Part shown: positions 1 through 56,217 of the stretch, piece by piece
Layout of the letters: every line of letters begins with the position of its first letter
Position numbering within the stretch: position 1 is the first letter of the stretch
Source of the DNA: an uncultured Spirochaetaceae bacterium
Lineage (GTDB): Bacteria > Spirochaetota > Spirochaetia > Sphaerochaetales > Sphaerochaetaceae
DNA: 56,217 nt
Assembly (NCBI GenBank): GCA_944388955.1
Contig: CALXKJ010000015.1
Span: 1-56,217, forward strand
Direction of reading: 5' to 3'
Notes under the pieces: generated by a model
Told to the model about the DNA's origin: nothing
Databases searched by the model: none
Seen by the model: the letters and a program-made list of their open reading frames with translations, nothing else
Translations under genes and position numbers: made by a program

Positions 1-827
1 CCCATATTCTCGAGAACAGCAAGCCTATCCGCAGCATAACTGCTTGATCTTCCCGTAAGCCTTGACTGGATATCGCTATAGCTTTTCTTGCCATTGGCAA
101 TTATGGAAAGGATATCATTTATTCCTTCCAGTTTCCGGATTTCCTTGAAAAGCTGGTTTTCTATGTAATTTCTAGCTACACTATCTTGCTCGATGATAGT
201 ATTTATTATATTTGCCCGGAGCCCTTCTTCAGGAGAAAGAGAATCATTTATATAAGGACTTCCTCCAAAAACAGAATAGAAGGATATCTTCTCCCTGATA
301 TCCATATTGGGATAGAAAAGAGCTGAATCAAGATAGTCCATTGCTTCCAGATGGATTATCGGTCTGAATCGACCAAAAAGAGGATTCTCTCTCTCAAGAA
401 GTTTCTTCATCGCAGTCACATACGAACCGCATATTATGATTTTCATGCTGAAAGGGGCCTGATCGATTGCAACCTGCATAAGAGAATCGATATCAGTATC
501 GCTGTCTCCCCGGCTCAGATTCTGATACTCATCGATTACAACGACTATATCCTCTTTCATACGTCCCAGTTCGATAAAAGCATCAAGGAACGTAGCATAG
601 GGAAGCATGGGTTTAATCCCAAATGAAGAACAGAAAAGACGAAGATTGGTATCTATAGAAGCCTCTACGCATTCAAAATACAGAAACTTCCGACCGGATG
701 CTGACAATGTATTCTGAATAAGATAGCTTTTCCCTATTCTCCTGAGCCCATAAACCAGACAAGCCTTGTCTTTCCCTGCCAGAAAACGGAGTAATTTTCC
801 TTTCTCAGTTTCACGTCCAACCATCAT
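1..827 (-). CDS. AAA ATP-binding protein A (3' end outside window)
   Basis: An open minus-strand frame starts at ATG 827 (or the adjacent in-frame ATG 824) and runs off the window, so about 275 residues are visible. It shows a Walker A loop GLRRIGKSYL near residue 30 and a Walker B strand VVVIDEYQN near residue 105, followed by text typical of the ATP-binding/DUF234-like family. A GAGGG Shine-Dalgarno sequence lies just before the start and suits ATG 824 better. The C-terminus that would show a nuclease-like domain is missing. It is one of five AAA ATPases in the window and, like the others, has repeated short motifs at its promoter. Its biochemical role is unknown; relatives are usually annotated only as ATP-binding proteins. 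Confidence 0.85.
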   Translation of the reverse strand, partial: MMVGRETEKGKLLRFLAGKDKACLVYGLRRIGKSYLIQNTLSASGRKFLYFECVEASIDTNLRLFCSSFGIKPMLPYATFLDAFIELGRMKEDIVVVIDEYQNLSRGDSDTDIDSLMQVAIDQAPFSMKIIICGSYVTAMKKLLERENPLFGRFRPIIHLEAMDYLDSALFYPNMDIREKISFYSVFGGSPYINDSLSPEEGLRANIINTIIEQDSVARNYIENQLFKEIRKLEGINDILSIIANGKKSYSDIQSRLTGRSSSYAADRLAVLENM

Positions 828-840
828 TCCCTCTTTTTTG

Positions 841-903
841 CTAAGTGCAAACTTAGTTAATCGTAACTTAGTAAAGTATAGGATACGAACAGAATGAATG
901 CAA
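841..903 (-). promoter_or_regulatory. ATPase A promoter with iterated ACTAAGT sites
   Basis: On the minus strand TTGCAT (903-898) is followed after 17 bases by TATACT (880-875), a good -35/-10 pair. Just downstream lie two direct copies of ACTAAGTT (minus, 872-865 and 857-850) and one inverted copy (841-846). The last two form the palindrome CTAAGT-N4-ACTTAG. The motifs span the predicted transcription start and the leader, as expected of a repressor array. Binding by the ATPase itself or by a partner is inference. Confidence 0.55.
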
Positions 904-921
904 TAATAAGGAGGAATAGTG

Positions 922-987
922 ATGCAGTCTTCGAAAGGGATTCTGCACTTGCTGTGTTCATTGATGCTTTTTCTTCACGGAATCTGA
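922..987 (+). CDS. Possible 21-residue leader peptide
   Basis: ATG 922 has an ideal Shine-Dalgarno sequence (AAGGAGG, 908-914, 7 bases away) and opens a 21-codon frame ending in TGA at 985-987. The peptide is hydrophobic (MQSSKGILHLLCSLMLFLHG). It ends 6 bases before the start of the sigma-54 activator and lies in the same frame. The activator start itself has no ribosome-binding site, so translation of this peptide could feed ribosomes to it. It may be a leader peptide, or the true 5' part of the activator cut by a stop. No homology is recognised. Confidence 0.35.
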   Translation: MQSSKGILHLLCSLMLFLHGI

Positions 988-993
988 TTAAAA

Positions 994-2940
994 ATGTTTT
1001 TATTGAGTGTTAGAGACGCCTCCTATAAAATCAATAGAATGGTAATGGGAGAGAATTCGAGACACGCGGAGTTTGCCGTTATATCACCATCGAGTACGCT
1101 TACTCTGAAGTTCAGGGAGATTCTTGAGAAGCGCGGCTTGGATTGCATTGTCATCCAGGCTTCGCAGATGGATGCACCGGAAGTGGTAAGCAGACTGAAG
1201 GACAACGGTGTCAAGATATTCATAAGCAGGGGCAATACTGCAAAAATTCTGAAGAAGATTGTCGGCATAACCGTGATTGAGGCCCGTCATACCTTCTTTG
1301 ACTGCTATTATTCATACAAGAACGCTCGGAAGATTTCCGACAGAATCGCATTTCTGGCAACGAGTATTGGCTATAAAGACATTCTCGATAAATGCTGTCC
1401 TTTCATGCCTGGTGTGGTGATTTTCCCGCTTGAACCGGAAAATGGTGAAGCATATATCAAGACAGAGCTTGGAAAACTTCACGATATGGGAATCGAGGTC
1501 GCGATAGGAGGTCTGTCCCTTAAGCCGTTTGTCGAAGCGATGGGAATCAGATATGTGATGACTGAAGCTGATGATGATGAGGTCAATGACGCTATAGATG
1601 AGGCCCTGTATCAGCTGAGCATAGAACATGAGAGGGAAAAACGCAGTGAGGAGCTTGAGAAGCGGTATGTGACGATCCAGACTATTATGGATTCGGTTTC
1701 TGAATGCATAATCCGCGTTGATGAGCATGGCATAATAACAGATTTCAACGATTATGCTGTGAATCTTCTTCCTCGTATCCGCAAGAATCTTGAGCTGTCC
1801 ACGATATTCCCGAATTGCTCATCCATTGTGACAGCATGCATGGAAGGCAAGCATGTGAATGATGAAGTTGTTGAGGATAAGGAGGCCGGGTATCTTATTC
1901 TATCCGTCAATCCTGTCTCTCTCGATTACAAGACCGCTGGTGCTGTTATAACGATGCAGCGCCAGCAGGAGATTCAGAATAGGGACGAGAAGATCAGGAA
2001 AAGGCTTCTGGCCAGAGGCTACAGTGCGGTTTTCACTTTTCCATCCATATTGGGGCAGAGCACTCTCATTTCAGATGCCAAACGTATTGCGAAACGGTAT
2101 GCCGAGGTAGATTCCACTGTGCTGCTTTCCGGCGAGACAGGAACTGGCAAGGAGATGTTCGCGCAGAGTATACATAATGCAAGTAGCCGGCGTAATTCAC
2201 CTTTCGTTGCCATCAATTGTGCTTCTCTTCCTTCCTCAATACTCGAAAGTGAGCTGTTCGGTTATGTGAAAGGTGCTTTTACGGGAGCAAAGGATGAAGG
2301 AAAGCCCGGAATATTCGAGTTAGCGCATAATGGTACGATTTTCCTGGACGAGATAAGCGAGGCTTCCCCTGATATCCAGATGCGGCTTCTTCGCGTCATC
2401 CAGGAGCGTCAGGTGGTCAGGCTTGGAGATGATAGGGTCATAAATGTCGATGTGCGTATCATAGCCGCCACGAACAAGAATCTTAAGATGCTCGTGCAGG
2501 AAGGAAAATTCAGGGCAGACCTGTTTTACAGAATCTGTGTTCTTGTCCTTGTTATTCCCAGCCTCAGTGAAAGAAGGGAAGACATACCCATTCTTGTGGA
2601 TGCGTTTGCAAAGCGATTCGGACAGGATATCACGATGACGGATGCGGCAATGGATATCCTCAAGGGATATAGCTGGCCGGGTAATGTGCGTGAACTTCTC
2701 AATGTGGTCGAGAGAATGGCTGTGACATGCGAAGGCGGTATCATCACGGAGGAAATTGCCGAGAAAGCGCTTTATGGTTTCCTTCATTCCCGCAGCAACC
2801 GTCCATCATCAGATAAAGAAGCGATCCAGCTCGCTCTCAAAGCTGCAGATGGGAATAAGGCGGAAGCGGCGAGGATGCTCGGAATGAGCAAAACCACATT
2901 CTGGAGACGACTGCAGGAAATTGAGGGGAAATACTCCTGA
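994..2940 (+). CDS. Sigma-54-dependent activator, PrpR type
   Basis: This 648-residue enhancer-binding protein has an N-terminal PrpR-like sensor domain (about 25-205), a PAS-like segment (about 225-330), an AAA+ sigma-54 interaction domain (about 350-580) and a Fis-type helix-turn-helix at the C-terminus (about 605-645). Walker A GETGTGKE (380-387), the sigma-54 contact loop GAFTGA (427-432) and Walker B IFLDEI (449-454) are intact. PrpR_N domains bind small organic acids or their derivatives. The downstream operon has a clear sigma-54 promoter and dyad sites, so this is very likely its regulator. The start is uncertain: ATG 994 has no Shine-Dalgarno sequence, and the in-frame ATG codons at residues 16 and 18 are alternatives. 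Confidence 0.93.
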   Translation: MFLLSVRDASYKINRMVMGENSRHAEFAVISPSSTLTLKFREILEKRGLDCIVIQASQMDAPEVVSRLKDNGVKIFISRGNTAKILKKIVGITVIEARHTFFDCYYSYKNARKISDRIAFLATSIGYKDILDKCCPFMPGVVIFPLEPENGEAYIKTELGKLHDMGIEVAIGGLSLKPFVEAMGIRYVMTEADDDEVNDAIDEALYQLSIEHEREKRSEELEKRYVTIQTIMDSVSECIIRVDEHGIITDFNDYAVNLLPRIRKNLELSTIFPNCSSIVTACMEGKHVNDEVVEDKEAGYLILSVNPVSLDYKTAGAVITMQRQQEIQNRDEKIRKRLLARGYSAVFTFPSILGQSTLISDAKRIAKRYAEVDSTVLLSGETGTGKEMFAQSIHNASSRRNSPFVAINCASLPSSILESELFGYVKGAFTGAKDEGKPGIFELAHNGTIFLDEISEASPDIQMRLLRVIQERQVVRLGDDRVINVDVRIIAATNKNLKMLVQEGKFRADLFYRICVLVLVIPSLSERREDIPILVDAFAKRFGQDITMTDAAMDILKGYSWPGNVRELLNVVERMAVTCEGGIITEEIAEKALYGFLHSRSNRPSSDKEAIQLALKAADGNKAEAARMLGMSKTTFWRRLQEIEGKYS

Positions 2941-2947
2941 TTTCAAC

Positions 2948-3004
2948 CGTTTCAAAATCGTTTCATGAAATTCCATAATGTTTCAGTGATGTATAAATGA
3001 AACA
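2948..3004 (+). promoter_or_regulatory. Upstream activator sites of the sigma-54 operon
   Basis: Two direct copies of CGTTTCA start at 2948 and 2959, one helical turn apart; the second runs into TGAAA to make a small dyad. A further dyad pairs TGTTTCA (2979-2985) with TGAAACA (2998-3004) across 12 bases. The cluster lies about 90-150 bases upstream of the -24/-12 promoter, the usual place for enhancer-binding sites. Assignment to the adjacent PrpR-type activator is inference. Confidence 0.65.
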
Positions 3005-3094
3005 GAAATATAGCACATCAAGCTATGTGTCAGATTTCAGTAACAAATTTCAATAAAATAAATTAACACAGAATTAACGTTCCAGTCCTCCGAA

Positions 3095-3110
3095 TTGGCA
3101 CACTATCTGC
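3095..3110 (+). promoter_or_regulatory. Sigma-54 (-24/-12) promoter
   Basis: TTGGCAC (3095-3101) and CTGC (3107-3110) place the invariant GG (3097-3098) and GC (3109-3110) exactly 10 bases apart, as sigma-54 requires. The element is 25 bases before the start of the dehydrogenase gene and downstream of the activator sites. Confidence 0.8.
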
Positions 3111-3134
3111 CTTTATGTGAAAGGGAGGATATAA

Positions 3135-4019
3135 ATGGAATATACCCTTGTTTTCATAGGATTCGGTGAAGCTGCGTACAATATTGCAGCAGGATTGAAG
3201 GAAGAAGGATTCACTTCAATGGCAGCCTACGACAATATGGCTGATGACCCAAAGCGTGGTGAATTGATTCATAAGAGGGCAACTGAGGTAGGTGTTCCTC
3301 TCATTACGCTTGAGGAGGCGATAGAGAAGGGTGAGTTCATCGCATCTCTCAACAGCGCCAAAGTCGCATACAGTGTTGCGGAATCTATTATCCCTCATCT
3401 GAAAAACGGTCAGGTCTACATCGATTTCAATTCGGCAAATCCTGATGTGGAAGTAAGAATTGATGGTATCAAGAGAGCTGAAGGCGTGCTTTTCTGCGAT
3501 GCAGGAGTCATGGGTACAGTTCCTGGTAACAGGCACAAGGTGCCGATGTATCTCACTGGCGATGGCTCGCAGGTTTTCTATGATTCATTCTCGAAATATG
3601 GCATGAAGCTGACCATCCTTGACGCTCCTGCTGGTGGTTCATCGGCAATCAAGATGCTCAAGAGTGTGGTCATGAAAGGACTTCCTCAGCTTATGTTCGA
3701 GTCATTCGAAGCCGCAGACAAGTATGGGGTACTCGATACGCTTGTCAAATCACTTGCATCGTCGCTTGAAGGAAAGACTGTAGAGAAGCTAGCGGACACA
3801 TTTATCGCGAGAACGATGATTCACGCAGAGCGCAGAGCCGCTGAGATGCGTGATGTCGTCGCAACTTTGGAGAAAGCCGGAGTTGATGCCTCCATGACAG
3901 AAGCTACAGTCAGAAAGCTCGATGCCCTCGCCGCTGAGCATTGGGCCGACAAAATCGATCCAAGCGGGAATATGGACTTCAGATCAGCAATCCGCACTCT
4001 CAATGAGAGTAGGAAATAA
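3135..4019 (+). CDS. NAD(P)-dependent dehydrogenase, DUF1932 family
   Basis: This 294-residue protein opens with a Rossmann motif (GFGEAAYNIAAGL, about residues 8-20). The first 160 residues resemble the NAD-binding domain of 6-phosphogluconate/3-hydroxyisobutyrate dehydrogenases, including the GxxGTVPGN-like loop after the central strand. The C-terminal half, with GGSSAIKMLKS and a conserved helical region, fits the DUF1932 domain. Such enzymes oxidise hydroxy acids, but the substrate cannot be read from sequence. Translation starts at ATG 3135 after GGGAGG. It is the first gene of a sigma-54-controlled operon with an RraA-like protein 11 bases downstream and a CitMHS transporter, which suggests catabolism of a branched or hydroxylated dicarboxylate. 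Confidence 0.85.
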   Translation: MEYTLVFIGFGEAAYNIAAGLKEEGFTSMAAYDNMADDPKRGELIHKRATEVGVPLITLEEAIEKGEFIASLNSAKVAYSVAESIIPHLKNGQVYIDFNSANPDVEVRIDGIKRAEGVLFCDAGVMGTVPGNRHKVPMYLTGDGSQVFYDSFSKYGMKLTILDAPAGGSSAIKMLKSVVMKGLPQLMFESFEAADKYGVLDTLVKSLASSLEGKTVEKLADTFIARTMIHAERRAAEMRDVVATLEKAGVDASMTEATVRKLDALAAEHWADKIDPSGNMDFRSAIRTLNESRK

Positions 4020-4030
4020 AGGAGGTTTCT

Positions 4031-4738
4031 ATGGCTGAAAACAAGTATCTGGATCTACCGGAACTCATTCCGGAGGAACTGATTGAAAGGGCGAAGAAGC
4101 TCAGCCCTGCTCAGCTTTGTGATGGAATGGCAGCCTTGGGCATAGAGCGCAATGGCTGTATGGACGCATCTCTGATGGCTCTGGATGAGAACAAAGTGAT
4201 GATCGGAACGGCGTGCACCGTTGATACAGAAGATGGAGATAACTTCCCGATTCATGTAGCAATCTATGCTGGTAAGCCGGGATATGTGCTCTGCGTGGCT
4301 GGAAAGGGCTACACGGAAAGAGCCTATATGGGCGATCTGATGGGAGGTGCTGCAGAAGCTGTAGGCCTTAATGGAATCATCATCGATGGCTATGTAAGAG
4401 ATAAAGTCGGTCTTTCCAACCTTGATATCCCTATCTACGCGAAGGGATTCATGCAGAGAAGTCCGGCAAAGAAGGGTCCTGGTGAAATCAATACAGTCGT
4501 GACGTGCGCAGGCGTTAAAGTCCATCCGGGAGATCTCGTAATGGGCGACTACGATGGAGTCACTGTTGTTCCTAGAGAGAGGATTGAAGAAGTCCTTGAG
4601 GCTGCTGAGAAGAAAGGAAGCTATGAGACAAAGAGACGGGAGACCATCGCAGAATACAAGGAATGCAGGAAAAAGGGACTGCCTCTTCCTGATCTCGCTC
4701 CAGGCTGGGTGAAGGAAATGCTTGAAGGCAAGAAATAA
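4031..4738 (+). CDS. RraA-family protein, HMG-aldolase-like
   Basis: This 235-residue protein belongs to the RraA / 4-hydroxy-4-methyl-2-oxoglutarate aldolase fold. The key segment GDLMGGAAEAVGLNGIIIDG followed by YVRD carries the glycine-rich loop and the Arg-Asp pair that in HMG/CHA aldolases binds substrate and metal. Those aldolases split 4-hydroxy-4-methyl-2-oxoglutarate or related oxaloacetate adducts into pyruvate and a keto acid. RraA proper, an RNase E inhibitor, is shorter and sits in other contexts. The neighbouring dehydrogenase and dicarboxylate transporter favour a catabolic aldolase or decarboxylase. It starts 11 bases after the dehydrogenase gene, behind an AAAGGAGG site. Confidence 0.85.
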   Translation: MAENKYLDLPELIPEELIERAKKLSPAQLCDGMAALGIERNGCMDASLMALDENKVMIGTACTVDTEDGDNFPIHVAIYAGKPGYVLCVAGKGYTERAYMGDLMGGAAEAVGLNGIIIDGYVRDKVGLSNLDIPIYAKGFMQRSPAKKGPGEINTVVTCAGVKVHPGDLVMGDYDGVTVVPRERIEEVLEAAEKKGSYETKRRETIAEYKECRKKGLPLPDLAPGWVKEMLEGKK

Positions 4739-4750
4739 TAATCGGGGGAT

Positions 4751-6112
4751 TTGATGTTATCTATAGTTGCATATTTTATGATCATACTCTTCCTGGTGCT
4801 TGTCTGTACCAAGAAGATGGCAGCATTCACAGGCCTGCTTATTTCCTCTGTCGTTGCAGGTATCATAGCCTGCTTTGTGACAGGACAGCCTGTAACTGAG
4901 CTTTTCGAGTGGATTAAGGGTGGATTGTTCTATACCCAGAGCGATACCGGCAGTGTAAGCCTTGGTACAGTAAATTCCGGTATAATGATTCTCTTCGCTG
5001 TCCTTTACTTCTGCCTGATGATGAATGTCGGACTTTTCGATCCTCTATGTACATTCCTTATCAGAAAAGCAAAGGGCGATCCTCTTAAGGTCATGATGGT
5101 AACCGTTCTTACCGCATGTGTAGTCACACTCGACGGTGATGGAACAACCACAATCCTTATAGTCACAGCGGCATTCATTCCTCTCTTCAAGAAGATGAAC
5201 ATGAAGCTTTCGTACCTTGCGATGATGATCATCATGCCATGCGGTATCGGAAACTGTCTTCCATGGGGTGGTCCTCTTGCCAGAGCGGCTTCTGTCATCG
5301 GTGAAGATGTCAACGTCGTCTTCAGGACATTCCTTCCTGTCCTCGTCGTCGGAATGATCTACATCATCGTCCTTGGTTACTTCCTCGGAAAGGCAGAAAG
5401 AAAGAGACTTGGCTATGTAAAGGGCTCGAATGAGATCATCACTCCTGAGCAGATTGAGGAGATGTGCCAGGTTATCACGGAGACAGACAAGGAATACAAG
5501 AGACCAAAGCTTTTCTGGTTCAATGCAATCTTCACAATCGCTCTTCTTGTCGCTCTTATCATGGGTGTCGCAAGCGGCGCTCTCCTCTTCCTCATCGGTA
5601 CAGCTATCGTTCTTGCAGTCAACTACAGCTTTGCTGATCAGCGCGAAAGAATCTCCGCAAATGGCGGTGATACAATCTCCGTTGCTGTAATCATCATGGC
5701 AGCTGGCTCATTCATGGGTGTTCTCAATGGAAGTGGAATGGCAGATGCTATAGCGGCAAACTTCGCTTCTCTTATTCCGGAATCCCTTGGAAGCCATATA
5801 CCAATCATCTATGCACTTGTCGGTGCTGTTGCCTGCTGGGCACTTCCGGTTGATGCCTATTACTTCGGTATTCTTCCGATTATCGTTCCTCTTGCAGCAG
5901 AATTCGGAATCACTCCGATGGAAATCACGATGGCAGCTTTCATGGGACAGGCAATAAGATACGGAAGCCCGACCGTTGCATGGCTCTTCCTCCTTATTGA
6001 TAGGACTGAGATGAACTATGGTGATTACCTTAAGATGTTCATGAAGTTCTCACTTCCTATGTTTGCATTGTTCATACTCACATCACTCGTACTTGGATTG
6101 TTCCCGCTTTGA
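4751..6112 (+). CDS. CitMHS-family citrate/dicarboxylate transporter
   Basis: A 453-residue polytopic membrane protein of about 11-12 hydrophobic segments, typical of the CitMHS family, which imports metal-citrate complexes with protons. Family-like stretches include the N-terminal LVCTKKMAAFTGLLISS, the loop GTVNSGIMILFAVLYF and the polar LDGDGTTTILIV. It is the last gene of the sigma-54 operon, 12 bases after the RraA-like gene, and is followed by a strong hairpin. Given its partners, the substrate is more likely a citrate-like tricarboxylate or branched dicarboxylate than a sugar. Exact specificity cannot be read from the sequence. Confidence 0.9.
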   Translation: MMLSIVAYFMIILFLVLVCTKKMAAFTGLLISSVVAGIIACFVTGQPVTELFEWIKGGLFYTQSDTGSVSLGTVNSGIMILFAVLYFCLMMNVGLFDPLCTFLIRKAKGDPLKVMMVTVLTACVVTLDGDGTTTILIVTAAFIPLFKKMNMKLSYLAMMIIMPCGIGNCLPWGGPLARAASVIGEDVNVVFRTFLPVLVVGMIYIIVLGYFLGKAERKRLGYVKGSNEIITPEQIEEMCQVITETDKEYKRPKLFWFNAIFTIALLVALIMGVASGALLFLIGTAIVLAVNYSFADQRERISANGGDTISVAVIIMAAGSFMGVLNGSGMADAIAANFASLIPESLGSHIPIIYALVGAVACWALPVDAYYFGILPIIVPLAAEFGITPMEITMAAFMGQAIRYGSPTVAWLFLLIDRTEMNYGDYLKMFMKFSLPMFALFILTSLVLGLFPL

Positions 6113-6130
6113 TAGAGATGATTCAATGCA

Positions 6131-6156
6131 ATGGCCGCTTCCGGGCGGCCATTTTC
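6131..6156 (+). terminator. Rho-independent terminator
   Basis: ATGGCCGC (6131-6138) and GCGGCCAT (6145-6152) form a perfect 8-bp stem with a 6-base loop followed by a short T run, 18 bases after the CitMHS stop codon. Confidence 0.8.
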
Positions 6157-6268
6157 AGTGCCTTCGCATCTTCTGCATCAGATTAATATGAAGGCACTAG
6201 AGAGATTGAACTGCGTGTTTGCGCATCTTGAGCCAAAGGCAGAACATGCCATTTGATATCCAGATGGC

Positions 6269-7162
6269 TTAAGTATCTGACTGGATTTTCTTCCTCTTTC
6301 GGAATTCCCGCGGTCCTGTTCCCGTATAAGCGGTGAATGATGATGAGAAGAGCGAGAGACTGGAAAAGCCTACAGACTCTGCGATTTCATGTATCGGCGC
6401 AGAGCTTTCCGCAAGCAGGATTTTCGCATGCTCCATCTTCATTTCTCTCACTTTCTGTCCAGGTGACATATGATACAGCTCGTGGCATATACGCGTGAGC
6501 TGGGAGCGGCTGCAATTCATCATCGCTGCAAGTTCCTCGACTTTCCAGGGTTTCTTCATATCTATCGCGACATCACCCCATAGTGCTGCCAGCTGACTGT
6601 GATGCGCTCTGCTCCCGCTATTTCCCATAGGTCTTATCGCTCTGTGGAGTATAAGAAGCAGGAGCTCTGCGGAGAGCTCTATCGATTTCAGGCTTGTACT
6701 GCCTTCATATAGATCCTCATCGATAATATTCTTTATAAGCTCTCTAATTAGCGGGGTTTCCTTTTCCGCGTCAATCTGAAAGACATCATAATCCTCGATT
6801 GTATCGGGGATGGCACTGGAATTTCTTGAGAAAAGCAGCCATAGCTGTTCCCATGGCTCAGGGCCTTCTGTCTCTTCCCTGTGGCCTTGTCCAGTCGGTG
6901 ATGAGACGAAGATGTCACCTGTGTGAACAGTGAAGGATGAGCCGTCCTCCATAGTGAATCGGCCTTTGCCTGCAAGCGTGATGACAAGTGCACTGAAGCC
7001 TCTTGATGCAATTCTCTCAACATAGAAGTCTGTGTCATGACAACCGTATCCGCCATGCCTTATCATGGCGAGCCGGAATGGATAGGTCTCCAGAACCCTG
7101 GCTGACAAGTGCCATTGCTCAAAGCGCGCTGGGGAATGTATGATTTCCTTCAGAAGTTTCAT
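6269..7162 (-). CDS. AraC-family transcriptional regulator
   Basis: This 297-residue protein has an N-terminal cupin-type sensing domain (about 20-150; note the VHTGDIFVSSPTGQGH stretch) and a C-terminal AraC double helix-turn-helix (about 195-290) with the family signature IAESVGFSSLSLFSSSF. It is divergent from the sugar ABC operon starting at 7283 and is the obvious candidate to control it in response to the transported sugar. The start codon ATG 7162 has no Shine-Dalgarno sequence, but a consensus -10 box lies 6 bases upstream, suggesting a leaderless message. A short terminator-bearing gap separates its 3' end from the convergent CitMHS gene. Confidence 0.93.
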   Translation of the reverse strand: MKLLKEIIHSPARFEQWHLSARVLETYPFRLAMIRHGGYGCHDTDFYVERIASRGFSALVITLAGKGRFTMEDGSSFTVHTGDIFVSSPTGQGHREETEGPEPWEQLWLLFSRNSSAIPDTIEDYDVFQIDAEKETPLIRELIKNIIDEDLYEGSTSLKSIELSAELLLLILHRAIRPMGNSGSRAHHSQLAALWGDVAIDMKKPWKVEELAAMMNCSRSQLTRICHELYHMSPGQKVREMKMEHAKILLAESSAPIHEIAESVGFSSLSLFSSSFTAYTGTGPREFRKRKKIQSDT

Positions 7163-7197
7163 ACTAAAATTATAGCTCAGTATATCATATGCTACAA
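7163..7197 (-). promoter_or_regulatory. Leaderless-type promoter of the AraC regulator
   Basis: On the minus strand TTGTAG (7197-7192), 17 bases, TATAAT (7174-7169), then 6 bases (tttagt) to ATG 7162. With this spacing transcription would begin at or next to the A of the start codon. Confidence 0.65.
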
Positions 7198-7246
7198 ATC
7201 ATGAACTTCTTACTACAAAAAATGGTAGAGTCAGAGTAGCTGGAAC

Positions 7247-7255
7247 TGCTATTCT
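7247..7255 (+). promoter_or_regulatory. Putative extended -10 promoter of the sugar ABC operon
   Basis: TG-C-TATTCT (7247-7255) is an extended -10 element 27 bases before the first gene. No good -35 is seen, as expected of an AraC-activated promoter. The inverted pair ACTAC/GTAG at about 7212-7229 could be part of the regulator site. Confidence 0.4.
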
Positions 7256-7282
7256 GAAACCAATATTACCGGAGGTGTATCA

Positions 7283-7855
7283 ATGGCTGAGTTTCCATAT
7301 GATCCATGGCAGAAGTGCAAGACGATAAGCGGACTTGCAGCTGATCTCGTTATTTCCGCATTGCAGAAGGAAATCAGAAGAGGGCATGAGGAGAATGCCG
7401 CAACGCTTGCTTATGAGATGATGATTACAAGCGAGGATATGGAGGATTATCTCTGGTTCCGCCTGAGAACCATAAGCGTCGAGGATGTGGGATTTGCTAA
7501 TCCTATGGCACCAGTTCTCATCGGCGAGCTCGATCAGATGAGGAGAGTGACAAAGCAGCCTGGTGACCGCGGACTTCTCGCAATCCACGCGGTGCGCTAC
7601 CTTTGCAAGAGCCAGAAAGATAGATCCAGCGACGAGATGTACAACTGGATCATGAAGGAATACAAGGCAGGCAACCTCAGACCGCAGATCCCTGATTACG
7701 CGATAGACAAGCATACTCTTCAGGGGCAGCAGGAAGGCAGGAATGAGGATGATTTCTATGCCGAGGGCTCCAAGGTCTATCCTGAGTGGGAAGGCAGGGA
7801 TAAGACATATCGTGAGAGAATCCTGAAGATTCTTGCTGCTGAGAAGGCAAAATAA
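7283..7855 (+). CDS. Free-standing RarA/MgsA C-terminal domain protein
   Basis: This 190-residue protein matches only the C-terminal part of the replication-associated ATPase RarA/MgsA. It has ISVEDVGFANPMAPVL where RarA has its conserved SEDVGxADP motif, and later the family-like KHTLQGQQEGR and EGSKVYPE stretches. No AAA+ ATPase domain or Walker motif is present, and none is encoded next to it. It begins at ATG 7283 after CCGGAGG and is followed 11 bases later by the sugar-binding protein gene, so it is the first gene of a sugar ABC operon. Such small homologues are commonly labelled AAA family ATPase, which is misleading here. Its role in sugar uptake is unknown. Confidence 0.75.
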   Translation: MAEFPYDPWQKCKTISGLAADLVISALQKEIRRGHEENAATLAYEMMITSEDMEDYLWFRLRTISVEDVGFANPMAPVLIGELDQMRRVTKQPGDRGLLAIHAVRYLCKSQKDRSSDEMYNWIMKEYKAGNLRPQIPDYAIDKHTLQGQQEGRNEDDFYAEGSKVYPEWEGRDKTYRERILKILAAEKAK

Positions 7856-7866
7856 GGAGGAGAGAG

Positions 7867-9180
7867 ATGAAGAGAATCGTCCTTGTATCTATTGCGATGC
7901 TTATTGCGGTTTCATCTGTGTTTGCAATGGGTGGCGGTGAGACATCTGCCGCAAGCGAATATGACAGGATTGTCACAACAACTGTCACCGCTACATATCT
8001 GAACGAGACTTGGTTCAACACCATGAATGCAGATTTCGAGAAAGAGACAGGTATTCATGTAGTGGTACAGCCTGTTCCAGGCGATGAGGATGAGTACAAA
8101 GCCAAAATCAATATCGATCTGATGGGCGGCAGCGACGTTGATGTTGTCGAGACACTCGGGCCTAAGGATTACTCAAGACAGGTTTCCGCTGGATTCTTCA
8201 TGCCGCTCAATGACGCTGTCGAGGCTGCTGGTATCGATCCATATGCTCTTTATGGAGCCAATCTTCCTGTGGAGAAGGATGGCAATTACTATGCACTTCC
8301 ATTCAAGCAGGAGATGTATTGCATATTCTACAACAAGGCAATCTTCGATGAAGCAGGTGTTCCTTATCCGGAAGGACCATGGACATGGGATGAATATGTA
8401 GAGACAGCTGAGAAGCTTACAGATCCGAAGAAGGGTATTTATGGCTCTTTCATGAATGCGGATCTTCCATGGATGTATATGCCAGCTCAGCAGCTTGCTG
8501 TACCATTCTATAAAGAAGATGGAAGCTGCAATTTCGATGATCCTGTATTCAAGGAATATGCAGAGTGGTTCAAGTACATTTCCAACGACCTTGGTATCCA
8601 GCCGTCTGTAGCGGAGCTTGAGGCCGAGAATGCCAACTGGAATTATTATGCTCTTGAAGGCTACCGCCTCGCTATGTTCCCCCAGGGCAACTGGTTCACA
8701 CGTCTTCTCAACAGCCAGGAGGATTATCCGAAGGATTGGAATTATGGTGTAGCACCGCTTCCGTCAGCTGGCGAGGGTGGAAACAACAACCTTGTATCGC
8801 TTGGTTATGTCGCTATAAACAAGAATGCGGCTCACCCCGAGGAAGCACTTACATACGCGCTCTGGATTGCTGAGAATCAGTGGAAGTATGAGGGAGGAAT
8901 CCCTGCATTCGCTACAATGAGCGAAGAGGATCAGCAGCTTGCATTCGGCTCAATCGCAGAAGCTTCACATGGGCAGGTAACAGTTGATGATCTCTATCAG
9001 AATCTTGTGAATACCGGACTTGGCAGTGTCTCTTCAGATATCGTAGGCACAGCCGCTGCAGAGTACTATAACATCGTCAAGGAAGAGCTTTCTTCCTACA
9101 ACATGAATCTGCAGGATATCGATACAGCAATCAGCAATATCGTAACAAGAGTAAACGAAGCAATAGCTAACGCTGAATAA
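7867..9180 (+). CDS. Sugar ABC transporter substrate-binding protein
   Basis: A 437-residue family 1 extracellular solute-binding protein. A signal peptide (MKRIVLVSIAMLIAVSSVFA) is followed by MGGGE. There is no lipobox cysteine, so it is probably cleaved by signal peptidase I or stays as a membrane-tethered periplasmic protein. The body has the family features WTWDEYVETAEKLT, where a domain hinge packs on sugar, and an FPQGNWF loop late in the chain. It delivers sugar to the two permeases downstream. No ATPase gene is in the operon, so a shared MsmK/UgpC-type ATPase elsewhere is likely. A GC-rich hairpin separates it from the permease genes. Confidence 0.93.
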   Translation: MKRIVLVSIAMLIAVSSVFAMGGGETSAASEYDRIVTTTVTATYLNETWFNTMNADFEKETGIHVVVQPVPGDEDEYKAKINIDLMGGSDVDVVETLGPKDYSRQVSAGFFMPLNDAVEAAGIDPYALYGANLPVEKDGNYYALPFKQEMYCIFYNKAIFDEAGVPYPEGPWTWDEYVETAEKLTDPKKGIYGSFMNADLPWMYMPAQQLAVPFYKEDGSCNFDDPVFKEYAEWFKYISNDLGIQPSVAELEAENANWNYYALEGYRLAMFPQGNWFTRLLNSQEDYPKDWNYGVAPLPSAGEGGNNNLVSLGYVAINKNAAHPEEALTYALWIAENQWKYEGGIPAFATMSEEDQQLAFGSIAEASHGQVTVDDLYQNLVNTGLGSVSSDIVGTAAAEYYNIVKEELSSYNMNLQDIDTAISNIVTRVNEAIANAE

Positions 9181-9187
9181 TCATACG

Positions 9188-9207
9188 AGGGGCCTTTCCG
9201 GGCCCCT
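9188..9207 (+). terminator. Intercistronic hairpin after the binding-protein gene
   Basis: AGGGGCC (9188-9194) pairs with GGCCCCT (9201-9207) around a 6-base loop. It has no T run, so it is more likely an mRNA stabiliser or partial attenuator that keeps binding protein above permease levels than a full terminator. Confidence 0.6.
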
Positions 9208-9229
9208 TGCCCATTAATGGAGGAAGATC

Positions 9230-10123
9230 GTGAAAAGGAGATCGATGAAAAGCGTGGAGGCAGCAGCAGGTTATCTTCTGATAGCTCCATTCATGCTGAT
9301 GTTCGCTGTCTTCAAGCTCTATCCAATGCTTTATGGCATCGCTGTCGGATTCTGGGATAGGAATTCGGAGATGAAGCTGCTCGATACGACATTCGTGGGT
9401 CTCTCGAATTATATCACGGTTCTTAAAAGCGCCTCTTTCTGGGAGGCTTTTGCTCATTCAATTGTCTTCTCCGTGATATACATCGTATTCCTGATGGTAT
9501 TCGGTTTCCTTGCAGCTGTTCTGCTCAATAGGAAATTCTGGGGCCGAACTGCGGTAAGGACATGCTTTTATATTCCATATGTCACGAATATGATTGCAGT
9601 CGGTATCGTATTCAAATATCTCCTGAATCCTGTCCGCGGACCTGTGAATGCGATTTTCCGTCTTTTCGGGGCCTCAGGTCCTGGCTGGCTCTCAAGTCCA
9701 GTGATGGCGCTTCCGACAGCTGCTGTCATAGCAGGCTGGGCCGCACTCGCGTTTCATATAATTACATGCCTTGCCGCTTTGCAGGATATCCCGGCTGATA
9801 TGTATGAGGTCGCGGATATCGAAGGCGCTGGTTTCTGGCAGAAACTGAGATACATCGTCCTTCCTTATCTTACTCCGACGCTTTTCATGCTCCTCACTAT
9901 TACGCTTATTAATTCATTCAGGAATTATACAGCGATAGCGGGGCTCACTGGAGGTGGCCCTGGGACATCAAGCAAAGTCGTTTCCGTGCTCATCTATGAT
10001 GATGCATTCAATTTCCTTGCATTCAGCAGAGCAAGCGCAGAAGGGGTTATCTTCACGATATTCATCATCATTGTGAATAGGCTTTTCACAAAAGCGAGGT
10101 CAATATGGGAATCAAGAAACTGA
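9230..10123 (+). CDS. Sugar ABC transporter permease (MalF/UgpA type)
   Basis: A 297-residue membrane protein with six predicted helices. It has the binding-protein-dependent permease EAA loop (MYEVADIEGAGFWQKLRYIV, about residues 192-211) that docks on the ATPase. The N-terminal YLLIAPFMLMFAVFKLYPML is typical of the CUT1 family. The start is GTG 9230 after GGAGGA; ATG 9245 in frame, with its own AGGAG, is an alternative. It pairs with the next gene, which it overlaps by 19 bases. Confidence 0.92.
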   Translation: MKRRSMKSVEAAAGYLLIAPFMLMFAVFKLYPMLYGIAVGFWDRNSEMKLLDTTFVGLSNYITVLKSASFWEAFAHSIVFSVIYIVFLMVFGFLAAVLLNRKFWGRTAVRTCFYIPYVTNMIAVGIVFKYLLNPVRGPVNAIFRLFGASGPGWLSSPVMALPTAAVIAGWAALAFHIITCLAALQDIPADMYEVADIEGAGFWQKLRYIVLPYLTPTLFMLLTITLINSFRNYTAIAGLTGGGPGTSSKVVSVLIYDDAFNFLAFSRASAEGVIFTIFIIIVNRLFTKARSIWESRN

Positions 10124-10932
10124 AGAGGAAGGATATTGTCTTCACAGCTGTTATGTGGCTTCTCGCTCTTATGATGCTCTATCCATTCATCATGATGGTG
10201 GCTATTTCCTTCCGACCTTCCGGACAGGCTTACCAGCCGCTCTTCTCATCCGGGATAATCCACACGCTGCGAAGCTATAAGCAGGTGCTTTCGCATCCGA
10301 ATTTCTTCGACTGGTATCGCAACACAGTCGTCACAGTTGTCGTGACGATATTCATACGTCTGGTTATAACCATACTTGCCGCGTATTCATTCAGCCGTCT
10401 TAAATTCAAGGGAAAAGGACTTATACTTGCATTCCTTGTCGCGACGATGATGGTTCCAGGTGAAACAACAATGGTCCCAAGGTATCTTTATTTCAAGCAG
10501 ATCGGAATTCTCAATACGCTTTGGTCAATTGTTCTGCCTGAAGCTAGTGAGGTCTTCTATCTTATATTGCTTATTGAGTTTTTCAGCTCTATTCCTGGTG
10601 ACTTTACGGAAGCGGCGACAATTGATGGTGCTGGGCATCTCATCATTCTTTTCCGCATATTCATCCCGCTTTCAGGACCTGCAATTGCCACAACAGTGCT
10701 CTTCTCGTTTATAAATATCTGGAACAACTATCTTGATCCATATCTGTTTATAAACAATATCGAGACACAGCTCATAACGCCTGCGCTGCAGTTCTTCCAG
10801 GAGCAGGGCGGAGCGAATATGCCTGTGCAGATGGCTGGATCAGCACTTGCTCTGATTCCTGTCATTGTGCTATTCGTCTTCACGCAGAAATACTTCGTGC
10901 AAGGTGTGGCATCTTCTGGAATCAAAGGATGA
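10105..10932 (+). CDS. Sugar ABC transporter permease (MalG type)
   Basis: A 275-residue CUT1-family inner-membrane permease with six predicted helices. The EAA loop is FTEAATIDGAGHLIILFRIF (about residues 169-188), and the C-terminus KYFVQGVASSGIKG is the typical MalG-type end. Its start lies inside the end of the MalF-type gene, which implies translational coupling and a one-to-one complex. It is the last gene of the operon. The sugar is unknown. Confidence 0.92.
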   Translation: MGIKKLKRKDIVFTAVMWLLALMMLYPFIMMVAISFRPSGQAYQPLFSSGIIHTLRSYKQVLSHPNFFDWYRNTVVTVVVTIFIRLVITILAAYSFSRLKFKGKGLILAFLVATMMVPGETTMVPRYLYFKQIGILNTLWSIVLPEASEVFYLILLIEFFSSIPGDFTEAATIDGAGHLIILFRIFIPLSGPAIATTVLFSFINIWNNYLDPYLFINNIETQLITPALQFFQEQGGANMPVQMAGSALALIPVIVLFVFTQKYFVQGVASSGIKG

Positions 10933-10956
10933 TGCCTTATCTTTTGCCTCTGATTC

Positions 10957-11007
10957 ATATGATGCACACTGCTGCGGAATGATGAAATAATGCATTGAGC
11001 ATCATAT
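10957..11007. repeat. Inverted repeat downstream of the ABC operon
   Basis: ATATGATGC (10957-10965) and GCATCATAT (10999-11007) form a perfect 9-bp inverted repeat with a 33-base loop. No T run follows. It may end or stabilise the ABC operon transcript. The rest of the 244-base gap holds the iterons of ATPase B. Confidence 0.4.
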
Positions 11008-11077
11008 CCCTTTCAGATTGGAGCAATCTCAATCCTGAGGGGATTATTCTGTCTTATCCATTAAAACAGTAATAATA

Positions 11078-11146
11078 TGGAAAAAAATCCATACTAGATG
11101 TGGTGAAAATTCCATATTAGATATGGAAAATATTCCATACTAGATT
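11078..11146 (+). repeat. Three 23-bp iterons upstream of ATPase B
   Basis: Three tandem units with an exact 23-base period occupy 11078-11100, 11101-11123 and 11124-11146. Each begins TGG and ends TCCATAYTAGATN, with an A/T-rich middle, so each also contains a short TGGA/TCCA dyad (the second unit TGGT). The array stops 17 bases before the likely -10 box TATCAT (11164-11169), so its last unit covers the -35 position. The design resembles plasmid iterons or a cooperative repressor array. Confidence 0.8.
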
Positions 11147-11176
11147 TGCTTGGATATATGTTTTATCATTGGATAC

Positions 11177-12469
11177 ATGGACAAATATGTCGAAAGAATA
11201 TCCGATAAACAGCTAGAAAAACTGCTACGGCTTTCAGGAGCAGTACTGGTGACAGGTGTTAAATGGTGTGGTAAGACAACATCTTCAAGACGATATGCTG
11301 AATCAGAAATTATTCTTGATAATTCAGCAGAAGGCAAAAACCTGATTCTCAGAGCAAATGCTATGCCATCCGATGTTCTTAACCAGAAGCCTCCTTTGCT
11401 TATCGATGAATGGCAGAATGCGCCAAGGTTATGGGATGCTGTCCGCAGGGAAGTTGATGACAGGGGAAAACGAGGGCAGTTTATTCTGACAGGTTCTTCG
11501 ACTCCATTGGATGATGAAGCGAAGCAGGAAATATTCCATTCAGGGTTTGGCCGTATTGCAAATCTGAGAATGCACACAATGAGTTCACTGGAAACAGGCT
11601 TCTCGTATGGAAAAATCTCACTCTCAAAGTTGTTTGAGGATGGGAACATGTATATAAGTGATTATTCGGACAGGACACTTGAGGACATGGCTCTTTCGTT
11701 ATGCAAAGGTGGCTGGCCGAATACTCTTGAAGATAAAGATGAAGACGCACTTGAAATCCCTTATATGCTTCTAGACGAGCTTATCAATATTGATGTTCAG
11801 CGTAGATTGGAGGAACTGGGGCTAAGAAAGAATTCCAGTGATGTAAGACGATTGCTCCGGTCATATTCAAGGAATATATCTACCCAAGCTTCAAAGAGTC
11901 TCATACGCAAGGATCTCAGCACAAATGAAGAGACTTTGTTCAATGAAGAAACGCTGAATAAATATCTGGCACTTCTTGAAACGATGTTCATTACCGAGGA
12001 TCTTGAGGCATGGGCTCCAAGTGTAAGATCAAAAACAAGAGTACAGGGAGGTCCGACAAGACACTTGTCGGAGCCATCATTGGCTGTTGCTTCATTAGGC
12101 TTATCGCCTCAGTCATTGGTGAAGGATTTCCGTACTTTTGGATTCCTCTTTGAATCATATGCAATCAAGGATCTCAGAGTATATTCTACAGCTCTGAATG
12201 GCAATCTTTATCATTACAGGGATGCAAAAGGACTTGAGGCAGATGCAATAATGGAACTCCGTGATCAGCGATGGGCTATGTTCGAAGTGAAACTATTCGA
12301 TCCTGACAGGGTTGATGAGGGGGCTGCCAATTTGCTTAAGATAAAAGATAAGATGAATTACTCAACGATGAAGCAGCCTTCATTCATGATGGTCATCACG
12401 GCAGGAAAATATGCGCGTCTCAGACCTGATGGTGTATATGAAGTCCCTATTTCCCTTCTAGCTCCATAG
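11177..12469 (+). CDS. AAA ATPase B with DUF4143-type C-terminus
   Basis: A 430-residue protein from ATG 11177; the upstream TTG 11150 in frame would add 9 residues. The N-terminal AAA_14-type ATPase has Walker A GVKWCGKTTSS and Walker B LLIDEWQN, with the sensor-like FILTGSS after it. The C-terminal DUF4143 region carries EAD (354-356) and FEVK (E370, K372), matching the D-(D/E)xK pattern of PD-(D/E)XK nucleases, so catalytic residues may be intact. TATCAT lies 7 bases before the ATG and no Shine-Dalgarno sequence is seen. Three 23-bp iterons sit directly upstream. The function of this family is not established; a link to mobile or defence modules is speculation. Confidence 0.88.
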   Translation: MDKYVERISDKQLEKLLRLSGAVLVTGVKWCGKTTSSRRYAESEIILDNSAEGKNLILRANAMPSDVLNQKPPLLIDEWQNAPRLWDAVRREVDDRGKRGQFILTGSSTPLDDEAKQEIFHSGFGRIANLRMHTMSSLETGFSYGKISLSKLFEDGNMYISDYSDRTLEDMALSLCKGGWPNTLEDKDEDALEIPYMLLDELINIDVQRRLEELGLRKNSSDVRRLLRSYSRNISTQASKSLIRKDLSTNEETLFNEETLNKYLALLETMFITEDLEAWAPSVRSKTRVQGGPTRHLSEPSLAVASLGLSPQSLVKDFRTFGFLFESYAIKDLRVYSTALNGNLYHYRDAKGLEADAIMELRDQRWAMFEVKLFDPDRVDEGAANLLKIKDKMNYSTMKQPSFMMVITAGKYARLRPDGVYEVPISLLAP

Positions 12470-12477
12470 AATTTCAA

Positions 12478-12507
12478 AACGAGGAAAGCCTGAAGACCTT
12501 CCTCGTT
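12478..12507. terminator. Bidirectional terminator
   Basis: AACGAGGAA (12478-12486) pairs with TTCCTCGTT (12499-12507), a perfect 9-bp stem with a 12-base loop followed by CTCTTTT. It lies between the convergent ATPase B and GH88 genes. Confidence 0.7.
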
Positions 12508-12513
12508 CTCTTT

Positions 12514-13677
12514 TCACCACCAGCTCTTCCAGGAGCCGCCGAGTCTTACCAGCGCTTCTAGCCAGTAGTAATCGCCCCAGCTCACGCATTCATCCACTCC
12601 GGCAGGTGTACATGTGTTATATGGACTCTTCTTGGAATATGTTCCGTGTTTTACAAGGCCGTTTATTCCTTCCTCGTCCTTTTTCACCATGCAGGTATCA
12701 TAGATAGCTTTCAGAAGCTCTTTCGCCATCTTCCTGTATTTCCTTGCTTCCTCATACTCGCCATTCTTCTCATACGAGTCTGCAGCCTCAAGGAAACCGC
12801 ATGCGACGATAGAGCCTGATGATGAGTCCCTCGGCTCGTCACCAGATGTGAATATGAGGTCCCAGTATGGGATCATATCCTCAGGAAGCTTCTCCATGAA
12901 ATAATCTGAAACATGCTCGAATAAATCGAGATAGCTCTTCTCTCCTGTGTGCCTGTAGGCGAGAGCAAGACCGTAAACAGCCCAGGCCTGACCGCGTGCC
13001 CATGATGAATCAGCTTTGTAACCCTGGCATGTTTCTCCACGTACAGGCTCTCCGGTTTCTTTGTTCATGAAGAATGTATGGAAGCAGGAGTAATCGTCTC
13101 TGAAGGAGTTCGCAATACATGTCTTCGTGTGCTTCAGCGCGATTTCCCTGTATATTGATTTCCCTGTTTCCTTCTCTGCCCAGTACAGGAGCGGAAGATT
13201 CAGCATGCAGTCGATGATATACCTGTAGTTGTCATCAGCACCCATTGCTCCCCATGCCTGTATAAACTGTCCTTTCTCCTGAAAGCGTGAGATGAGGTTG
13301 TCTGCAGCCATGAGAGCAGCTTCGCGAGCGTGTGCATTATGTGTGAGCATATATGCGGCCACGCAGGATGGCGTATATAGGAATCCCATGTCGTGGTGAT
13401 CGACTGCAATATGCTTCTTTATTCTCTCAAGGAAGCTTTCGACGAATATACCTGCGGCATGGGCGAAAACCTCATCATCACTTGCAAGATACGCCAGCCA
13501 CAGTTCTCCTGGCCAGAAACCTGTAGTCCACTCGATATTGTCTATCGGCTTATATATGCCATCAACTGTGTTCGTGTCCTGGCACTTGTATGTGTATTCA
13601 GGAAGATTGCGTCTTATGATTGCAACTGCGTTGTCTATCGCATTAAGTCTTTCTTTCTCTGTCAGTTCCCTGATCAT
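12514..13677 (-). CDS. Unsaturated glucuronyl hydrolase, GH88
   Basis: A 387-residue alpha/alpha-barrel enzyme of family GH88. It hydrates and removes the 4,5-unsaturated uronic acid left at the non-reducing end by polysaccharide lyases. The two aspartates known from Bacillus unsaturated glucuronyl hydrolase (D88 and D149) correspond to D96 in HHDMGFLY and D156 in RYIIDCMLN. The N-terminal WTTGFWPGELW is typical. No signal peptide is seen, so it acts in the cytoplasm on imported oligosaccharides. ATG 13677 follows AGGAGG. It is the last gene of a minus-strand operon with a heparinase-like lyase 10 bases upstream and an ABC importer. Confidence 0.92.
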   Translation of the reverse strand: MIRELTEKERLNAIDNAVAIIRRNLPEYTYKCQDTNTVDGIYKPIDNIEWTTGFWPGELWLAYLASDDEVFAHAAGIFVESFLERIKKHIAVDHHDMGFLYTPSCVAAYMLTHNAHAREAALMAADNLISRFQEKGQFIQAWGAMGADDNYRYIIDCMLNLPLLYWAEKETGKSIYREIALKHTKTCIANSFRDDYSCFHTFFMNKETGEPVRGETCQGYKADSSWARGQAWAVYGLALAYRHTGEKSYLDLFEHVSDYFMEKLPEDMIPYWDLIFTSGDEPRDSSSGSIVACGFLEAADSYEKNGEYEEARKYRKMAKELLKAIYDTCMVKKDEEGINGLVKHGTYSKKSPYNTCTPAGVDECVSWGDYYWLEALVRLGGSWKSWW

Positions 13678-13687
13678 TCTTTACCTC

Positions 13688-15601
13688 CTAGTATCTGATG
13701 ACCTTTGTCTCTTCATCGTTTTTCCTGATGAATACTCTGCCATAGGCTTCAGCTTCTCCTGCCTTTATCAGAAAACCTCCAGCGGGGTATTCATTCGATA
13801 TCATCGCTACAGAGTATCTGTCGCCTCCTGATTCTATCTCGAGCCCGAATGAGATCTCTTCTGGTATTTTCTTGCCGGAAAGCGGCTTCACAAGAGGAAT
13901 CCTACTATATGTGAAATCCTCATTTCCTATTGCTATAAGTGTAACGATGAGCTTCCTTCCCTCAGCCGTATCCTTAACCGTTAAAAGAGGTGATGAGAGC
14001 ATCTCATTGTATTTCTTCGACATAGGATATTCTGAAACAGAAGTATTGCCTGAAAAGAGGATAAGCTTCACAGAACTGCTGTCCTTTGTTGCCCTGAAGC
14101 CATCATTCTCCTCTTTCAGGGCTGTCCCTTCATCGAAATGATAGAGGATGGAAGCCTCCGCTTTGCCTTCTGCCGCTATGTCATCGGCGATGATTACGAA
14201 CCGGTCCTCGATTGTCAGTATCGACCTTGTTACATAAACACCTTCCTTCATGTAACCGAGATGTGATGCCCTGAGGTATTTATAATCACCATCGATGGCA
14301 GCATCCGAGAATACAGGTTCAGCGAAGGATGAGACGCCCCAGCTGTCTTCCATCACCGACTGGTCATGTCCGTTGATTATCACAGTGTTGTGGCCGGACG
14401 CGCCTTTGAGAGCCCTGCGCTCCTTTGTGTCTACATATGTGAAGCGCCCTGTATCTGTGAGAATCGTACATCCATTGGCATAGAGATCGAAATGAAGCTG
14501 ATCGAAATGTCCATGTCCGCTGCCAATGAGACCGGAATGGAATCTGAGAGCCCTCGATTCTGACAATGAGAGAATCGCGTTGCCGCTGTCTTTGAGGAAG
14601 CATGATGGATTTTCAGGTTTTCTCTGAGGTGGAAGCACAGCATCAAGCTCATGCGACATATAGAATTCCTCATCCATGCCGCCTTCAGCATAGTAGGAGA
14701 GAAGACCATCATCGAAGAGAATTGCGGCAGATGCTATGATATCGCGCATATCTATCTCATCGCTGTCCCCGAAAAGATAGCTCTTGCCGTCCGGCCTGAG
14801 CGTCTTAGCAAGTCCAAGAGCGAGGAGGTGGGTATTCTCTCTAAGCGTTTCAGGCAGTTTTATATTGTTTCTGTCTGCGACGATGACTGTATCCGTCGCG
14901 GCATGAAGCACCTCAGCCTGATACATCGTGCTCTGTTCCCAGTGCATGCCGTCAGGAAGCGTCTGCAGTCTCATCTCCTCATCAAGGCGGGAAAGCGCGG
15001 TTTCCATGCTCTCCTTGTCACCAAGATAGAGGGAGGCAAGGAATAGTCCGTGGTCCTGCAGCACTCCCCAGTTCGATATCCTATGGAAAGCAGTATGTGA
15101 AGCTTTCAGATGCTCTATATGCACGCGGAAGAATGTTTTTATATCCTCGAGCGTCTTGTCATCAAGGCTCATTCCGATGCCGTTGAATATCTCAACGCTT
15201 CTTATATAGTTCTCGATTCTTATACCACATTCGAGTGAGCGCCATGAAAGAGATGATGTTTTCTCTGATAACGGGGATCTCATGAAGAAATCCTCGAATA
15301 GTCTTATCCAGTTATCACGATACTTCTCATCTCCTGTGATGGCCGCAGCTTTGGCATTGTTCAGCAGGAATGTGTGTCTGTTGAATGCAAAGCACCATTC
15401 GTTATCGCCGAATGGGATTGCATCCCAGTCTATTTTCTGGAACGTGACAGGCTTTGTACAGCGCTCCATTTCGTATTTTTCTGTGAAAGTGAATGTGTTC
15501 GTCATGCTTTCATCCGCATGACGGAGAACAGAATCACGCCAGAGGGTATTCCTCTGGCAATGATTCATATTCCTCTTTGGATCTTTGAGGTAAAAGTACA
15601 T
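13688..15601 (-). CDS. Heparinase II/III-family polysaccharide lyase
   Basis: A 637-residue enzyme. The start is taken at ATG 15601, just after the stop of the upstream permease and behind AAAGG; the longer frame to 15670 would lie inside that gene. The N-terminal two-thirds form the heparinase/alginate-lyase alpha-toroid, including HRISNWGVLQDHGLF with the likely catalytic Asn/His, and EQSTMYQAEVL with the Tyr. The C-terminal beta-sandwich holds the family signature GSGHGHFDQLHFDLYANG. No export signal is visible, so it probably cleaves imported uronic-acid-containing oligosaccharides and hands the unsaturated ends to GH88. Heparan, chondroitin or alginate-like substrates are all possible. 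Confidence 0.9.
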   Translation of the reverse strand: MYFYLKDPKRNMNHCQRNTLWRDSVLRHADESMTNTFTFTEKYEMERCTKPVTFQKIDWDAIPFGDNEWCFAFNRHTFLLNNAKAAAITGDEKYRDNWIRLFEDFFMRSPLSEKTSSLSWRSLECGIRIENYIRSVEIFNGIGMSLDDKTLEDIKTFFRVHIEHLKASHTAFHRISNWGVLQDHGLFLASLYLGDKESMETALSRLDEEMRLQTLPDGMHWEQSTMYQAEVLHAATDTVIVADRNNIKLPETLRENTHLLALGLAKTLRPDGKSYLFGDSDEIDMRDIIASAAILFDDGLLSYYAEGGMDEEFYMSHELDAVLPPQRKPENPSCFLKDSGNAILSLSESRALRFHSGLIGSGHGHFDQLHFDLYANGCTILTDTGRFTYVDTKERRALKGASGHNTVIINGHDQSVMEDSWGVSSFAEPVFSDAAIDGDYKYLRASHLGYMKEGVYVTRSILTIEDRFVIIADDIAAEGKAEASILYHFDEGTALKEENDGFRATKDSSSVKLILFSGNTSVSEYPMSKKYNEMLSSPLLTVKDTAEGRKLIVTLIAIGNEDFTYSRIPLVKPLSGKKIPEEISFGLEIESGGDRYSVAMISNEYPAGGFLIKAGEAEAYGRVFIRKNDEETKVIRY

Positions 15602-15602
15602 A

Positions 15603-16436
15603 TCAGCCTTTAAGTCCGCTTGAAGCGATTCCTTCGACGAAGAATCTCTGGAATGCGAGGAAGACGACAAGAACAGGAATGATAGCCATAACGCTTGTCG
15701 CCATGATAAGACCGTATTCAGCTGAATACTGGCCTACGAATAGCTGTATACCAAGCTGTATGGTCTTCAGTCTGTCGCTGTTGAAGTAGATCATTGGTCC
15801 CATGTAGTCGTTCCATACTGTTACGAAGCTCATGATTGTGAGTGTTGCCATAGCGGGCTTCGTGAGCGGAAGGACTATTCTCGCGAATGTTCCGTACTCA
15901 GAGAGACCATCGATTCTTGCAGCTTCGAGAAGCTCATCTGGAATCGTGATGTAGAACTGCCTGAGAAGGAAGACGCCGAATGCAGTGAAGCTCTGCAGAA
16001 GTATGATGGAGATATGCGTGTCGATAAGGTGCATTTTCTGCATCATCACATACTGCGGAAGCATGTATACCTGCCAGGGGATTGCGATTGTCGCAACATA
16101 AGCAAGGAAGAGTACGTTACGACCGGGGAAGCGGCACTTCGAGAAACCATATGCGGCAAACGATGAAGTGAGAAGCTGTATAAGCGTGATGATTATAGAC
16201 AGCTTGAAGGAGTTCATCGTATATGTTGCGAGATTTATCTTCTGCCAGATCTTCACATAGTTCTCCCAGTGCCAGGTCTCGGGAATCCACTTGATAGGGA
16301 ATGAGAAGACTTCGCTGGAAAGCTTGAATGACGCGCTGACCATCCACAGAAGCGGAAGGAGCGTTATGACTGTAAGCAATGCAAGCACGATGTACAGCAG
16401 AACCGTTTTTACCGGACTTCTTTTTTCTATCATCAT
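15603..16436 (-). CDS. Sugar ABC transporter permease (MalG type)
   Basis: A 277-residue CUT1 permease. ATG 16436 follows AAGGAGG by 8 bases; an in-frame start at 16478 would overlap the upstream permease and has no good site. Six helices are predicted, with EAA loop LLEAARIDGLSEYGTFARIV and the usual C-terminus RFFVEGIASSGLKG. It pairs with the MalF-type permease 13 bases upstream and works with the binding protein at 17427-18695. It very likely imports the oligo-uronides processed by the lyase and GH88 encoded in the same operon. Confidence 0.92.
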   Translation of the reverse strand: MMIEKRSPVKTVLLYIVLALLTVITLLPLLWMVSASFKLSSEVFSFPIKWIPETWHWENYVKIWQKINLATYTMNSFKLSIIITLIQLLTSSFAAYGFSKCRFPGRNVLFLAYVATIAIPWQVYMLPQYVMMQKMHLIDTHISIILLQSFTAFGVFLLRQFYITIPDELLEAARIDGLSEYGTFARIVLPLTKPAMATLTIMSFVTVWNDYMGPMIYFNSDRLKTIQLGIQLFVGQYSAEYGLIMATSVMAIIPVLVVFLAFQRFFVEGIASSGLKG

Positions 16437-16449
16437 TTCGCTTTCCTCC

Positions 16450-17343
16450 TTATAGATAGTCGGTGAATTTCTTCTCACCGCGGAACTGTACGATTGTCAC
16501 ACCAAGAACGATAATGAAGAGGATGATGGAAGCTGCAGCACTCTTGCCGTAATCCCAGTAGACGAATGTCTGGTTGTAGATATAGTTCGCAAGGAGCGTT
16601 GTGCTCGTTCCAGGTCCACCCATCGTGAGCGCATAGATAAGATCGAAGCTCTTGAAGCTGTTTATAGTAAGCATCATGAAGACGAAGAATGTGCTAGGTG
16701 TGAGCATTGGAAGTGTTATCTTCCTGAATTTCTGCCAGCCTGTAGCGCCATCGAGCGTTGCCGCTTCATACAGCTGCACTGGTATATCCTGAAGTCCTGC
16801 AAGATAGATAAGCATGTAGTAGCCCATGAACTTCCAGATAGCGACGACGATGACACCCCATATAGCCCAGTCCGTAGATGCGAACCATCCTGGAGGATTG
16901 CTTATGCCGATAGCTCTGAGAGCCATGTTTATAGGTCCGTAATTTGATTCGAAAAGCTGTTTCCATACAGCGCCGATAGCAATCATCGAAGCGACGTACG
17001 GGAAGAATATTGCTGAACGGAAAACATCTCTTCCTTTTATCTTTCTGTTGAGGACACAAGCAAGAGCAAGAGATGCGAGAAGAGTCAGGGCGACTGTGAA
17101 TACAACGTAAAGAAGAGTGAGCCAGAATGCTGATTTGAATACACGGTCCCTGAAGATTGCGCGGAAATTGGCGAATCCCGCGAATGTCATCGCATTGAAC
17201 CCATCCCAATTCATTACAGATAGGATGATCGTGAATATTACAGGGAAAAGAATGAATATAGCAAAGCCAAGGAAGTTCGGAGCGATGAACGAGTACCCGA
17301 TAAGGGACTGCCTAAGCTTCAGAGAGCCTTTTTTCTGTGCCAT
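16450..17343 (-). CDS. Sugar ABC transporter permease (MalF/UgpA type)
   Basis: A 297-residue CUT1 permease with six predicted helices and EAA loop LYEAATLDGATGWQKFRKIT. The start ATG 17343 follows AAGGAGG. It lies between the binding-protein gene, from which it is separated by a strong hairpin, and the MalG-type partner. As in the other operons here, no ATPase is encoded nearby. Confidence 0.92.
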   Translation of the reverse strand: MAQKKGSLKLRQSLIGYSFIAPNFLGFAIFILFPVIFTIILSVMNWDGFNAMTFAGFANFRAIFRDRVFKSAFWLTLLYVVFTVALTLLASLALACVLNRKIKGRDVFRSAIFFPYVASMIAIGAVWKQLFESNYGPINMALRAIGISNPPGWFASTDWAIWGVIVVAIWKFMGYYMLIYLAGLQDIPVQLYEAATLDGATGWQKFRKITLPMLTPSTFFVFMMLTINSFKSFDLIYALTMGGPGTSTTLLANYIYNQTFVYWDYGKSAAASIILFIIVLGVTIVQFRGEKKFTDYL

Positions 17344-17377
17344 TTTTTCCTCCTTTTATGAATTTTATACAAGAGTA

Positions 17378-17408
17378 AAAAAGGGCTACCGGGAAAGCAG
17401 CCCTTTTT
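17378..17408 (-). terminator. Hairpin after binding-protein gene (partial terminator)
   Basis: A perfect 10-bp stem (17378-17387 with 17399-17408) closes an 11-base loop; on the minus strand the stem runs straight into six T. It would terminate most transcripts after the binding-protein gene, with read-through to the permeases. Confidence 0.7.
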
Positions 17409-17426
17409 CTTCCTGAGCTATCAGAA

Positions 17427-18695
17427 TCACTCAGCCATAATCTCTGCGTAGTTTCTGTTCATGTTGGCAATGCCTTCATCAACAGTCTGCTCGCCAAGGA
17501 GAATCAGCTGGTGCTCAGCAAGGAGCATCTGGTCGATCTGTGTGACCTTGTCCATAGCTGGGCGGTCAGGTGAGATGTGTGTTGCATAGAGGCCGTCCAT
17601 TACGCCTTCCGGCATTCCAGGAGCAGCTGCATATGTCTCGAGATAGCCTTCGCCGACGAGAGCAGGAACCTGTCCATTCTCAGCCATGATCTGTGCGCCT
17701 TCCGGTCCGCTGATGAACTCAACGAATCTCCATGCTGCATCTTTCTTTGCGCTTGCATTATTGATACAGATAGGTGTTGTTGCACCGACTGTGTATCCGT
17801 TAGGAACATCTTCTGCGTGTGGAACAACTGCGACACCCCAGTTGACGCTTGTCTCGCCAGATACTGTGCGGGAAGCCATTGTCTGGATCAGCCATGAACC
17901 CATTGGGAGCATAGCAGCAAGACCCTGTGAGAAGACGTCTGTGTATGAAAGTCCTGAAGCCTGAATCTGAGCAAATGACATACATGAGCCAGCTTCCTGC
18001 ATTCTGAGAACCATCTCGTAGTATGGCTTGAAGAACTCGTAGTCACCGCTCATGATGGAGTGCTTGCCATCCTGTACGCCCCAGTTCTGTACACATGCAT
18101 TCCATGAGTGGAAATAAGCACCATACTTCTTTGTTGCGCCTTCACCCTGTGTGAGCTTACCAGCAAGCTCCTCGAACTCTGCCCATGTCATATCGTTGTC
18201 TGGATATGGAACACCAGCTGCGTCAAAGAGGTCCTTGTTGTAGAAGAGAACATACTGGTCAGTGCGGAGTGGCATTGCATAGAGCTTTCCGTCGAATGTG
18301 AAGTTAGCATCTGTGCCGTTGTATGCACTCATGTCGACACCTGCTGCCTCTACATACGGTGTGAGATCTGCAAGCTGTCCACGGTCGTAGAATGTCTTTG
18401 TCTTGTCAGCTTCCTTGATGAGGAAGAGATCGACGTCAGAGCCACCGTTGAGCTGTGTGTTGAGCTTTGTGATGTAATCTGCAGCCGGTGAATCCTGGAC
18501 TTCGATCTTTACATCAGGATTTGCAGCCTCAAATGCCTCGATAGCCTTTGAGAGATATGCGTTCTGCGTATAATCCCATACAGCGAATGTAAGGGTTGTA
18601 ACTCCGTTGTCAGCGGCTTTCTCTTTCGGGCCGCCTGCGAAAACAGATGAAATTGCCATAAGGGCAACAAGAGATAATACAATGAACTTTTTCAT
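17427..18695 (-). CDS. Sugar ABC transporter substrate-binding protein
   Basis: A 422-residue family 1 solute-binding protein with signal peptide MKKFIVLSLVALMAISSVFA followed by GGPKEKAAD; there is no lipobox cysteine. The body has LYAMPLRTDQYVLFYNKDLF and a late PMGSWLIQ loop typical of CUT1 binding proteins. It is the first gene of the uronide operon and is divergent from the YesM/YesN two-component pair, which probably senses the same sugar. A good promoter (TTGCCA, 16 bases, TACATT) and an AAGGAG site precede it. Confidence 0.93.
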   Translation of the reverse strand: MKKFIVLSLVALMAISSVFAGGPKEKAADNGVTTLTFAVWDYTQNAYLSKAIEAFEAANPDVKIEVQDSPAADYITKLNTQLNGGSDVDLFLIKEADKTKTFYDRGQLADLTPYVEAAGVDMSAYNGTDANFTFDGKLYAMPLRTDQYVLFYNKDLFDAAGVPYPDNDMTWAEFEELAGKLTQGEGATKKYGAYFHSWNACVQNWGVQDGKHSIMSGDYEFFKPYYEMVLRMQEAGSCMSFAQIQASGLSYTDVFSQGLAAMLPMGSWLIQTMASRTVSGETSVNWGVAVVPHAEDVPNGYTVGATTPICINNASAKKDAAWRFVEFISGPEGAQIMAENGQVPALVGEGYLETYAAAPGMPEGVMDGLYATHISPDRPAMDKVTQIDQMLLAEHQLILLGEQTVDEGIANMNRNYAEIMAE

Positions 18696-18747
18696 TTTTT
18701 CTCCTTTTGTCTCTATTCAGATTCAACCACGGTTTTCCACATTCTGA

Positions 18748-18775
18748 AATGTAAAAATAAAGCAATAGTTGGCAA
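18748..18775 (-). promoter_or_regulatory. Promoter of the uronide ABC operon
   Basis: Minus strand TTGCCA (18775-18770), 16 bases, TACATT (18753-18748), giving a leader of about 45-50 bases to the binding-protein start. The A/T-rich stretch upstream holds several TTGC/GCAA dyads that may bind the YesN-type regulator. Confidence 0.45.
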
Positions 18776-18831
18776 AATATTGCACTTGTGCTTATTTGAA
18801 TGGTAAATTATTGCTCTGATATGCCAGAATT

Positions 18832-18866
18832 TTGCAATTTTTTGTCATAAGCGTTAGAATCGCTAT
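18832..18866 (+). promoter_or_regulatory. Leaderless-type promoter of the yesM-like gene
   Basis: TTGCAA (18832-18837), 17 bases, TAGAAT (18855-18860), then 6 bases (cgctat) to ATG 18867. No Shine-Dalgarno sequence is present. Confidence 0.65.
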
Positions 18867-20570
18867 ATGAAGCATGTAAGTATCACACTGAAAGCGAGAA
18901 TCCTTTTTTCCGTCATATTATGCTTCATAATCATCTGTGTTCCTTCCTTCTTCCTTCTCTTCTCGCATATGAATCGGCTTGTATACGAGGAATCGATGGA
19001 GACCGGGGAAGCTCATGTCGTGAATGCCGTGAATCGTGTAAGTGAGGATCTCGAGGCATTGGTGACATCCGTAGCTTGGATGTGCGGTGAGGAGAGCATA
19101 GCTGATGCGCTTTCTTATAAAAGCATTGAAGATACTGGTGCCGCAATAGCGATTATCGAAGCCCAGAGTGAGGTTTCGACATATATGGCGGCATCTCCCA
19201 TAGACAGCAGTCTCAATAAAATCGTGATTTTCAATCCCGATACAAGAATGGGCTTTGAGTACGTGAAAGGACATTCCGGTACGCTTTATGATTCTTATGC
19301 CATCATGAGCACAGATGAATTCCGGAATCTCTCATTCCCGACCGGCGCCGTCGTGAGGTTATTCCTCACGCATTCCATAAATAATCCGGATGAGCTGGTC
19401 GTCGTGGCTTACGGCAGGATGAGAGAAACAGACGGCTATGTCTACGCCGAGCTTTCGGATAATGTGTTCAGGCCGTTATTCAGCTATCCGGATGTCGGGA
19501 ATATATATATCCTGTCCGATGGGATTTCCTATCCAGATGCAGTTCCTTCTGAATATATGGATGAAAACAACTGGACGATGGCAGAGTATCCATTTGTCAT
19601 TCCAGGAAGTTCTGTCGTGCAATTTGTTGACCGCGCGCCTCTGCGTCTTGCCTCTTCATATGGGCTTACTGTTTTTGTTGGGATACTCACAGCCTCACTT
19701 GTTCTTCTTATAGTCATTTCCGCTTTGCTTTCCCGCTATCTTACACGTACGACATCCAGGCTTGAGAAACACATAAAGTATCTGACGGAGACAAAGGATT
19801 TCGGCTCTGTGAATAAGTCTATAGAAGAAGGGAGCGATGAAGTCGCAGCAATCGGACGTACTGTCAATGCGATGAGCATCTCCATCTCCGAACTGCTGAA
19901 ACGCAATGAAATGCTTTTTGAGGAGAAGAAGAGAATGGAGATTGATATGCTTCAGCTGCAAGTGAATCCTCATTTCCTCTACAACACCCTTGAATCAATA
20001 CATTATCTTGCGGAGGTGCAGAAGAATGATGGCATTGCCAGAATGGCGAGAGGGCTTACGACGCTATTGAGAAATCTCGCTAAAGGCAGCAATGATCTCA
20101 TACCGCTCTCAGATGAACTCAAGCTCCTTGGCGATTATGATGACATACAGCAAGTGCGTTATATGGGGATGTATGAGCTCGTCTTCTCTGTCCCGGATGA
20201 GCTTCTGGGGTATCAGATACAGAAATTCACGCTGCAGCCGCTTGTCGAGAATGCAATATTCCATGGAATCGAGCCATCGATGCGATGCGGCACTATCGAT
20301 ATCTCTGCATCTCTTGATGGCTCAGATCTTTTCATCACCGTTGCTGATGATGGAGTCGGTATGACTCAGGAGGAGTTAAACCTCGCGTTCGAGCCGAAAA
20401 AACATTCAAAGACTGATATGACGGGAATCGGAATACGGAATATAAACGAGAGAATCCGTCTTATGTATGGTGATGGCTATGGATTGTCATTTGAATCAGT
20501 CAAAGGACAATACACTAAAGCGATAGTGCGCTTAAAGGCGGAGTGGTATGTACAGAATCCTGATAGCTGA
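18867..20570 (+). CDS. YesM-type sensor histidine kinase
   Basis: A 567-residue inner-membrane sensor kinase. Helix 1 (about 10-32) and helix 2 (about 258-285) flank an extracytoplasmic sensing domain of some 225 residues, followed by a HAMP linker (about 285-335). The His_kinase domain holds the phospho-acceptor motif NPHFLYNTLESIHYL, and the HATPase_c domain near the C-terminus shows VADDGVGM. This is the LytS/YesM class that pairs with AraC-type response regulators in polysaccharide utilisation. It is divergent from the uronide ABC/lyase operon and overlaps its response regulator gene by 23 bases. Its promoter is of the leaderless type. Confidence 0.93.
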   Translation: MKHVSITLKARILFSVILCFIIICVPSFFLLFSHMNRLVYEESMETGEAHVVNAVNRVSEDLEALVTSVAWMCGEESIADALSYKSIEDTGAAIAIIEAQSEVSTYMAASPIDSSLNKIVIFNPDTRMGFEYVKGHSGTLYDSYAIMSTDEFRNLSFPTGAVVRLFLTHSINNPDELVVVAYGRMRETDGYVYAELSDNVFRPLFSYPDVGNIYILSDGISYPDAVPSEYMDENNWTMAEYPFVIPGSSVVQFVDRAPLRLASSYGLTVFVGILTASLVLLIVISALLSRYLTRTTSRLEKHIKYLTETKDFGSVNKSIEEGSDEVAAIGRTVNAMSISISELLKRNEMLFEEKKRMEIDMLQLQVNPHFLYNTLESIHYLAEVQKNDGIARMARGLTTLLRNLAKGSNDLIPLSDELKLLGDYDDIQQVRYMGMYELVFSVPDELLGYQIQKFTLQPLVENAIFHGIEPSMRCGTIDISASLDGSDLFITVADDGVGMTQEELNLAFEPKKHSKTDMTGIGIRNINERIRLMYGDGYGLSFESVKGQYTKAIVRLKAEWYVQNPDS

Positions 20571-22104
20571 TGATGAGCCTATAATCCTTGCGGGTATCAG
20601 GCATATACTCGATTGGAAAAGCGTGGATGCGGAGCTTGTCGGCAGTGCGCGTAATGGCGCCGAGGCATATGCCATGATCGAATCCGAGCATCCTGACATT
20701 GTCATCACGGATATCAAGATGCCTGTGATGGATGGATTGGGGCTTGTTGAGAAATGCAGTACTGCATTCCCTGATATCGTCTTCATAATCCTCACTAGCC
20801 TTGCGGAATTCAGCTTTGCGCGTGAGGCCATCGGCTACGGTGTCTCTGACTATCTTCTGAAGACTGAGCTTGATGAGGATGTCCTCAGAACGGCGCTTGA
20901 AAAAGCTGAAGCTGAATGTGAGCGACGCCGTGGATATAGGGAGGTGAACGAGAAGGGCGACGGAGACAGGCTTTCATCTGAGATATCGAATCTGCTTTTA
21001 CTCAGGAATATCTCATCTGACACGAGAAACCTTCTTTCTCATAGTCAGGTCCTGTCATCATATGCTTTTGCTGCCGTTGCTTACCAATTCCCATCAGATA
21101 GCCTCGAGAAGCAATGGAGTGCAGATGATTACAGAAAGCTGCAGGAGTGGGAGGCGGATGTCCTTTCCAAGATAGTCTCATCGATGTTCTCTTCCTCGTA
21201 TCCTGTAATTCCATCAAGTGGCAAGCACACGGTGTTCATCTATCTTATCTCTGATATAAAACCTGAAACCTGGCAAGCTGTTGTTTCCAGGCTTGATAGC
21301 AAGATAAAGAGTGCTTCTGGTATGGTCACAGGCCTCGATACGGCACTATTAAGCACGAAGGTCTTTTCAGGAAGCGAAAGCCTGAAAGATGCGAGGATGG
21401 ATATTGAGAAGCTTCTGGTGTCGTATTATCTTGATAATCCTTCGCCGCATCCTGAATCGCTTGATGTGGATGTTGTTTTCCCCAAGCTTGAGCTTTCGAT
21501 CGGAAGTAAGGACAGTGTTGGCTGCCGCTTTTCCTTCTCTCAGATAAGAGATGCTGTGAAGAATACAGATCACAGTCTCAGCCAGTTTGAATTCTCTTGT
21601 TCTGCACTGCATTCAGCAATACAGAGTGGATTATCATCACTCGGATTATCTGAAAGCCGTGATATGCAGGATGCATTTGAAATGGCTGAGTTCATATCAA
21701 AACGCAGTGAAGTGCTGCTGTTTCTTGATGATGCTGAAAGTGCTCTTCTCAATCTCATAGAGAGCGCAGGCGGTACAGGTGGCAGTATTGCAGATAAGGC
21801 AAGGGAATATGTCCTGAAACATATCACAGAGCATATATCGCTATCTGATGTCGCTTCCTATGCCTGTGTCTCACCTGGCTATATGTCCAAAAGCTTCAAG
21901 CGCGTGATGGGTATGAGCCTTGTTGATTATATAAATCAGAAGAAAGTGGAGAAATCGAAAGAGATGATGAGAAATGGCGAAGACCGTATTGCTGATATCG
22001 CATCATTTTTAGGCTTCAGGAATATATACTACTTCTCTAAAGTCTTCAGGAAGGTTGAAGGCATTCCTCCTACTGATTATATAAAGAAGATAACAGGTAA
22101 ATAG
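20548..22104 (+). CDS. YesN-type response regulator, AraC family
   Basis: A 518-residue response regulator. The receiver domain is at the N-terminus (MYRILIADDEPIILAGI; phospho-acceptor Asp in VITDIKMPVMDGL, about residue 55). A long variable middle follows, then an AraC DNA-binding domain (about 420-515) with IADIASFLGFRNIYYFSKVF. It overlaps the yesM-like kinase gene, implying translational coupling. Its targets are probably the divergent binding-protein operon at 18695 and perhaps other lyase genes in the window. Confidence 0.93.
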   Translation: MYRILIADDEPIILAGIRHILDWKSVDAELVGSARNGAEAYAMIESEHPDIVITDIKMPVMDGLGLVEKCSTAFPDIVFIILTSLAEFSFAREAIGYGVSDYLLKTELDEDVLRTALEKAEAECERRRGYREVNEKGDGDRLSSEISNLLLLRNISSDTRNLLSHSQVLSSYAFAAVAYQFPSDSLEKQWSADDYRKLQEWEADVLSKIVSSMFSSSYPVIPSSGKHTVFIYLISDIKPETWQAVVSRLDSKIKSASGMVTGLDTALLSTKVFSGSESLKDARMDIEKLLVSYYLDNPSPHPESLDVDVVFPKLELSIGSKDSVGCRFSFSQIRDAVKNTDHSLSQFEFSCSALHSAIQSGLSSLGLSESRDMQDAFEMAEFISKRSEVLLFLDDAESALLNLIESAGGTGGSIADKAREYVLKHITEHISLSDVASYACVSPGYMSKSFKRVMGMSLVDYINQKKVEKSKEMMRNGEDRIADIASFLGFRNIYYFSKVFRKVEGIPPTDYIKKITGK

Positions 22105-22172
22105 TTGTAAATTTGGTATAAAATCTCAATAACTATAAAACCGAGAAATCAATTTCCCCTTACATTTTCCAT

Positions 22173-22204
22173 TTGACAAATATCTACCAGGGGGGGGGTA
22201 ACCT
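22173..22204 (+). promoter_or_regulatory. Promoter with G9 tract between -35 and -10
   Basis: A perfect -35 TTGACA (22173-22178) is followed by a spacer that ends in nine G (22190-22198) and runs straight into TAACCT (22199-22204), a TAnnnT -10 candidate. With nine G the spacer is 20 bases; six or seven would give the optimal 17-18. The tract is thus placed to change promoter strength by slippage. Upstream A/T-rich -10-like sequences (about 22116-22140) could be an alternative promoter, placing the tract in a leader. Confidence 0.6.
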
Positions 22205-22239
22205 GACGATAGAAATCATACTCAAATGGAGGAATTGAA

Positions 22240-23688
22240 ATGAAAAAGATTTCTGTATTACTTCTAGCTGCTATGATGCTGTTTGCTTTCACTGCATGTG
22301 ATGGATCTACACCAGAAGCTCCGACGATGTCAGAAGAGGCTCTGGCTGAAGCTATCAGCAGCGCTGGCGACAATGGTACGGTAACGCTCACCGGCAATGT
22401 TACTGCCACAAATGCAATTGAGATTAGCAAGGCTATAACTCTTGATGGTGCTGGTTACACAATCACACGCGATAATTCAGGTGCTTCAACTGGAAACCCG
22501 AATGATGGCTCCAAGTCAGTTGTTTTTGTAAATGGTGCTAATGCAACAATTAAGAATCTTACAGTCTCTGGAACAAACCCTAGGGCAGCATGGGATGCAG
22601 GCGAATTCGGCATCATGATCTGCGAAGGTGCAAATGCAACACTTGAGAATGTCACTGTGACAAAGATGAATGCAGGTATTCAGGTATGCAGTGCAACAGC
22701 TACAGTTAACGGTACAATTACTGTCACAGGAAATGTATACGGTGGAATCAGCGTTGATCAGGAAAGTGGCAACAAAACCAAAGGTAAACTCATAATCTCA
22801 AATGGTGCAAAGATTGTTTGTGCTGACGAAAAAGTTCCTGCAATCTGGCTTGAGTCAACAGCAAAGGCAGATATCGTAGGCGCTGATGGTTTTACATCTT
22901 TTGATCGTAAAAATGATCAGGTTTACTACCTTGCTGAAGGACAGAGCAAAGATAACTTCTTCGATGCAAAAATCGGAGATACATATTATTTTACACTTGA
23001 TGAAGCTATTGCCAACGCAACATCTGGCGATACTGTAATACTTCTTCGCGATGCTTCTGGAAAGGGAATTGGAAGTAAAGATCAAGGTATTTATGATCAA
23101 AGTAGAGGTCGTCTGATTATTGATTTTAACGGCCATACTTATACAATGACAGATCCTGCTGTAGGTTCTACAGGAACTGAGACTCAGGCAATGCACTGGG
23201 GAACAGGCCTTGGCTCAGTCACAATGAAAAATGGAAAATTCCAGGTTGCAGAAGAAGCTGAAGGCGTGAAAATGGCTATGCAGAACTATATCGACTTCAC
23301 TGCAGAGGATATGATCTTTGATTTCAGCAATATTCCTGTTGGACGTTATGCAGGTTCGCTGTATGGGGATTACAACGGACTCGAGATACCTATGTTCAAT
23401 AACAATAAAGCCGGTGTAATGAAGCTTAATAAGTGTACTGTGATAATGCCTGCAGAGAGCACTAAAGGAATCAGTGCAGGTGGTAAGAGTGTTACATTAA
23501 CTGACTCGACCATCGACGGGTATATCTGCCTTGAGCCAGAATGCTCAGTAACACTTAAAAATACAGGAGCAAAAGATGTTGTTGCATATTTTGATGGTGA
23601 TACGGTAACAAGTACTGTGGAGGAAGACGGTAGTACTACTTACAAATGTGTTGATGCTTCTGTAACACCTGTTGCTTCGGCTAATTAA
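22240..23688 (+). CDS. Beta-helix surface lipoprotein
   Basis: A 482-residue predicted lipoprotein. The signal peptide ends in the lipobox FTAC (Cys20), followed by an acidic linker. The body is rich in short Val/Thr/Asn strands with pectin-lyase-like right-handed beta-helix rhythm, such as LTGNVTATNAIEISKAITLD and NATIKNLTVSGT. There is no recognisable catalytic motif, so adhesion or glycan binding is as likely as lyase activity. It starts at ATG 22240 after ATGGAGG and stands alone, between the YesN-type gene and a terminator. A G9 tract in its promoter suggests phase-variable expression. Its G+C content is lower than that of the flanking sugar genes, which may indicate transfer. Confidence 0.8.
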   Translation: MKKISVLLLAAMMLFAFTACDGSTPEAPTMSEEALAEAISSAGDNGTVTLTGNVTATNAIEISKAITLDGAGYTITRDNSGASTGNPNDGSKSVVFVNGANATIKNLTVSGTNPRAAWDAGEFGIMICEGANATLENVTVTKMNAGIQVCSATATVNGTITVTGNVYGGISVDQESGNKTKGKLIISNGAKIVCADEKVPAIWLESTAKADIVGADGFTSFDRKNDQVYYLAEGQSKDNFFDAKIGDTYYFTLDEAIANATSGDTVILLRDASGKGIGSKDQGIYDQSRGRLIIDFNGHTYTMTDPAVGSTGTETQAMHWGTGLGSVTMKNGKFQVAEEAEGVKMAMQNYIDFTAEDMIFDFSNIPVGRYAGSLYGDYNGLEIPMFNNNKAGVMKLNKCTVIMPAESTKGISAGGKSVTLTDSTIDGYICLEPECSVTLKNTGAKDVVAYFDGDTVTSTVEEDGSTTYKCVDASVTPVASAN

Positions 23689-23707
23689 ACTGTAAATTTA
23701 AGTTTCA

Positions 23708-23737
23708 GAGACTCCCTGCGCAACCGGGGAGTCTCCT
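23708..23737 (+). terminator. Terminator of the lipoprotein gene
   Basis: GAGACTCCC (23708-23716) pairs with GGGAGTCTC (23727-23735), a perfect 9-bp stem with a 10-base loop followed by CTT. The T run is weak. Confidence 0.65.
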
Positions 23738-23791
23738 TAATCTGAGCTGTGTGCATGCTGTTTTGATTGATGACATATGTATTACGGATAT

Positions 23792-23865
23792 TAAGAGAAA
23801 GAAGATTTCGATGCCGTGCAAAGCATTGATTTTGACTGCTATGTAATCAATCTTCTTATCTCTTA
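23792..23865. repeat. Long inverted repeat between convergent genes
   Basis: A 16-base left arm (23792-23807, TAAGAGAAAGAAGATT) pairs with 23849-23865 with only one bulged A (23858); the loop is 41 bases. It lies just past the 3' end of ATPase C. It could be a terminator for that gene, or the remnant of a small element. No protein frame is evident. Confidence 0.5.
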
Positions 23866-23891
23866 GCACCTTAAAACGTAAAAGTTGTAAA

Positions 23892-25142
23892 CTAATTCAA
23901 TATATCCTTATCCGCAAGGAAATCTCGGATGCCGATGATGAATATACCATTCTCATCGTAGTGTGGTATTACATCATCCTCCACTATGATGATTTTCCTA
24001 TAGGAGTCCCTGATAAGCATGAATGGTCGCTCTTCCTGCAGTCTTTTCTCTGTATCTTTCAGCGAGAGTGTGCATTGGATATAGAAGCTCTTATCATGGC
24101 TTTTTGCATAGAAGTCAATCTCAAGTTGTTTCTTGGCTCTGCTGCCTTTTTCGTTTGTGTAGTTCTGCTCAATCACTCCGACTCTGATAGAGAATCCTCT
24201 ATATCTGAGTTCGTTAAATACAATGGATTCCATAAGATGGTTGACCTCTGTCTGAGTGAAACCGAGTATGACGTTTCTGAGGCCTGTATCCTCGAAGTAA
24301 TACTTGCGCAAGGCACCAATGTATTTCTTCCCTTTTATATCATAACGTTCTGCCTTGCTGATAAGAAACGAATCCTCCAGATGACTTATGTAGCGGCTTA
24401 TCGTTCCTTCGCTCATCTTTGTCTTCTTGATACTGCTGAAGGTATTAGCAAGCTTTGCAGTATTGGTAAGCGAGCCAGTCTGGGAGGCCAGTACTGATAC
24501 AAGCTCGGAGAGATTCTCTTGATCCTTTATCTTGCTCCTTTCGACTATATCTTTGATATATACAAGGCGATATAGTTCATCGAGGATATCTGCTTTTTCA
24601 TTTCTTGAGGAGGCTAGGACAACCTGAGGAAGTCCTCCGTATGTATAGTATTCTTCCCATGCCTTTCCTTTGTCCCCTTGATATGCCTCTAAAAATTCCG
24701 TCCAGGCTAGAGGAAGAACATGTATTTCGCGGCTTCGGCCTCTAAACTCCGTAACGATATCCGAAGAAAGGAATCTTGAATTGCTTCCAGTCACATATAT
24801 ATCAAGATTGTCATAATGGAGCAGTGAATTCAGAACCTGTGGGAATTCAGAGACAAGCTGTATCTCATCTAGAAGGACTATATGCTCATCTTGGTCAATC
24901 ATCTCCGAGAGTATATGCTCGTAGAGCTTGTCAGGATTCCGTAATGACTTGTTTTCCATCCTGTCGAGCTCCACTTGGATTATATGGTCATTGGAGAATC
25001 CTTCATTTATGAGATGGCGATAGAAGAGCTTGTTGAGAATGTATGACTTGCCGACTCTTCTTAGTCCTGTAATGACCTTTATGAATCCATTCCTTCTCTG
25101 TTCTACCAGACGTCTGATATATTGCTCTCTCTTTATTTCCAT
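23892..25142 (-). CDS. AAA ATPase C with DUF4143-type C-terminus
   Basis: A 416-residue protein with an AAA_14 ATPase domain: Walker A GLRRVGKSYILN (about 26-37) and Walker B IVLLDEIQ (about 93-100), then YVTGSNSRFLSSDI. A helical middle follows, then a DUF4143-like C-terminus with LEIDFYAK and YIQCTLSL. In this copy the ExK of PD-(D/E)XK nucleases reads Q-C-T, so nuclease activity is doubtful. Its closest relative in the window is ATPase D (shared RFLSSDI, TEFRGR and YIKDIVER stretches). Its promoter is flanked by two palindromes. It could be a DNA-linked regulatory ATPase; the role is unknown. Confidence 0.88.
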   Translation of the reverse strand: MEIKREQYIRRLVEQRRNGFIKVITGLRRVGKSYILNKLFYRHLINEGFSNDHIIQVELDRMENKSLRNPDKLYEHILSEMIDQDEHIVLLDEIQLVSEFPQVLNSLLHYDNLDIYVTGSNSRFLSSDIVTEFRGRSREIHVLPLAWTEFLEAYQGDKGKAWEEYYTYGGLPQVVLASSRNEKADILDELYRLVYIKDIVERSKIKDQENLSELVSVLASQTGSLTNTAKLANTFSSIKKTKMSEGTISRYISHLEDSFLISKAERYDIKGKKYIGALRKYYFEDTGLRNVILGFTQTEVNHLMESIVFNELRYRGFSIRVGVIEQNYTNEKGSRAKKQLEIDFYAKSHDKSFYIQCTLSLKDTEKRLQEERPFMLIRDSYRKIIIVEDDVIPHYDENGIFIIGIRDFLADKDILN

Positions 25143-25159
25143 TTTTTAATCCATAGTTG

Positions 25160-25257
25160 AATTTTTCGCATTGCGAAATTTTCTTCTATAAGAATGGTAA
25201 TATATCCTGTATTTGCAGTCAACCAATGAAGAAATTTTTCGCATCTGCGAAGTTTTT
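25160..25257 (-). promoter_or_regulatory. ATPase C promoter flanked by two palindromes
   Basis: Minus strand TTGACT (25222-25217), 17 bases, TACCAT (25199-25194) form a good promoter. One palindrome, TTTTTCGCA-TTGCGAAA, lies downstream at 25160-25182 in the leader. A near-identical one, TTTTTCGCATCTGCGAA, lies upstream at 25233-25257. Their centres are about 74 bases apart (close to seven helical turns), which would allow looping across the promoter. Confidence 0.65.
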
Positions 25258-25259
25258 AT

Positions 25260-26606
25260 CTACGGATTATGTTTTTCGGCAACCAGCTTATGCAGTCTTG
25301 TTATGTAGATTATTACAGCTGTTATTGCTGTAAGCAGTGCGGCAAGCGGAGTCACATACCATAAGCCTTCAAGTCGGAATGACTTGAGAATGAGCATCAT
25401 AATCAGCGGGAAGATAAGTGCATTGCAGAGAGACAGCACTGTAGATTCCCCGCTCTTGCCTATAGCTGATGAGAATGACTGGCATGCATAGCTTATCCAG
25501 CGGACAAAATATGTAAGCCCCATAATCATGATGGCATGTGTCGCAAGCATAAGCATTGTGCTGTCGCTCTTCAGGAAGAGGGAGAATATCTCGCTCGGGA
25601 AGATTTCCAGAAGAAGCGCGAATAGGATGCATAGGAATGCAATTGCTATGACAGAGTACAGTGTGATTTTCCTCACTCTGTCTTTTCTTCCAGCTCCCCA
25701 GTTGTAGCCTATCGCGGGCTGCAAAGAATCAAATACCCCATACATTCCAGGTATTATGATTCCATCAATATTCATGAATACACCGTAGATCGATACGGCG
25801 ACAGCTCCACCATAATGCAAGAGGAGGCTGTTCATGAGTATCGATGTTATCTTCCCTGATGTGTTATTGAGGAAGCTCGGGAGACCTTGCGTGAATATGC
25901 TTTTGAGCGTTTCCTTGAGATTCCTTATCTTCGTGAATTTCAGAGCCATTCCGCCTTTGATGAATGGAAGCATCGAGAGTATGCATGTGATGGACATGCC
26001 AAGGCTTGTGCCGAGGGCGGCAAAGGCGATTCCGAGATCCAGCACATAGAGGAAAATGAACTCCAGGAAGAGACATAAAAACGACATGAGTATATTGAGG
26101 TTCATCGATAATCTTACTCTGCCGCATATCCTGAGATAGTTGTCGAATACAAATACAAGCGAGGTAAGGGGAGTGAAGAGAGCGTATACACGGAGGTATA
26201 TGACAGCTTCTTTGAGAAGATTCCCTTCTGCACCCATCAGGGAAAAGAATATGGGCCCTAATGTAATAAGGATCAAGCTCAGAAAAGCACTGCATAGGAC
26301 TGCAGTGATGACTGCTGTGGTGAAGATCCTGTCAGCTTCCTCTTCTTTTCTCTCTCCGAGTTTGATTGCGATTCCGATTGATGAGCCGACTGCAATCATG
26401 TCGGCAAGCGCGAAGTTTATGAGAATCAGAGGCAGCGCGAGATTGCCTGCCGCGAAAGCTTCCTCACCGATAAGCCTTCCGATAAGAAGCATTTCAAGAA
26501 CAAAATATATATTTGAGGCCATCATCCCTATAGCTCCTGGGATGGACGCCCGGAAAAACAGCCTTGAGGACTTTGTGTTTATGTAAAATTCATGCTGTGG
26601 ATTCAC
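25260..26606 (-). CDS. MATE-family multidrug efflux transporter
   Basis: A 448-residue polytopic protein with about 12 hydrophobic helices and the MATE hallmarks: IPGAIGMMASNIYFVLEMLL at the first helix and QPAIGYNWGAGRKDRVRK after the seventh. MATE proteins export cationic compounds in exchange for Na+ or H+. It starts at GTG 26606 with no Shine-Dalgarno sequence. A MerR-type promoter with a 19-base spacer ends 7 bases upstream, so the message may be leaderless. It is divergent from a MerR regulator that very likely controls it in response to exported compounds. Confidence 0.92.
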   Translation of the reverse strand: MNPQHEFYINTKSSRLFFRASIPGAIGMMASNIYFVLEMLLIGRLIGEEAFAAGNLALPLILINFALADMIAVGSSIGIAIKLGERKEEEADRIFTTAVITAVLCSAFLSLILITLGPIFFSLMGAEGNLLKEAVIYLRVYALFTPLTSLVFVFDNYLRICGRVRLSMNLNILMSFLCLFLEFIFLYVLDLGIAFAALGTSLGMSITCILSMLPFIKGGMALKFTKIRNLKETLKSIFTQGLPSFLNNTSGKITSILMNSLLLHYGGAVAVSIYGVFMNIDGIIIPGMYGVFDSLQPAIGYNWGAGRKDRVRKITLYSVIAIAFLCILFALLLEIFPSEIFSLFLKSDSTMLMLATHAIMIMGLTYFVRWISYACQSFSSAIGKSGESTVLSLCNALIFPLIMMLILKSFRLEGLWYVTPLAALLTAITAVIIYITRLHKLVAEKHNP

Positions 26607-26613
26607 GCTTTTG

Positions 26614-26644
26614 ATTGAAAACTATGGAGTCGCTCCATAGTCAA
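26614..26644 (-). promoter_or_regulatory. MerR-type promoter and operator of the MATE gene
   Basis: Minus strand TTGACT (26644-26639), exactly 19 bases, TTCAAT (26619-26614). The over-long spacer holds the perfect 21-base palindrome ACTATGGAG-TCG-CTCCATAGT (26621-26641). This is the architecture that MerR proteins activate by twisting DNA. On the plus strand an extended -10 (TGCTATCAT, 26646-26654) 6 bases before the merR-like start gives the regulator its own overlapping promoter. Confidence 0.75.
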
Positions 26645-26660
26645 GTGCTATCATGAGGGA

Positions 26661-27470
26661 ATGAAGATAAGCTCGATTTACTATAGTCCGCATCAAGTCG
26701 CATCATTTTATTCAATCACCCGTGATACTTTGCTCTACTACGATAAAATCGGTTTGTTTTCTCCCTCGAAACGGAAGGAGAACGGGTATAGATGCTATTC
26801 AGCCAATCAGCTGAATGAGCTTGATACAATCCTTACGCTGCGGGATCTCGGTGTATCCATTCCCGCAATAAAAGAGGCTATAGGCAATCTCGATACGCCG
26901 TCATTCATTGCGCTTTTGGATAAAGAAGAGGAGAGCCTGAGGAAAAAGATTGATGAATACAGCATGATGCTCCGTACTCTTGCTGCCGTCAGGTCATCAA
27001 TGGCTGAGGCTAAGTGCGCTGAAAAGGAAAAACTCTTCATTGCCAAGATGAAAAGCTGGCCAATCATAAGGGTGCCAATCAGGAATAAAGACGGTGTTGA
27101 TACAAGCGATGAAGCCTGGGAAGAGGCATATAGGAATCTTATCTCAAAGGCAGATGGCAAAGCTATCGTGACAATCGGCAGTATCGTTCGCCTTGACGAG
27201 GCGAGGGAAAAGCACGGGACTGTATGCCGTGAAGTCTATGCGATGTATTCAAAGGAGTCGGAAGAGCATGTTCCTGGAGGAAAATATGCATGTATGTTCT
27301 TCTCAGGCTCCCTTTCCAATCTCTCGTCATTCTATGATAAATTCTTCACGGCTCTTGATGACAGAGGTCTCCAGCCTTCAGGTGATATATTCGAGGAGCT
27401 TACAGTCTCTTCGATTGTTGAGCGCAATGAAGATGCCCACATAACTAAGCTCATGGTTGCTGTTTTGTAG
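26661..27470 (+). CDS. MerR-family regulator with GyrI-like effector domain
   Basis: A 269-residue regulator. The N-terminal MerR winged helix (FYSITRDTLLYYDKIGLFSP, about 16-35; GYRCYSANQLNELDTI) is followed by a coiled-coil dimer helix (about 85-120) and a C-terminal effector-binding domain of the GyrI/BmrR kind (about 125-269). That design suits recognition of bulky drugs. It is divergent from the MATE exporter, and the perfect palindrome between them is the expected operator. Its ATG is 6 bases after an extended -10 box, so its own message may be leaderless. Confidence 0.92.
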   Translation: MKISSIYYSPHQVASFYSITRDTLLYYDKIGLFSPSKRKENGYRCYSANQLNELDTILTLRDLGVSIPAIKEAIGNLDTPSFIALLDKEEESLRKKIDEYSMMLRTLAAVRSSMAEAKCAEKEKLFIAKMKSWPIIRVPIRNKDGVDTSDEAWEEAYRNLISKADGKAIVTIGSIVRLDEAREKHGTVCREVYAMYSKESEEHVPGGKYACMFFSGSLSNLSSFYDKFFTALDDRGLQPSGDIFEELTVSSIVERNEDAHITKLMVAVL

Positions 27471-27505
27471 TGAATGCGTGAAATCATTGTGCTAGAATCC
27501 GGGGT

Positions 27506-29410
27506 ATGAAAAGTGGAGATTTCTCAGGATTATTCAATCCTGATTACCCTGGCGTTGCAGCCATTTGCGATAAAACCGGAAATGAAGCAGTAAAAGCTGC
27601 TGCATCCTTTTTCAGAAAACATCTTGAAAGCACGGAAAAGCGTTTCTTCTCGATTCCCTATGAGAAGCCTGAGAATGTCTATAAGCTTCCTTCGGAAAGC
27701 GATGAGGAGGCATGCAGGAGACTATGCGGAGGCACTGTTGTCTCTGTCGGTGTTCCATCAGCTTTCGGCTCCCCTGATAAAGTCGACTGGCACTCGAATC
27801 CTACATATAACGGCTATAGGGAGTGGACATGGCAGCTTTCTCGTCACAATGGCATAAAGATGCTTGCGCACCAGTATATCCTCACTGGTGACAAGAGCCT
27901 TTCAAAAGCGGCGGAAGCGCTTCTCTCATCATGGATCAGGACATGCCCGCCTCCGGCAATTGGCGTCTCGGGAGGGGATACTGACTGCTGGAGAACGATT
28001 GAGTGCGGTATAAGAATGGGTGCCAACTGGCCATATATAATCTACGCATTCTATAGAGATTTCTCCGACGAGCTTCTTGCTGATATCCTCATTTCCCTTC
28101 ATCAGCACGGCGTGAGGCTTCATCATGATTATATGTATGGCAACTGGAGACTGATGGAGATGAACGGCCTTATGCATATCGCAGTGCTCTTCCCGTTCTT
28201 CCGTGAAAGCGAGGAGTGGAAAAGCTTTGCCATATCTATGATGGAGGATGAAAGCCGTAAGCAGATATACCCGGATGGAATGCAGTACGAGCTTACAACC
28301 GGTTATCATGAGGTTGCTGTCAACAACTACCAGAGGATGCTCTCCGTCATGCAGGCTTTTGGTATCGCTCTGCCGTCATCGCTTCTTTCTGTTATGGAGA
28401 ATGCGACAAATGCAGATATAAAGCTGATGATGCCTTCCGGCAGGCTTCCTGATATAAATGATGGAACACCGCATGTTGTGAAAGAGCTTCTCATCCCTAA
28501 GTCAAGGCTTGTCTCGAATGACGCCATCCGCTGGATTACCTCCGATGGAAAAGATGGCAGGAAGCCTGAGTATGATTCAATCGCCATGGAGTATGCAGGC
28601 TTCTTCATCTTCCGCTCCGGCTGGGCAGATAATGATATCTACGCCTTCTTTGATTCTGCACCTTTCGGCAGGATGCATCAGCATGAGGATAAGCTATCTC
28701 TTATAATTGCTGATGGAAGCAAGACACTCATAGCCGATGCTGGATGCTACGCCTATGATGACTCTCCTGTCAGGCGCTATGTTCTTTCTTCCTATGGCCA
28801 TAATGTCCTTCTTGTCGACGGGATGGGGCAGAACAGGAAGAAAGGCTATGAGTGGCACGATGAGGATATAAAGAAGAAATCCGATCTCAGATGGCATATC
28901 GGAAAGGACACGGAGTGGGCAAGCGGTGAGTACTCTGGGCCATATGGGGATGAATGCGTATCTCCATGCAAATGGAAGCGGACTGTGATGTTCGTGAAGA
29001 AAAGCAGCATAGCTAAACGACAGTTCTTCATTGTCTCGGATTGCATTGAAAGCGATGAAGAGCATGAATACACGCTTCTCTGGCATGTTGACTCGGAAAG
29101 GGAGGCTATCTATTCATCCTCGGCTCTTTACAGTGATATTTCTGTCTCATTCGACGGTAAGGGCGAGCTTTCAGCCGTGAGGGGGCAGATGAATCCTGTG
29201 CAGGGGATAATCGCTACAGGAAAGGAGCAGGGGCTGTATAAAGCTGTCGACACGCTTGAGTATACAAAGAGAGCCTCCTCTTGCCGCTTTGTGACTGTGA
29301 TTTCCTTCGAGGGCTCAGCTTTCTCTGTTTCATATGATAGTGATTCAATCTATCTTGAGCGTGATGGCAGAAAAGAGTCTTTCCCGATAGGAGGCGCAGA
29401 TGAGGAATAG
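27506..29410 (+). CDS. Heparinase II/III-family polysaccharide lyase
   Basis: A 634-residue lyase. The alpha-toroid domain (about 60-330) holds YGNWRLMEMNGLMHIAVLFP with the likely catalytic Asn, and YELTTGYHEVAVNNY with the Tyr. The beta-sandwich C-terminal part carries FGRMHQHEDKLSLIIADG and SYGHNVLLVDG. There is no signal peptide, which implies cytoplasmic action. It differs from the lyase at 13688-15601 and probably has another uronate substrate. TAGAAT with a TG extension lies 7 bases before ATG 27506 and no clear Shine-Dalgarno sequence is seen, pointing to a leaderless message. It starts a long plus-strand gene block and overlaps the next gene by 11 bases. Confidence 0.9.
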   Translation: MKSGDFSGLFNPDYPGVAAICDKTGNEAVKAAASFFRKHLESTEKRFFSIPYEKPENVYKLPSESDEEACRRLCGGTVVSVGVPSAFGSPDKVDWHSNPTYNGYREWTWQLSRHNGIKMLAHQYILTGDKSLSKAAEALLSSWIRTCPPPAIGVSGGDTDCWRTIECGIRMGANWPYIIYAFYRDFSDELLADILISLHQHGVRLHHDYMYGNWRLMEMNGLMHIAVLFPFFRESEEWKSFAISMMEDESRKQIYPDGMQYELTTGYHEVAVNNYQRMLSVMQAFGIALPSSLLSVMENATNADIKLMMPSGRLPDINDGTPHVVKELLIPKSRLVSNDAIRWITSDGKDGRKPEYDSIAMEYAGFFIFRSGWADNDIYAFFDSAPFGRMHQHEDKLSLIIADGSKTLIADAGCYAYDDSPVRRYVLSSYGHNVLLVDGMGQNRKKGYEWHDEDIKKKSDLRWHIGKDTEWASGEYSGPYGDECVSPCKWKRTVMFVKKSSIAKRQFFIVSDCIESDEEHEYTLLWHVDSEREAIYSSSALYSDISVSFDGKGELSAVRGQMNPVQGIIATGKEQGLYKAVDTLEYTKRASSCRFVTVISFEGSAFSVSYDSDSIYLERDGRKESFPIGGADEE

Positions 29411-30386
29411 AGTCTTTATCATCGCTGTTTTCCTCATAGTCCTTCTCACATCATGCCAGACAGTATCATCTGTTCCGGATTATTCAGATCCATCGCTCTG
29501 GGCTTATTATGCCGAAGGTGATGGATTGGATGCAGATCTCTTCATCATCGCTCCTACTGTCGATATGGGAGGTGATGGGAATAGCAATATGTCTCTTTCC
29601 GATGAGGAGACAAAAGAAGCTTTGATCGGTGCGCTCAATATGGAGCGTGGCATATTCGATGAATATACGACTATGTACTCGCCTTTCTACAGGCAGATGA
29701 CATTCCCTGTATACGATAGAAGGGAATCTGAAGAAGGCACGCCCATTGATATAGCTTACAGCGATGTGAGAAATGCTTTTATCTATTTTCTTGATAACAT
29801 AAGCATTGATAGGCCTATTATCATAGCGGGTTTCTCACAAGGCGCTCAGCTTTCGCTGATGCTTTTAGAGGAATTCTTCTCCGATGAGGCGCTTCAGGAG
29901 AGGCTTGTAGCGGCATACATCATCGGCTGGCATGTAAATGATGAGGACCTTGCGAAATATCCTCATCTGAAGATGGCTGAAGGCGAGGATGATACAGGTG
30001 TTATTGTCTCTTTCAATACTGAAGCCCCTGGAATCACTGATTCGATAATCATCCCGGAAGGAATGAAGACGCATTCAATCAACCCGCTGAACTGGAAGAC
30101 TGACAATACTTTTGCTGACAGATCTCTTTCCGAAGGTGCATGCTTCACAGATTACTCCGGCTCTATCACAAAGGAAGTGGAGAATATCACAGGGGCTTAT
30201 ATCGATGAGGAGCGCGGAACGCTCATTGCCATTGATATCATCCCTTCAGATTACAGCTCCTCACTGTTCCCTGATGGAGTTTATCATCTTTATGATTACC
30301 AGTTCTTCTTCCGTGACCTTCAGAGCAATGTCGGAGAGAGACTCCAGTCTTTCCTCAATGCGCGTAATGCGGGGATGAGTGCCTGA
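29400..30386 (+). CDS. DUF3089 alpha/beta-hydrolase lipoprotein
   Basis: A 328-residue protein with lipoprotein signal MRNRVFIIAVFLIVLLTSC (Cys19). The body matches DUF3089: LWAYYAEGDGLDADLFIIAP at the start and the nucleophile elbow IIAGFSQGAQLSLMLLE, with the catalytic serine in G-F-S-Q-G. A serine esterase or deacylase in the periplasm or on the outer membrane is likely. Its start overlaps the end of the heparinase-like gene by 11 bases, so the two are translationally linked. It could remove ester groups that block lyase action on glycans (inference). Confidence 0.8.
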   Translation: MRNRVFIIAVFLIVLLTSCQTVSSVPDYSDPSLWAYYAEGDGLDADLFIIAPTVDMGGDGNSNMSLSDEETKEALIGALNMERGIFDEYTTMYSPFYRQMTFPVYDRRESEEGTPIDIAYSDVRNAFIYFLDNISIDRPIIIAGFSQGAQLSLMLLEEFFSDEALQERLVAAYIIGWHVNDEDLAKYPHLKMAEGEDDTGVIVSFNTEAPGITDSIIIPEGMKTHSINPLNWKTDNTFADRSLSEGACFTDYSGSITKEVENITGAYIDEERGTLIAIDIIPSDYSSSLFPDGVYHLYDYQFFFRDLQSNVGERLQSFLNARNAGMSA

Positions 30387-30395
30387 TGGGAATGT

Positions 30396-31877
30396 TTGAG
30401 AGAGCGGGGGGAGCTGGAAGCGCGGAATCTTCCTTTCGCTATCGTGACTATAATAGGGCACGAAGGGACAGTACCGCGGAGCTCCGGGCGCATGCTTGTT
30501 GAGGAGGATGGGACGACAACCTCCACAATCGGAGGGCATCGCATCGAGAACGAGGCTGTGAAAGCGGCTCTTGAGGCCCTTCAGGAAGGTAAGGGAAGGA
30601 TTATTTCTGCTGAATCTGGGCATGGGAGGCTTACGCTCATGATTGATGTTGTCAATAAAATAAAGAAGGCATATATAATCGGCTACGGCTATGTCGGGAA
30701 AGCGATTGCAAGACTCCTTCATGACACTGGTTACGCTGTTTATATCTACGATACAGAGAGTGTGGAATGCTCTTGGGCGGCTGGCATACGCATAGGAGGC
30801 AATCTGAAAGAGCTTCTTTCCGGGGTTGTTCTTGATAAGCATTCAGCACTTGTCGTTACTGTCCATGGCGGTGATGAGATTCTTTCAGATCTGGACTTCT
30901 CCCGTGCTTTCTATGTCGGTATGATTACCTCCAGAACGAGAATTATTCCCGATAAGCGCATAGCCGCACCTATCGGCCTTGATATAGCGGCAGAAACGCC
31001 GGAAGAGATTGCGATAGCGGTCACGGCTGAAATCATGCAGGCATATGGGAAGACGTCAGGAATGACGTTATCGGAAAGAAGGCATCGCCTTGTAATCGTC
31101 AGGGGTGCAGGGGATCTTGCCACCGGCACGATTATAAAACTCTGGAGAGCAGGGTATGACGTTCTTGCCTTGGAGACAGCTCAGCCAACACAGATAAGAC
31201 GAAGCGTGAGCTTTGCGGAAGCTGTGTATGAAGGCTCTATGACAGTTGATGGCGTGAGAGCCGTGCTTATACACACGCCAGAAGAGGCTTTCCATGCCTT
31301 TGATGAGAATGCTGTTCCGGTTCTTGTCGATCCTGAGGGGCTTTTCATCGCCTGCCTTAAGCCCGGTGTTGTCGTGGATGCGATTATCGCGAAGAAGAAT
31401 CTTGGTACAAATCGGGATATGGCTCCGCTTGTCATCGCTCTCGGCCCGGGATTCACCGCTGGCGTTGATGCGGATGCTGTTATTGAGACAAAGCGTGGGC
31501 ATAGACTTGGAAGGATAATCAGGGAGGGCATAGCCATCCCTAATACAGGTGAGCCCGGGAATATCGGGGGATATACCACAGAGCGAGTCATCAGAAGCGG
31601 CTCTGCAGGCGTCTTCAGAGGAGTGTGCACTTTTGGTGATATAGTGAAGAAAGGAGATGTCATCGCGTATGTAGATGCGGTGCCGCTTACAGCCACTATT
31701 GATGGCATGATACGCGGTATGCTTCACTCAGGTCTTTATGTGACTGAGGGATTCAAAGTCGCGGATATCGATCCACGAGGTTCCGCTGCTGATTGCACTA
31801 CGCCTTCTGACAAGGCCTATGCGATAGCAGGCGGTGTACTCGAGTGTGTTGATTCATTCTACGGTGGTCGCTGGTAA
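30396..31877 (+). CDS. XdhC-YqeB fusion, apparent frameshift at start
   Basis: This reading frame (493 residues from TTG 30396) fuses an XdhC/CoxI-like domain (about 1-85) and an XdhC Rossmann domain (about 85-215) to a YqeB/EF2563-type domain (about 225-493; VIVRGAGDLATGTIIKLWRA). XdhC proteins help insert molybdenum cofactor; EF2563 belongs to a selenium-dependent molybdenum hydroxylase system. No molybdoenzyme is encoded in the window. The natural start, ATG 30386 or 30392, overlaps the upstream stop (TGATG) but is in another frame. Removing one G from the G6 run (30406-30411) would join it to give MGMFERAGELEARNLPFAIV. It may be slipped, phase-variable, or a sequencing error. Confidence 0.8.
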   Translation: MRERGELEARNLPFAIVTIIGHEGTVPRSSGRMLVEEDGTTTSTIGGHRIENEAVKAALEALQEGKGRIISAESGHGRLTLMIDVVNKIKKAYIIGYGYVGKAIARLLHDTGYAVYIYDTESVECSWAAGIRIGGNLKELLSGVVLDKHSALVVTVHGGDEILSDLDFSRAFYVGMITSRTRIIPDKRIAAPIGLDIAAETPEEIAIAVTAEIMQAYGKTSGMTLSERRHRLVIVRGAGDLATGTIIKLWRAGYDVLALETAQPTQIRRSVSFAEAVYEGSMTVDGVRAVLIHTPEEAFHAFDENAVPVLVDPEGLFIACLKPGVVVDAIIAKKNLGTNRDMAPLVIALGPGFTAGVDADAVIETKRGHRLGRIIREGIAIPNTGEPGNIGGYTTERVIRSGSAGVFRGVCTFGDIVKKGDVIAYVDAVPLTATIDGMIRGMLHSGLYVTEGFKVADIDPRGSAADCTTPSDKAYAIAGGVLECVDSFYGGRW

Positions 31878-31890
31878 TCCGGAGGTTTGT

Positions 31891-32316
31891 ATGGATGCTT
31901 TCAGCAAGGAAGAACTTATAGGAAAAGCACTTGATGCCAGACGTGAAAGCTATTCGCCTTATTCAGGTTTTGCTGTAGGGGCCGCTATTCTCACAGATTC
32001 AGGCAAGGTTTATAGCGGTGCGAATATCGAGAATGCATCGTTTGGGGCTACTATATGCGCAGAGCGCACTGCCGCAGTGAAAGCAATCTCAGAAGGAGAG
32101 AGGAAGTTCCGTGCAATCGCTATTGCAGGCTCTCCATCCTCTGCTGAGGATATTTCCTTCCAGTATTCATTCCCTTGTGGCATATGCAGGCAGTTTCTCA
32201 GGGAGTTTGCGCTTCCTGATATGAAAGTGTATATCAAAGGGCCCTTGGATGATATCTATGAGACAACGCTGGATGAGCTTCTGCCTCATTCATTCGGGCC
32301 TGAGAATCTCAGCTGA
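31891..32316 (+). CDS. cdd: Cytidine deaminase
   Basis: A 141-residue cytidine deaminase from ATG 31891, preceded by CCGGAGG; the frame is open further upstream but lacks a site. The zinc and catalytic motifs are complete: NIENASFGATICAERTA with the Cys and the proton-shuttle Glu, and PCGICRQFL with the other two Cys. It converts cytidine and deoxycytidine to uridine forms for pyrimidine salvage. It sits between the XdhC-YqeB fusion and the large AraC regulator, so it looks like a passenger of the operon. Confidence 0.95.
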   Translation: MDAFSKEELIGKALDARRESYSPYSGFAVGAAILTDSGKVYSGANIENASFGATICAERTAAVKAISEGERKFRAIAIAGSPSSAEDISFQYSFPCGICRQFLREFALPDMKVYIKGPLDDIYETTLDELLPHSFGPENLS

Positions 32317-32322
32317 GGCTTT

Positions 32323-35298
32323 ATGGCAAAACGCATCGGACTTGTGCTCGCTAATATCTATCAGGGGTCAGCGGTTTCCATGTGGAAAGCATTCGCAGAG
32401 ATTGCGAGGAAATCCAATGACAACGCCCTTATTGTCTTTCCCGGCGGGAAGCTTGGTGAGCTTGAGAATGATGAGTACCTCCGTAATGGCATATTCGATC
32501 TTGTCACTCCCTCGGCTGTTGATGGTGCCGTGATCTGGACTTCGGCACTTTCCGGCGCGGAAGGCTCCCCGATACTCTCAGATTTCGTGAAAGCCAAAGC
32601 GGATGCTGTCCCTGCTGTGTCGCTTGGAATGGATGTCGATGGCTGTCCCAGTGTCACTTTCGACGCTTATCATGGGCTTTTATCGGAAGTCTCGCATATG
32701 ATAGAAGTCCATGGAGACAGGAAGATTGCTTTTCTCCGTGGTCCTGAGACGCATTCAAGTGCTGAAGAGCGCTTCAATGCCTATAAAGATGCACTCTCTA
32801 GCCATGGAATCGTGTTTGATTCCCTTCTTGTCTCATCTCCCCATTCATGGTCTGATGGCAATAAAGCAATCCGGGAGCTTGTCGATGAGCGAAACCTCGT
32901 ACCCGGAAAGGACTTCACTGCGCTTGTGGCGGCTTCTGACATGATGCTCTTAGCCGCGTCGGAGTATCTTGCGGCAAAAGGCTTCAGCATCCCGTTGTCC
33001 ATTCACGCGGCGGGCTTCAACGATAGCGTGGAGAATGTTCTCATGCCAGTTGAGCTTACTACAGTCAGGATGCCTATCAAGGAGCTTGCAGCTGAATCAT
33101 ATAATCTTCTTGGAAAGCTTTTGGATGGGGAGACATGCCATAACATGCTTCTTCCGTGCGATCTGGTCATAAGGCATTCCTGCGGCTGCAAAGAGCTGGC
33201 GGGGGATGGCTTCTGGGAGAAGGTGAGAAAGCGCATGCCCAATCAGGATGCGATGCAAGCCTCCCGCCTTATAGTCAGTTATCTCAAGGGGAAAGGTGAT
33301 GATGAGCTTCTGTACTCATCTTGCGAGGCTTTCATCGCATCAGGCGGTGATGTCGGTGCGTTGTTTGATGCCATATCCATATTGCCTGAAGATATATCAT
33401 CATCGCGGAGGAATGCGGTTCATCGCCGTATTGTCATGGAAGAGAGGAGGGCGGCAGTAGACGAGAAGCAGAGGACTCAGACACTTCTCTCTGCCCTCAA
33501 TCTCTTCAAGCGTGAGCTCCTTGCGGCGCGTTCAATGGAGGCGATTCCAGAGATTATGCAATCATCATTCCGCGCGTTAGGGATAACAAGCGCATGCCTC
33601 ATGCTCTACAAGGATTTCACGTACGCAGAAGCTGTTGGAGGCTTCATTGGTGATGAACTCACGCTATCGAGAGAAATATTTCCACGCTCTCTTCTTATTC
33701 CGCCGTTTCTTTCGCATTGGATTGACCATGGGACATTCGTTGTCGAGCCTCTGTTTTATGGCAAGGAGGAGCTTGGGTATATCATAATCGGGACAGAGTG
33801 GGTGGAAGGCTATGTGCTTGAGGACATCAGGGTATCGCTTTCATCTGCGCTTCGTGGAATAAGCCTTCTTGAGGCCGCAAATGAAGCGAAAGATAAAGCG
33901 GAGAGCGCAGAAAGGGAGGCGGAGCAGTTCTATGCCACGCTTTCTGGCGGTGTCATGGAGCCGATAGGAAAGATCCGGGCCGCGCTTGTTTCTCCATCAA
34001 GGCTTTCTCGTCAGCAGCTTCTCGCGTCCGTTCTCGATGCAGAGCATCTTCTTGAGCTCTCGCTCATGGAGAGAGATGAGCTTTTCCTCAGTTTTTCGCT
34101 TTTCCCTCTTCATGAGATTCTTCCCCTATACGGAGGAGAGCCGCTTCCATTGATTGAAGCGGATCGCGATAAGCTATCCGATGCACTGAATCTTCTCGTT
34201 GAAGGTGAGTCATACGTATCGCTAACGGATGATGGCTTTGTCATCAAAGGTGCATTGAAGGATTCTGACAGGATATCCAGAGAGTATGCAGAGCGTGTGA
34301 TTCTCGTTCATTCAGGGCTCTTGAGAACTGAAGATGGGATAGTTTCCATCATCCTTCGCTATCCTTCTGCGGGTGGAAATCCTGTAAGGGGGCATGGCTT
34401 TGTCTATTCAGGAGAGAAGCCTGATGTCCCGAAGCTGGAGATGGAGCCTGTCTCAATCCAGAAGCTTCACTCGAGAAAACCTGCCGCCCTTGTTTTGTCA
34501 TCGCAGTCGAGTGAGGCTTCAGATGCACTGCTTTCAGATACACTGCTTGGGAATATACCGCTTGTTATATATTCATCTCCCGCTCCCTCCGTGAAAGCTG
34601 TCCTTGAGCGTATTGCGGAAAGCGATGAGCTTACTGTCGTGGTATATGGTCCGATGTCACTCGTCCCAGAAAATCTACGCGCTAAAGCCAGAATCACATC
34701 ATCGCTTCCTGAGACAAGGAAGAACGGCAAGGAAATCGCGCTGTTTACTGACTATTCAATCGATTCAATCCGTGTTTTCAGATCCAGCGTGCGTCATGCA
34801 TCGATTCCTGTTGTCGCAGTGAAGAAGAGAATCACTTCGCAGGATGCGGAGGATGCTCTTTCCGTGCAGAATCTCATCATCGCCAATTCATCCATCCTTG
34901 AATATGATGGCTTTGTATCGCATCTCAAGGCGATTGCCTCTTCTGGAGCATTGCCTCCGATGACAGGTGTCCTCATCAAGAAAGCTATTGCTTATTTCAA
35001 TGAGCATGCCGTGAAAGGGATATCACGCTGGCAGGTCGCGCAGGCTGTCAGTATCAGTGAGGATTATCTTGCGCGTATATTCCGCCGTGAGCTTGGCCTC
35101 TCGCCATGGGAGTATCTCAATATATTCAGAATCCAGCTTGCAACTGGTCTTATTCTCAATTCAAGTAAGACTTTAGCGGAGATAGCAGAAGCGACTGGAT
35201 TTCAGGATCAGGCTTATTTCTCCCGCGTCTTCAGCAAAGTGAAAGGCTATTCCCCAGGCAGATTAAGGAAGCTGAAGAATGTCGGAATTGTACAATGA
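32323..35298 (+). CDS. Large AraC regulator with relic kinase and receiver domains
   Basis: A 991-residue soluble protein. Residues 1-295 form a LacI-like periplasmic-binding-protein sensor (MAKRIGLVLANIYQGSAVSM; the end has RHSCGCKE). A GAF-like part (about 385-520) follows. About 525-590 looks like a degenerate histidine-kinase dimer helix (FYATLSGGVMEPIGKIRAAL), with no acceptor His. About 600-690 resembles HATPase_c (IEADRDKLSDALNLLVEG) with no obvious ATP loops. About 715-835 resembles a receiver without a clear phospho-Asp. The last 100 residues are an AraC domain (LAEIAEATGFQDQAYFSRVF). It lies just before the LplB/LplC transporter operon and probably controls it by direct sugar binding. 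Confidence 0.85.
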   Translation: MAKRIGLVLANIYQGSAVSMWKAFAEIARKSNDNALIVFPGGKLGELENDEYLRNGIFDLVTPSAVDGAVIWTSALSGAEGSPILSDFVKAKADAVPAVSLGMDVDGCPSVTFDAYHGLLSEVSHMIEVHGDRKIAFLRGPETHSSAEERFNAYKDALSSHGIVFDSLLVSSPHSWSDGNKAIRELVDERNLVPGKDFTALVAASDMMLLAASEYLAAKGFSIPLSIHAAGFNDSVENVLMPVELTTVRMPIKELAAESYNLLGKLLDGETCHNMLLPCDLVIRHSCGCKELAGDGFWEKVRKRMPNQDAMQASRLIVSYLKGKGDDELLYSSCEAFIASGGDVGALFDAISILPEDISSSRRNAVHRRIVMEERRAAVDEKQRTQTLLSALNLFKRELLAARSMEAIPEIMQSSFRALGITSACLMLYKDFTYAEAVGGFIGDELTLSREIFPRSLLIPPFLSHWIDHGTFVVEPLFYGKEELGYIIIGTEWVEGYVLEDIRVSLSSALRGISLLEAANEAKDKAESAEREAEQFYATLSGGVMEPIGKIRAALVSPSRLSRQQLLASVLDAEHLLELSLMERDELFLSFSLFPLHEILPLYGGEPLPLIEADRDKLSDALNLLVEGESYVSLTDDGFVIKGALKDSDRISREYAERVILVHSGLLRTEDGIVSIILRYPSAGGNPVRGHGFVYSGEKPDVPKLEMEPVSIQKLHSRKPAALVLSSQSSEASDALLSDTLLGNIPLVIYSSPAPSVKAVLERIAESDELTVVVYGPMSLVPENLRAKARITSSLPETRKNGKEIALFTDYSIDSIRVFRSSVRHASIPVVAVKKRITSQDAEDALSVQNLIIANSSILEYDGFVSHLKAIASSGALPPMTGVLIKKAIAYFNEHAVKGISRWQVAQAVSISEDYLARIFRRELGLSPWEYLNIFRIQLATGLILNSSKTLAEIAEATGFQDQAYFSRVFSKVKGYSPGRLRKLKNVGIVQ

Positions 35299-35351
35299 GT
35301 AGTTTGGATAATCCTTAAACCTTCCATTAGACTTCTTTCTGAGGTTAGGCA

Positions 35352-36314
35352 ATGACAACAGCAGAAAACAAGGAAAGAAGCACTTCACAAGTCCTTCAGA
35401 AACCTGCGAGAAGCAAGCTCAGAAGAGAGATTTCCCGTCATCGCTCTGTGTATCTTCTCGCGCTGATTCCGCTTGTGTACTACATTATCTTCAAGTACGT
35501 TCCCATATGGAATGCCCAGATAGCTTTCAGGGATTTCATGGCTGTACGTGGTGTCACAGGCTCAGAATGGATCGGCCTTGAGAATTTCCGCACATTCGTC
35601 GACAGCTTCTATTTCTGGTCATTGATAAGGAATACAGTCATGTATTCTGTCGGTAAGCTTGTCATTTCGCTGCCGCTCTCAATCATCTTGGCAATCTGCA
35701 TTTATGAATGCACAAAGCCTGGATTGAGGAAAGTCGTGCAGACGCTTGCCTATCTTCCGCACTTCCTTTCATGGGTCATCATGTATGGAATCCTCCTTGC
35801 GCTTCTTGCACCTGGTGATGGTGTTGTCAATGATGTCATAAAGCTTGCGGGCGGCAAGGCTATCGACTTCCTTTCGAATGTGAAGACATTTCCGTGGGTT
35901 GTGCTCTTTTCAGATGCGTGGAAGGAGATGGGCTGGTCTGCGATTATATTCATTGCAGCCCTCATGGGCATAGATGTGTCTCTCTTCGAGGCTGCAATGG
36001 TTGAAGGGGCGAACAGCTGGCAGCGTGTCAGGTATATAACGATTCCCGCGATTATGCCTGTCGTCGTTACTGTGCTTATTCTGAAGCTGGGTACAATTCT
36101 CGATGCTGGCTTCAATCAGATATTCATGCTCTATTCGCCTCAGGTATATTCCGTCGCGGATATCATTGATACGTGGGTTTACAGGCAGGGACTTCTTGAA
36201 TTCGAGTTCGGTCTGGCAACTGCTGTCGGGCTTTTCAAGGGTGTTTTCGGAATGATGCTTGTTCTCTTCGCCAACTGGCTGTCCAGACGGCTGACTGACA
36301 ATTCCCTTTTCTGA
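35352..36314 (+). CDS. LplB-type sugar ABC transporter permease
   Basis: A 320-residue inner-membrane permease of the LplB/YtcP group, which usually imports complex plant oligosaccharides such as rhamnogalacturonan fragments. The N-terminal stretch SVYLLALIPLVYYIIFKYVP and the loop LFEAAMVEGANSWQRVRYIT (EAA motif) are characteristic. Its partner starts 11 bases downstream and the cognate binding protein is third. It lies 53 bases after the AraC regulator gene. Confidence 0.93.
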   Translation: MTTAENKERSTSQVLQKPARSKLRREISRHRSVYLLALIPLVYYIIFKYVPIWNAQIAFRDFMAVRGVTGSEWIGLENFRTFVDSFYFWSLIRNTVMYSVGKLVISLPLSIILAICIYECTKPGLRKVVQTLAYLPHFLSWVIMYGILLALLAPGDGVVNDVIKLAGGKAIDFLSNVKTFPWVVLFSDAWKEMGWSAIIFIAALMGIDVSLFEAAMVEGANSWQRVRYITIPAIMPVVVTVLILKLGTILDAGFNQIFMLYSPQVYSVADIIDTWVYRQGLLEFEFGLATAVGLFKGVFGMMLVLFANWLSRRLTDNSLF

Positions 36315-36324
36315 GGAGCATGGT

Positions 36325-37242
36325 ATGGCAGAGATAAAGAGAAGACATCTTAAATACGAGCTGCAGAACAAGAAAGTGAAGCTGACGAAAGCTGATCACG
36401 TCTTCAATGTCGTAGTGAACCTCTTCATGGTTTTCATCCTGATAGTCATCCTTATACCGGTGTGGTCAACGATAACGCTCTCATTCCGTCCGAATGATTA
36501 TCTTGGCTCGAATCTGGAAGGTATGTTCCTTCCGCCATGGCAGTGGTCTCCGGATGCCTATACCGCGCTTCTTGGCAATGATGGCTTCCTTGATGCTTTC
36601 TTCAATAGCTTCAGGATTCTCGTCGGCGGTGTTGCGACTGCGCTCATCCTTACTATCCCGATGGCTTATGTGCTTTCTGTTCATAGCCTTCCGGGACGCA
36701 AGATAATAAACCTCATTGTCATCATCCCGTATGTCTTCAACGTCGGAATGATTCCCACATACCTGCTTGTGAGAGACCTTGGACTGATGAATCATCTTTC
36801 TGCGGTTTTCCTTCCAGGCGCTATATCAACATACAACTGCATAATCATGAGGCAGTTCTTTGTCGGCATACCGAATGAGCTGAAGGAATCGGCACGTATA
36901 GATGGCTGCACTGAGCTTCAGGTGCTTTTCAGGATAATCCTTCCGCTCTCTAAGGCGATTGTGATGACGATAGGTCTTTATTATGGTGTGTCGTTCTGGA
37001 ATGACTTCTTCAACGCGATGCTTTATCTGAACGATAACCAGCCGCTTCCGATACTTCTCAGGAACATACTTCTCGCATCCGGTATGAATGAGTATGTCGA
37101 AGTCAATGCGTTCGGCAACGCTCCTGTGAGTGCTATCAAGGCGGCATCGGTATTCATGAGTGCTATCCCTATGATTGTGGCATACCCATTCATACAGAAG
37201 TACTTTACGAAAGGAACGCTTCTCGGATCGGTCAAGGGCTGA
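36325..37242 (+). CDS. LplC-type sugar ABC transporter permease
   Basis: A 305-residue CUT1 permease with six helices. The EAA loop is LKESARIDGCTELQVLFRII and the C-terminus ends YFTKGTLLGSVKG, typical of the LplC group. It pairs with the LplB-type gene just upstream and the binding protein just downstream. No ATPase gene is nearby. Confidence 0.93.
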   Translation: MAEIKRRHLKYELQNKKVKLTKADHVFNVVVNLFMVFILIVILIPVWSTITLSFRPNDYLGSNLEGMFLPPWQWSPDAYTALLGNDGFLDAFFNSFRILVGGVATALILTIPMAYVLSVHSLPGRKIINLIVIIPYVFNVGMIPTYLLVRDLGLMNHLSAVFLPGAISTYNCIIMRQFFVGIPNELKESARIDGCTELQVLFRIILPLSKAIVMTIGLYYGVSFWNDFFNAMLYLNDNQPLPILLRNILLASGMNEYVEVNAFGNAPVSAIKAASVFMSAIPMIVAYPFIQKYFTKGTLLGSVKG

Positions 37243-37268
37243 TCCTGAAGATATAAAAGGAGGAAGGA

Positions 37269-38849
37269 ATGAGAAAACTCAAAAGCATTCTTCTGGTTGT
37301 CATGGCAGTGCTTATGGCACTTCCTGTATTCGCTGGAGGTAGCAAGGATACGGCAAAGGCCGCAGGTACCCCTGATGATCCTGTAACGATAGATCTCTGG
37401 TTCGGTGCGGCTGTCACGGAAGCTGGAATGATACCTGATGACTGGGTTGGATATGATATTATCCGCGAGAAGCTTGGTATCGATCTCAAGCTCACGATGC
37501 TTCCATCGAATGAATCGGATCAGGATGTGAGAATCCAGGCAGCAGGTGCTGCTAATGAGCTTCCGGATCTCTTCATGGTCCGCCGTCCGGTTCTCACGAA
37601 TCTCGTGAAGCAGGGTCTTGTGGCTCAGGTTGATGACTGCTTCGAGAAGATGCCAGTGCGTACAGCGCAGCAGTATGATGCGTCCTCGATCGCGCATACG
37701 ACTATAAACGGACATGTATATGGCTTCGCTTCCCCAGGCGCAATCGCGAAGAATGAAGGCCTTCTCGTAAGAAAAGACTGGCTTGATAAACTCGGTCTTG
37801 AAATCCCTACTACTCTTGACGAGTTTATCGAAGTCGCGAGAGCTTTCACTTTTGATGATCCTGATGGAAACGGCAGAGATGATACCTATGGCTATGGTGC
37901 GTTTGTCGAGACAGATGCGACTCTCAAGGGTTATCCAGGGTCAAGGCTCTGGCCGATAATGGGTGCATTCGGTGTTGAGGGCCTCTGGAGCTTTGATTCA
38001 GAGACAGCTGGACTGAGCATTTATAAGCCTGAATTCTATGATTTCATGGTTACACTCAAGGCGATGTGCGATGAAGGCCTTATCGATCCTAACTGGCTTT
38101 CATATAAGAAGGATGATTTCCGTGCTGCATGGAAGCAGGGTAGATTCGGCATGATGTATGAGCAGAATGCAGCGTATGCCGCCACAGCAAACTATGCGCC
38201 GTTCGACAAGAACTTCCCAGATGGTGAGTGGATTGTCATCGATGCTATCACGGGACCGGAAGGCCATGCCGCAATCGGTGCATATGATATGAATTATCGT
38301 ATCTACGCAGTAAGCCAGAAGGCAGTCGATGCTGGAAAGCTTGATAAAATCTGCGAGCTTCTTGAATGGATGAGCAGCGATGAAGGCTATTATCTTCTTG
38401 GATGGGGACAGGAAGGTGTGAACTATGTCCTTGATGAGAATGGCATTCCAGTCGCAGGCGACCTCGGTGATAACGCATTCACAGGCTCAAAGGGCCAGGT
38501 CGTGACACAGCTTAGAAACATGGTCTTCTACAATGGAGACGTCGAGCTTGCTTCCCGTTACCCGACCTATGTGACGGAAGTATCCGGCAAGACGATGTCC
38601 GCGCTTACGACGCTCCGTGAAATGCAGGCAAAGAAGTGGACAAGCGCAGTAGGATCCGGAACAATGCCGACTCCTAATGCTGATGTCCAGAGATACTACG
38701 ATCAGAGCCTTGCAGAATTCCTTACTGGCGCGAAGGAGCTTACTCCAGCTAACTGGCAGGCATTCCTTGATCAGTTCAATAAGATTGGAGGAGAGGCGTG
38801 GAATCAGGCGGGAATCGCCAAGATGACTGAAGACGGACTTATCCGCTGA
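37269..38849 (+). CDS. LipO-type sugar ABC transporter binding protein
   Basis: A 526-residue extracellular solute-binding protein, about 100 residues longer than the other two, as usual for the LplABC/YtcQ group. Signal peptide MRKLKSILLVVMAVLMALPVFA is followed by GGSKDTAKA, again without a lipobox cysteine. The ATG follows AAAGGAGG. The sugar hydrolase genes next door (GH105, GH28) point to pectin-derived oligogalacturonides or rhamnogalacturonides as ligand. A GC-rich hairpin follows its stop codon. Confidence 0.92.
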   Translation: MRKLKSILLVVMAVLMALPVFAGGSKDTAKAAGTPDDPVTIDLWFGAAVTEAGMIPDDWVGYDIIREKLGIDLKLTMLPSNESDQDVRIQAAGAANELPDLFMVRRPVLTNLVKQGLVAQVDDCFEKMPVRTAQQYDASSIAHTTINGHVYGFASPGAIAKNEGLLVRKDWLDKLGLEIPTTLDEFIEVARAFTFDDPDGNGRDDTYGYGAFVETDATLKGYPGSRLWPIMGAFGVEGLWSFDSETAGLSIYKPEFYDFMVTLKAMCDEGLIDPNWLSYKKDDFRAAWKQGRFGMMYEQNAAYAATANYAPFDKNFPDGEWIVIDAITGPEGHAAIGAYDMNYRIYAVSQKAVDAGKLDKICELLEWMSSDEGYYLLGWGQEGVNYVLDENGIPVAGDLGDNAFTGSKGQVVTQLRNMVFYNGDVELASRYPTYVTEVSGKTMSALTTLREMQAKKWTSAVGSGTMPTPNADVQRYYDQSLAEFLTGAKELTPANWQAFLDQFNKIGGEAWNQAGIAKMTEDGLIR

Positions 38850-38858
38850 TTGAAAGCA

Positions 38859-38882
38859 CAAGCCGCTCTTCGGGGCGGCTTG
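38859..38882 (+). terminator. Intercistronic hairpin after binding-protein gene
   Basis: CAAGCCGC (38859-38866) pairs with GCGGCTTG (38875-38882) around an 8-base loop. No T run follows, so transcription probably continues into the GH105 and GH28 genes. Confidence 0.6.
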
Positions 38883-38896
38883 AATTGTGAGGTGAT

Positions 38897-39979
38897 ATGC
38901 ATATCCCACTTTCTATTGATGTAGTTAGAGGTGTTGAGAACCGCTATAGACCCGGCATGATGAAGTGGCACTATGAGCATGGGCTTGTACTCTATGCTTC
39001 ATATATTTCAGCTCTCCTTCATCGTGACAGCACTGTTTATCCATGGATTTACTCCATGTATAGTCCGATGATTGCTGAAGACGGGAATATAATGACTTAC
39101 AGGAAAGGTGAGTACAATCTTGATCAGATCAATGCTGGCCGCATGCTTTTCAATCTTTACAGGGAAAGCGGGGAGAAGCGTTTCCTGAAAGCGGCAGATA
39201 TTCTCTATTCGCAGCTCGAGACACAGCCGCGCTGCCGCTCCGGTGTCTACTGGCATAAGGAGATATATCCCTGGCAGATCTGGCTTGATGGCCTTTATAT
39301 GGAAGGCCCTTTCAAAGCGGAATATGCATCGCTGAGAGGAGCTGATGATGCTTTCGATGATATCGTGTCACAGCTCCTGATTGTGCGTGAGCTTATGCGT
39401 GATGAGAAAACCGGGCTTTATTATCATTGCTATGATGAATCGAGAGGAATGAAATGGTCTGATGACAGGACGGGGCTTTCTCCTCATTTCTGGTCTCGGG
39501 CGATAGGGTGGTATTTCATGGCGCTTATAGATGTCCTCGATTATCTTCCTCAGTCGCATGCCGGGAGGGAAAGCATCATCGGCGTGATTTCCGAGCTCGC
39601 TTCTGCCATTATTCGTTTCCAGGATGATGGAGGCATGTGGTATCAGGTGACAGATGAAGGTGGAAGAGAAGGCAATTATCATGAGACATCATCTACTTCC
39701 ATGTTCGCTTATTCCTTATTGAAGGGAATCCGCATGGGCTATCTTCCTTCTGCGTATAAAGTGAATGCGCTCAAGGCTATACAGGGCATATGCAATGAGT
39801 ATCTTAGGGAGGATGAGAGCGGATTGCATTTAGGTGGTATCTGCTCTGTCGCTGGGCTTGGCGGCAATCCTTACAGAGACGGCTCTTTCCGCTATTATAT
39901 CAGCGAGAAGGTGGTTGAGGATGACTTCAAGGGAGTTGGGCCTTTCATCCTTGCATGTTCTGAACTGGAGAAGAGCTGA
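38897..39979 (+). CDS. Unsaturated rhamnogalacturonyl hydrolase, GH105
   Basis: A 360-residue family GH105 alpha/alpha-barrel enzyme of the YteR/YesR type. It removes the unsaturated galacturonic acid that rhamnogalacturonan lyases leave on oligosaccharides. YteR D88 and D143 correspond to D76 in YNLDQINAG and D131 in YPWQIWLDGLYM. There is no signal peptide, so it acts on imported sugar. ATG 38897 follows GAGGTG. Its stop overlaps the start of the GH28 gene. Confidence 0.92.
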   Translation: MHIPLSIDVVRGVENRYRPGMMKWHYEHGLVLYASYISALLHRDSTVYPWIYSMYSPMIAEDGNIMTYRKGEYNLDQINAGRMLFNLYRESGEKRFLKAADILYSQLETQPRCRSGVYWHKEIYPWQIWLDGLYMEGPFKAEYASLRGADDAFDDIVSQLLIVRELMRDEKTGLYYHCYDESRGMKWSDDRTGLSPHFWSRAIGWYFMALIDVLDYLPQSHAGRESIIGVISELASAIIRFQDDGGMWYQVTDEGGREGNYHETSSTSMFAYSLLKGIRMGYLPSAYKVNALKAIQGICNEYLREDESGLHLGGICSVAGLGGNPYRDGSFRYYISEKVVEDDFKGVGPFILACSELEKS

Positions 39980-41310
39980 TGATTGTACCTTTATCTCTTT
40001 CATCTGATAACCATGATGCGATAATCCACGCGCTGGAGAAAGATGGTGTGGCTGTTCTTCGAGGTGGCGTATATATCTCGTCGCCGCTGGCCATGCCGTC
40101 ATCATCGCGCCTTGTCATCGAGCGCGATGCCACGCTGAAATTCATTCCTGATTTCTCGCTCTATAAACCTGTTTTCTCACGCTGGGAAGGCGTTGGATGC
40201 TGGTGCATGCATCCATGTCTTTTCATAAATGAGGAAAACGATGTTGTTATAGAAGGCGATGGAGTGATTGATGGCTCGGGTGAAGCCTGGTGGAATGAGA
40301 TCAGAAGAAAGAGAATGGAAGGTGCTGCCGGCCCTGAAAGCGTGATTGAGAAAGAGCTTGCCGCTCTTAATCCCGGTTATGCAGCTCAGCCCGGAGGTGG
40401 TGGCGGAAGAGCTTACCAGTTCCTGCGTCCGCCACTTGTGCAGATAAGGAAAAGCAGGAATGTCGTGATATCAGGGGTGACGCTCATGTCTTCTCCATTC
40501 TGGACGCTGCATCCGCTTTTATCCGATAACATCCGCATTGAGGGGGTGACGATAGAAAATCCCGCAGATGCTCCAAATACAGATGGTATTGATATCGAGT
40601 CATGCTCATCTGTCTCTGTTCTCAGGTCATCGGTCTTTGTAGGTGATGATGGTATCGCGATAAAATCCGGCTCAGGAAAGGAAGGTAGGGCTGAGAATAT
40701 TCCTTCCCGTGATATCACGATAAGGGAATGCACTGTGAAATCAGCCCATGGAGGAGCTGTAATCGGCTCAGAGACTGCGGCTGAGATATCCGACGTGCTT
40801 GTCGAGGACTGTGTTTTCGATGGTACCGACCGCGGGGTACGTATCAAGACAAGACGTGGTCGCGGCGGCAATATACATGATTTGATCTTCCGTCGTCTTG
40901 TGATGAAAGATAATCTCTGCCCATTCGTAATCAATACATACTACAGGTGCGGCACTGATGATGATTCTCTTTTCACTCTTTCATCAATGCCTGTCGATGA
41001 GCTGACACCTATGATATACGGAATAACAATCGAAGGATGCCGCGCATATGACTCAAAAGCCTCCGCTGGTATGGTCGTTGGGCTTCCTGAGATGCCGATA
41101 AAAGGGCTGAACGTGCTTAGCTCATCCTTTTCTGTCTCCGAAAGCGCTGACGTACCACCATCGGAGAGCGATATGTATAAAGGGCTTCCTGAGCCTGAAT
41201 CACGTGGTTTCAGAGTGCGTAACGCTGTATTGCATATTGAGGATACAGAGATAATATGCGATGGTCCCGGACTGCTGCTTGAAAGCGGTGCAGAGCTTTC
41301 AGACCGTTGA
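39979..41310 (+). CDS. Polygalacturonase, GH28
   Basis: A 443-residue right-handed beta-helix glycosidase with all four GH28 motifs: NTDGID (200-205, catalytic Asp202), GDDGIAIKSG (222-231, Asp223/Asp224), AHGG (256-259) and RIK (288-290). It hydrolyses galacturonosyl linkages of pectin. No signal peptide is present, so it probably trims imported oligogalacturonides as an exo-type enzyme. Its start overlaps the GH105 stop, and its 3' end overlaps the end of the convergent GntR gene by 12 bases. Confidence 0.93.
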   Translation: MIVPLSLSSDNHDAIIHALEKDGVAVLRGGVYISSPLAMPSSSRLVIERDATLKFIPDFSLYKPVFSRWEGVGCWCMHPCLFINEENDVVIEGDGVIDGSGEAWWNEIRRKRMEGAAGPESVIEKELAALNPGYAAQPGGGGGRAYQFLRPPLVQIRKSRNVVISGVTLMSSPFWTLHPLLSDNIRIEGVTIENPADAPNTDGIDIESCSSVSVLRSSVFVGDDGIAIKSGSGKEGRAENIPSRDITIRECTVKSAHGGAVIGSETAAEISDVLVEDCVFDGTDRGVRIKTRRGRGGNIHDLIFRRLVMKDNLCPFVINTYYRCGTDDDSLFTLSSMPVDELTPMIYGITIEGCRAYDSKASAGMVVGLPEMPIKGLNVLSSSFSVSESADVPPSESDMYKGLPEPESRGFRVRNAVLHIEDTEIICDGPGLLLESGAELSDR

Positions 41311-41991
41311 GGTGAAGTAGTTGCTGTATTCTTCAGAGAATAGCTTGCTCCCCAGTCTCCTGACACCTCCGTAGAGGTGCTCCCTCATAAGCTCTTCAAT
41401 CCCATCTGTCGTTTTATTGTCAATCATCTCCATCATCTTCTTGTGATCTCTCATGACATCGGGGACATTCTTCGCACCGACTATATCGAGCCTGATGAAT
41501 CTTGAGTAATCCGGATGCGGCTTCGTGATCATATTCCAGAGATAGAGCTTATCCATTGATTGGAACCATATTCTGTGCATCTCGAGATCTTTCTGCAGGA
41601 AAAGGTTTATATCGAAAGTGGAGAGATCATCTATTCCTTCTGCGGCTTTCTTCAGCTGCTCGAATGTATAGCGGACTTCCTCGATTTCAGTCGGTGATGA
41701 TTTACGTATGAAATCCCTAAGCACCATCGACTCGACAGCGACGCGGAGATATATGATTTCCGAAGCTGTCTCGATTGAAATCGGCTTCACGAAAGTCCCT
41801 TTCCCCGGGATTATCTTCACAAAGCCATTTTCCTGCAATCTCTGCAGGACGCTTCTTATAGGAGTTCTGGATACATTGAAGCGCGTGGCGAGAGAGTTTT
41901 CGCCCAGCATCTCATTGGGTTTTGTCCTCAGCTCTGTGATTTCCCCTTCTATTATCTCATAAATCTGATCTACTGTTTGCTGCTCCTTCAA
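41299..41991 (-). CDS. GntR/FadR-type transcriptional regulator (FCD domain)
   Basis: A 230-residue regulator starting at TTG 41991, chosen because a GGAGG site lies 5-6 bases before it; the upstream ATG at 42004 is out of frame. The N-terminal winged helix (TRFNVSRTPIRSVLQRLQEN) is followed by an FCD ligand-binding domain (about 95-220) of the kind that binds organic acids and sugar acids. It is divergent from the TRAP/aldolase operon. A TGTATACA box overlaps its leader and two more lie at the TRAP promoter, so it probably represses both. Confidence 0.92.
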   Translation of the reverse strand: MKEQQTVDQIYEIIEGEITELRTKPNEMLGENSLATRFNVSRTPIRSVLQRLQENGFVKIIPGKGTFVKPISIETASEIIYLRVAVESMVLRDFIRKSSPTEIEEVRYTFEQLKKAAEGIDDLSTFDINLFLQKDLEMHRIWFQSMDKLYLWNMITKPHPDYSRFIRLDIVGAKNVPDVMRDHKKMMEMIDNKTTDGIEELMREHLYGGVRRLGSKLFSEEYSNYFTSTV

Positions 41992-42003
41992 TGTAATCCT
42001 CCA

Positions 42004-42229
42004 TGTATACAGCTATCTATATAGAAGGATTATATATCCCAAAAGACGGGATTTTCAAGAAAATTGCTTATATAGTAAGGATTTCTGCTATATGTGCAAT
42101 TTGTGAAGATTTTTGTTGCACGCTCGCTGAAACCATGATAGCGTATAACAAGATGTATACAAGTTTATAGCTTTTCTGGATTATCTTGCCAGTAAATCTA
42201 TTAAACATAACTAGATGTATATGTATACA
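42004..42229. promoter_or_regulatory. GntR operator boxes in divergent region
   Basis: The 8-base palindrome TGTATACA occurs at 42004-42011 (next to the gntR-type start), 42154-42161 and 42222-42229 (44 bases before the TRAP binding-protein gene). It matches FCD-GntR operators in kind and would couple autoregulation with control of the TRAP operon. The 281-base gap holds no other gene. Confidence 0.65.
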
Positions 42230-42272
42230 TTTGTCAAAACCAATAAAATGGTGGACAAAGGAGGACTTTCAG

Positions 42273-43310
42273 ATGAAGAAAGTATTGTCGGTTCTGCTCG
42301 TACTTTTGGTATCGCTTTCGGTTTTTGCTGGCGGCGGTAAGGAGAAAGCTGTAGCTGATGCTGATGACCAGTTTGCCGGACTTGGCAACTATGTGATGAT
42401 GATTGGTCACTCTCAGCCTGCTGATAACCCAAGATCGATTTCCCTCGAGAAATTCGTCCAGGACGTAGAAGAGAGAACAAACGGTCACGTTACAGTCCAG
42501 GTATTCGGCAATGGACAGCTTGGAACAGAGAAGGAAATGCTCGAGCAGGTTATCATCGGAACACTTCAGGGCATGAGGGGAGGTCAGTTCGATTTCACTC
42601 CGCGTCTTCTTATGTTCACACTTCCATTCCTTGCACAGACAAGGGAGCAGGTTACAGCGCTTCTTCATAGCGATCTTGCTGTCAGGCTTTCCGAGGAAGC
42701 CGGAAAGGAGAACGGTGTTGTCATCATCAACCTCTGCGATGCAGGTGGTTTCAGACAGTTCTCGAATAACAAGCACCCGATTACGAAGCCTGAGGACTTC
42801 AAGGGTCTCAAGATGAGAACTGCCGGTATGACTACTATCGACAAGACTCTCACAGCACTTGGCGCAACCATCACACCAGTACCATATTCAGATCTCTATA
42901 TGGCACTCAGAACAGGTGTCGCTGATGGACAGGAGAATCCATGGACAAACGTCTCCAGCATGAAATTCTATGAAGTCCAGAAGTACTTCACAGAAGTCAA
43001 TTACCAGTTCCATCCGGATCCCTTCTATGTGAATGAGGCATGGTGGAACAGCCTTCCTGAGGAATTCCAGACAATCATCAGAGAATGCGCTTCTGAAATG
43101 GGCACATACAACGACCAGCTCGTTGATGAGCTTCAGTCTTCCGCAAGACAGGCTGTCGTGGATGCCGGTGGTGATATCTATGTTCCTACAGCAGATGAGC
43201 TTCAGGCATTCAAGGACGCAGTAAGCGGTGTCTACCAGCAGTGCATCGATGAGGGAATCCTCACAGCTGAGGAGCTTGCTGAGCTTCAGGCAATCGTTGC
43301 AGCGAACTGA
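42273..43310 (+). CDS. dctP: TRAP transporter substrate-binding protein, DctP
   Basis: A 345-residue periplasmic binding protein. ATG 42273 is chosen because it follows AAAGGAGG and opens a signal peptide (MKKVLSVLLVLLVSLSVFA) before GGGKEKAVADAD. The body has DctP features such as FKGLKMRTAGMTTIDKTLTA with the conserved Arg that holds the carboxylate, and GVADGQENPWTN. TRAP systems import organic acids and sugar acids with Na+. Under GntR control and with an aldolase downstream, the ligand is likely a uronate or aldonate. Confidence 0.93.
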   Translation: MKKVLSVLLVLLVSLSVFAGGGKEKAVADADDQFAGLGNYVMMIGHSQPADNPRSISLEKFVQDVEERTNGHVTVQVFGNGQLGTEKEMLEQVIIGTLQGMRGGQFDFTPRLLMFTLPFLAQTREQVTALLHSDLAVRLSEEAGKENGVVIINLCDAGGFRQFSNNKHPITKPEDFKGLKMRTAGMTTIDKTLTALGATITPVPYSDLYMALRTGVADGQENPWTNVSSMKFYEVQKYFTEVNYQFHPDPFYVNEAWWNSLPEEFQTIIRECASEMGTYNDQLVDELQSSARQAVVDAGGDIYVPTADELQAFKDAVSGVYQQCIDEGILTAEELAELQAIVAAN

Positions 43311-43324
43311 TTGGTGATATAAAG

Positions 43325-43353
43325 CTCCCCGGAGCTGTTTCCGGGGAGTCTGT
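43325..43353 (+). terminator. Intercistronic hairpin after dctP
   Basis: CTCCCCGGA (43325-43333) pairs with TCCGGGGAG (43340-43348) around a 6-base loop and is followed by TCTGTTTT. It is a likely partial terminator between the binding protein and the membrane subunits. Confidence 0.65.
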
Positions 43354-43367
43354 TTTCAGGAGTAGTT

Positions 43368-43931
43368 ATGAATAAAAAACAGAATTCGCTCGAAGCCTCA
43401 CTTGTGAAAGCGGGTAAGACGATCTTTGAAGTCTATTATGGAATCGGCGCCGCCGCTATGGGACTTCTTGCTCTGCTTATTGCATTCACAGTTGTCGCAA
43501 GATATTTCTTTGCCTTGAGCTGGAAGGAGCTCTCTGAGTTCAATGTCACGCTGTTCGCTTTCACCACATTCTGGGGAATGGGAGTATGCGTGCTTAAAAA
43601 CGAGCATGTCATCATAGACATCCTCTATGACAGGATAAGACCTGATATCAAGCGCTGGCTTGCAGTAGTTGACTATGTGATTGTCCTCATCGTTGATGGT
43701 GTTTTCACATATGAGGGAATCAGATATGTGCTGGTTGCTGGAAAGCAGATAAGCCAGGGAATGGAGATCCCGATGTATTTCATGTACGGCATCATGCCGC
43801 TTGCGGGGCTGCTCTGCGCTGTGTGCATTGTATTCAAAATCGTGGAATTCATCCTGGTTGATGTTTCTTATTTCGCTCCGAAGAATGTGGAGCTTACAGA
43901 AGGGAAAGACAGTAAGGGAGGAAGAAGCTAA
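43368..43931 (+). CDS. dctQ: TRAP transporter small membrane subunit, DctQ
   Basis: A 187-residue protein with four predicted membrane helices and the DctQ hallmarks: VARYFFALSWKELSEFNVTL and WGMGVCVLKNEHVIIDILYD. DctQ subunits form the membrane pair with DctM. It starts at ATG 43368 after CAGGAG and abuts the DctM gene with no gap. Confidence 0.92.
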   Translation: MNKKQNSLEASLVKAGKTIFEVYYGIGAAAMGLLALLIAFTVVARYFFALSWKELSEFNVTLFAFTTFWGMGVCVLKNEHVIIDILYDRIRPDIKRWLAVVDYVIVLIVDGVFTYEGIRYVLVAGKQISQGMEIPMYFMYGIMPLAGLLCAVCIVFKIVEFILVDVSYFAPKNVELTEGKDSKGGRS

Positions 43932-45221
43932 ATGGCAATGATCATACTTCTGGTGCTGCTTATAATCTTCGCAGCCCTTGGCGTTCCATTGGCATTTGCT
44001 ATCGGAGCTGCCTGTATAACATATATATTGACGACAAATCCTCAGTTCCTGATTATGCTGCCGCAGAGAATCTGGAATGGCGCATACAGTGAGCTGATGA
44101 TCGCAATGCCTCTTTTCATGCTTGCTGGTGAGCTTATGAGCACTGGCGGTATCACAAAGAGAATCATAAATTTCTGCTTGCAGATTCTTCGTCCTGTGCA
44201 TGGTGGACTGGGTGAGGTCAATATCGTCGCGTCGATGATCTTCGGTGGTATCTCCGGCTCGTCTGTTGCCGATACATCTGCACTCGGAAGCATTCTCATA
44301 CCGGCTATGGAAGAAAGCGGTTATCCTCGTGATGCCTCTGCTGGTATTACAGTCGCGTCTTCAACGATGGGTATGATTATTCCTCCATCGACACCGATGA
44401 TTGTCTATTCAATGATCTCTGGTGCTTCTGTAGGCGCTCTGTTCATGGCAGGTGCAATCCCCGGTATCCTCATCGGTCTTACACAGCTTATCCTTGTCTT
44501 CGCTTTCAGCGTGAAGAGACACTGGCACCCGAAGAGAGGCAAGTTCGACTCAAAGGCGTTCTGGCATGATATTTTAGCGGGAATACCAGCTCTCCTGATG
44601 CCGCTCTTCATCATCCTTGTTGTTTCTACAGGTATCTGTACTGCATCAGAGAGTGCAGGTGCGGCGGTTGTCTATGCAATCGTTGTCGGATTCCTTGTCT
44701 ACAAGGAGCTTACATGGAAAGCTGTCTGGGAAGCTGTAAAGAAGACATTCATATCATCGTCTTCTGTCATGATTATCATTGGCTTCACGACAATCTTCAC
44801 ATGGATTCTCACAATGGAGCAGGTGCCGATGCAGGTTGCTGCATTCTTCAACTCGCTTAATATGCCAGCATGGGGAATTGCGATTATCTTCGATATCATG
44901 ATTCTTCTTATCGGATGCTTTATCGATGTAAGCCCTGCAATCCTGCTGCTTACCCCGATTATGCTTCCTGTAATGGAGAACTATGGCTTCTCTGCACTGC
45001 AGTTTGGCGCAATGATGATCACAGGACTGGCAATCGGTCTTGTAACACCACCGGTTGGAATGTGTCTTAACGTATGCAACAAGATCAACAGGATGCCTAT
45101 CATCGATATCTTCAAAGGCGCTCTGCCGTATCTTACATGCAATGTAATAGTCCTTGCATCCATAAGCCTCTGGGCACCTCTTACAACGTGGCTTCCATCG
45201 ATTATGGGTTATGGCATTTAA
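43932..45221 (+). CDS. dctM: TRAP transporter large membrane subunit, DctM
   Basis: A 429-residue polytopic protein with about 12 helices, typical of the DctM transport channel. Family stretches include MPLFMLAGELMSTGGITKRI, GGISGSSVADTSALGSILIP and GLVTPPVGMCLNV. It completes the TRAP system with the preceding DctQ and DctP. An aldolase gene follows 13 bases later. Confidence 0.93.
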   Translation: MAMIILLVLLIIFAALGVPLAFAIGAACITYILTTNPQFLIMLPQRIWNGAYSELMIAMPLFMLAGELMSTGGITKRIINFCLQILRPVHGGLGEVNIVASMIFGGISGSSVADTSALGSILIPAMEESGYPRDASAGITVASSTMGMIIPPSTPMIVYSMISGASVGALFMAGAIPGILIGLTQLILVFAFSVKRHWHPKRGKFDSKAFWHDILAGIPALLMPLFIILVVSTGICTASESAGAAVVYAIVVGFLVYKELTWKAVWEAVKKTFISSSSVMIIIGFTTIFTWILTMEQVPMQVAAFFNSLNMPAWGIAIIFDIMILLIGCFIDVSPAILLLTPIMLPVMENYGFSALQFGAMMITGLAIGLVTPPVGMCLNVCNKINRMPIIDIFKGALPYLTCNVIVLASISLWAPLTTWLPSIMGYGI

Positions 45222-45234
45222 AAGGAGGAAGGAA

Positions 45235-46023
45235 ATGACACTAAAGGAGAAAATGAAGAAAGGGCCTGTTTTCGGAATGGCCTGCTTCACCGGTTCGACA
45301 TGTGTAATTGAGAATATCGCTATGTCAGGACTCGATTTCATCTATCTCGATCTTGAGCACACAGACTGGATGCTCGGTGAGGATTTCGAGAAGCAGATAA
45401 TGGCTGCGAAGCTTCATGATATCGGGGTCCTCGTGAGGATGGCTGATGACGATGAAGTCGCTATCAGGAAAGTGCTTGAGTGGGGAGCTGACGGTGTTGT
45501 CATCCCTCATTGCAAGACAGCAGAGATGACAAGACGTGCTGTGGAAGGCGCTAAGTTCTACCCGCTTGGAAGGAGAGGTGGAGAGACTAATGTCCGCGCG
45601 GCAGGCTTCGGTTATCAGGATTTTGACTGGAACAAGTATATCCAGAGCCAGAATGAGAACACGCTTGTCATACCAATGGATGAGGATTTCGAATTCACTG
45701 ACAATATTGATGAGATTCTTTCAGTCAAAGGCATCGATGCCGTCAATTTCGGACCGATTGACTATGCGGTCTCCCGCGGTCTGAAGATTGGCTATTCGAT
45801 GGGCGAGGAAGTGAAGGAAGCATTCAAGGTTCTCGTGAAGAAGGCGAAAGAGAAGGGTATCGGTGTCCTTGGCCCTGTAGTTCCGCCTACAAAGGAGAAT
45901 ATCAAAGAGGCTATCGCTGATGGTTACACGATGATAATCCTTGGCAATGATATGTGGCACTTCCAGAAATCACTTAAGGAGCTTGTGAAGAACGAGGTTG
46001 ATGAAGTGAGAAAGGACTTCTGA
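45235..46023 (+). CDS. HpcH/HpaI-family class II aldolase
   Basis: A 262-residue TIM-barrel aldolase from ATG 45235, which follows AAAGGAGG; the frame is open upstream into the dctM gene. Family features include DFIYLDLEHTDW, VRMADDDEV (substrate Arg) and NFGPIDYAVSRG (metal Asp). These enzymes split 2-keto-3-deoxy sugar acids, such as RhmA for 2-keto-3-deoxyrhamnonate, or hydroxy-diacids into pyruvate and an aldehyde. In a GntR/TRAP operon next to pectin genes, a sugar-acid aldolase role is the best guess. Confidence 0.88.
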   Translation: MTLKEKMKKGPVFGMACFTGSTCVIENIAMSGLDFIYLDLEHTDWMLGEDFEKQIMAAKLHDIGVLVRMADDDEVAIRKVLEWGADGVVIPHCKTAEMTRRAVEGAKFYPLGRRGGETNVRAAGFGYQDFDWNKYIQSQNENTLVIPMDEDFEFTDNIDEILSVKGIDAVNFGPIDYAVSRGLKIGYSMGEEVKEAFKVLVKKAKEKGIGVLGPVVPPTKENIKEAIADGYTMIILGNDMWHFQKSLKELVKNEVDEVRKDF

Positions 46024-46056
46024 TTCTCCATTCAGGATTCTGAAATCGTATTCTCT

Positions 46057-46105
46057 GGCTTCTGGCTATTCCGCACCCTCTCATAGGATAGTCAGGAGCC
46101 TTTTT
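46057..46105 (+). terminator. Rho-independent terminator of the TRAP operon
   Basis: The left arm 46057-46072 (starting GGCTTCTGGCTAT) pairs with the right arm 46087-46100 (ending CAGGAGCC) with a few mismatches, followed by five T. It is 34 bases past the aldolase stop. Confidence 0.75.
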
Positions 46106-46110
46106 CATGG

Positions 46111-46116
46111 TATAAT
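46111..46116 (+). promoter_or_regulatory. Consensus -10 box
   Basis: A perfect TATAAT lies directly after the terminator T run and 18 bases before ATG 46135. No strong -35 is seen. The leader would be only about 12 bases, nearly all of it the GGGAGG ribosome-binding site. Confidence 0.5.
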
Positions 46117-46134
46117 AGGAATGGGAGGACTCTT

Positions 46135-46770
46135 ATGAGGAAAATTCTGCTTTCAGTTATTGTTTTGCTTTCCGTATTTACAGCACACGCAGCAAGTGAT
46201 GTATATGTCATTTTCCCATTCGGCTATAGCGAGAGCGCAGATTACAATCTTTTCGATAAAAGCGGAGAGAAGGCGGATATCTCACTATTCGCAGGACGTG
46301 AATGCACGCTTCTGGATCGCAATACCATCATCTTTGACGATGGAGATACGCTGACAAAGCCTGATGATATGGGTTTTTACAACGCTTCATTCCTTATTCC
46401 CCGATCTCTTGTCGTCTTCGCTCAGGAGGCACTGGAAGATGATGGGAGTATTTATGAGGGCTCTGGGCTGAAGATTGCTGGTGAAGAAGAGGCTCAAGTG
46501 CCATTCTGGATGGATGATGACATCGATCTCAATGATGATCTTGTCTTCGCGATAGGCAAGGCTAGGAGTTCAAGTTCAAGGATAGCTCTCAGCAGTGCGG
46601 AAGCTGACGCTAGGAGTGCTGCGCTTCATATTGCATATGAGAAAGGAAACCCCGCCGTGACTGTGGATGGCGATTCCATAAGCTGTACGATGAAGGGGAT
46701 TTTCGAGGATGTATATACGGCGTCGGATGGTACAGTCTATGTGCTAATGGGCGTTAAGATCGAAGAATGA
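46135..46770 (+). CDS. Secreted protein of unknown function, LPP20-like C-terminus
   Basis: A 211-residue protein with a cleavable signal peptide (MRKILLSVIVLLSVFTAHA) and no lipobox. The middle is acidic. The C-terminal 75 residues (LVFAIGKARSSSSRIALSSA, then EADARSAALH and a final YVLMGVKI strand) resemble the LPP20-type fold of spirochaete and Helicobacter envelope proteins. No enzyme motif is seen. It has its own promoter and stands alone between the TRAP operon and the pyrophosphatase gene. Confidence 0.7.
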   Translation: MRKILLSVIVLLSVFTAHAASDVYVIFPFGYSESADYNLFDKSGEKADISLFAGRECTLLDRNTIIFDDGDTLTKPDDMGFYNASFLIPRSLVVFAQEALEDDGSIYEGSGLKIAGEEEAQVPFWMDDDIDLNDDLVFAIGKARSSSSRIALSSAEADARSAALHIAYEKGNPAVTVDGDSISCTMKGIFEDVYTASDGTVYVLMGVKIEE

Positions 46771-46913
46771 GATAGGCATTCTGTCATAGTCAGTGTATGC
46801 CCTCTGCTCCTTAGTGATGCACTTGCTTTGTCATTTGATAGGCAGGTGAATGGAATCTGGTTTTGTTTGACGCCACTCTTTCTCGCATTTAGACTGGAGA
46901 AAGGGAGGGCGCA

Positions 46914-48992
46914 ATGGAGAGCAATCTTTCTCTTTTCTACGGTTTGTCGTTTCTGACAGCTGCTATCGCATTTTTCTTTGCACTTTATCTTTATCTATGG
47001 GTAAAGAAGATAAAGGTCCAGAACAGTCGCATAGAGGAAATTTCAAAGCTTATCAAGGCTGGTGCTGATACATTCATGCGGCGTGAGTATAGAATACTCG
47101 GCATCTTCGCTGGTATTGTGGCTTTGATTATCCTCATATTCCTTCCATCTCCGATCTGGAGTGGAAGGCCTGTGATGAATGTCGCGATGATGCTGAGCTA
47201 TATAGCGGGTACAGTATTGTCTGCAATAGCGGGTAAAATCGGCATACTGGTCGCGACACTTTCAAACGGACGTACAGCGGAAGCTGCAGAAAAAGGTCTG
47301 AAGCCTGCATTCCTTATTGGTTTCAGAGGTGGAGCGGTAATGGGACTTCTCGTCGTCGGCTGCTCACTTCTTGGCGTCGCTGCTGTACTCATGCTGACAG
47401 GGGATACGACAATACTCCTTGGCTTCTCATTCGGTGCAAGTTCACTCGCTCTCTTCGCGAAGGCTGGTGGCGGCATATTCACGAAAACAGCGGATGTGGC
47501 GGCGGATCTTACAGGCAAGGTTGAGCTTGGAATACCGGAAGACGATCCAAGGAATCCTGCAGTCATCGCTGATAATGTCGGTGATAATGTTGGTGATGTA
47601 GCTGGAATGGGCGCAGATTTATTTGATTCAAATGTCGCGGCTGCAGCTTCTGCTCTTGTCATTGCCGGAACGCTTTCAGGCCAGGGCTATGATACAATAT
47701 CAATGGTCTTCTGCTACTCGCTTCTTGGTCTCATTGCATCGGTTATAGGAATTGCGGTGGCAAGAGTCGGAAAAGATGGCAACCCGACAAAAGCGCTTAA
47801 CTCATCGACTTATGTGACAACAGCTGTATTCATGGTGCTTACAGCTATTGCGACAGCGGTCTTCCCAGGATTCTCATGGCGTATATGGGGTGCTTCGGCA
47901 ACAGGGCTTCTTGTCGGTGTGATTATCGGAATTACCACTGATTACTTTACAGATGATACCAGACCGATAGTGAAACGGGTGGCTCATGCTTCCGCATCCG
48001 GACCGGCGTTCACAATTCTTTCAGGTGTTTCATATGGCTTTATCTCAGCACTTCCTGCGATGATAGGAATAGCTGTCTCCGCGCTTGTTGCATACAACTT
48101 ATGTGCACCTCTTGGCGAGGGATATGCTATCTTTGGTATTGCAATGGCAGCTGTGGGCATGCTTTCGATAGTCGGCATGATCATCTCCAACGATGCCTAT
48201 GGTCCGATTGTCGATAACGCAAGAGGACTTGCTGAGATGGGTGGACTCGGTGAAGAGACGATAAGGATTGCAGATGAGCTTGATAGCGCAGGCAATACCG
48301 TTAAGGCAGTTACAAAAGGATTCTCGATAGGCGCTGCTGGATTGACGGTCATCTCACTTCTTGGTGCGTTCATGTCTGAAGTCAATGCCGCTCTGATAGC
48401 CTCTGGAAGAGAGCCTATAGCAGGCTTTGATATCATGGAGCCTACTGTATTCTTCGGTGTTCTCATCGGTGCGGCTGTTCCTGCTGTGTTCTCGGCGATG
48501 CTTATTCTCGGTGTCGACAGGAATGCCCAGCGCATGGTAAGCGAAATCCATAGACAGTTCGATACTATTGAGGGACTCAGGGAAGGAAAAACAGATCCAG
48601 AGTATAGCCGTTGCATCGACATAGCTACGACAGGCGCTCTCAGAGAGCTTATACCTGCAGGGCTTTTTGCCATTATAATGACGCTTCTTGTAGGTTTTAT
48701 AGCTGGTGTGGAAGCAATCGGAGGATTCCTTCTTGGCAATATCGTCAGCGGTCTTCTCTTAGCTCTTTTCATGTCGAACTCCGGGGGGCTCTGGGATAAT
48801 TCCAAGAAGTACGTGGAAGCCGGAAATGAAGGCGGTAAAGGAAGCGAAGCGCATAAGTCGGCGGTTATAGGTGATACAGTCGGAGATCCGTTCAAGGATA
48901 CAGCTGGGCCATCAATCAATACCCAGATAACTGTTGTATCTCTGGTATCATCACTGGCGGCTGCTGCATTCGTGGCATTTTCCATCTTCTGA
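46914..48992 (+). CDS. hppA: Membrane pyrophosphatase, K+-independent type
   Basis: A 692-residue integral membrane pyrophosphatase with about 16 helices. It couples PPi hydrolysis to ion pumping across the inner membrane. The catalytic loop is complete: KVELGIPEDDPRNPAV and DNVGDNVGDVAGMGADLF (about 202-237), plus a second set near the C-terminus (GDTVGDPFKDTAGPS). The segment GNTVKAVTKG (460-469) has Lys464 and Thr467, the residues that mark the K+-independent subfamily, whose known members pump H+. The often-used product name K+-stimulated Na+/H+ pump would therefore be wrong. ATG 46914 follows AGGGAGG. Confidence 0.95.
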   Translation: MESNLSLFYGLSFLTAAIAFFFALYLYLWVKKIKVQNSRIEEISKLIKAGADTFMRREYRILGIFAGIVALIILIFLPSPIWSGRPVMNVAMMLSYIAGTVLSAIAGKIGILVATLSNGRTAEAAEKGLKPAFLIGFRGGAVMGLLVVGCSLLGVAAVLMLTGDTTILLGFSFGASSLALFAKAGGGIFTKTADVAADLTGKVELGIPEDDPRNPAVIADNVGDNVGDVAGMGADLFDSNVAAAASALVIAGTLSGQGYDTISMVFCYSLLGLIASVIGIAVARVGKDGNPTKALNSSTYVTTAVFMVLTAIATAVFPGFSWRIWGASATGLLVGVIIGITTDYFTDDTRPIVKRVAHASASGPAFTILSGVSYGFISALPAMIGIAVSALVAYNLCAPLGEGYAIFGIAMAAVGMLSIVGMIISNDAYGPIVDNARGLAEMGGLGEETIRIADELDSAGNTVKAVTKGFSIGAAGLTVISLLGAFMSEVNAALIASGREPIAGFDIMEPTVFFGVLIGAAVPAVFSAMLILGVDRNAQRMVSEIHRQFDTIEGLREGKTDPEYSRCIDIATTGALRELIPAGLFAIIMTLLVGFIAGVEAIGGFLLGNIVSGLLLALFMSNSGGLWDNSKKYVEAGNEGGKGSEAHKSAVIGDTVGDPFKDTAGPSINTQITVVSLVSSLAAAAFVAFSIF

Positions 48993-49015
48993 TTCTGCTG
49001 TACAATCGCCGAGGA

Positions 49016-49738
49016 ATGAAAAGACATCTCATCGTTGGTGATATCCATGGACAGTATGAAAGATTGAGGGAAGCTCTTGATAAGGCTTCCTTCAATCCTG
49101 ATGATGATATCCTCTACAGTACTGGTGATATATCAGACCGCGGTCCAGGGATGGTTGAGCTCATAAGGTACCTTATGTCGCTTGATGATTATCGCCCGGT
49201 TCTTGGAAATCATGATCTATGGCTCAGGGATTATCTTACATCTGATTCCCGACCGGCTGTCTGGGTCATAGGCAATGGCGGACGGGAAACAATCGGACAA
49301 TTCGATTATCATTCAGTCTCAGAAAACGAGAAAGAGCGCATGGGGATGTGGCTGAGCCGTGCCCCATATGTCCGCATCGAGGATAAATACATAATTACTC
49401 ATGGTGGAATACCAAAAGGATGGGGGATGAAAGAGCTTGAGGCAATAGCCTCGCTGAGGCCTCGCATCATCGGATATCCTATTGTCGAAGATCCGTCTTC
49501 ATCGCCAATCTGGAATAGATCATACCTGCAGAGCGCTATGGCGGCAGAACATGGAGCTTCTCCCGAAGTCCTTGATCCGCCCCTTGCCTCAAATAAGAGG
49601 ATTTTCATAGGTCATACACCACTTGATGCTCCGTTTATCTCCGAGCTTTATCATCTCAGGGCCATCGACACCGGAGGAGGTCATGGAAGAGCCCTGACTG
49701 TCATGGATATGGATACTGACGAGTATTGGCAGGCATGA
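49016..49738 (+). CDS. PPP-type metallophosphoesterase (protein phosphatase-like)
   Basis: A 240-residue enzyme with the PPP phosphatase signatures GDIHGQYE (8-15), GDISDRGPG and LGNHDLWLRD, binding two metal ions; ITHGGIP and the late FIGHTPL supply further ligands. It may act on phosphoproteins (PrpA-like) or on dinucleoside polyphosphates (ApaH-like). The start follows GAGGA at a short distance from TACAAT (49001-49006), so the leader is very short. The next gene is only 39 bases downstream. Confidence 0.88.
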   Translation: MKRHLIVGDIHGQYERLREALDKASFNPDDDILYSTGDISDRGPGMVELIRYLMSLDDYRPVLGNHDLWLRDYLTSDSRPAVWVIGNGGRETIGQFDYHSVSENEKERMGMWLSRAPYVRIEDKYIITHGGIPKGWGMKELEAIASLRPRIIGYPIVEDPSSSPIWNRSYLQSAMAAEHGASPEVLDPPLASNKRIFIGHTPLDAPFISELYHLRAIDTGGGHGRALTVMDMDTDEYWQA

Positions 49739-49777
49739 GTGGACACTTCACTGAAATGTGATTAACTTTGGTACGCG

Positions 49778-50614
49778 ATGGAAATAATCAAGAACAAGAG
49801 ATTTGATGAAGAGCGAGCCATTTATGGTCGTCGTGATATAGATGTGAGATCATCATCCTTTGATGGTCCTGCTGATGGAGAAAGTGCTTTCAAGGAGTGC
49901 AGCAATGTAGCTGTCTCTGATTGCTATTTCAATCTCAGATATCCTTTCTGGCATGACCATGTGCTTACAATCCGTGATTCCGAGATGACTGACAAATGCC
50001 GTGCCGCACTCTGGTATTCGGACCATATAGATATAAGGAATACGAAGATGCATGGCATAAAGGCTCTCAGGGAATGCTCCGATGTGCATATCTCCGATTG
50101 TGATATCATCTCTCCGGAATTCGGATGGTCTGTCCATAATATAACGATGGAGAAAAGCAAAGCTGAGAGTGAGTACTTCATGATGAGAAGTTCTGATATA
50201 AGATTCAGCGATGTCTCGTTCACAGGAAAGTATTCATTCCAGTACATTGAGGATGCCATTTTCGAGAATTGCGAGCTGAACACAAAGGATGCATTCTGGC
50301 ACTCAAAGAATGTCACGGCCCGTGGCTGTGTAATCAACGGAGAGTACCTTGCTTGGTATTCAGATGGTCTCACGCTTATCGATTGCACGATATCTGGGAC
50401 ACAGCCATTCTGCTATTGCAGGAACCTCAGACTTGTCAATTGCCGATTGCTGAATGCTGATCTTGCTTTTGAGAAGTCCACTGTTGATGCCGAGATTACA
50501 ACCCCTGTGATAAGCATCAAGAATCCCAGAAGCGGAATCATCCGTGTTCCTTTTGTATCTGAAATCATAATGGATGACAATGAGGCTGAAGGCAAGATTG
50601 AGATAATCAGTTAA
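49778..50614 (+). CDS. DUF3737 beta-helix protein
   Basis: A 278-residue protein of the DUF3737 family. It is a repetitive right-handed beta-helix in which short units of the pattern (N/D)hxhxxCxh recur: FKECSNVAVSDCYF, LRECSDVHISDCDI, HSKNVTARGCVI. The family is widespread in gut bacteria and its function is unknown. There is no signal peptide. It lies between the phosphatase and the oxidoreductase genes on the same strand, but each seems to have its own promoter-like sequence. Confidence 0.85.
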   Translation: MEIIKNKRFDEERAIYGRRDIDVRSSSFDGPADGESAFKECSNVAVSDCYFNLRYPFWHDHVLTIRDSEMTDKCRAALWYSDHIDIRNTKMHGIKALRECSDVHISDCDIISPEFGWSVHNITMEKSKAESEYFMMRSSDIRFSDVSFTGKYSFQYIEDAIFENCELNTKDAFWHSKNVTARGCVINGEYLAWYSDGLTLIDCTISGTQPFCYCRNLRLVNCRLLNADLAFEKSTVDAEITTPVISIKNPRSGIIRVPFVSEIIMDDNEAEGKIEIIS

Positions 50615-50621
50615 GCGGTGT

Positions 50622-50633
50622 TATCCTATCTGT
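50622..50633 (+). promoter_or_regulatory. Leaderless-type promoter of the oxidoreductase gene
   Basis: TG-T-TATCCT (50619-50627) is an extended -10, followed by 6 bases (atctgt) and ATG 50634. No Shine-Dalgarno sequence is present. Confidence 0.5.
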
Positions 50634-51746
50634 ATGGAAAGAAGCTTTGACACTGTGATTATCGGTGGTGGAATAGCGGGTGTTCAGGCCGCCTCCATTC
50701 TTTGTCAGGAGCAGAAGACTGCTATTATTACCGATGAGGAATATCTTCCATACTACAGGATGCGCATAGAGGAGATTATCAGCGGCAGAGGTCCTGAAGA
50801 GCTTTATATGCATCCTCTCTCGTGGTATGAGGAGCGTGGTATTGAGATTATCCACTCCAGAGCGGAAAGCATCGATAAAGAGGGAAGAGCTGTATCCCTT
50901 GCGGATGGAAGCGTAATACATTATTCCTCTCTGCTTCTGGCTACAGGGAGCAATGCAAGGATTTTTCCTCTTTCGGGAAGGCAAGACAGAATATTCACTT
51001 TAAGAAGAGCCACGGACGCTGAAGCTATAGGAAAAGCGCTCTCTTCTGCCAAGAGCTTCACTGTGATAGGTGGTGGACTTCTCGGGCTTGAGCTTGCATC
51101 TGGAGTTGCTGATCATCTTCATATTCCTGTCAGCGTGATAGAGACGGCGGAGTATATCCTCCCCCGCCAGCTTGATAAGCCATCAGCGTCGCTTCTGATG
51201 GAGAAACTCATGGAGAAAGGCGTTTCAGTCATAACATCTGCGTCTGCAGATCATGCTGATGATGAGTATCTCTATCTCAAGGATGGCAGGAAGATCCCAT
51301 CTTCTGTCATATGCTTCTCTATAGGAGTGAATCCAGGAAAGGAAATCGCGGAGAAAGCAGGTATAAAGACCAACAAAGGAATCATCGTTGATGAGTATCT
51401 GCGGACGTCCTCATCGGATATCTACGCAGCAGGAGACGCTGCAGAGCTTGATGGTCGATTATTCGGCCTTGCGATGCACGCCCGTGAAATGGGTAGTGCC
51501 GCGGCTTTTTACATCCTTGGCAAAGGAAAACCATATATTCCATCCGAGCCATCTGCTTTGCTTAAGATAGGAGGGATTGACGTTGTCTCTCTCGGACGTA
51601 TCGGAGGTGAGAGCGATGTGATAACGGATGACGGGGATCGGCGCGTTACGATATTCACAGATGATGGTATCGTGACAGGAGCTATCCTTATAAATGACAA
51701 GGCCTCAATGGCACGTATTAAAGCATTAATCGGAAGCAGGAGATGA
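50634..51746 (+). CDS. NAD(P)H/FAD-dependent oxidoreductase
   Basis: A 370-residue pyridine-nucleotide disulfide-type oxidoreductase of the rubredoxin-reductase/nitrite-reductase-like class. The FAD site is [13 protein letters not shown] (about 7-19), the NAD(P)H site is [14 protein letters not shown] (about 144-157) and the second FAD motif is [10 protein letters not shown] (about 262-271). No CxxxxC redox pair is seen. The electron acceptor could be rubredoxin, ferredoxin or oxygen. Its stop codon overlaps the start region of the malic enzyme gene, so they form a two-gene operon. Confidence 0.88.
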
Positions 51747-51748
51747 TT

Positions 51749-53029
51749 ATGGACGAACTTGAGAGAAAAGCACTGGAGTATCATTCAGCAGATGGAGTTC
51801 CTGGAAAGGTATCTGTGGTACCTACAAAGCCATGCGCAACAGCAGAGGATCTTGCGCTCGCATATACGCCAGGGGTTGCGAAACCAGTGCTTAAAATTGC
51901 GGAGAACAGCGAGGATGCTTATCGCTACACATCAAAAGGCAATCTTGTTGCTGTTATCTCAAATGGTACAGCTATCCTTGGACTTGGTGATAGGGGCGCT
52001 CTTGCTTCAAAGCCAGTCATGGAAGGAAAGGGTGTTCTCTTCAAGCGTTTTGCTGATATCGATGTCTTTGATATCGAAATCAATGAAAAAGATCCGGGGA
52101 AGATTATCGATATCGTTGCGGCTATCTCGCCAACATTCGGCGGTATAAACCTTGAGGACATAAAGGGACCTGAATGCTTTGAGATTGAGCGTGAGCTCAT
52201 CAAGCGCTGTGATATCCCTGTATTCCATGATGACCAACATGGAACTGCGATAATCGCGACAGCAGGGTTAATGAATGCCGCAGAGATAACAGGAAAGTCC
52301 CTTGAGGATATGGTCGTCGTTGTGAATGGAGCAGGGGCGGCGGGAATCTCCTGCGCTCGCATGTTCATCAAGGCGGGTGTCAGGAAGGAGAATCTCATTA
52401 TGCTCGATTCAAAGGGTGTCATCTACAAGGGCAGGGATAATCTTACTCCTGAAAAGGCTGAACTCGCTTCTGATACTGAGGCAAGAACACTTGCCGAGGC
52501 GGTTAAAGGCGCTGATGTCTTCATGGGTCTTTCTGTCGCTGGCTGCCTCAAGAAGGAAATGCTTCAGAGCATGAATTCAGATCCGATAGTCTTCGCGATG
52601 GCTAATCCTGATCCTGAGATAACCTATGAGGATGCAGTCTCTGCGCGTCCCGATGTCATCATGGCGACAGGACGCTCTGATTATCCTAACCAGATAAACA
52701 ATGTTCTCGGCTTCCCATTCATCTTCCGCGGTGCGCTTGATGTACGGGCGACGAAGATTACAGAGAACATGAAGATGGCTGCCGCGAAGGCTCTTGCTGC
52801 TCTTGCCCATGAGCCAATAACCGATGAGGTCAGGAAAGCTTACGGTGGTAAGGATTTCTCATTCGGACGTGATTACATTGTTCCAAAACCATTCGATCCA
52901 AGGGTTATTGAATACGAGGCAGTAGCAGTAGCAAAAGCCGCGTGCGAGGATGGGGTAGCAAGGCTTCCTATCACAGATTGGGATGGCTATAGAGCATCGC
53001 TTAAAAAACGAATGGCGAAGTACTGGTAA
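51749..53029 (+). CDS. Malic enzyme (oxaloacetate-decarboxylating)
   Basis: A 426-residue bacterial malic enzyme that converts malate to pyruvate and CO2 with NAD(P)+. Hallmarks include [56 protein letters not shown] (metal site) and the nucleotide fold [11 protein letters not shown]. It is the short form without a phosphotransacetylase domain. ATG 51749 is preferred because AGGAG lies 6 bases before it; ATG 51743, which overlaps the upstream stop, would add two residues. It may supply pyruvate and NAD(P)H from dicarboxylates. Confidence 0.95.
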
Positions 53030-53042
53030 TCATACACAAGCA

Positions 53043-53078
53043 AAGCCGGAAGATGCCAAAAGCGTTTTCTGGCTTTTT
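53043..53078 (+). terminator. Terminator of malic enzyme gene
   Basis: AAGCCGGAA (53043-53051) pairs with TTCTGGCTT (53067-53075) with one G-T pair, and the stem ends in TTTTT. Its right arm is part of the direct repeat that reappears at 54543. Confidence 0.7.
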
Positions 53079-53083
53079 GCTGA
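53060..53083 (+). repeat. Left copy of 24-25 bp direct repeat flanking ATPase D
   Basis: AAGCGTTTTCTGGC followed by a five-T run and GCTGA. The same sequence with six T recurs at 54543-54567, so the repeats bracket the whole ATPase D gene and its promoter (1483 bases apart). This copy is the 3' half of the malic enzyme terminator; the other copy has no matching 5' arm. Confidence 0.8.
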
Positions 53084-53150
53084 GTTTCAGGAAGCTATCC
53101 TTGGGTGTACATCATTCTCTATATCTGCTGTATAGCGATTTCCTCTTGCA

Positions 53151-54407
53151 TTACTGCTCCATTGCACCAGCATTGAGCAGAAAGTCGAAGAGGTTGATTA
53201 TCAGGATTCCATCTTCTGTGCGTCTTGGTTTGATTCTATCCCTTGTAATCACAATTTTCCTGAATGAATCCCTGATCAGAGAAAGTGATCTGAGCTCTTG
53301 TTCCAGCTTCCCCTCATCAAGCAGTGTCAGTGCAGATTGTATGTAATATCGTTTTCTGGCAATATTTGCGACGAAATCCACTTCATACTGTCTTTTGCTG
53401 TATTTGTTATCAGCTGTCTTATCCCTATGCTCTACAATCCCGACATCTACGAGATACCCTCTGGACTTGAGCTCATTATAGATAATGTTCTCCATGATAT
53501 GAGTCTCTTCAACCTGTCTGAAGCTGATTCTGGAATTTCTGACTCCGATATCGGAGAAATAGTATTTATATGGGGATTCGATGTAGTCCTTCCCTTTGAT
53601 ATCATATCGCTGGACACGCTCAACCACATAGGCTTCCTCAATGAATCTGAGATAGTTGGAGATTGTCTTGTCCGTTATTCCTTTCTGCCCTTTGCTCTTG
53701 AATGTATTGGAGAGCTTCAATGGGTTTGTCAGGCTTCCTGTTGCAGAGGACAGGAGATCTAGGACGCTGCTGATGCCTTTGTCATCTTTCAGCTTGTTTC
53801 TTTCCACAATGTCCTTGATATAGATTGTTCTAGTGACATATTCGAGGAAAGATACCTTCTGTTCATCGTCCATTCTTTCGGCATATATGGAAGGGAGTCC
53901 TCCATAGTTGAAGTAATCATCCCATGCTGCGTCGTCTGAATCGTAAAGCGGCCTGATTTCGCTGAATGAAAGAGGCCTTATTCTTATCTCATCCCCCCTG
54001 CCTCTGAATTCAGTGATTATATCCGAGGAAAGGAATCTCGAGTTACTGCCAGTTACATAGACATCAATATTCGGTTTGTGGAGAAGTCCATTGATGACCA
54101 TCTCGAAGCCTTCTACATTCTGTATTTCATCAAGAAACACATAATAGGTCTTTTCGTCTTTGATTCTTGAGCGTATTTCCATTCCCAGAGCATGTCTGTC
54201 CAGAAGATGCTCGTTCTCATCATCGTCAAGTGCAAAGGCAATGATGTGATTTCCGTCAACGCCATTTGAAAGAAGATATTTCCTGAACAAGGTGAACAGA
54301 AGATAGCTTTTCCCACACCTTCTTATTCCGGTAATAACCTTTGCTCTGCCATTGCCGATTCTTTTCACTAGGCGCTGAAGATATATGTCTCTTTTTATTT
54401 CAATCAT
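53151..54407 (-). CDS. AAA ATPase D with DUF4143-type C-terminus
   Basis: A 418-residue protein closely related in layout to ATPase C. Walker A is GIRRCGKSYLLF (about 27-38) and Walker B is YVFLDEIQN (about 93-101), followed by YVTGSNSRFLSSDIITEFRG. The DUF4143-like C-terminus has YEVDFVAN and YYIQSALTL; the nuclease ExK position reads Q-S-A, so catalysis is doubtful. The start ATG 54407 follows CCGGAG, which is itself part of an iterated promoter motif. It is bracketed by a 24-25 bp direct repeat, suggesting insertion between the malic enzyme and ATPase E genes. The function is unknown. Confidence 0.88.
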   Translation of the reverse strand: MIEIKRDIYLQRLVKRIGNGRAKVITGIRRCGKSYLLFTLFRKYLLSNGVDGNHIIAFALDDDENEHLLDRHALGMEIRSRIKDEKTYYVFLDEIQNVEGFEMVINGLLHKPNIDVYVTGSNSRFLSSDIITEFRGRGDEIRIRPLSFSEIRPLYDSDDAAWDDYFNYGGLPSIYAERMDDEQKVSFLEYVTRTIYIKDIVERNKLKDDKGISSVLDLLSSATGSLTNPLKLSNTFKSKGQKGITDKTISNYLRFIEEAYVVERVQRYDIKGKDYIESPYKYYFSDIGVRNSRISFRQVEETHIMENIIYNELKSRGYLVDVGIVEHRDKTADNKYSKRQYEVDFVANIARKRYYIQSALTLLDEGKLEQELRSLSLIRDSFRKIVITRDRIKPRRTEDGILIINLFDFLLNAGAMEQ

Positions 54408-54411
54408 CTTG

Positions 54412-54524
54412 TACTCCGGAAAAAGTGCAAATTGTCACTGTATCCGTATTAATTTTATGATCTCGATTTTCAGCAAGTCAATGACAATTCCGAAAAATAG
54501 GTAGAATGTCCGAAAATTCGGAGT
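54412..54524 (-). promoter_or_regulatory. ATPase D promoter with iterated TCCGAAAA motifs
   Basis: Minus strand TTGACT (54481-54476), 18 bases, TAAAAT (54457-54452). Motif copies: TACTCCGGAAAAAG (54412-54425, over the ribosome-binding site), ATTCCGAAAAATAG (54487-54500) and TGTCCGAAAATTCGGAGTA (54507-54524, containing a palindrome). One copy lies downstream and two upstream of the promoter, the same arrangement as for ATPase C but with another motif. Confidence 0.65.
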
Positions 54525-54542
54525 ATTGATATGGCATAGGAT

Positions 54543-54567
54543 AAGCGTTTTCTGGCTTTTTTGCTGA
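54543..54567 (+). repeat. Right copy of 24-25 bp direct repeat flanking ATPase D
   Basis: Identical to 53060-53083 except for one extra T in the T run. It lies between the ATPase D promoter and the iterons of ATPase E. Confidence 0.8.
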
Positions 54568-54570
54568 ATG

Positions 54571-54686
54571 GTATAAAAATATGCATTTCTGTATAAAAAT
54601 ATGGCATAAAAATATGCAAAAATATATTTAAATATGGTATATAAATATGCATTTATCTTTACAGAAAGGAATTACATTGATATCAT
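54571..54686 (+). promoter_or_regulatory. ATPase E iterons and leaderless-type promoter
   Basis: The motif (G)TATAAAAATATG occurs at 54571-54583 and 54591-54603, as CATAAAAATATGC at about 54605-54616, and as GTATATAAATATGC at about 54637-54650. Immediately after comes a promoter: TTTACA (54658-54663), 17 bases, TG-A-TATCAT (54678-54686), then 6 bases to ATG 54693. The only AAAGGA is inside the promoter spacer, so the message has no Shine-Dalgarno sequence. Confidence 0.65.
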
Positions 54687-54692
54687 TTATTC

Positions 54693-55994
54693 ATGCTCAG
54701 AAGAAAGATAGATAAGACTCTTAAAGAATGGAAAAACAAGGAAAATAAGCGGCCTCTTATTGTTCAGGGGGTTCGTCAGGTTGGAAAGACTACTTCTGTC
54801 CGATTATTCGGGAAGGAATGCTATAGTGAATTCTTCGAGCTGAACTTCATAAGAACGCCGATTGCGAAAGAAGCATTTATAGGAGATCTTTCTGCTGAGT
54901 CGATTCTTTCTCGTCTATCATTGCTTTTTTCGGATTTCCACATAGAAAAGGGCAGTACGCTTCTCTTTCTGGATGAGATACAGGAATGTCCTGAAGCACG
55001 CGCTGCTCTGAAATTCCTTGCAGATGCAGATGGCATTGAGGTAATCGCTTCAGGTTCTCTGCTTGGTGTCAGGCATAAGAATGTTGTCTCTTATCCTGTC
55101 GGATACGTGGAATACGTTACTATGAAGCCTTTGGATTTCGAGGAATTCCTGTGGGCAAACGAAATTCCTGCCAGTATCATCCAGATTATCCACGATTCTT
55201 TTGTTGCAAAAGGTAAAGTCGATGACTTCATTCATAAACGTCTTATGGAGCTTTTTCGTACATATATAGTTGTCGGTGGTATGCCACATGTGGTGGAAAG
55301 ATATGTGGAAAGGAAGAATTTCTCTGAGGTTCTGGAGATTCAGCGAGACATAATGCATGACTATGAGCTGGACATCATAAGATATGCTGAAGGTAGCGAG
55401 AAACAGAGAATAAGAGCATGTTTTCTATCCATTCCACGGCAGCTTGCGAAGGAAAACAGGAAGTTCCAGTACTCAGTTGTCGAGAAAGGATCTACATCCA
55501 GAAAATATGGACAGAGTATCCTCTGGCTTTCCGATGCAGATGTAGCTCTTTTCAGCTATAACATAGCAAAGCTGGAATTGCCTCTGAAAGCATATGAGGA
55601 AGAAGACGATTTCCGGCTTTATCTCTGTGATACAGGACTCCTTGTCTCTCAATATGAAGATGGAACAGCTAGGGATATAATCTCGGGGGATATAGGAGCA
55701 TATAAAGGTGCGATATATGAGAACATGATCGCGCAGATGCTTTCAGCTAGCGGGCATAGCCTTCATTTCTTTAAACCATCTCAGAAGCTTGAGATTGATT
55801 TCGTTATCCGGTTTTCTGATGCAGTATGCCCGATAGAAGTCAAATCAAGTATCAACACGAGATCAAAATCACTTTCCACTATTCTCTCTTCAGAAAAGTA
55901 TGGAATTGATAAAACAATACGGCTTTCTCCGAAGAATGTAGGCGACGAGGGGGGAATATGCTCTCTTCCTCTCTATATGGCATTCCTTCTTTGA
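54693..55994 (+). CDS. AAA ATPase E with DUF4143-type C-terminus
   Basis: A 433-residue protein with Walker A GVRQVGKTTSVR (about 26-37), Walker B LLFLDEIQE (about 90-98) and the sensor-like VIASGSLLGV. The C-terminal DUF4143 region has LEIDFVIR (E367, D369) and PIEVKSS (E382, K384), which retains the E-x-D...ExK pattern of PD-(D/E)XK nucleases. It belongs to a different subgroup from ATPases C and D. It lies beyond the right copy of the direct repeat and has its own iterated motif. Such proteins are common and unassigned in spirochaetes and gut bacteria. Confidence 0.88.
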   Translation: MLRRKIDKTLKEWKNKENKRPLIVQGVRQVGKTTSVRLFGKECYSEFFELNFIRTPIAKEAFIGDLSAESILSRLSLLFSDFHIEKGSTLLFLDEIQECPEARAALKFLADADGIEVIASGSLLGVRHKNVVSYPVGYVEYVTMKPLDFEEFLWANEIPASIIQIIHDSFVAKGKVDDFIHKRLMELFRTYIVVGGMPHVVERYVERKNFSEVLEIQRDIMHDYELDIIRYAEGSEKQRIRACFLSIPRQLAKENRKFQYSVVEKGSTSRKYGQSILWLSDADVALFSYNIAKLELPLKAYEEEDDFRLYLCDTGLLVSQYEDGTARDIISGDIGAYKGAIYENMIAQMLSASGHSLHFFKPSQKLEIDFVIRFSDAVCPIEVKSSINTRSKSLSTILSSEKYGIDKTIRLSPKNVGDEGGICSLPLYMAFLL

Positions 55995-56180
55995 TTCTCA
56001 TCAGTTGCATAGCTATGCCAGCATTCTCGCATATTCCTGTACAGTACCAGAGAATATGTGTGAAAGTCCTTTTAGTTTCACGATATCCTTCGGCATATAC
56101 AGACCTGAATTCTGGCATAATAGCTATGCAGCAAATGCCAATTCAAGATTAATTCCATGTATTTTTTGAAATTGTCTATC

Positions 56181-56207
56181 AAAACAGGCTTGTGTGTTTC
56201 CTGTTTT
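56181..56207. terminator. Hairpin near window end
   Basis: AAAACAGG (56181-56188) pairs with CCTGTTTT (56200-56207), a perfect 8-bp stem with an 11-base loop, T-rich on both strands, so it can act as a bidirectional terminator. The 223 bases after ATPase E hold no recognisable gene; short CATAGCTATG-like dyads are present. Confidence 0.55.
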
Positions 56208-56217
56208 CATAGTAATA

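Follow-up and report, generated by a model that had tools for sequence, protein, structure and literature searches.

Examination of the 56,217-nucleotide window (contig 15 in an assembly of 2.1 Mb and 33 contigs from an uncultured Spirochaetaceae bacterium) reveals a lipoprotein gene preceded by a promoter with a run of nine Gs between its -35 and -10 hexamers. Promoters of this kind number about a dozen in the genome and hundreds across the genus. We consider it highly likely that the promoter, of sigma70 type, has in its G9 tract a spacer prone to slippage, which would alter the distance between the -35 and -10 elements and thereby phase-vary the lipoproteins encoded downstream. Direct support exists for the architecture, its non-randomness, its conservation, its association with lipoproteins and the instability of tract length among near-identical copies. 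New here are the scale, with a whole family of promoters devoted to lipoproteins, and the connection to lipoprotein-body turnover; none of the papers searched links Sphaerochaeta with phase variation.

The window promoter and its gene

On the forward strand the promoter consists of the -35 hexamer TTGACA (22173..22178), conserved across the promoter family; an 11-bp constant spacer part, AATATCTACCA (22179..22189), whose family form is ten bases ending in ACC; the slippable G9 tract (22190..22198); and the -10 hexamer TAACCT (22199..22204), which abuts the tract and conforms to the family form TANNNT. Direct reading gives a spacer of 20 bp (TTGACA-N11-G9-TAACCT) that contains an uninterrupted homopolymer of at least eight bases, and the description and coordinates offered in an earlier note on this DNA, namely TTGACA, 20 bases ending in G9 and TAACCT, are exact. 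A GGAGG ribosome-binding site (22228..22232) precedes the ATG at 22240 of a 482-residue open reading frame (22240..23688), and a hairpin, GACTCCCTGCGCAACCGGGGAGTC (23710..23733), is a probable terminator. All these features lie on the forward strand.

The N-terminus of the protein, MKKISVLLLAAMMLFAFTAC (22240..22299), is a lipoprotein signal peptide with the lipobox cysteine at residue 20 and belongs to the leader type common to the family, which bears out the earlier assignment of the gene as a lipoprotein with a lipobox. The accompanying claim of a beta-helix stands for the N-terminal part alone: a single-sequence AlphaFold model is confident at about residues 25-200, where short strands form a beta-helix-like arrangement, and poor beyond 204, while its Foldseek matches are weak (E 0.02-0.1), the best ones being mostly parallel beta-helix lyases. 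Accordingly, a parallel beta-helix is predicted for the N-terminal part from the model. A Pfam search with the window protein returned no family and, together with the predicted N-terminal beta-helix, gives no indication of homology to Tpr or OmpW.

Upstream of the promoter lies a gene for an AraC-type response regulator (20548-22104) with clear orthologues in relatives. None of the 25 scorable regulator loci in these relatives carries a TTGACA-tract promoter with a lipoprotein downstream, and conservation of the window locus across relatives was rejected on this count; at one such locus (contig L357) there is a G9 run without -35 or -10 elements, followed by the contig end. By this comparison the locus is lineage-specific, and apparently unique to its genome among the genomes compared. 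Distant relatives of the window protein in the genus often have the same promoter immediately upstream of their gene. Given that no orthologue carries the window tract, variation of the tract is seen at the level of the family, beyond the reach of orthology at the window locus itself.

A promoter family associated with lipoprotein genes

The 2.1-Mb genome contains three G7 runs, one G8 run and 21 runs of G9-G11, so that the distribution jumps at nine, whereas a first-order Markov estimate (2.1 Mb, both strands) predicts about 51 runs of at least seven and 2.1 of at least nine. With 21 runs of G9 or longer against about two expected, and G7 and G8 almost absent, these long runs, including the window tract, are not a product of chance. 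The pattern TTGAC-N{5,20}-GGGGG-TA has 11 matches in the genome and its reversed control none. The sixth -10 base, which the pattern leaves free, is T in all 11 (about 7e-7 by base frequency), and the genes behind them comprise eight for lipoproteins, two for other secreted or membrane proteins and one for a small protein of cytosolic type. An exception to the lipoprotein rule is the tract promoter at about position 3001 of L004, which precedes a gene for a small non-secreted protein (MKRVVLIGCGSKKKDG...).

The TTGAC-N-G-TA layout recurs in 41 of 48 genomes (species) of the genus, with reversed controls near zero, and, out of 395 genomes of the class, 73 (in 20 of 133 genera) contain a stricter form of it, with no reversed-control match. 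Named matches are mainly from uncultured Spirochaetaceae and Spirochaetales MAGs. Others come from elsewhere, for instance from MAGs labelled Alphaproteobacteria or Lachnospiraceae, and suggest that the layout may arise in other phyla too, a few chance matches being expected at that scan size. The family consensus is TTGACA, ten bases ending in ACC, G9 and TAGNNT. In 40 genus sites picked with no condition on the sixth -10 base, this base is T 37 times (P of about 1e-17), and TANNNT directly abuts the tract in 37 of 40; the tract usually lies 35-45 bp from the start codon. In two sampled sets, 62 of 70 and 38 of 40 downstream genes encode a lipobox, as called by a simple sequence rule rather than a trained predictor, and several of the remainder are contig-end fragments or outer-membrane-type proteins.

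Other G9 and G10 tracts in the window's genome are situated inside coding frames (L001 at about 3001, with the tract on the minus strand; L016 at about 3001; L020, 67-75; L005, 67-75). One of these open frames is helicase-like and 1235 codons long, and others are outer-membrane-type genes, suggesting that translational phase variation might operate in the same genome. An insertion-sequence-like element with 25-bp ends (TGAACTAACCCCCTGAAGGTAGACA) is present in three copies, seen as pairs of contig ends (L022, L023 and L021, on C3, C6 and C29 of genome G000, with L024, L026 and L025, on C20, C7 and C14); the pairing is inferred from the apparent 3-bp target duplications (ATA, ATA and AAA) and from reading frames. 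All three copies share one orientation and are followed, about 4 bp further 3', by a G9 run. One lies within a lipoprotein promoter, with TTGACA on one side and the G tract plus -10 on the other, and the other two reside in putative outer-membrane protein genes with a coding-region tract. Further right ends in relatives (loci L257, L262, L263, L266, L268 and L269 among those with element ends) abut G9 or longer in six cases and G3AG6 in one, with two abutting neither. The full-length element was absent from a viral collection, and no transposase was found for it, two candidate loci being without a recognisable one.

Tract length, spacing and alternative readings

Across 134 sites in the genus the tract is G9 in 74, G10 in 25, G8 in 19, G11 in three, G12 in three and G6-G7 in ten. 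Sets of promoters from one genome with identical TTGACA-N usually differ in the number of Gs (for example 9,9,9,8,9,8 and 9,10,9,10,10). In genome G035 one promoter has G9 and another G11 although their upstream bases agree at 200 of 200 positions; in G033, a pair with 60 of 60 identical bases carries G9 and G10. At two orthologous promoters of the sister species G026 and G028, which are syntenic over 5 kb of flank, tract lengths differ: G11 against G9 at one, G10 against G8 at the other. An orthologous G6 promoter of G032 and G035 is of equal length in both, with a 99 % identical flank. Tract length is thus hypervariable in the promoter family, among identical paralogues as well as sister-species orthologues, and the earlier idea of a length-variable promoter finds its counterpart in a tract whose length changes where the rest of the copies stays the same. 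Slipped-strand mispairing affects long runs rather than short ones, and the combination of unstable long tracts with a stable G6 is the pattern expected of it.

The short-tract members of the family also point to the spacing at which these promoters might work. Eleven family lipoprotein promoters with only G6 in a mixed spacer have spacings of 17 (two), 18 (eight) and 19 bp (one), whereas the 117 sites with at least eight Gs have a mode of 19 (57 sites), with 26 at 17-18, 81 at 19 or more and ten at 15-16. The share at 17-18 bp differs accordingly (10/11 against 26/117; Fisher P = 1e-5), in counts that are not fully independent as some of the promoters are orthologous to one another. Given that the G6 copies are at 17-18 bp and the slippable ones peak at 19, we infer that 17-18 bp is the working (ON) spacing and that most assembled states are at least one G too long. 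For the window promoter, at 20 bp, loss of two or three Gs would be needed to reach 17-18 bp, and this earlier proposal agrees with the spacing of its short-tract relatives. One interrupted tract (GGGGTGGGGG, L171) is kept at 19 bp, which counts against the spacing model. As a separate matter, a general optimum for the genus was sought from exact TTGACA-N-TATAAT pairs and set aside: the distribution was noisy, and only 16 stood out (28/141), not 17-18.

The analogy with Treponema pallidum drawn earlier is likewise upheld, in that the promoter is of the TP0126 kind and the 17-18 bp spacing matches the 17-bp optimum there. According to PMC7864442, transcription of TP0126 is best when its poly-G gives a spacing of 17; eight or fewer Gs are permissive at tprE/G/J; the tprL tract has 7-11 Gs, with nine commonest and eight stronger than ten; and Neisseria meningitidis porA is reviewed as having a poly-G in the -35/-10 spacer whose length alters transcription. 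TP0126, an OmpW homologue, shares with the window promoter a poly-G between -35 and -10 that sets spacing, a spirochaete host and, presumably, a surface protein gene; however, it is a single outer-membrane protein locus, whereas here about a dozen copies per genome share one consensus and mostly precede lipoprotein genes. The likeness to tprE/G/J and tprL is that of a promoter poly-G with a length effect, and these belong to another gene family, of which there is no homologue here. Likewise, porA shares the poly-G in the spacer but is a single porin locus of a proteobacterium, in contrast to a promoter family common to many lipoproteins. Comparison of the sequences thus supports the window promoter as a probable phase-variable promoter of the TP0126/porA kind.

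Three other readings deserve consideration. The tract could be a fixed element, read by a protein such as a regulator or special sigma factor or acting through DNA structure, with G9 preferred and changes in length incidental. G9 is the commonest tract whether the remaining spacer is N7, N8 or N10, which indicates that tract length reflects slippage equilibrium or selection for G9, and not spacing alone; moreover, a T. pallidum CRP homologue acts with poly-G at tpr promoters (PMC7864442), and a small helix-turn-helix (HTH) gene is present in many of the operons described here. Nevertheless, we regard this reading as unlikely, given that some lipoprotein genes of the family have a mixed spacer of 17-18 bp with no more than G6, and that near-identical copies span lengths from 8 to 12. 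It is less likely still that the true length is always G9 and that the differences arise from assembly error. All the comparisons use consensus assemblies, mostly MAGs, in which homopolymers are error-prone and single-G differences could partly be assembly error; against this, two- and three-G differences (G9/G11 and G9/G12) occur beside an otherwise identical spacer, the short G6 tract of the orthologous pair does not differ in length, and a nine-base run is well inside a short read. Finally, the tracts could be mutational by-products or integration hot spots, for instance for the adjoining insertion element, with no regulatory role. While that element adjoins G tracts in promoters and coding genes alike, 41 of 48 species have the tract exactly positioned between -35 and -10 ahead of a single class of gene, and we find this explanation highly improbable.

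Returning to the tract as a length-variable spacer, slipped-strand mispairing would add or remove Gs and thereby change the distance from TTGACA to TANNNT. Near 17-18 bp the promoter would be active, and at 19 bp or more it would be attenuated or off; the sequenced state of the window, at 20 bp and two or three Gs too long, would belong to the latter class. About a dozen genes per genome, mostly for lipoproteins and drawn from a genus-wide set, would switch independently, and a population would carry many combinations of presumably surface-exposed lipoproteins. The benefit might be evasion of immunity or phages.

Apparent replacement of lipoprotein bodies and implications

The sister species G032 and G035 share four fully covered family loci (L331/L332, L334/L333, L336/L335 and L338/L337) with syntenic 5' flanks of 1.1-5 kb at 92-95 % identity. 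Within these loci the two sequences match across promoter and leader as far as about +135 to +150, a little beyond the lipobox. They then cease to match in the mature lipoprotein and, immediately behind the stop codon, return to 97-100 % identity. This conserved 3' stretch holds a small gene, some 62-77 codons long, for a protein with a homeodomain-like HTH; Pfam HTH_23 scores just above threshold in two of three of these small proteins tested. A hairpin precedes the gene, with a sequence that varies from locus to locus. Such a gene lies behind the lipoprotein in 23 of 40 testable tract loci, two of them in the window's genome (examples are L012 at about 4300, L008 at about 3800 on the minus strand and L337 at about +1340 from its promoter); none was found after the lipoprotein gene at the window locus. 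Past the HTH gene, one of the four loci remains syntenic; in the others, synteny breaks down or the contig ends. No mature part was found to be shared between different loci of G032 and G035 among the loci collected.

These observations suggest that whole mature lipoproteins may be replaced between a conserved leader and the HTH gene, with short-read chimerism at the repeated leaders as a possible alternative source of the pattern. A tentative and rather speculative extension is a two-layer system of surface variation, in which phase-variable poly-G promoters choose the lipoproteins made, recombination between leader and HTH gene replaces mature bodies at fixed loci, and the HTH protein might feed back on the shared promoters, for instance by limiting the number that are on.

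Among spirochaetes, poly-G switching of promoters is a phenomenon described at individual loci in the syphilis agent. In most species of this uncultured genus the module is standard equipment of lipoproteins, and its rules, namely which spacing is on and how populations distribute, can be tested by comparison and with existing metagenome reads, the short-tract copies fixed at 17-18 bp serving as natural controls. To judge from the genomes compared, it is very probable that DNA slippage switches many surface proteins of this genus randomly on and off.
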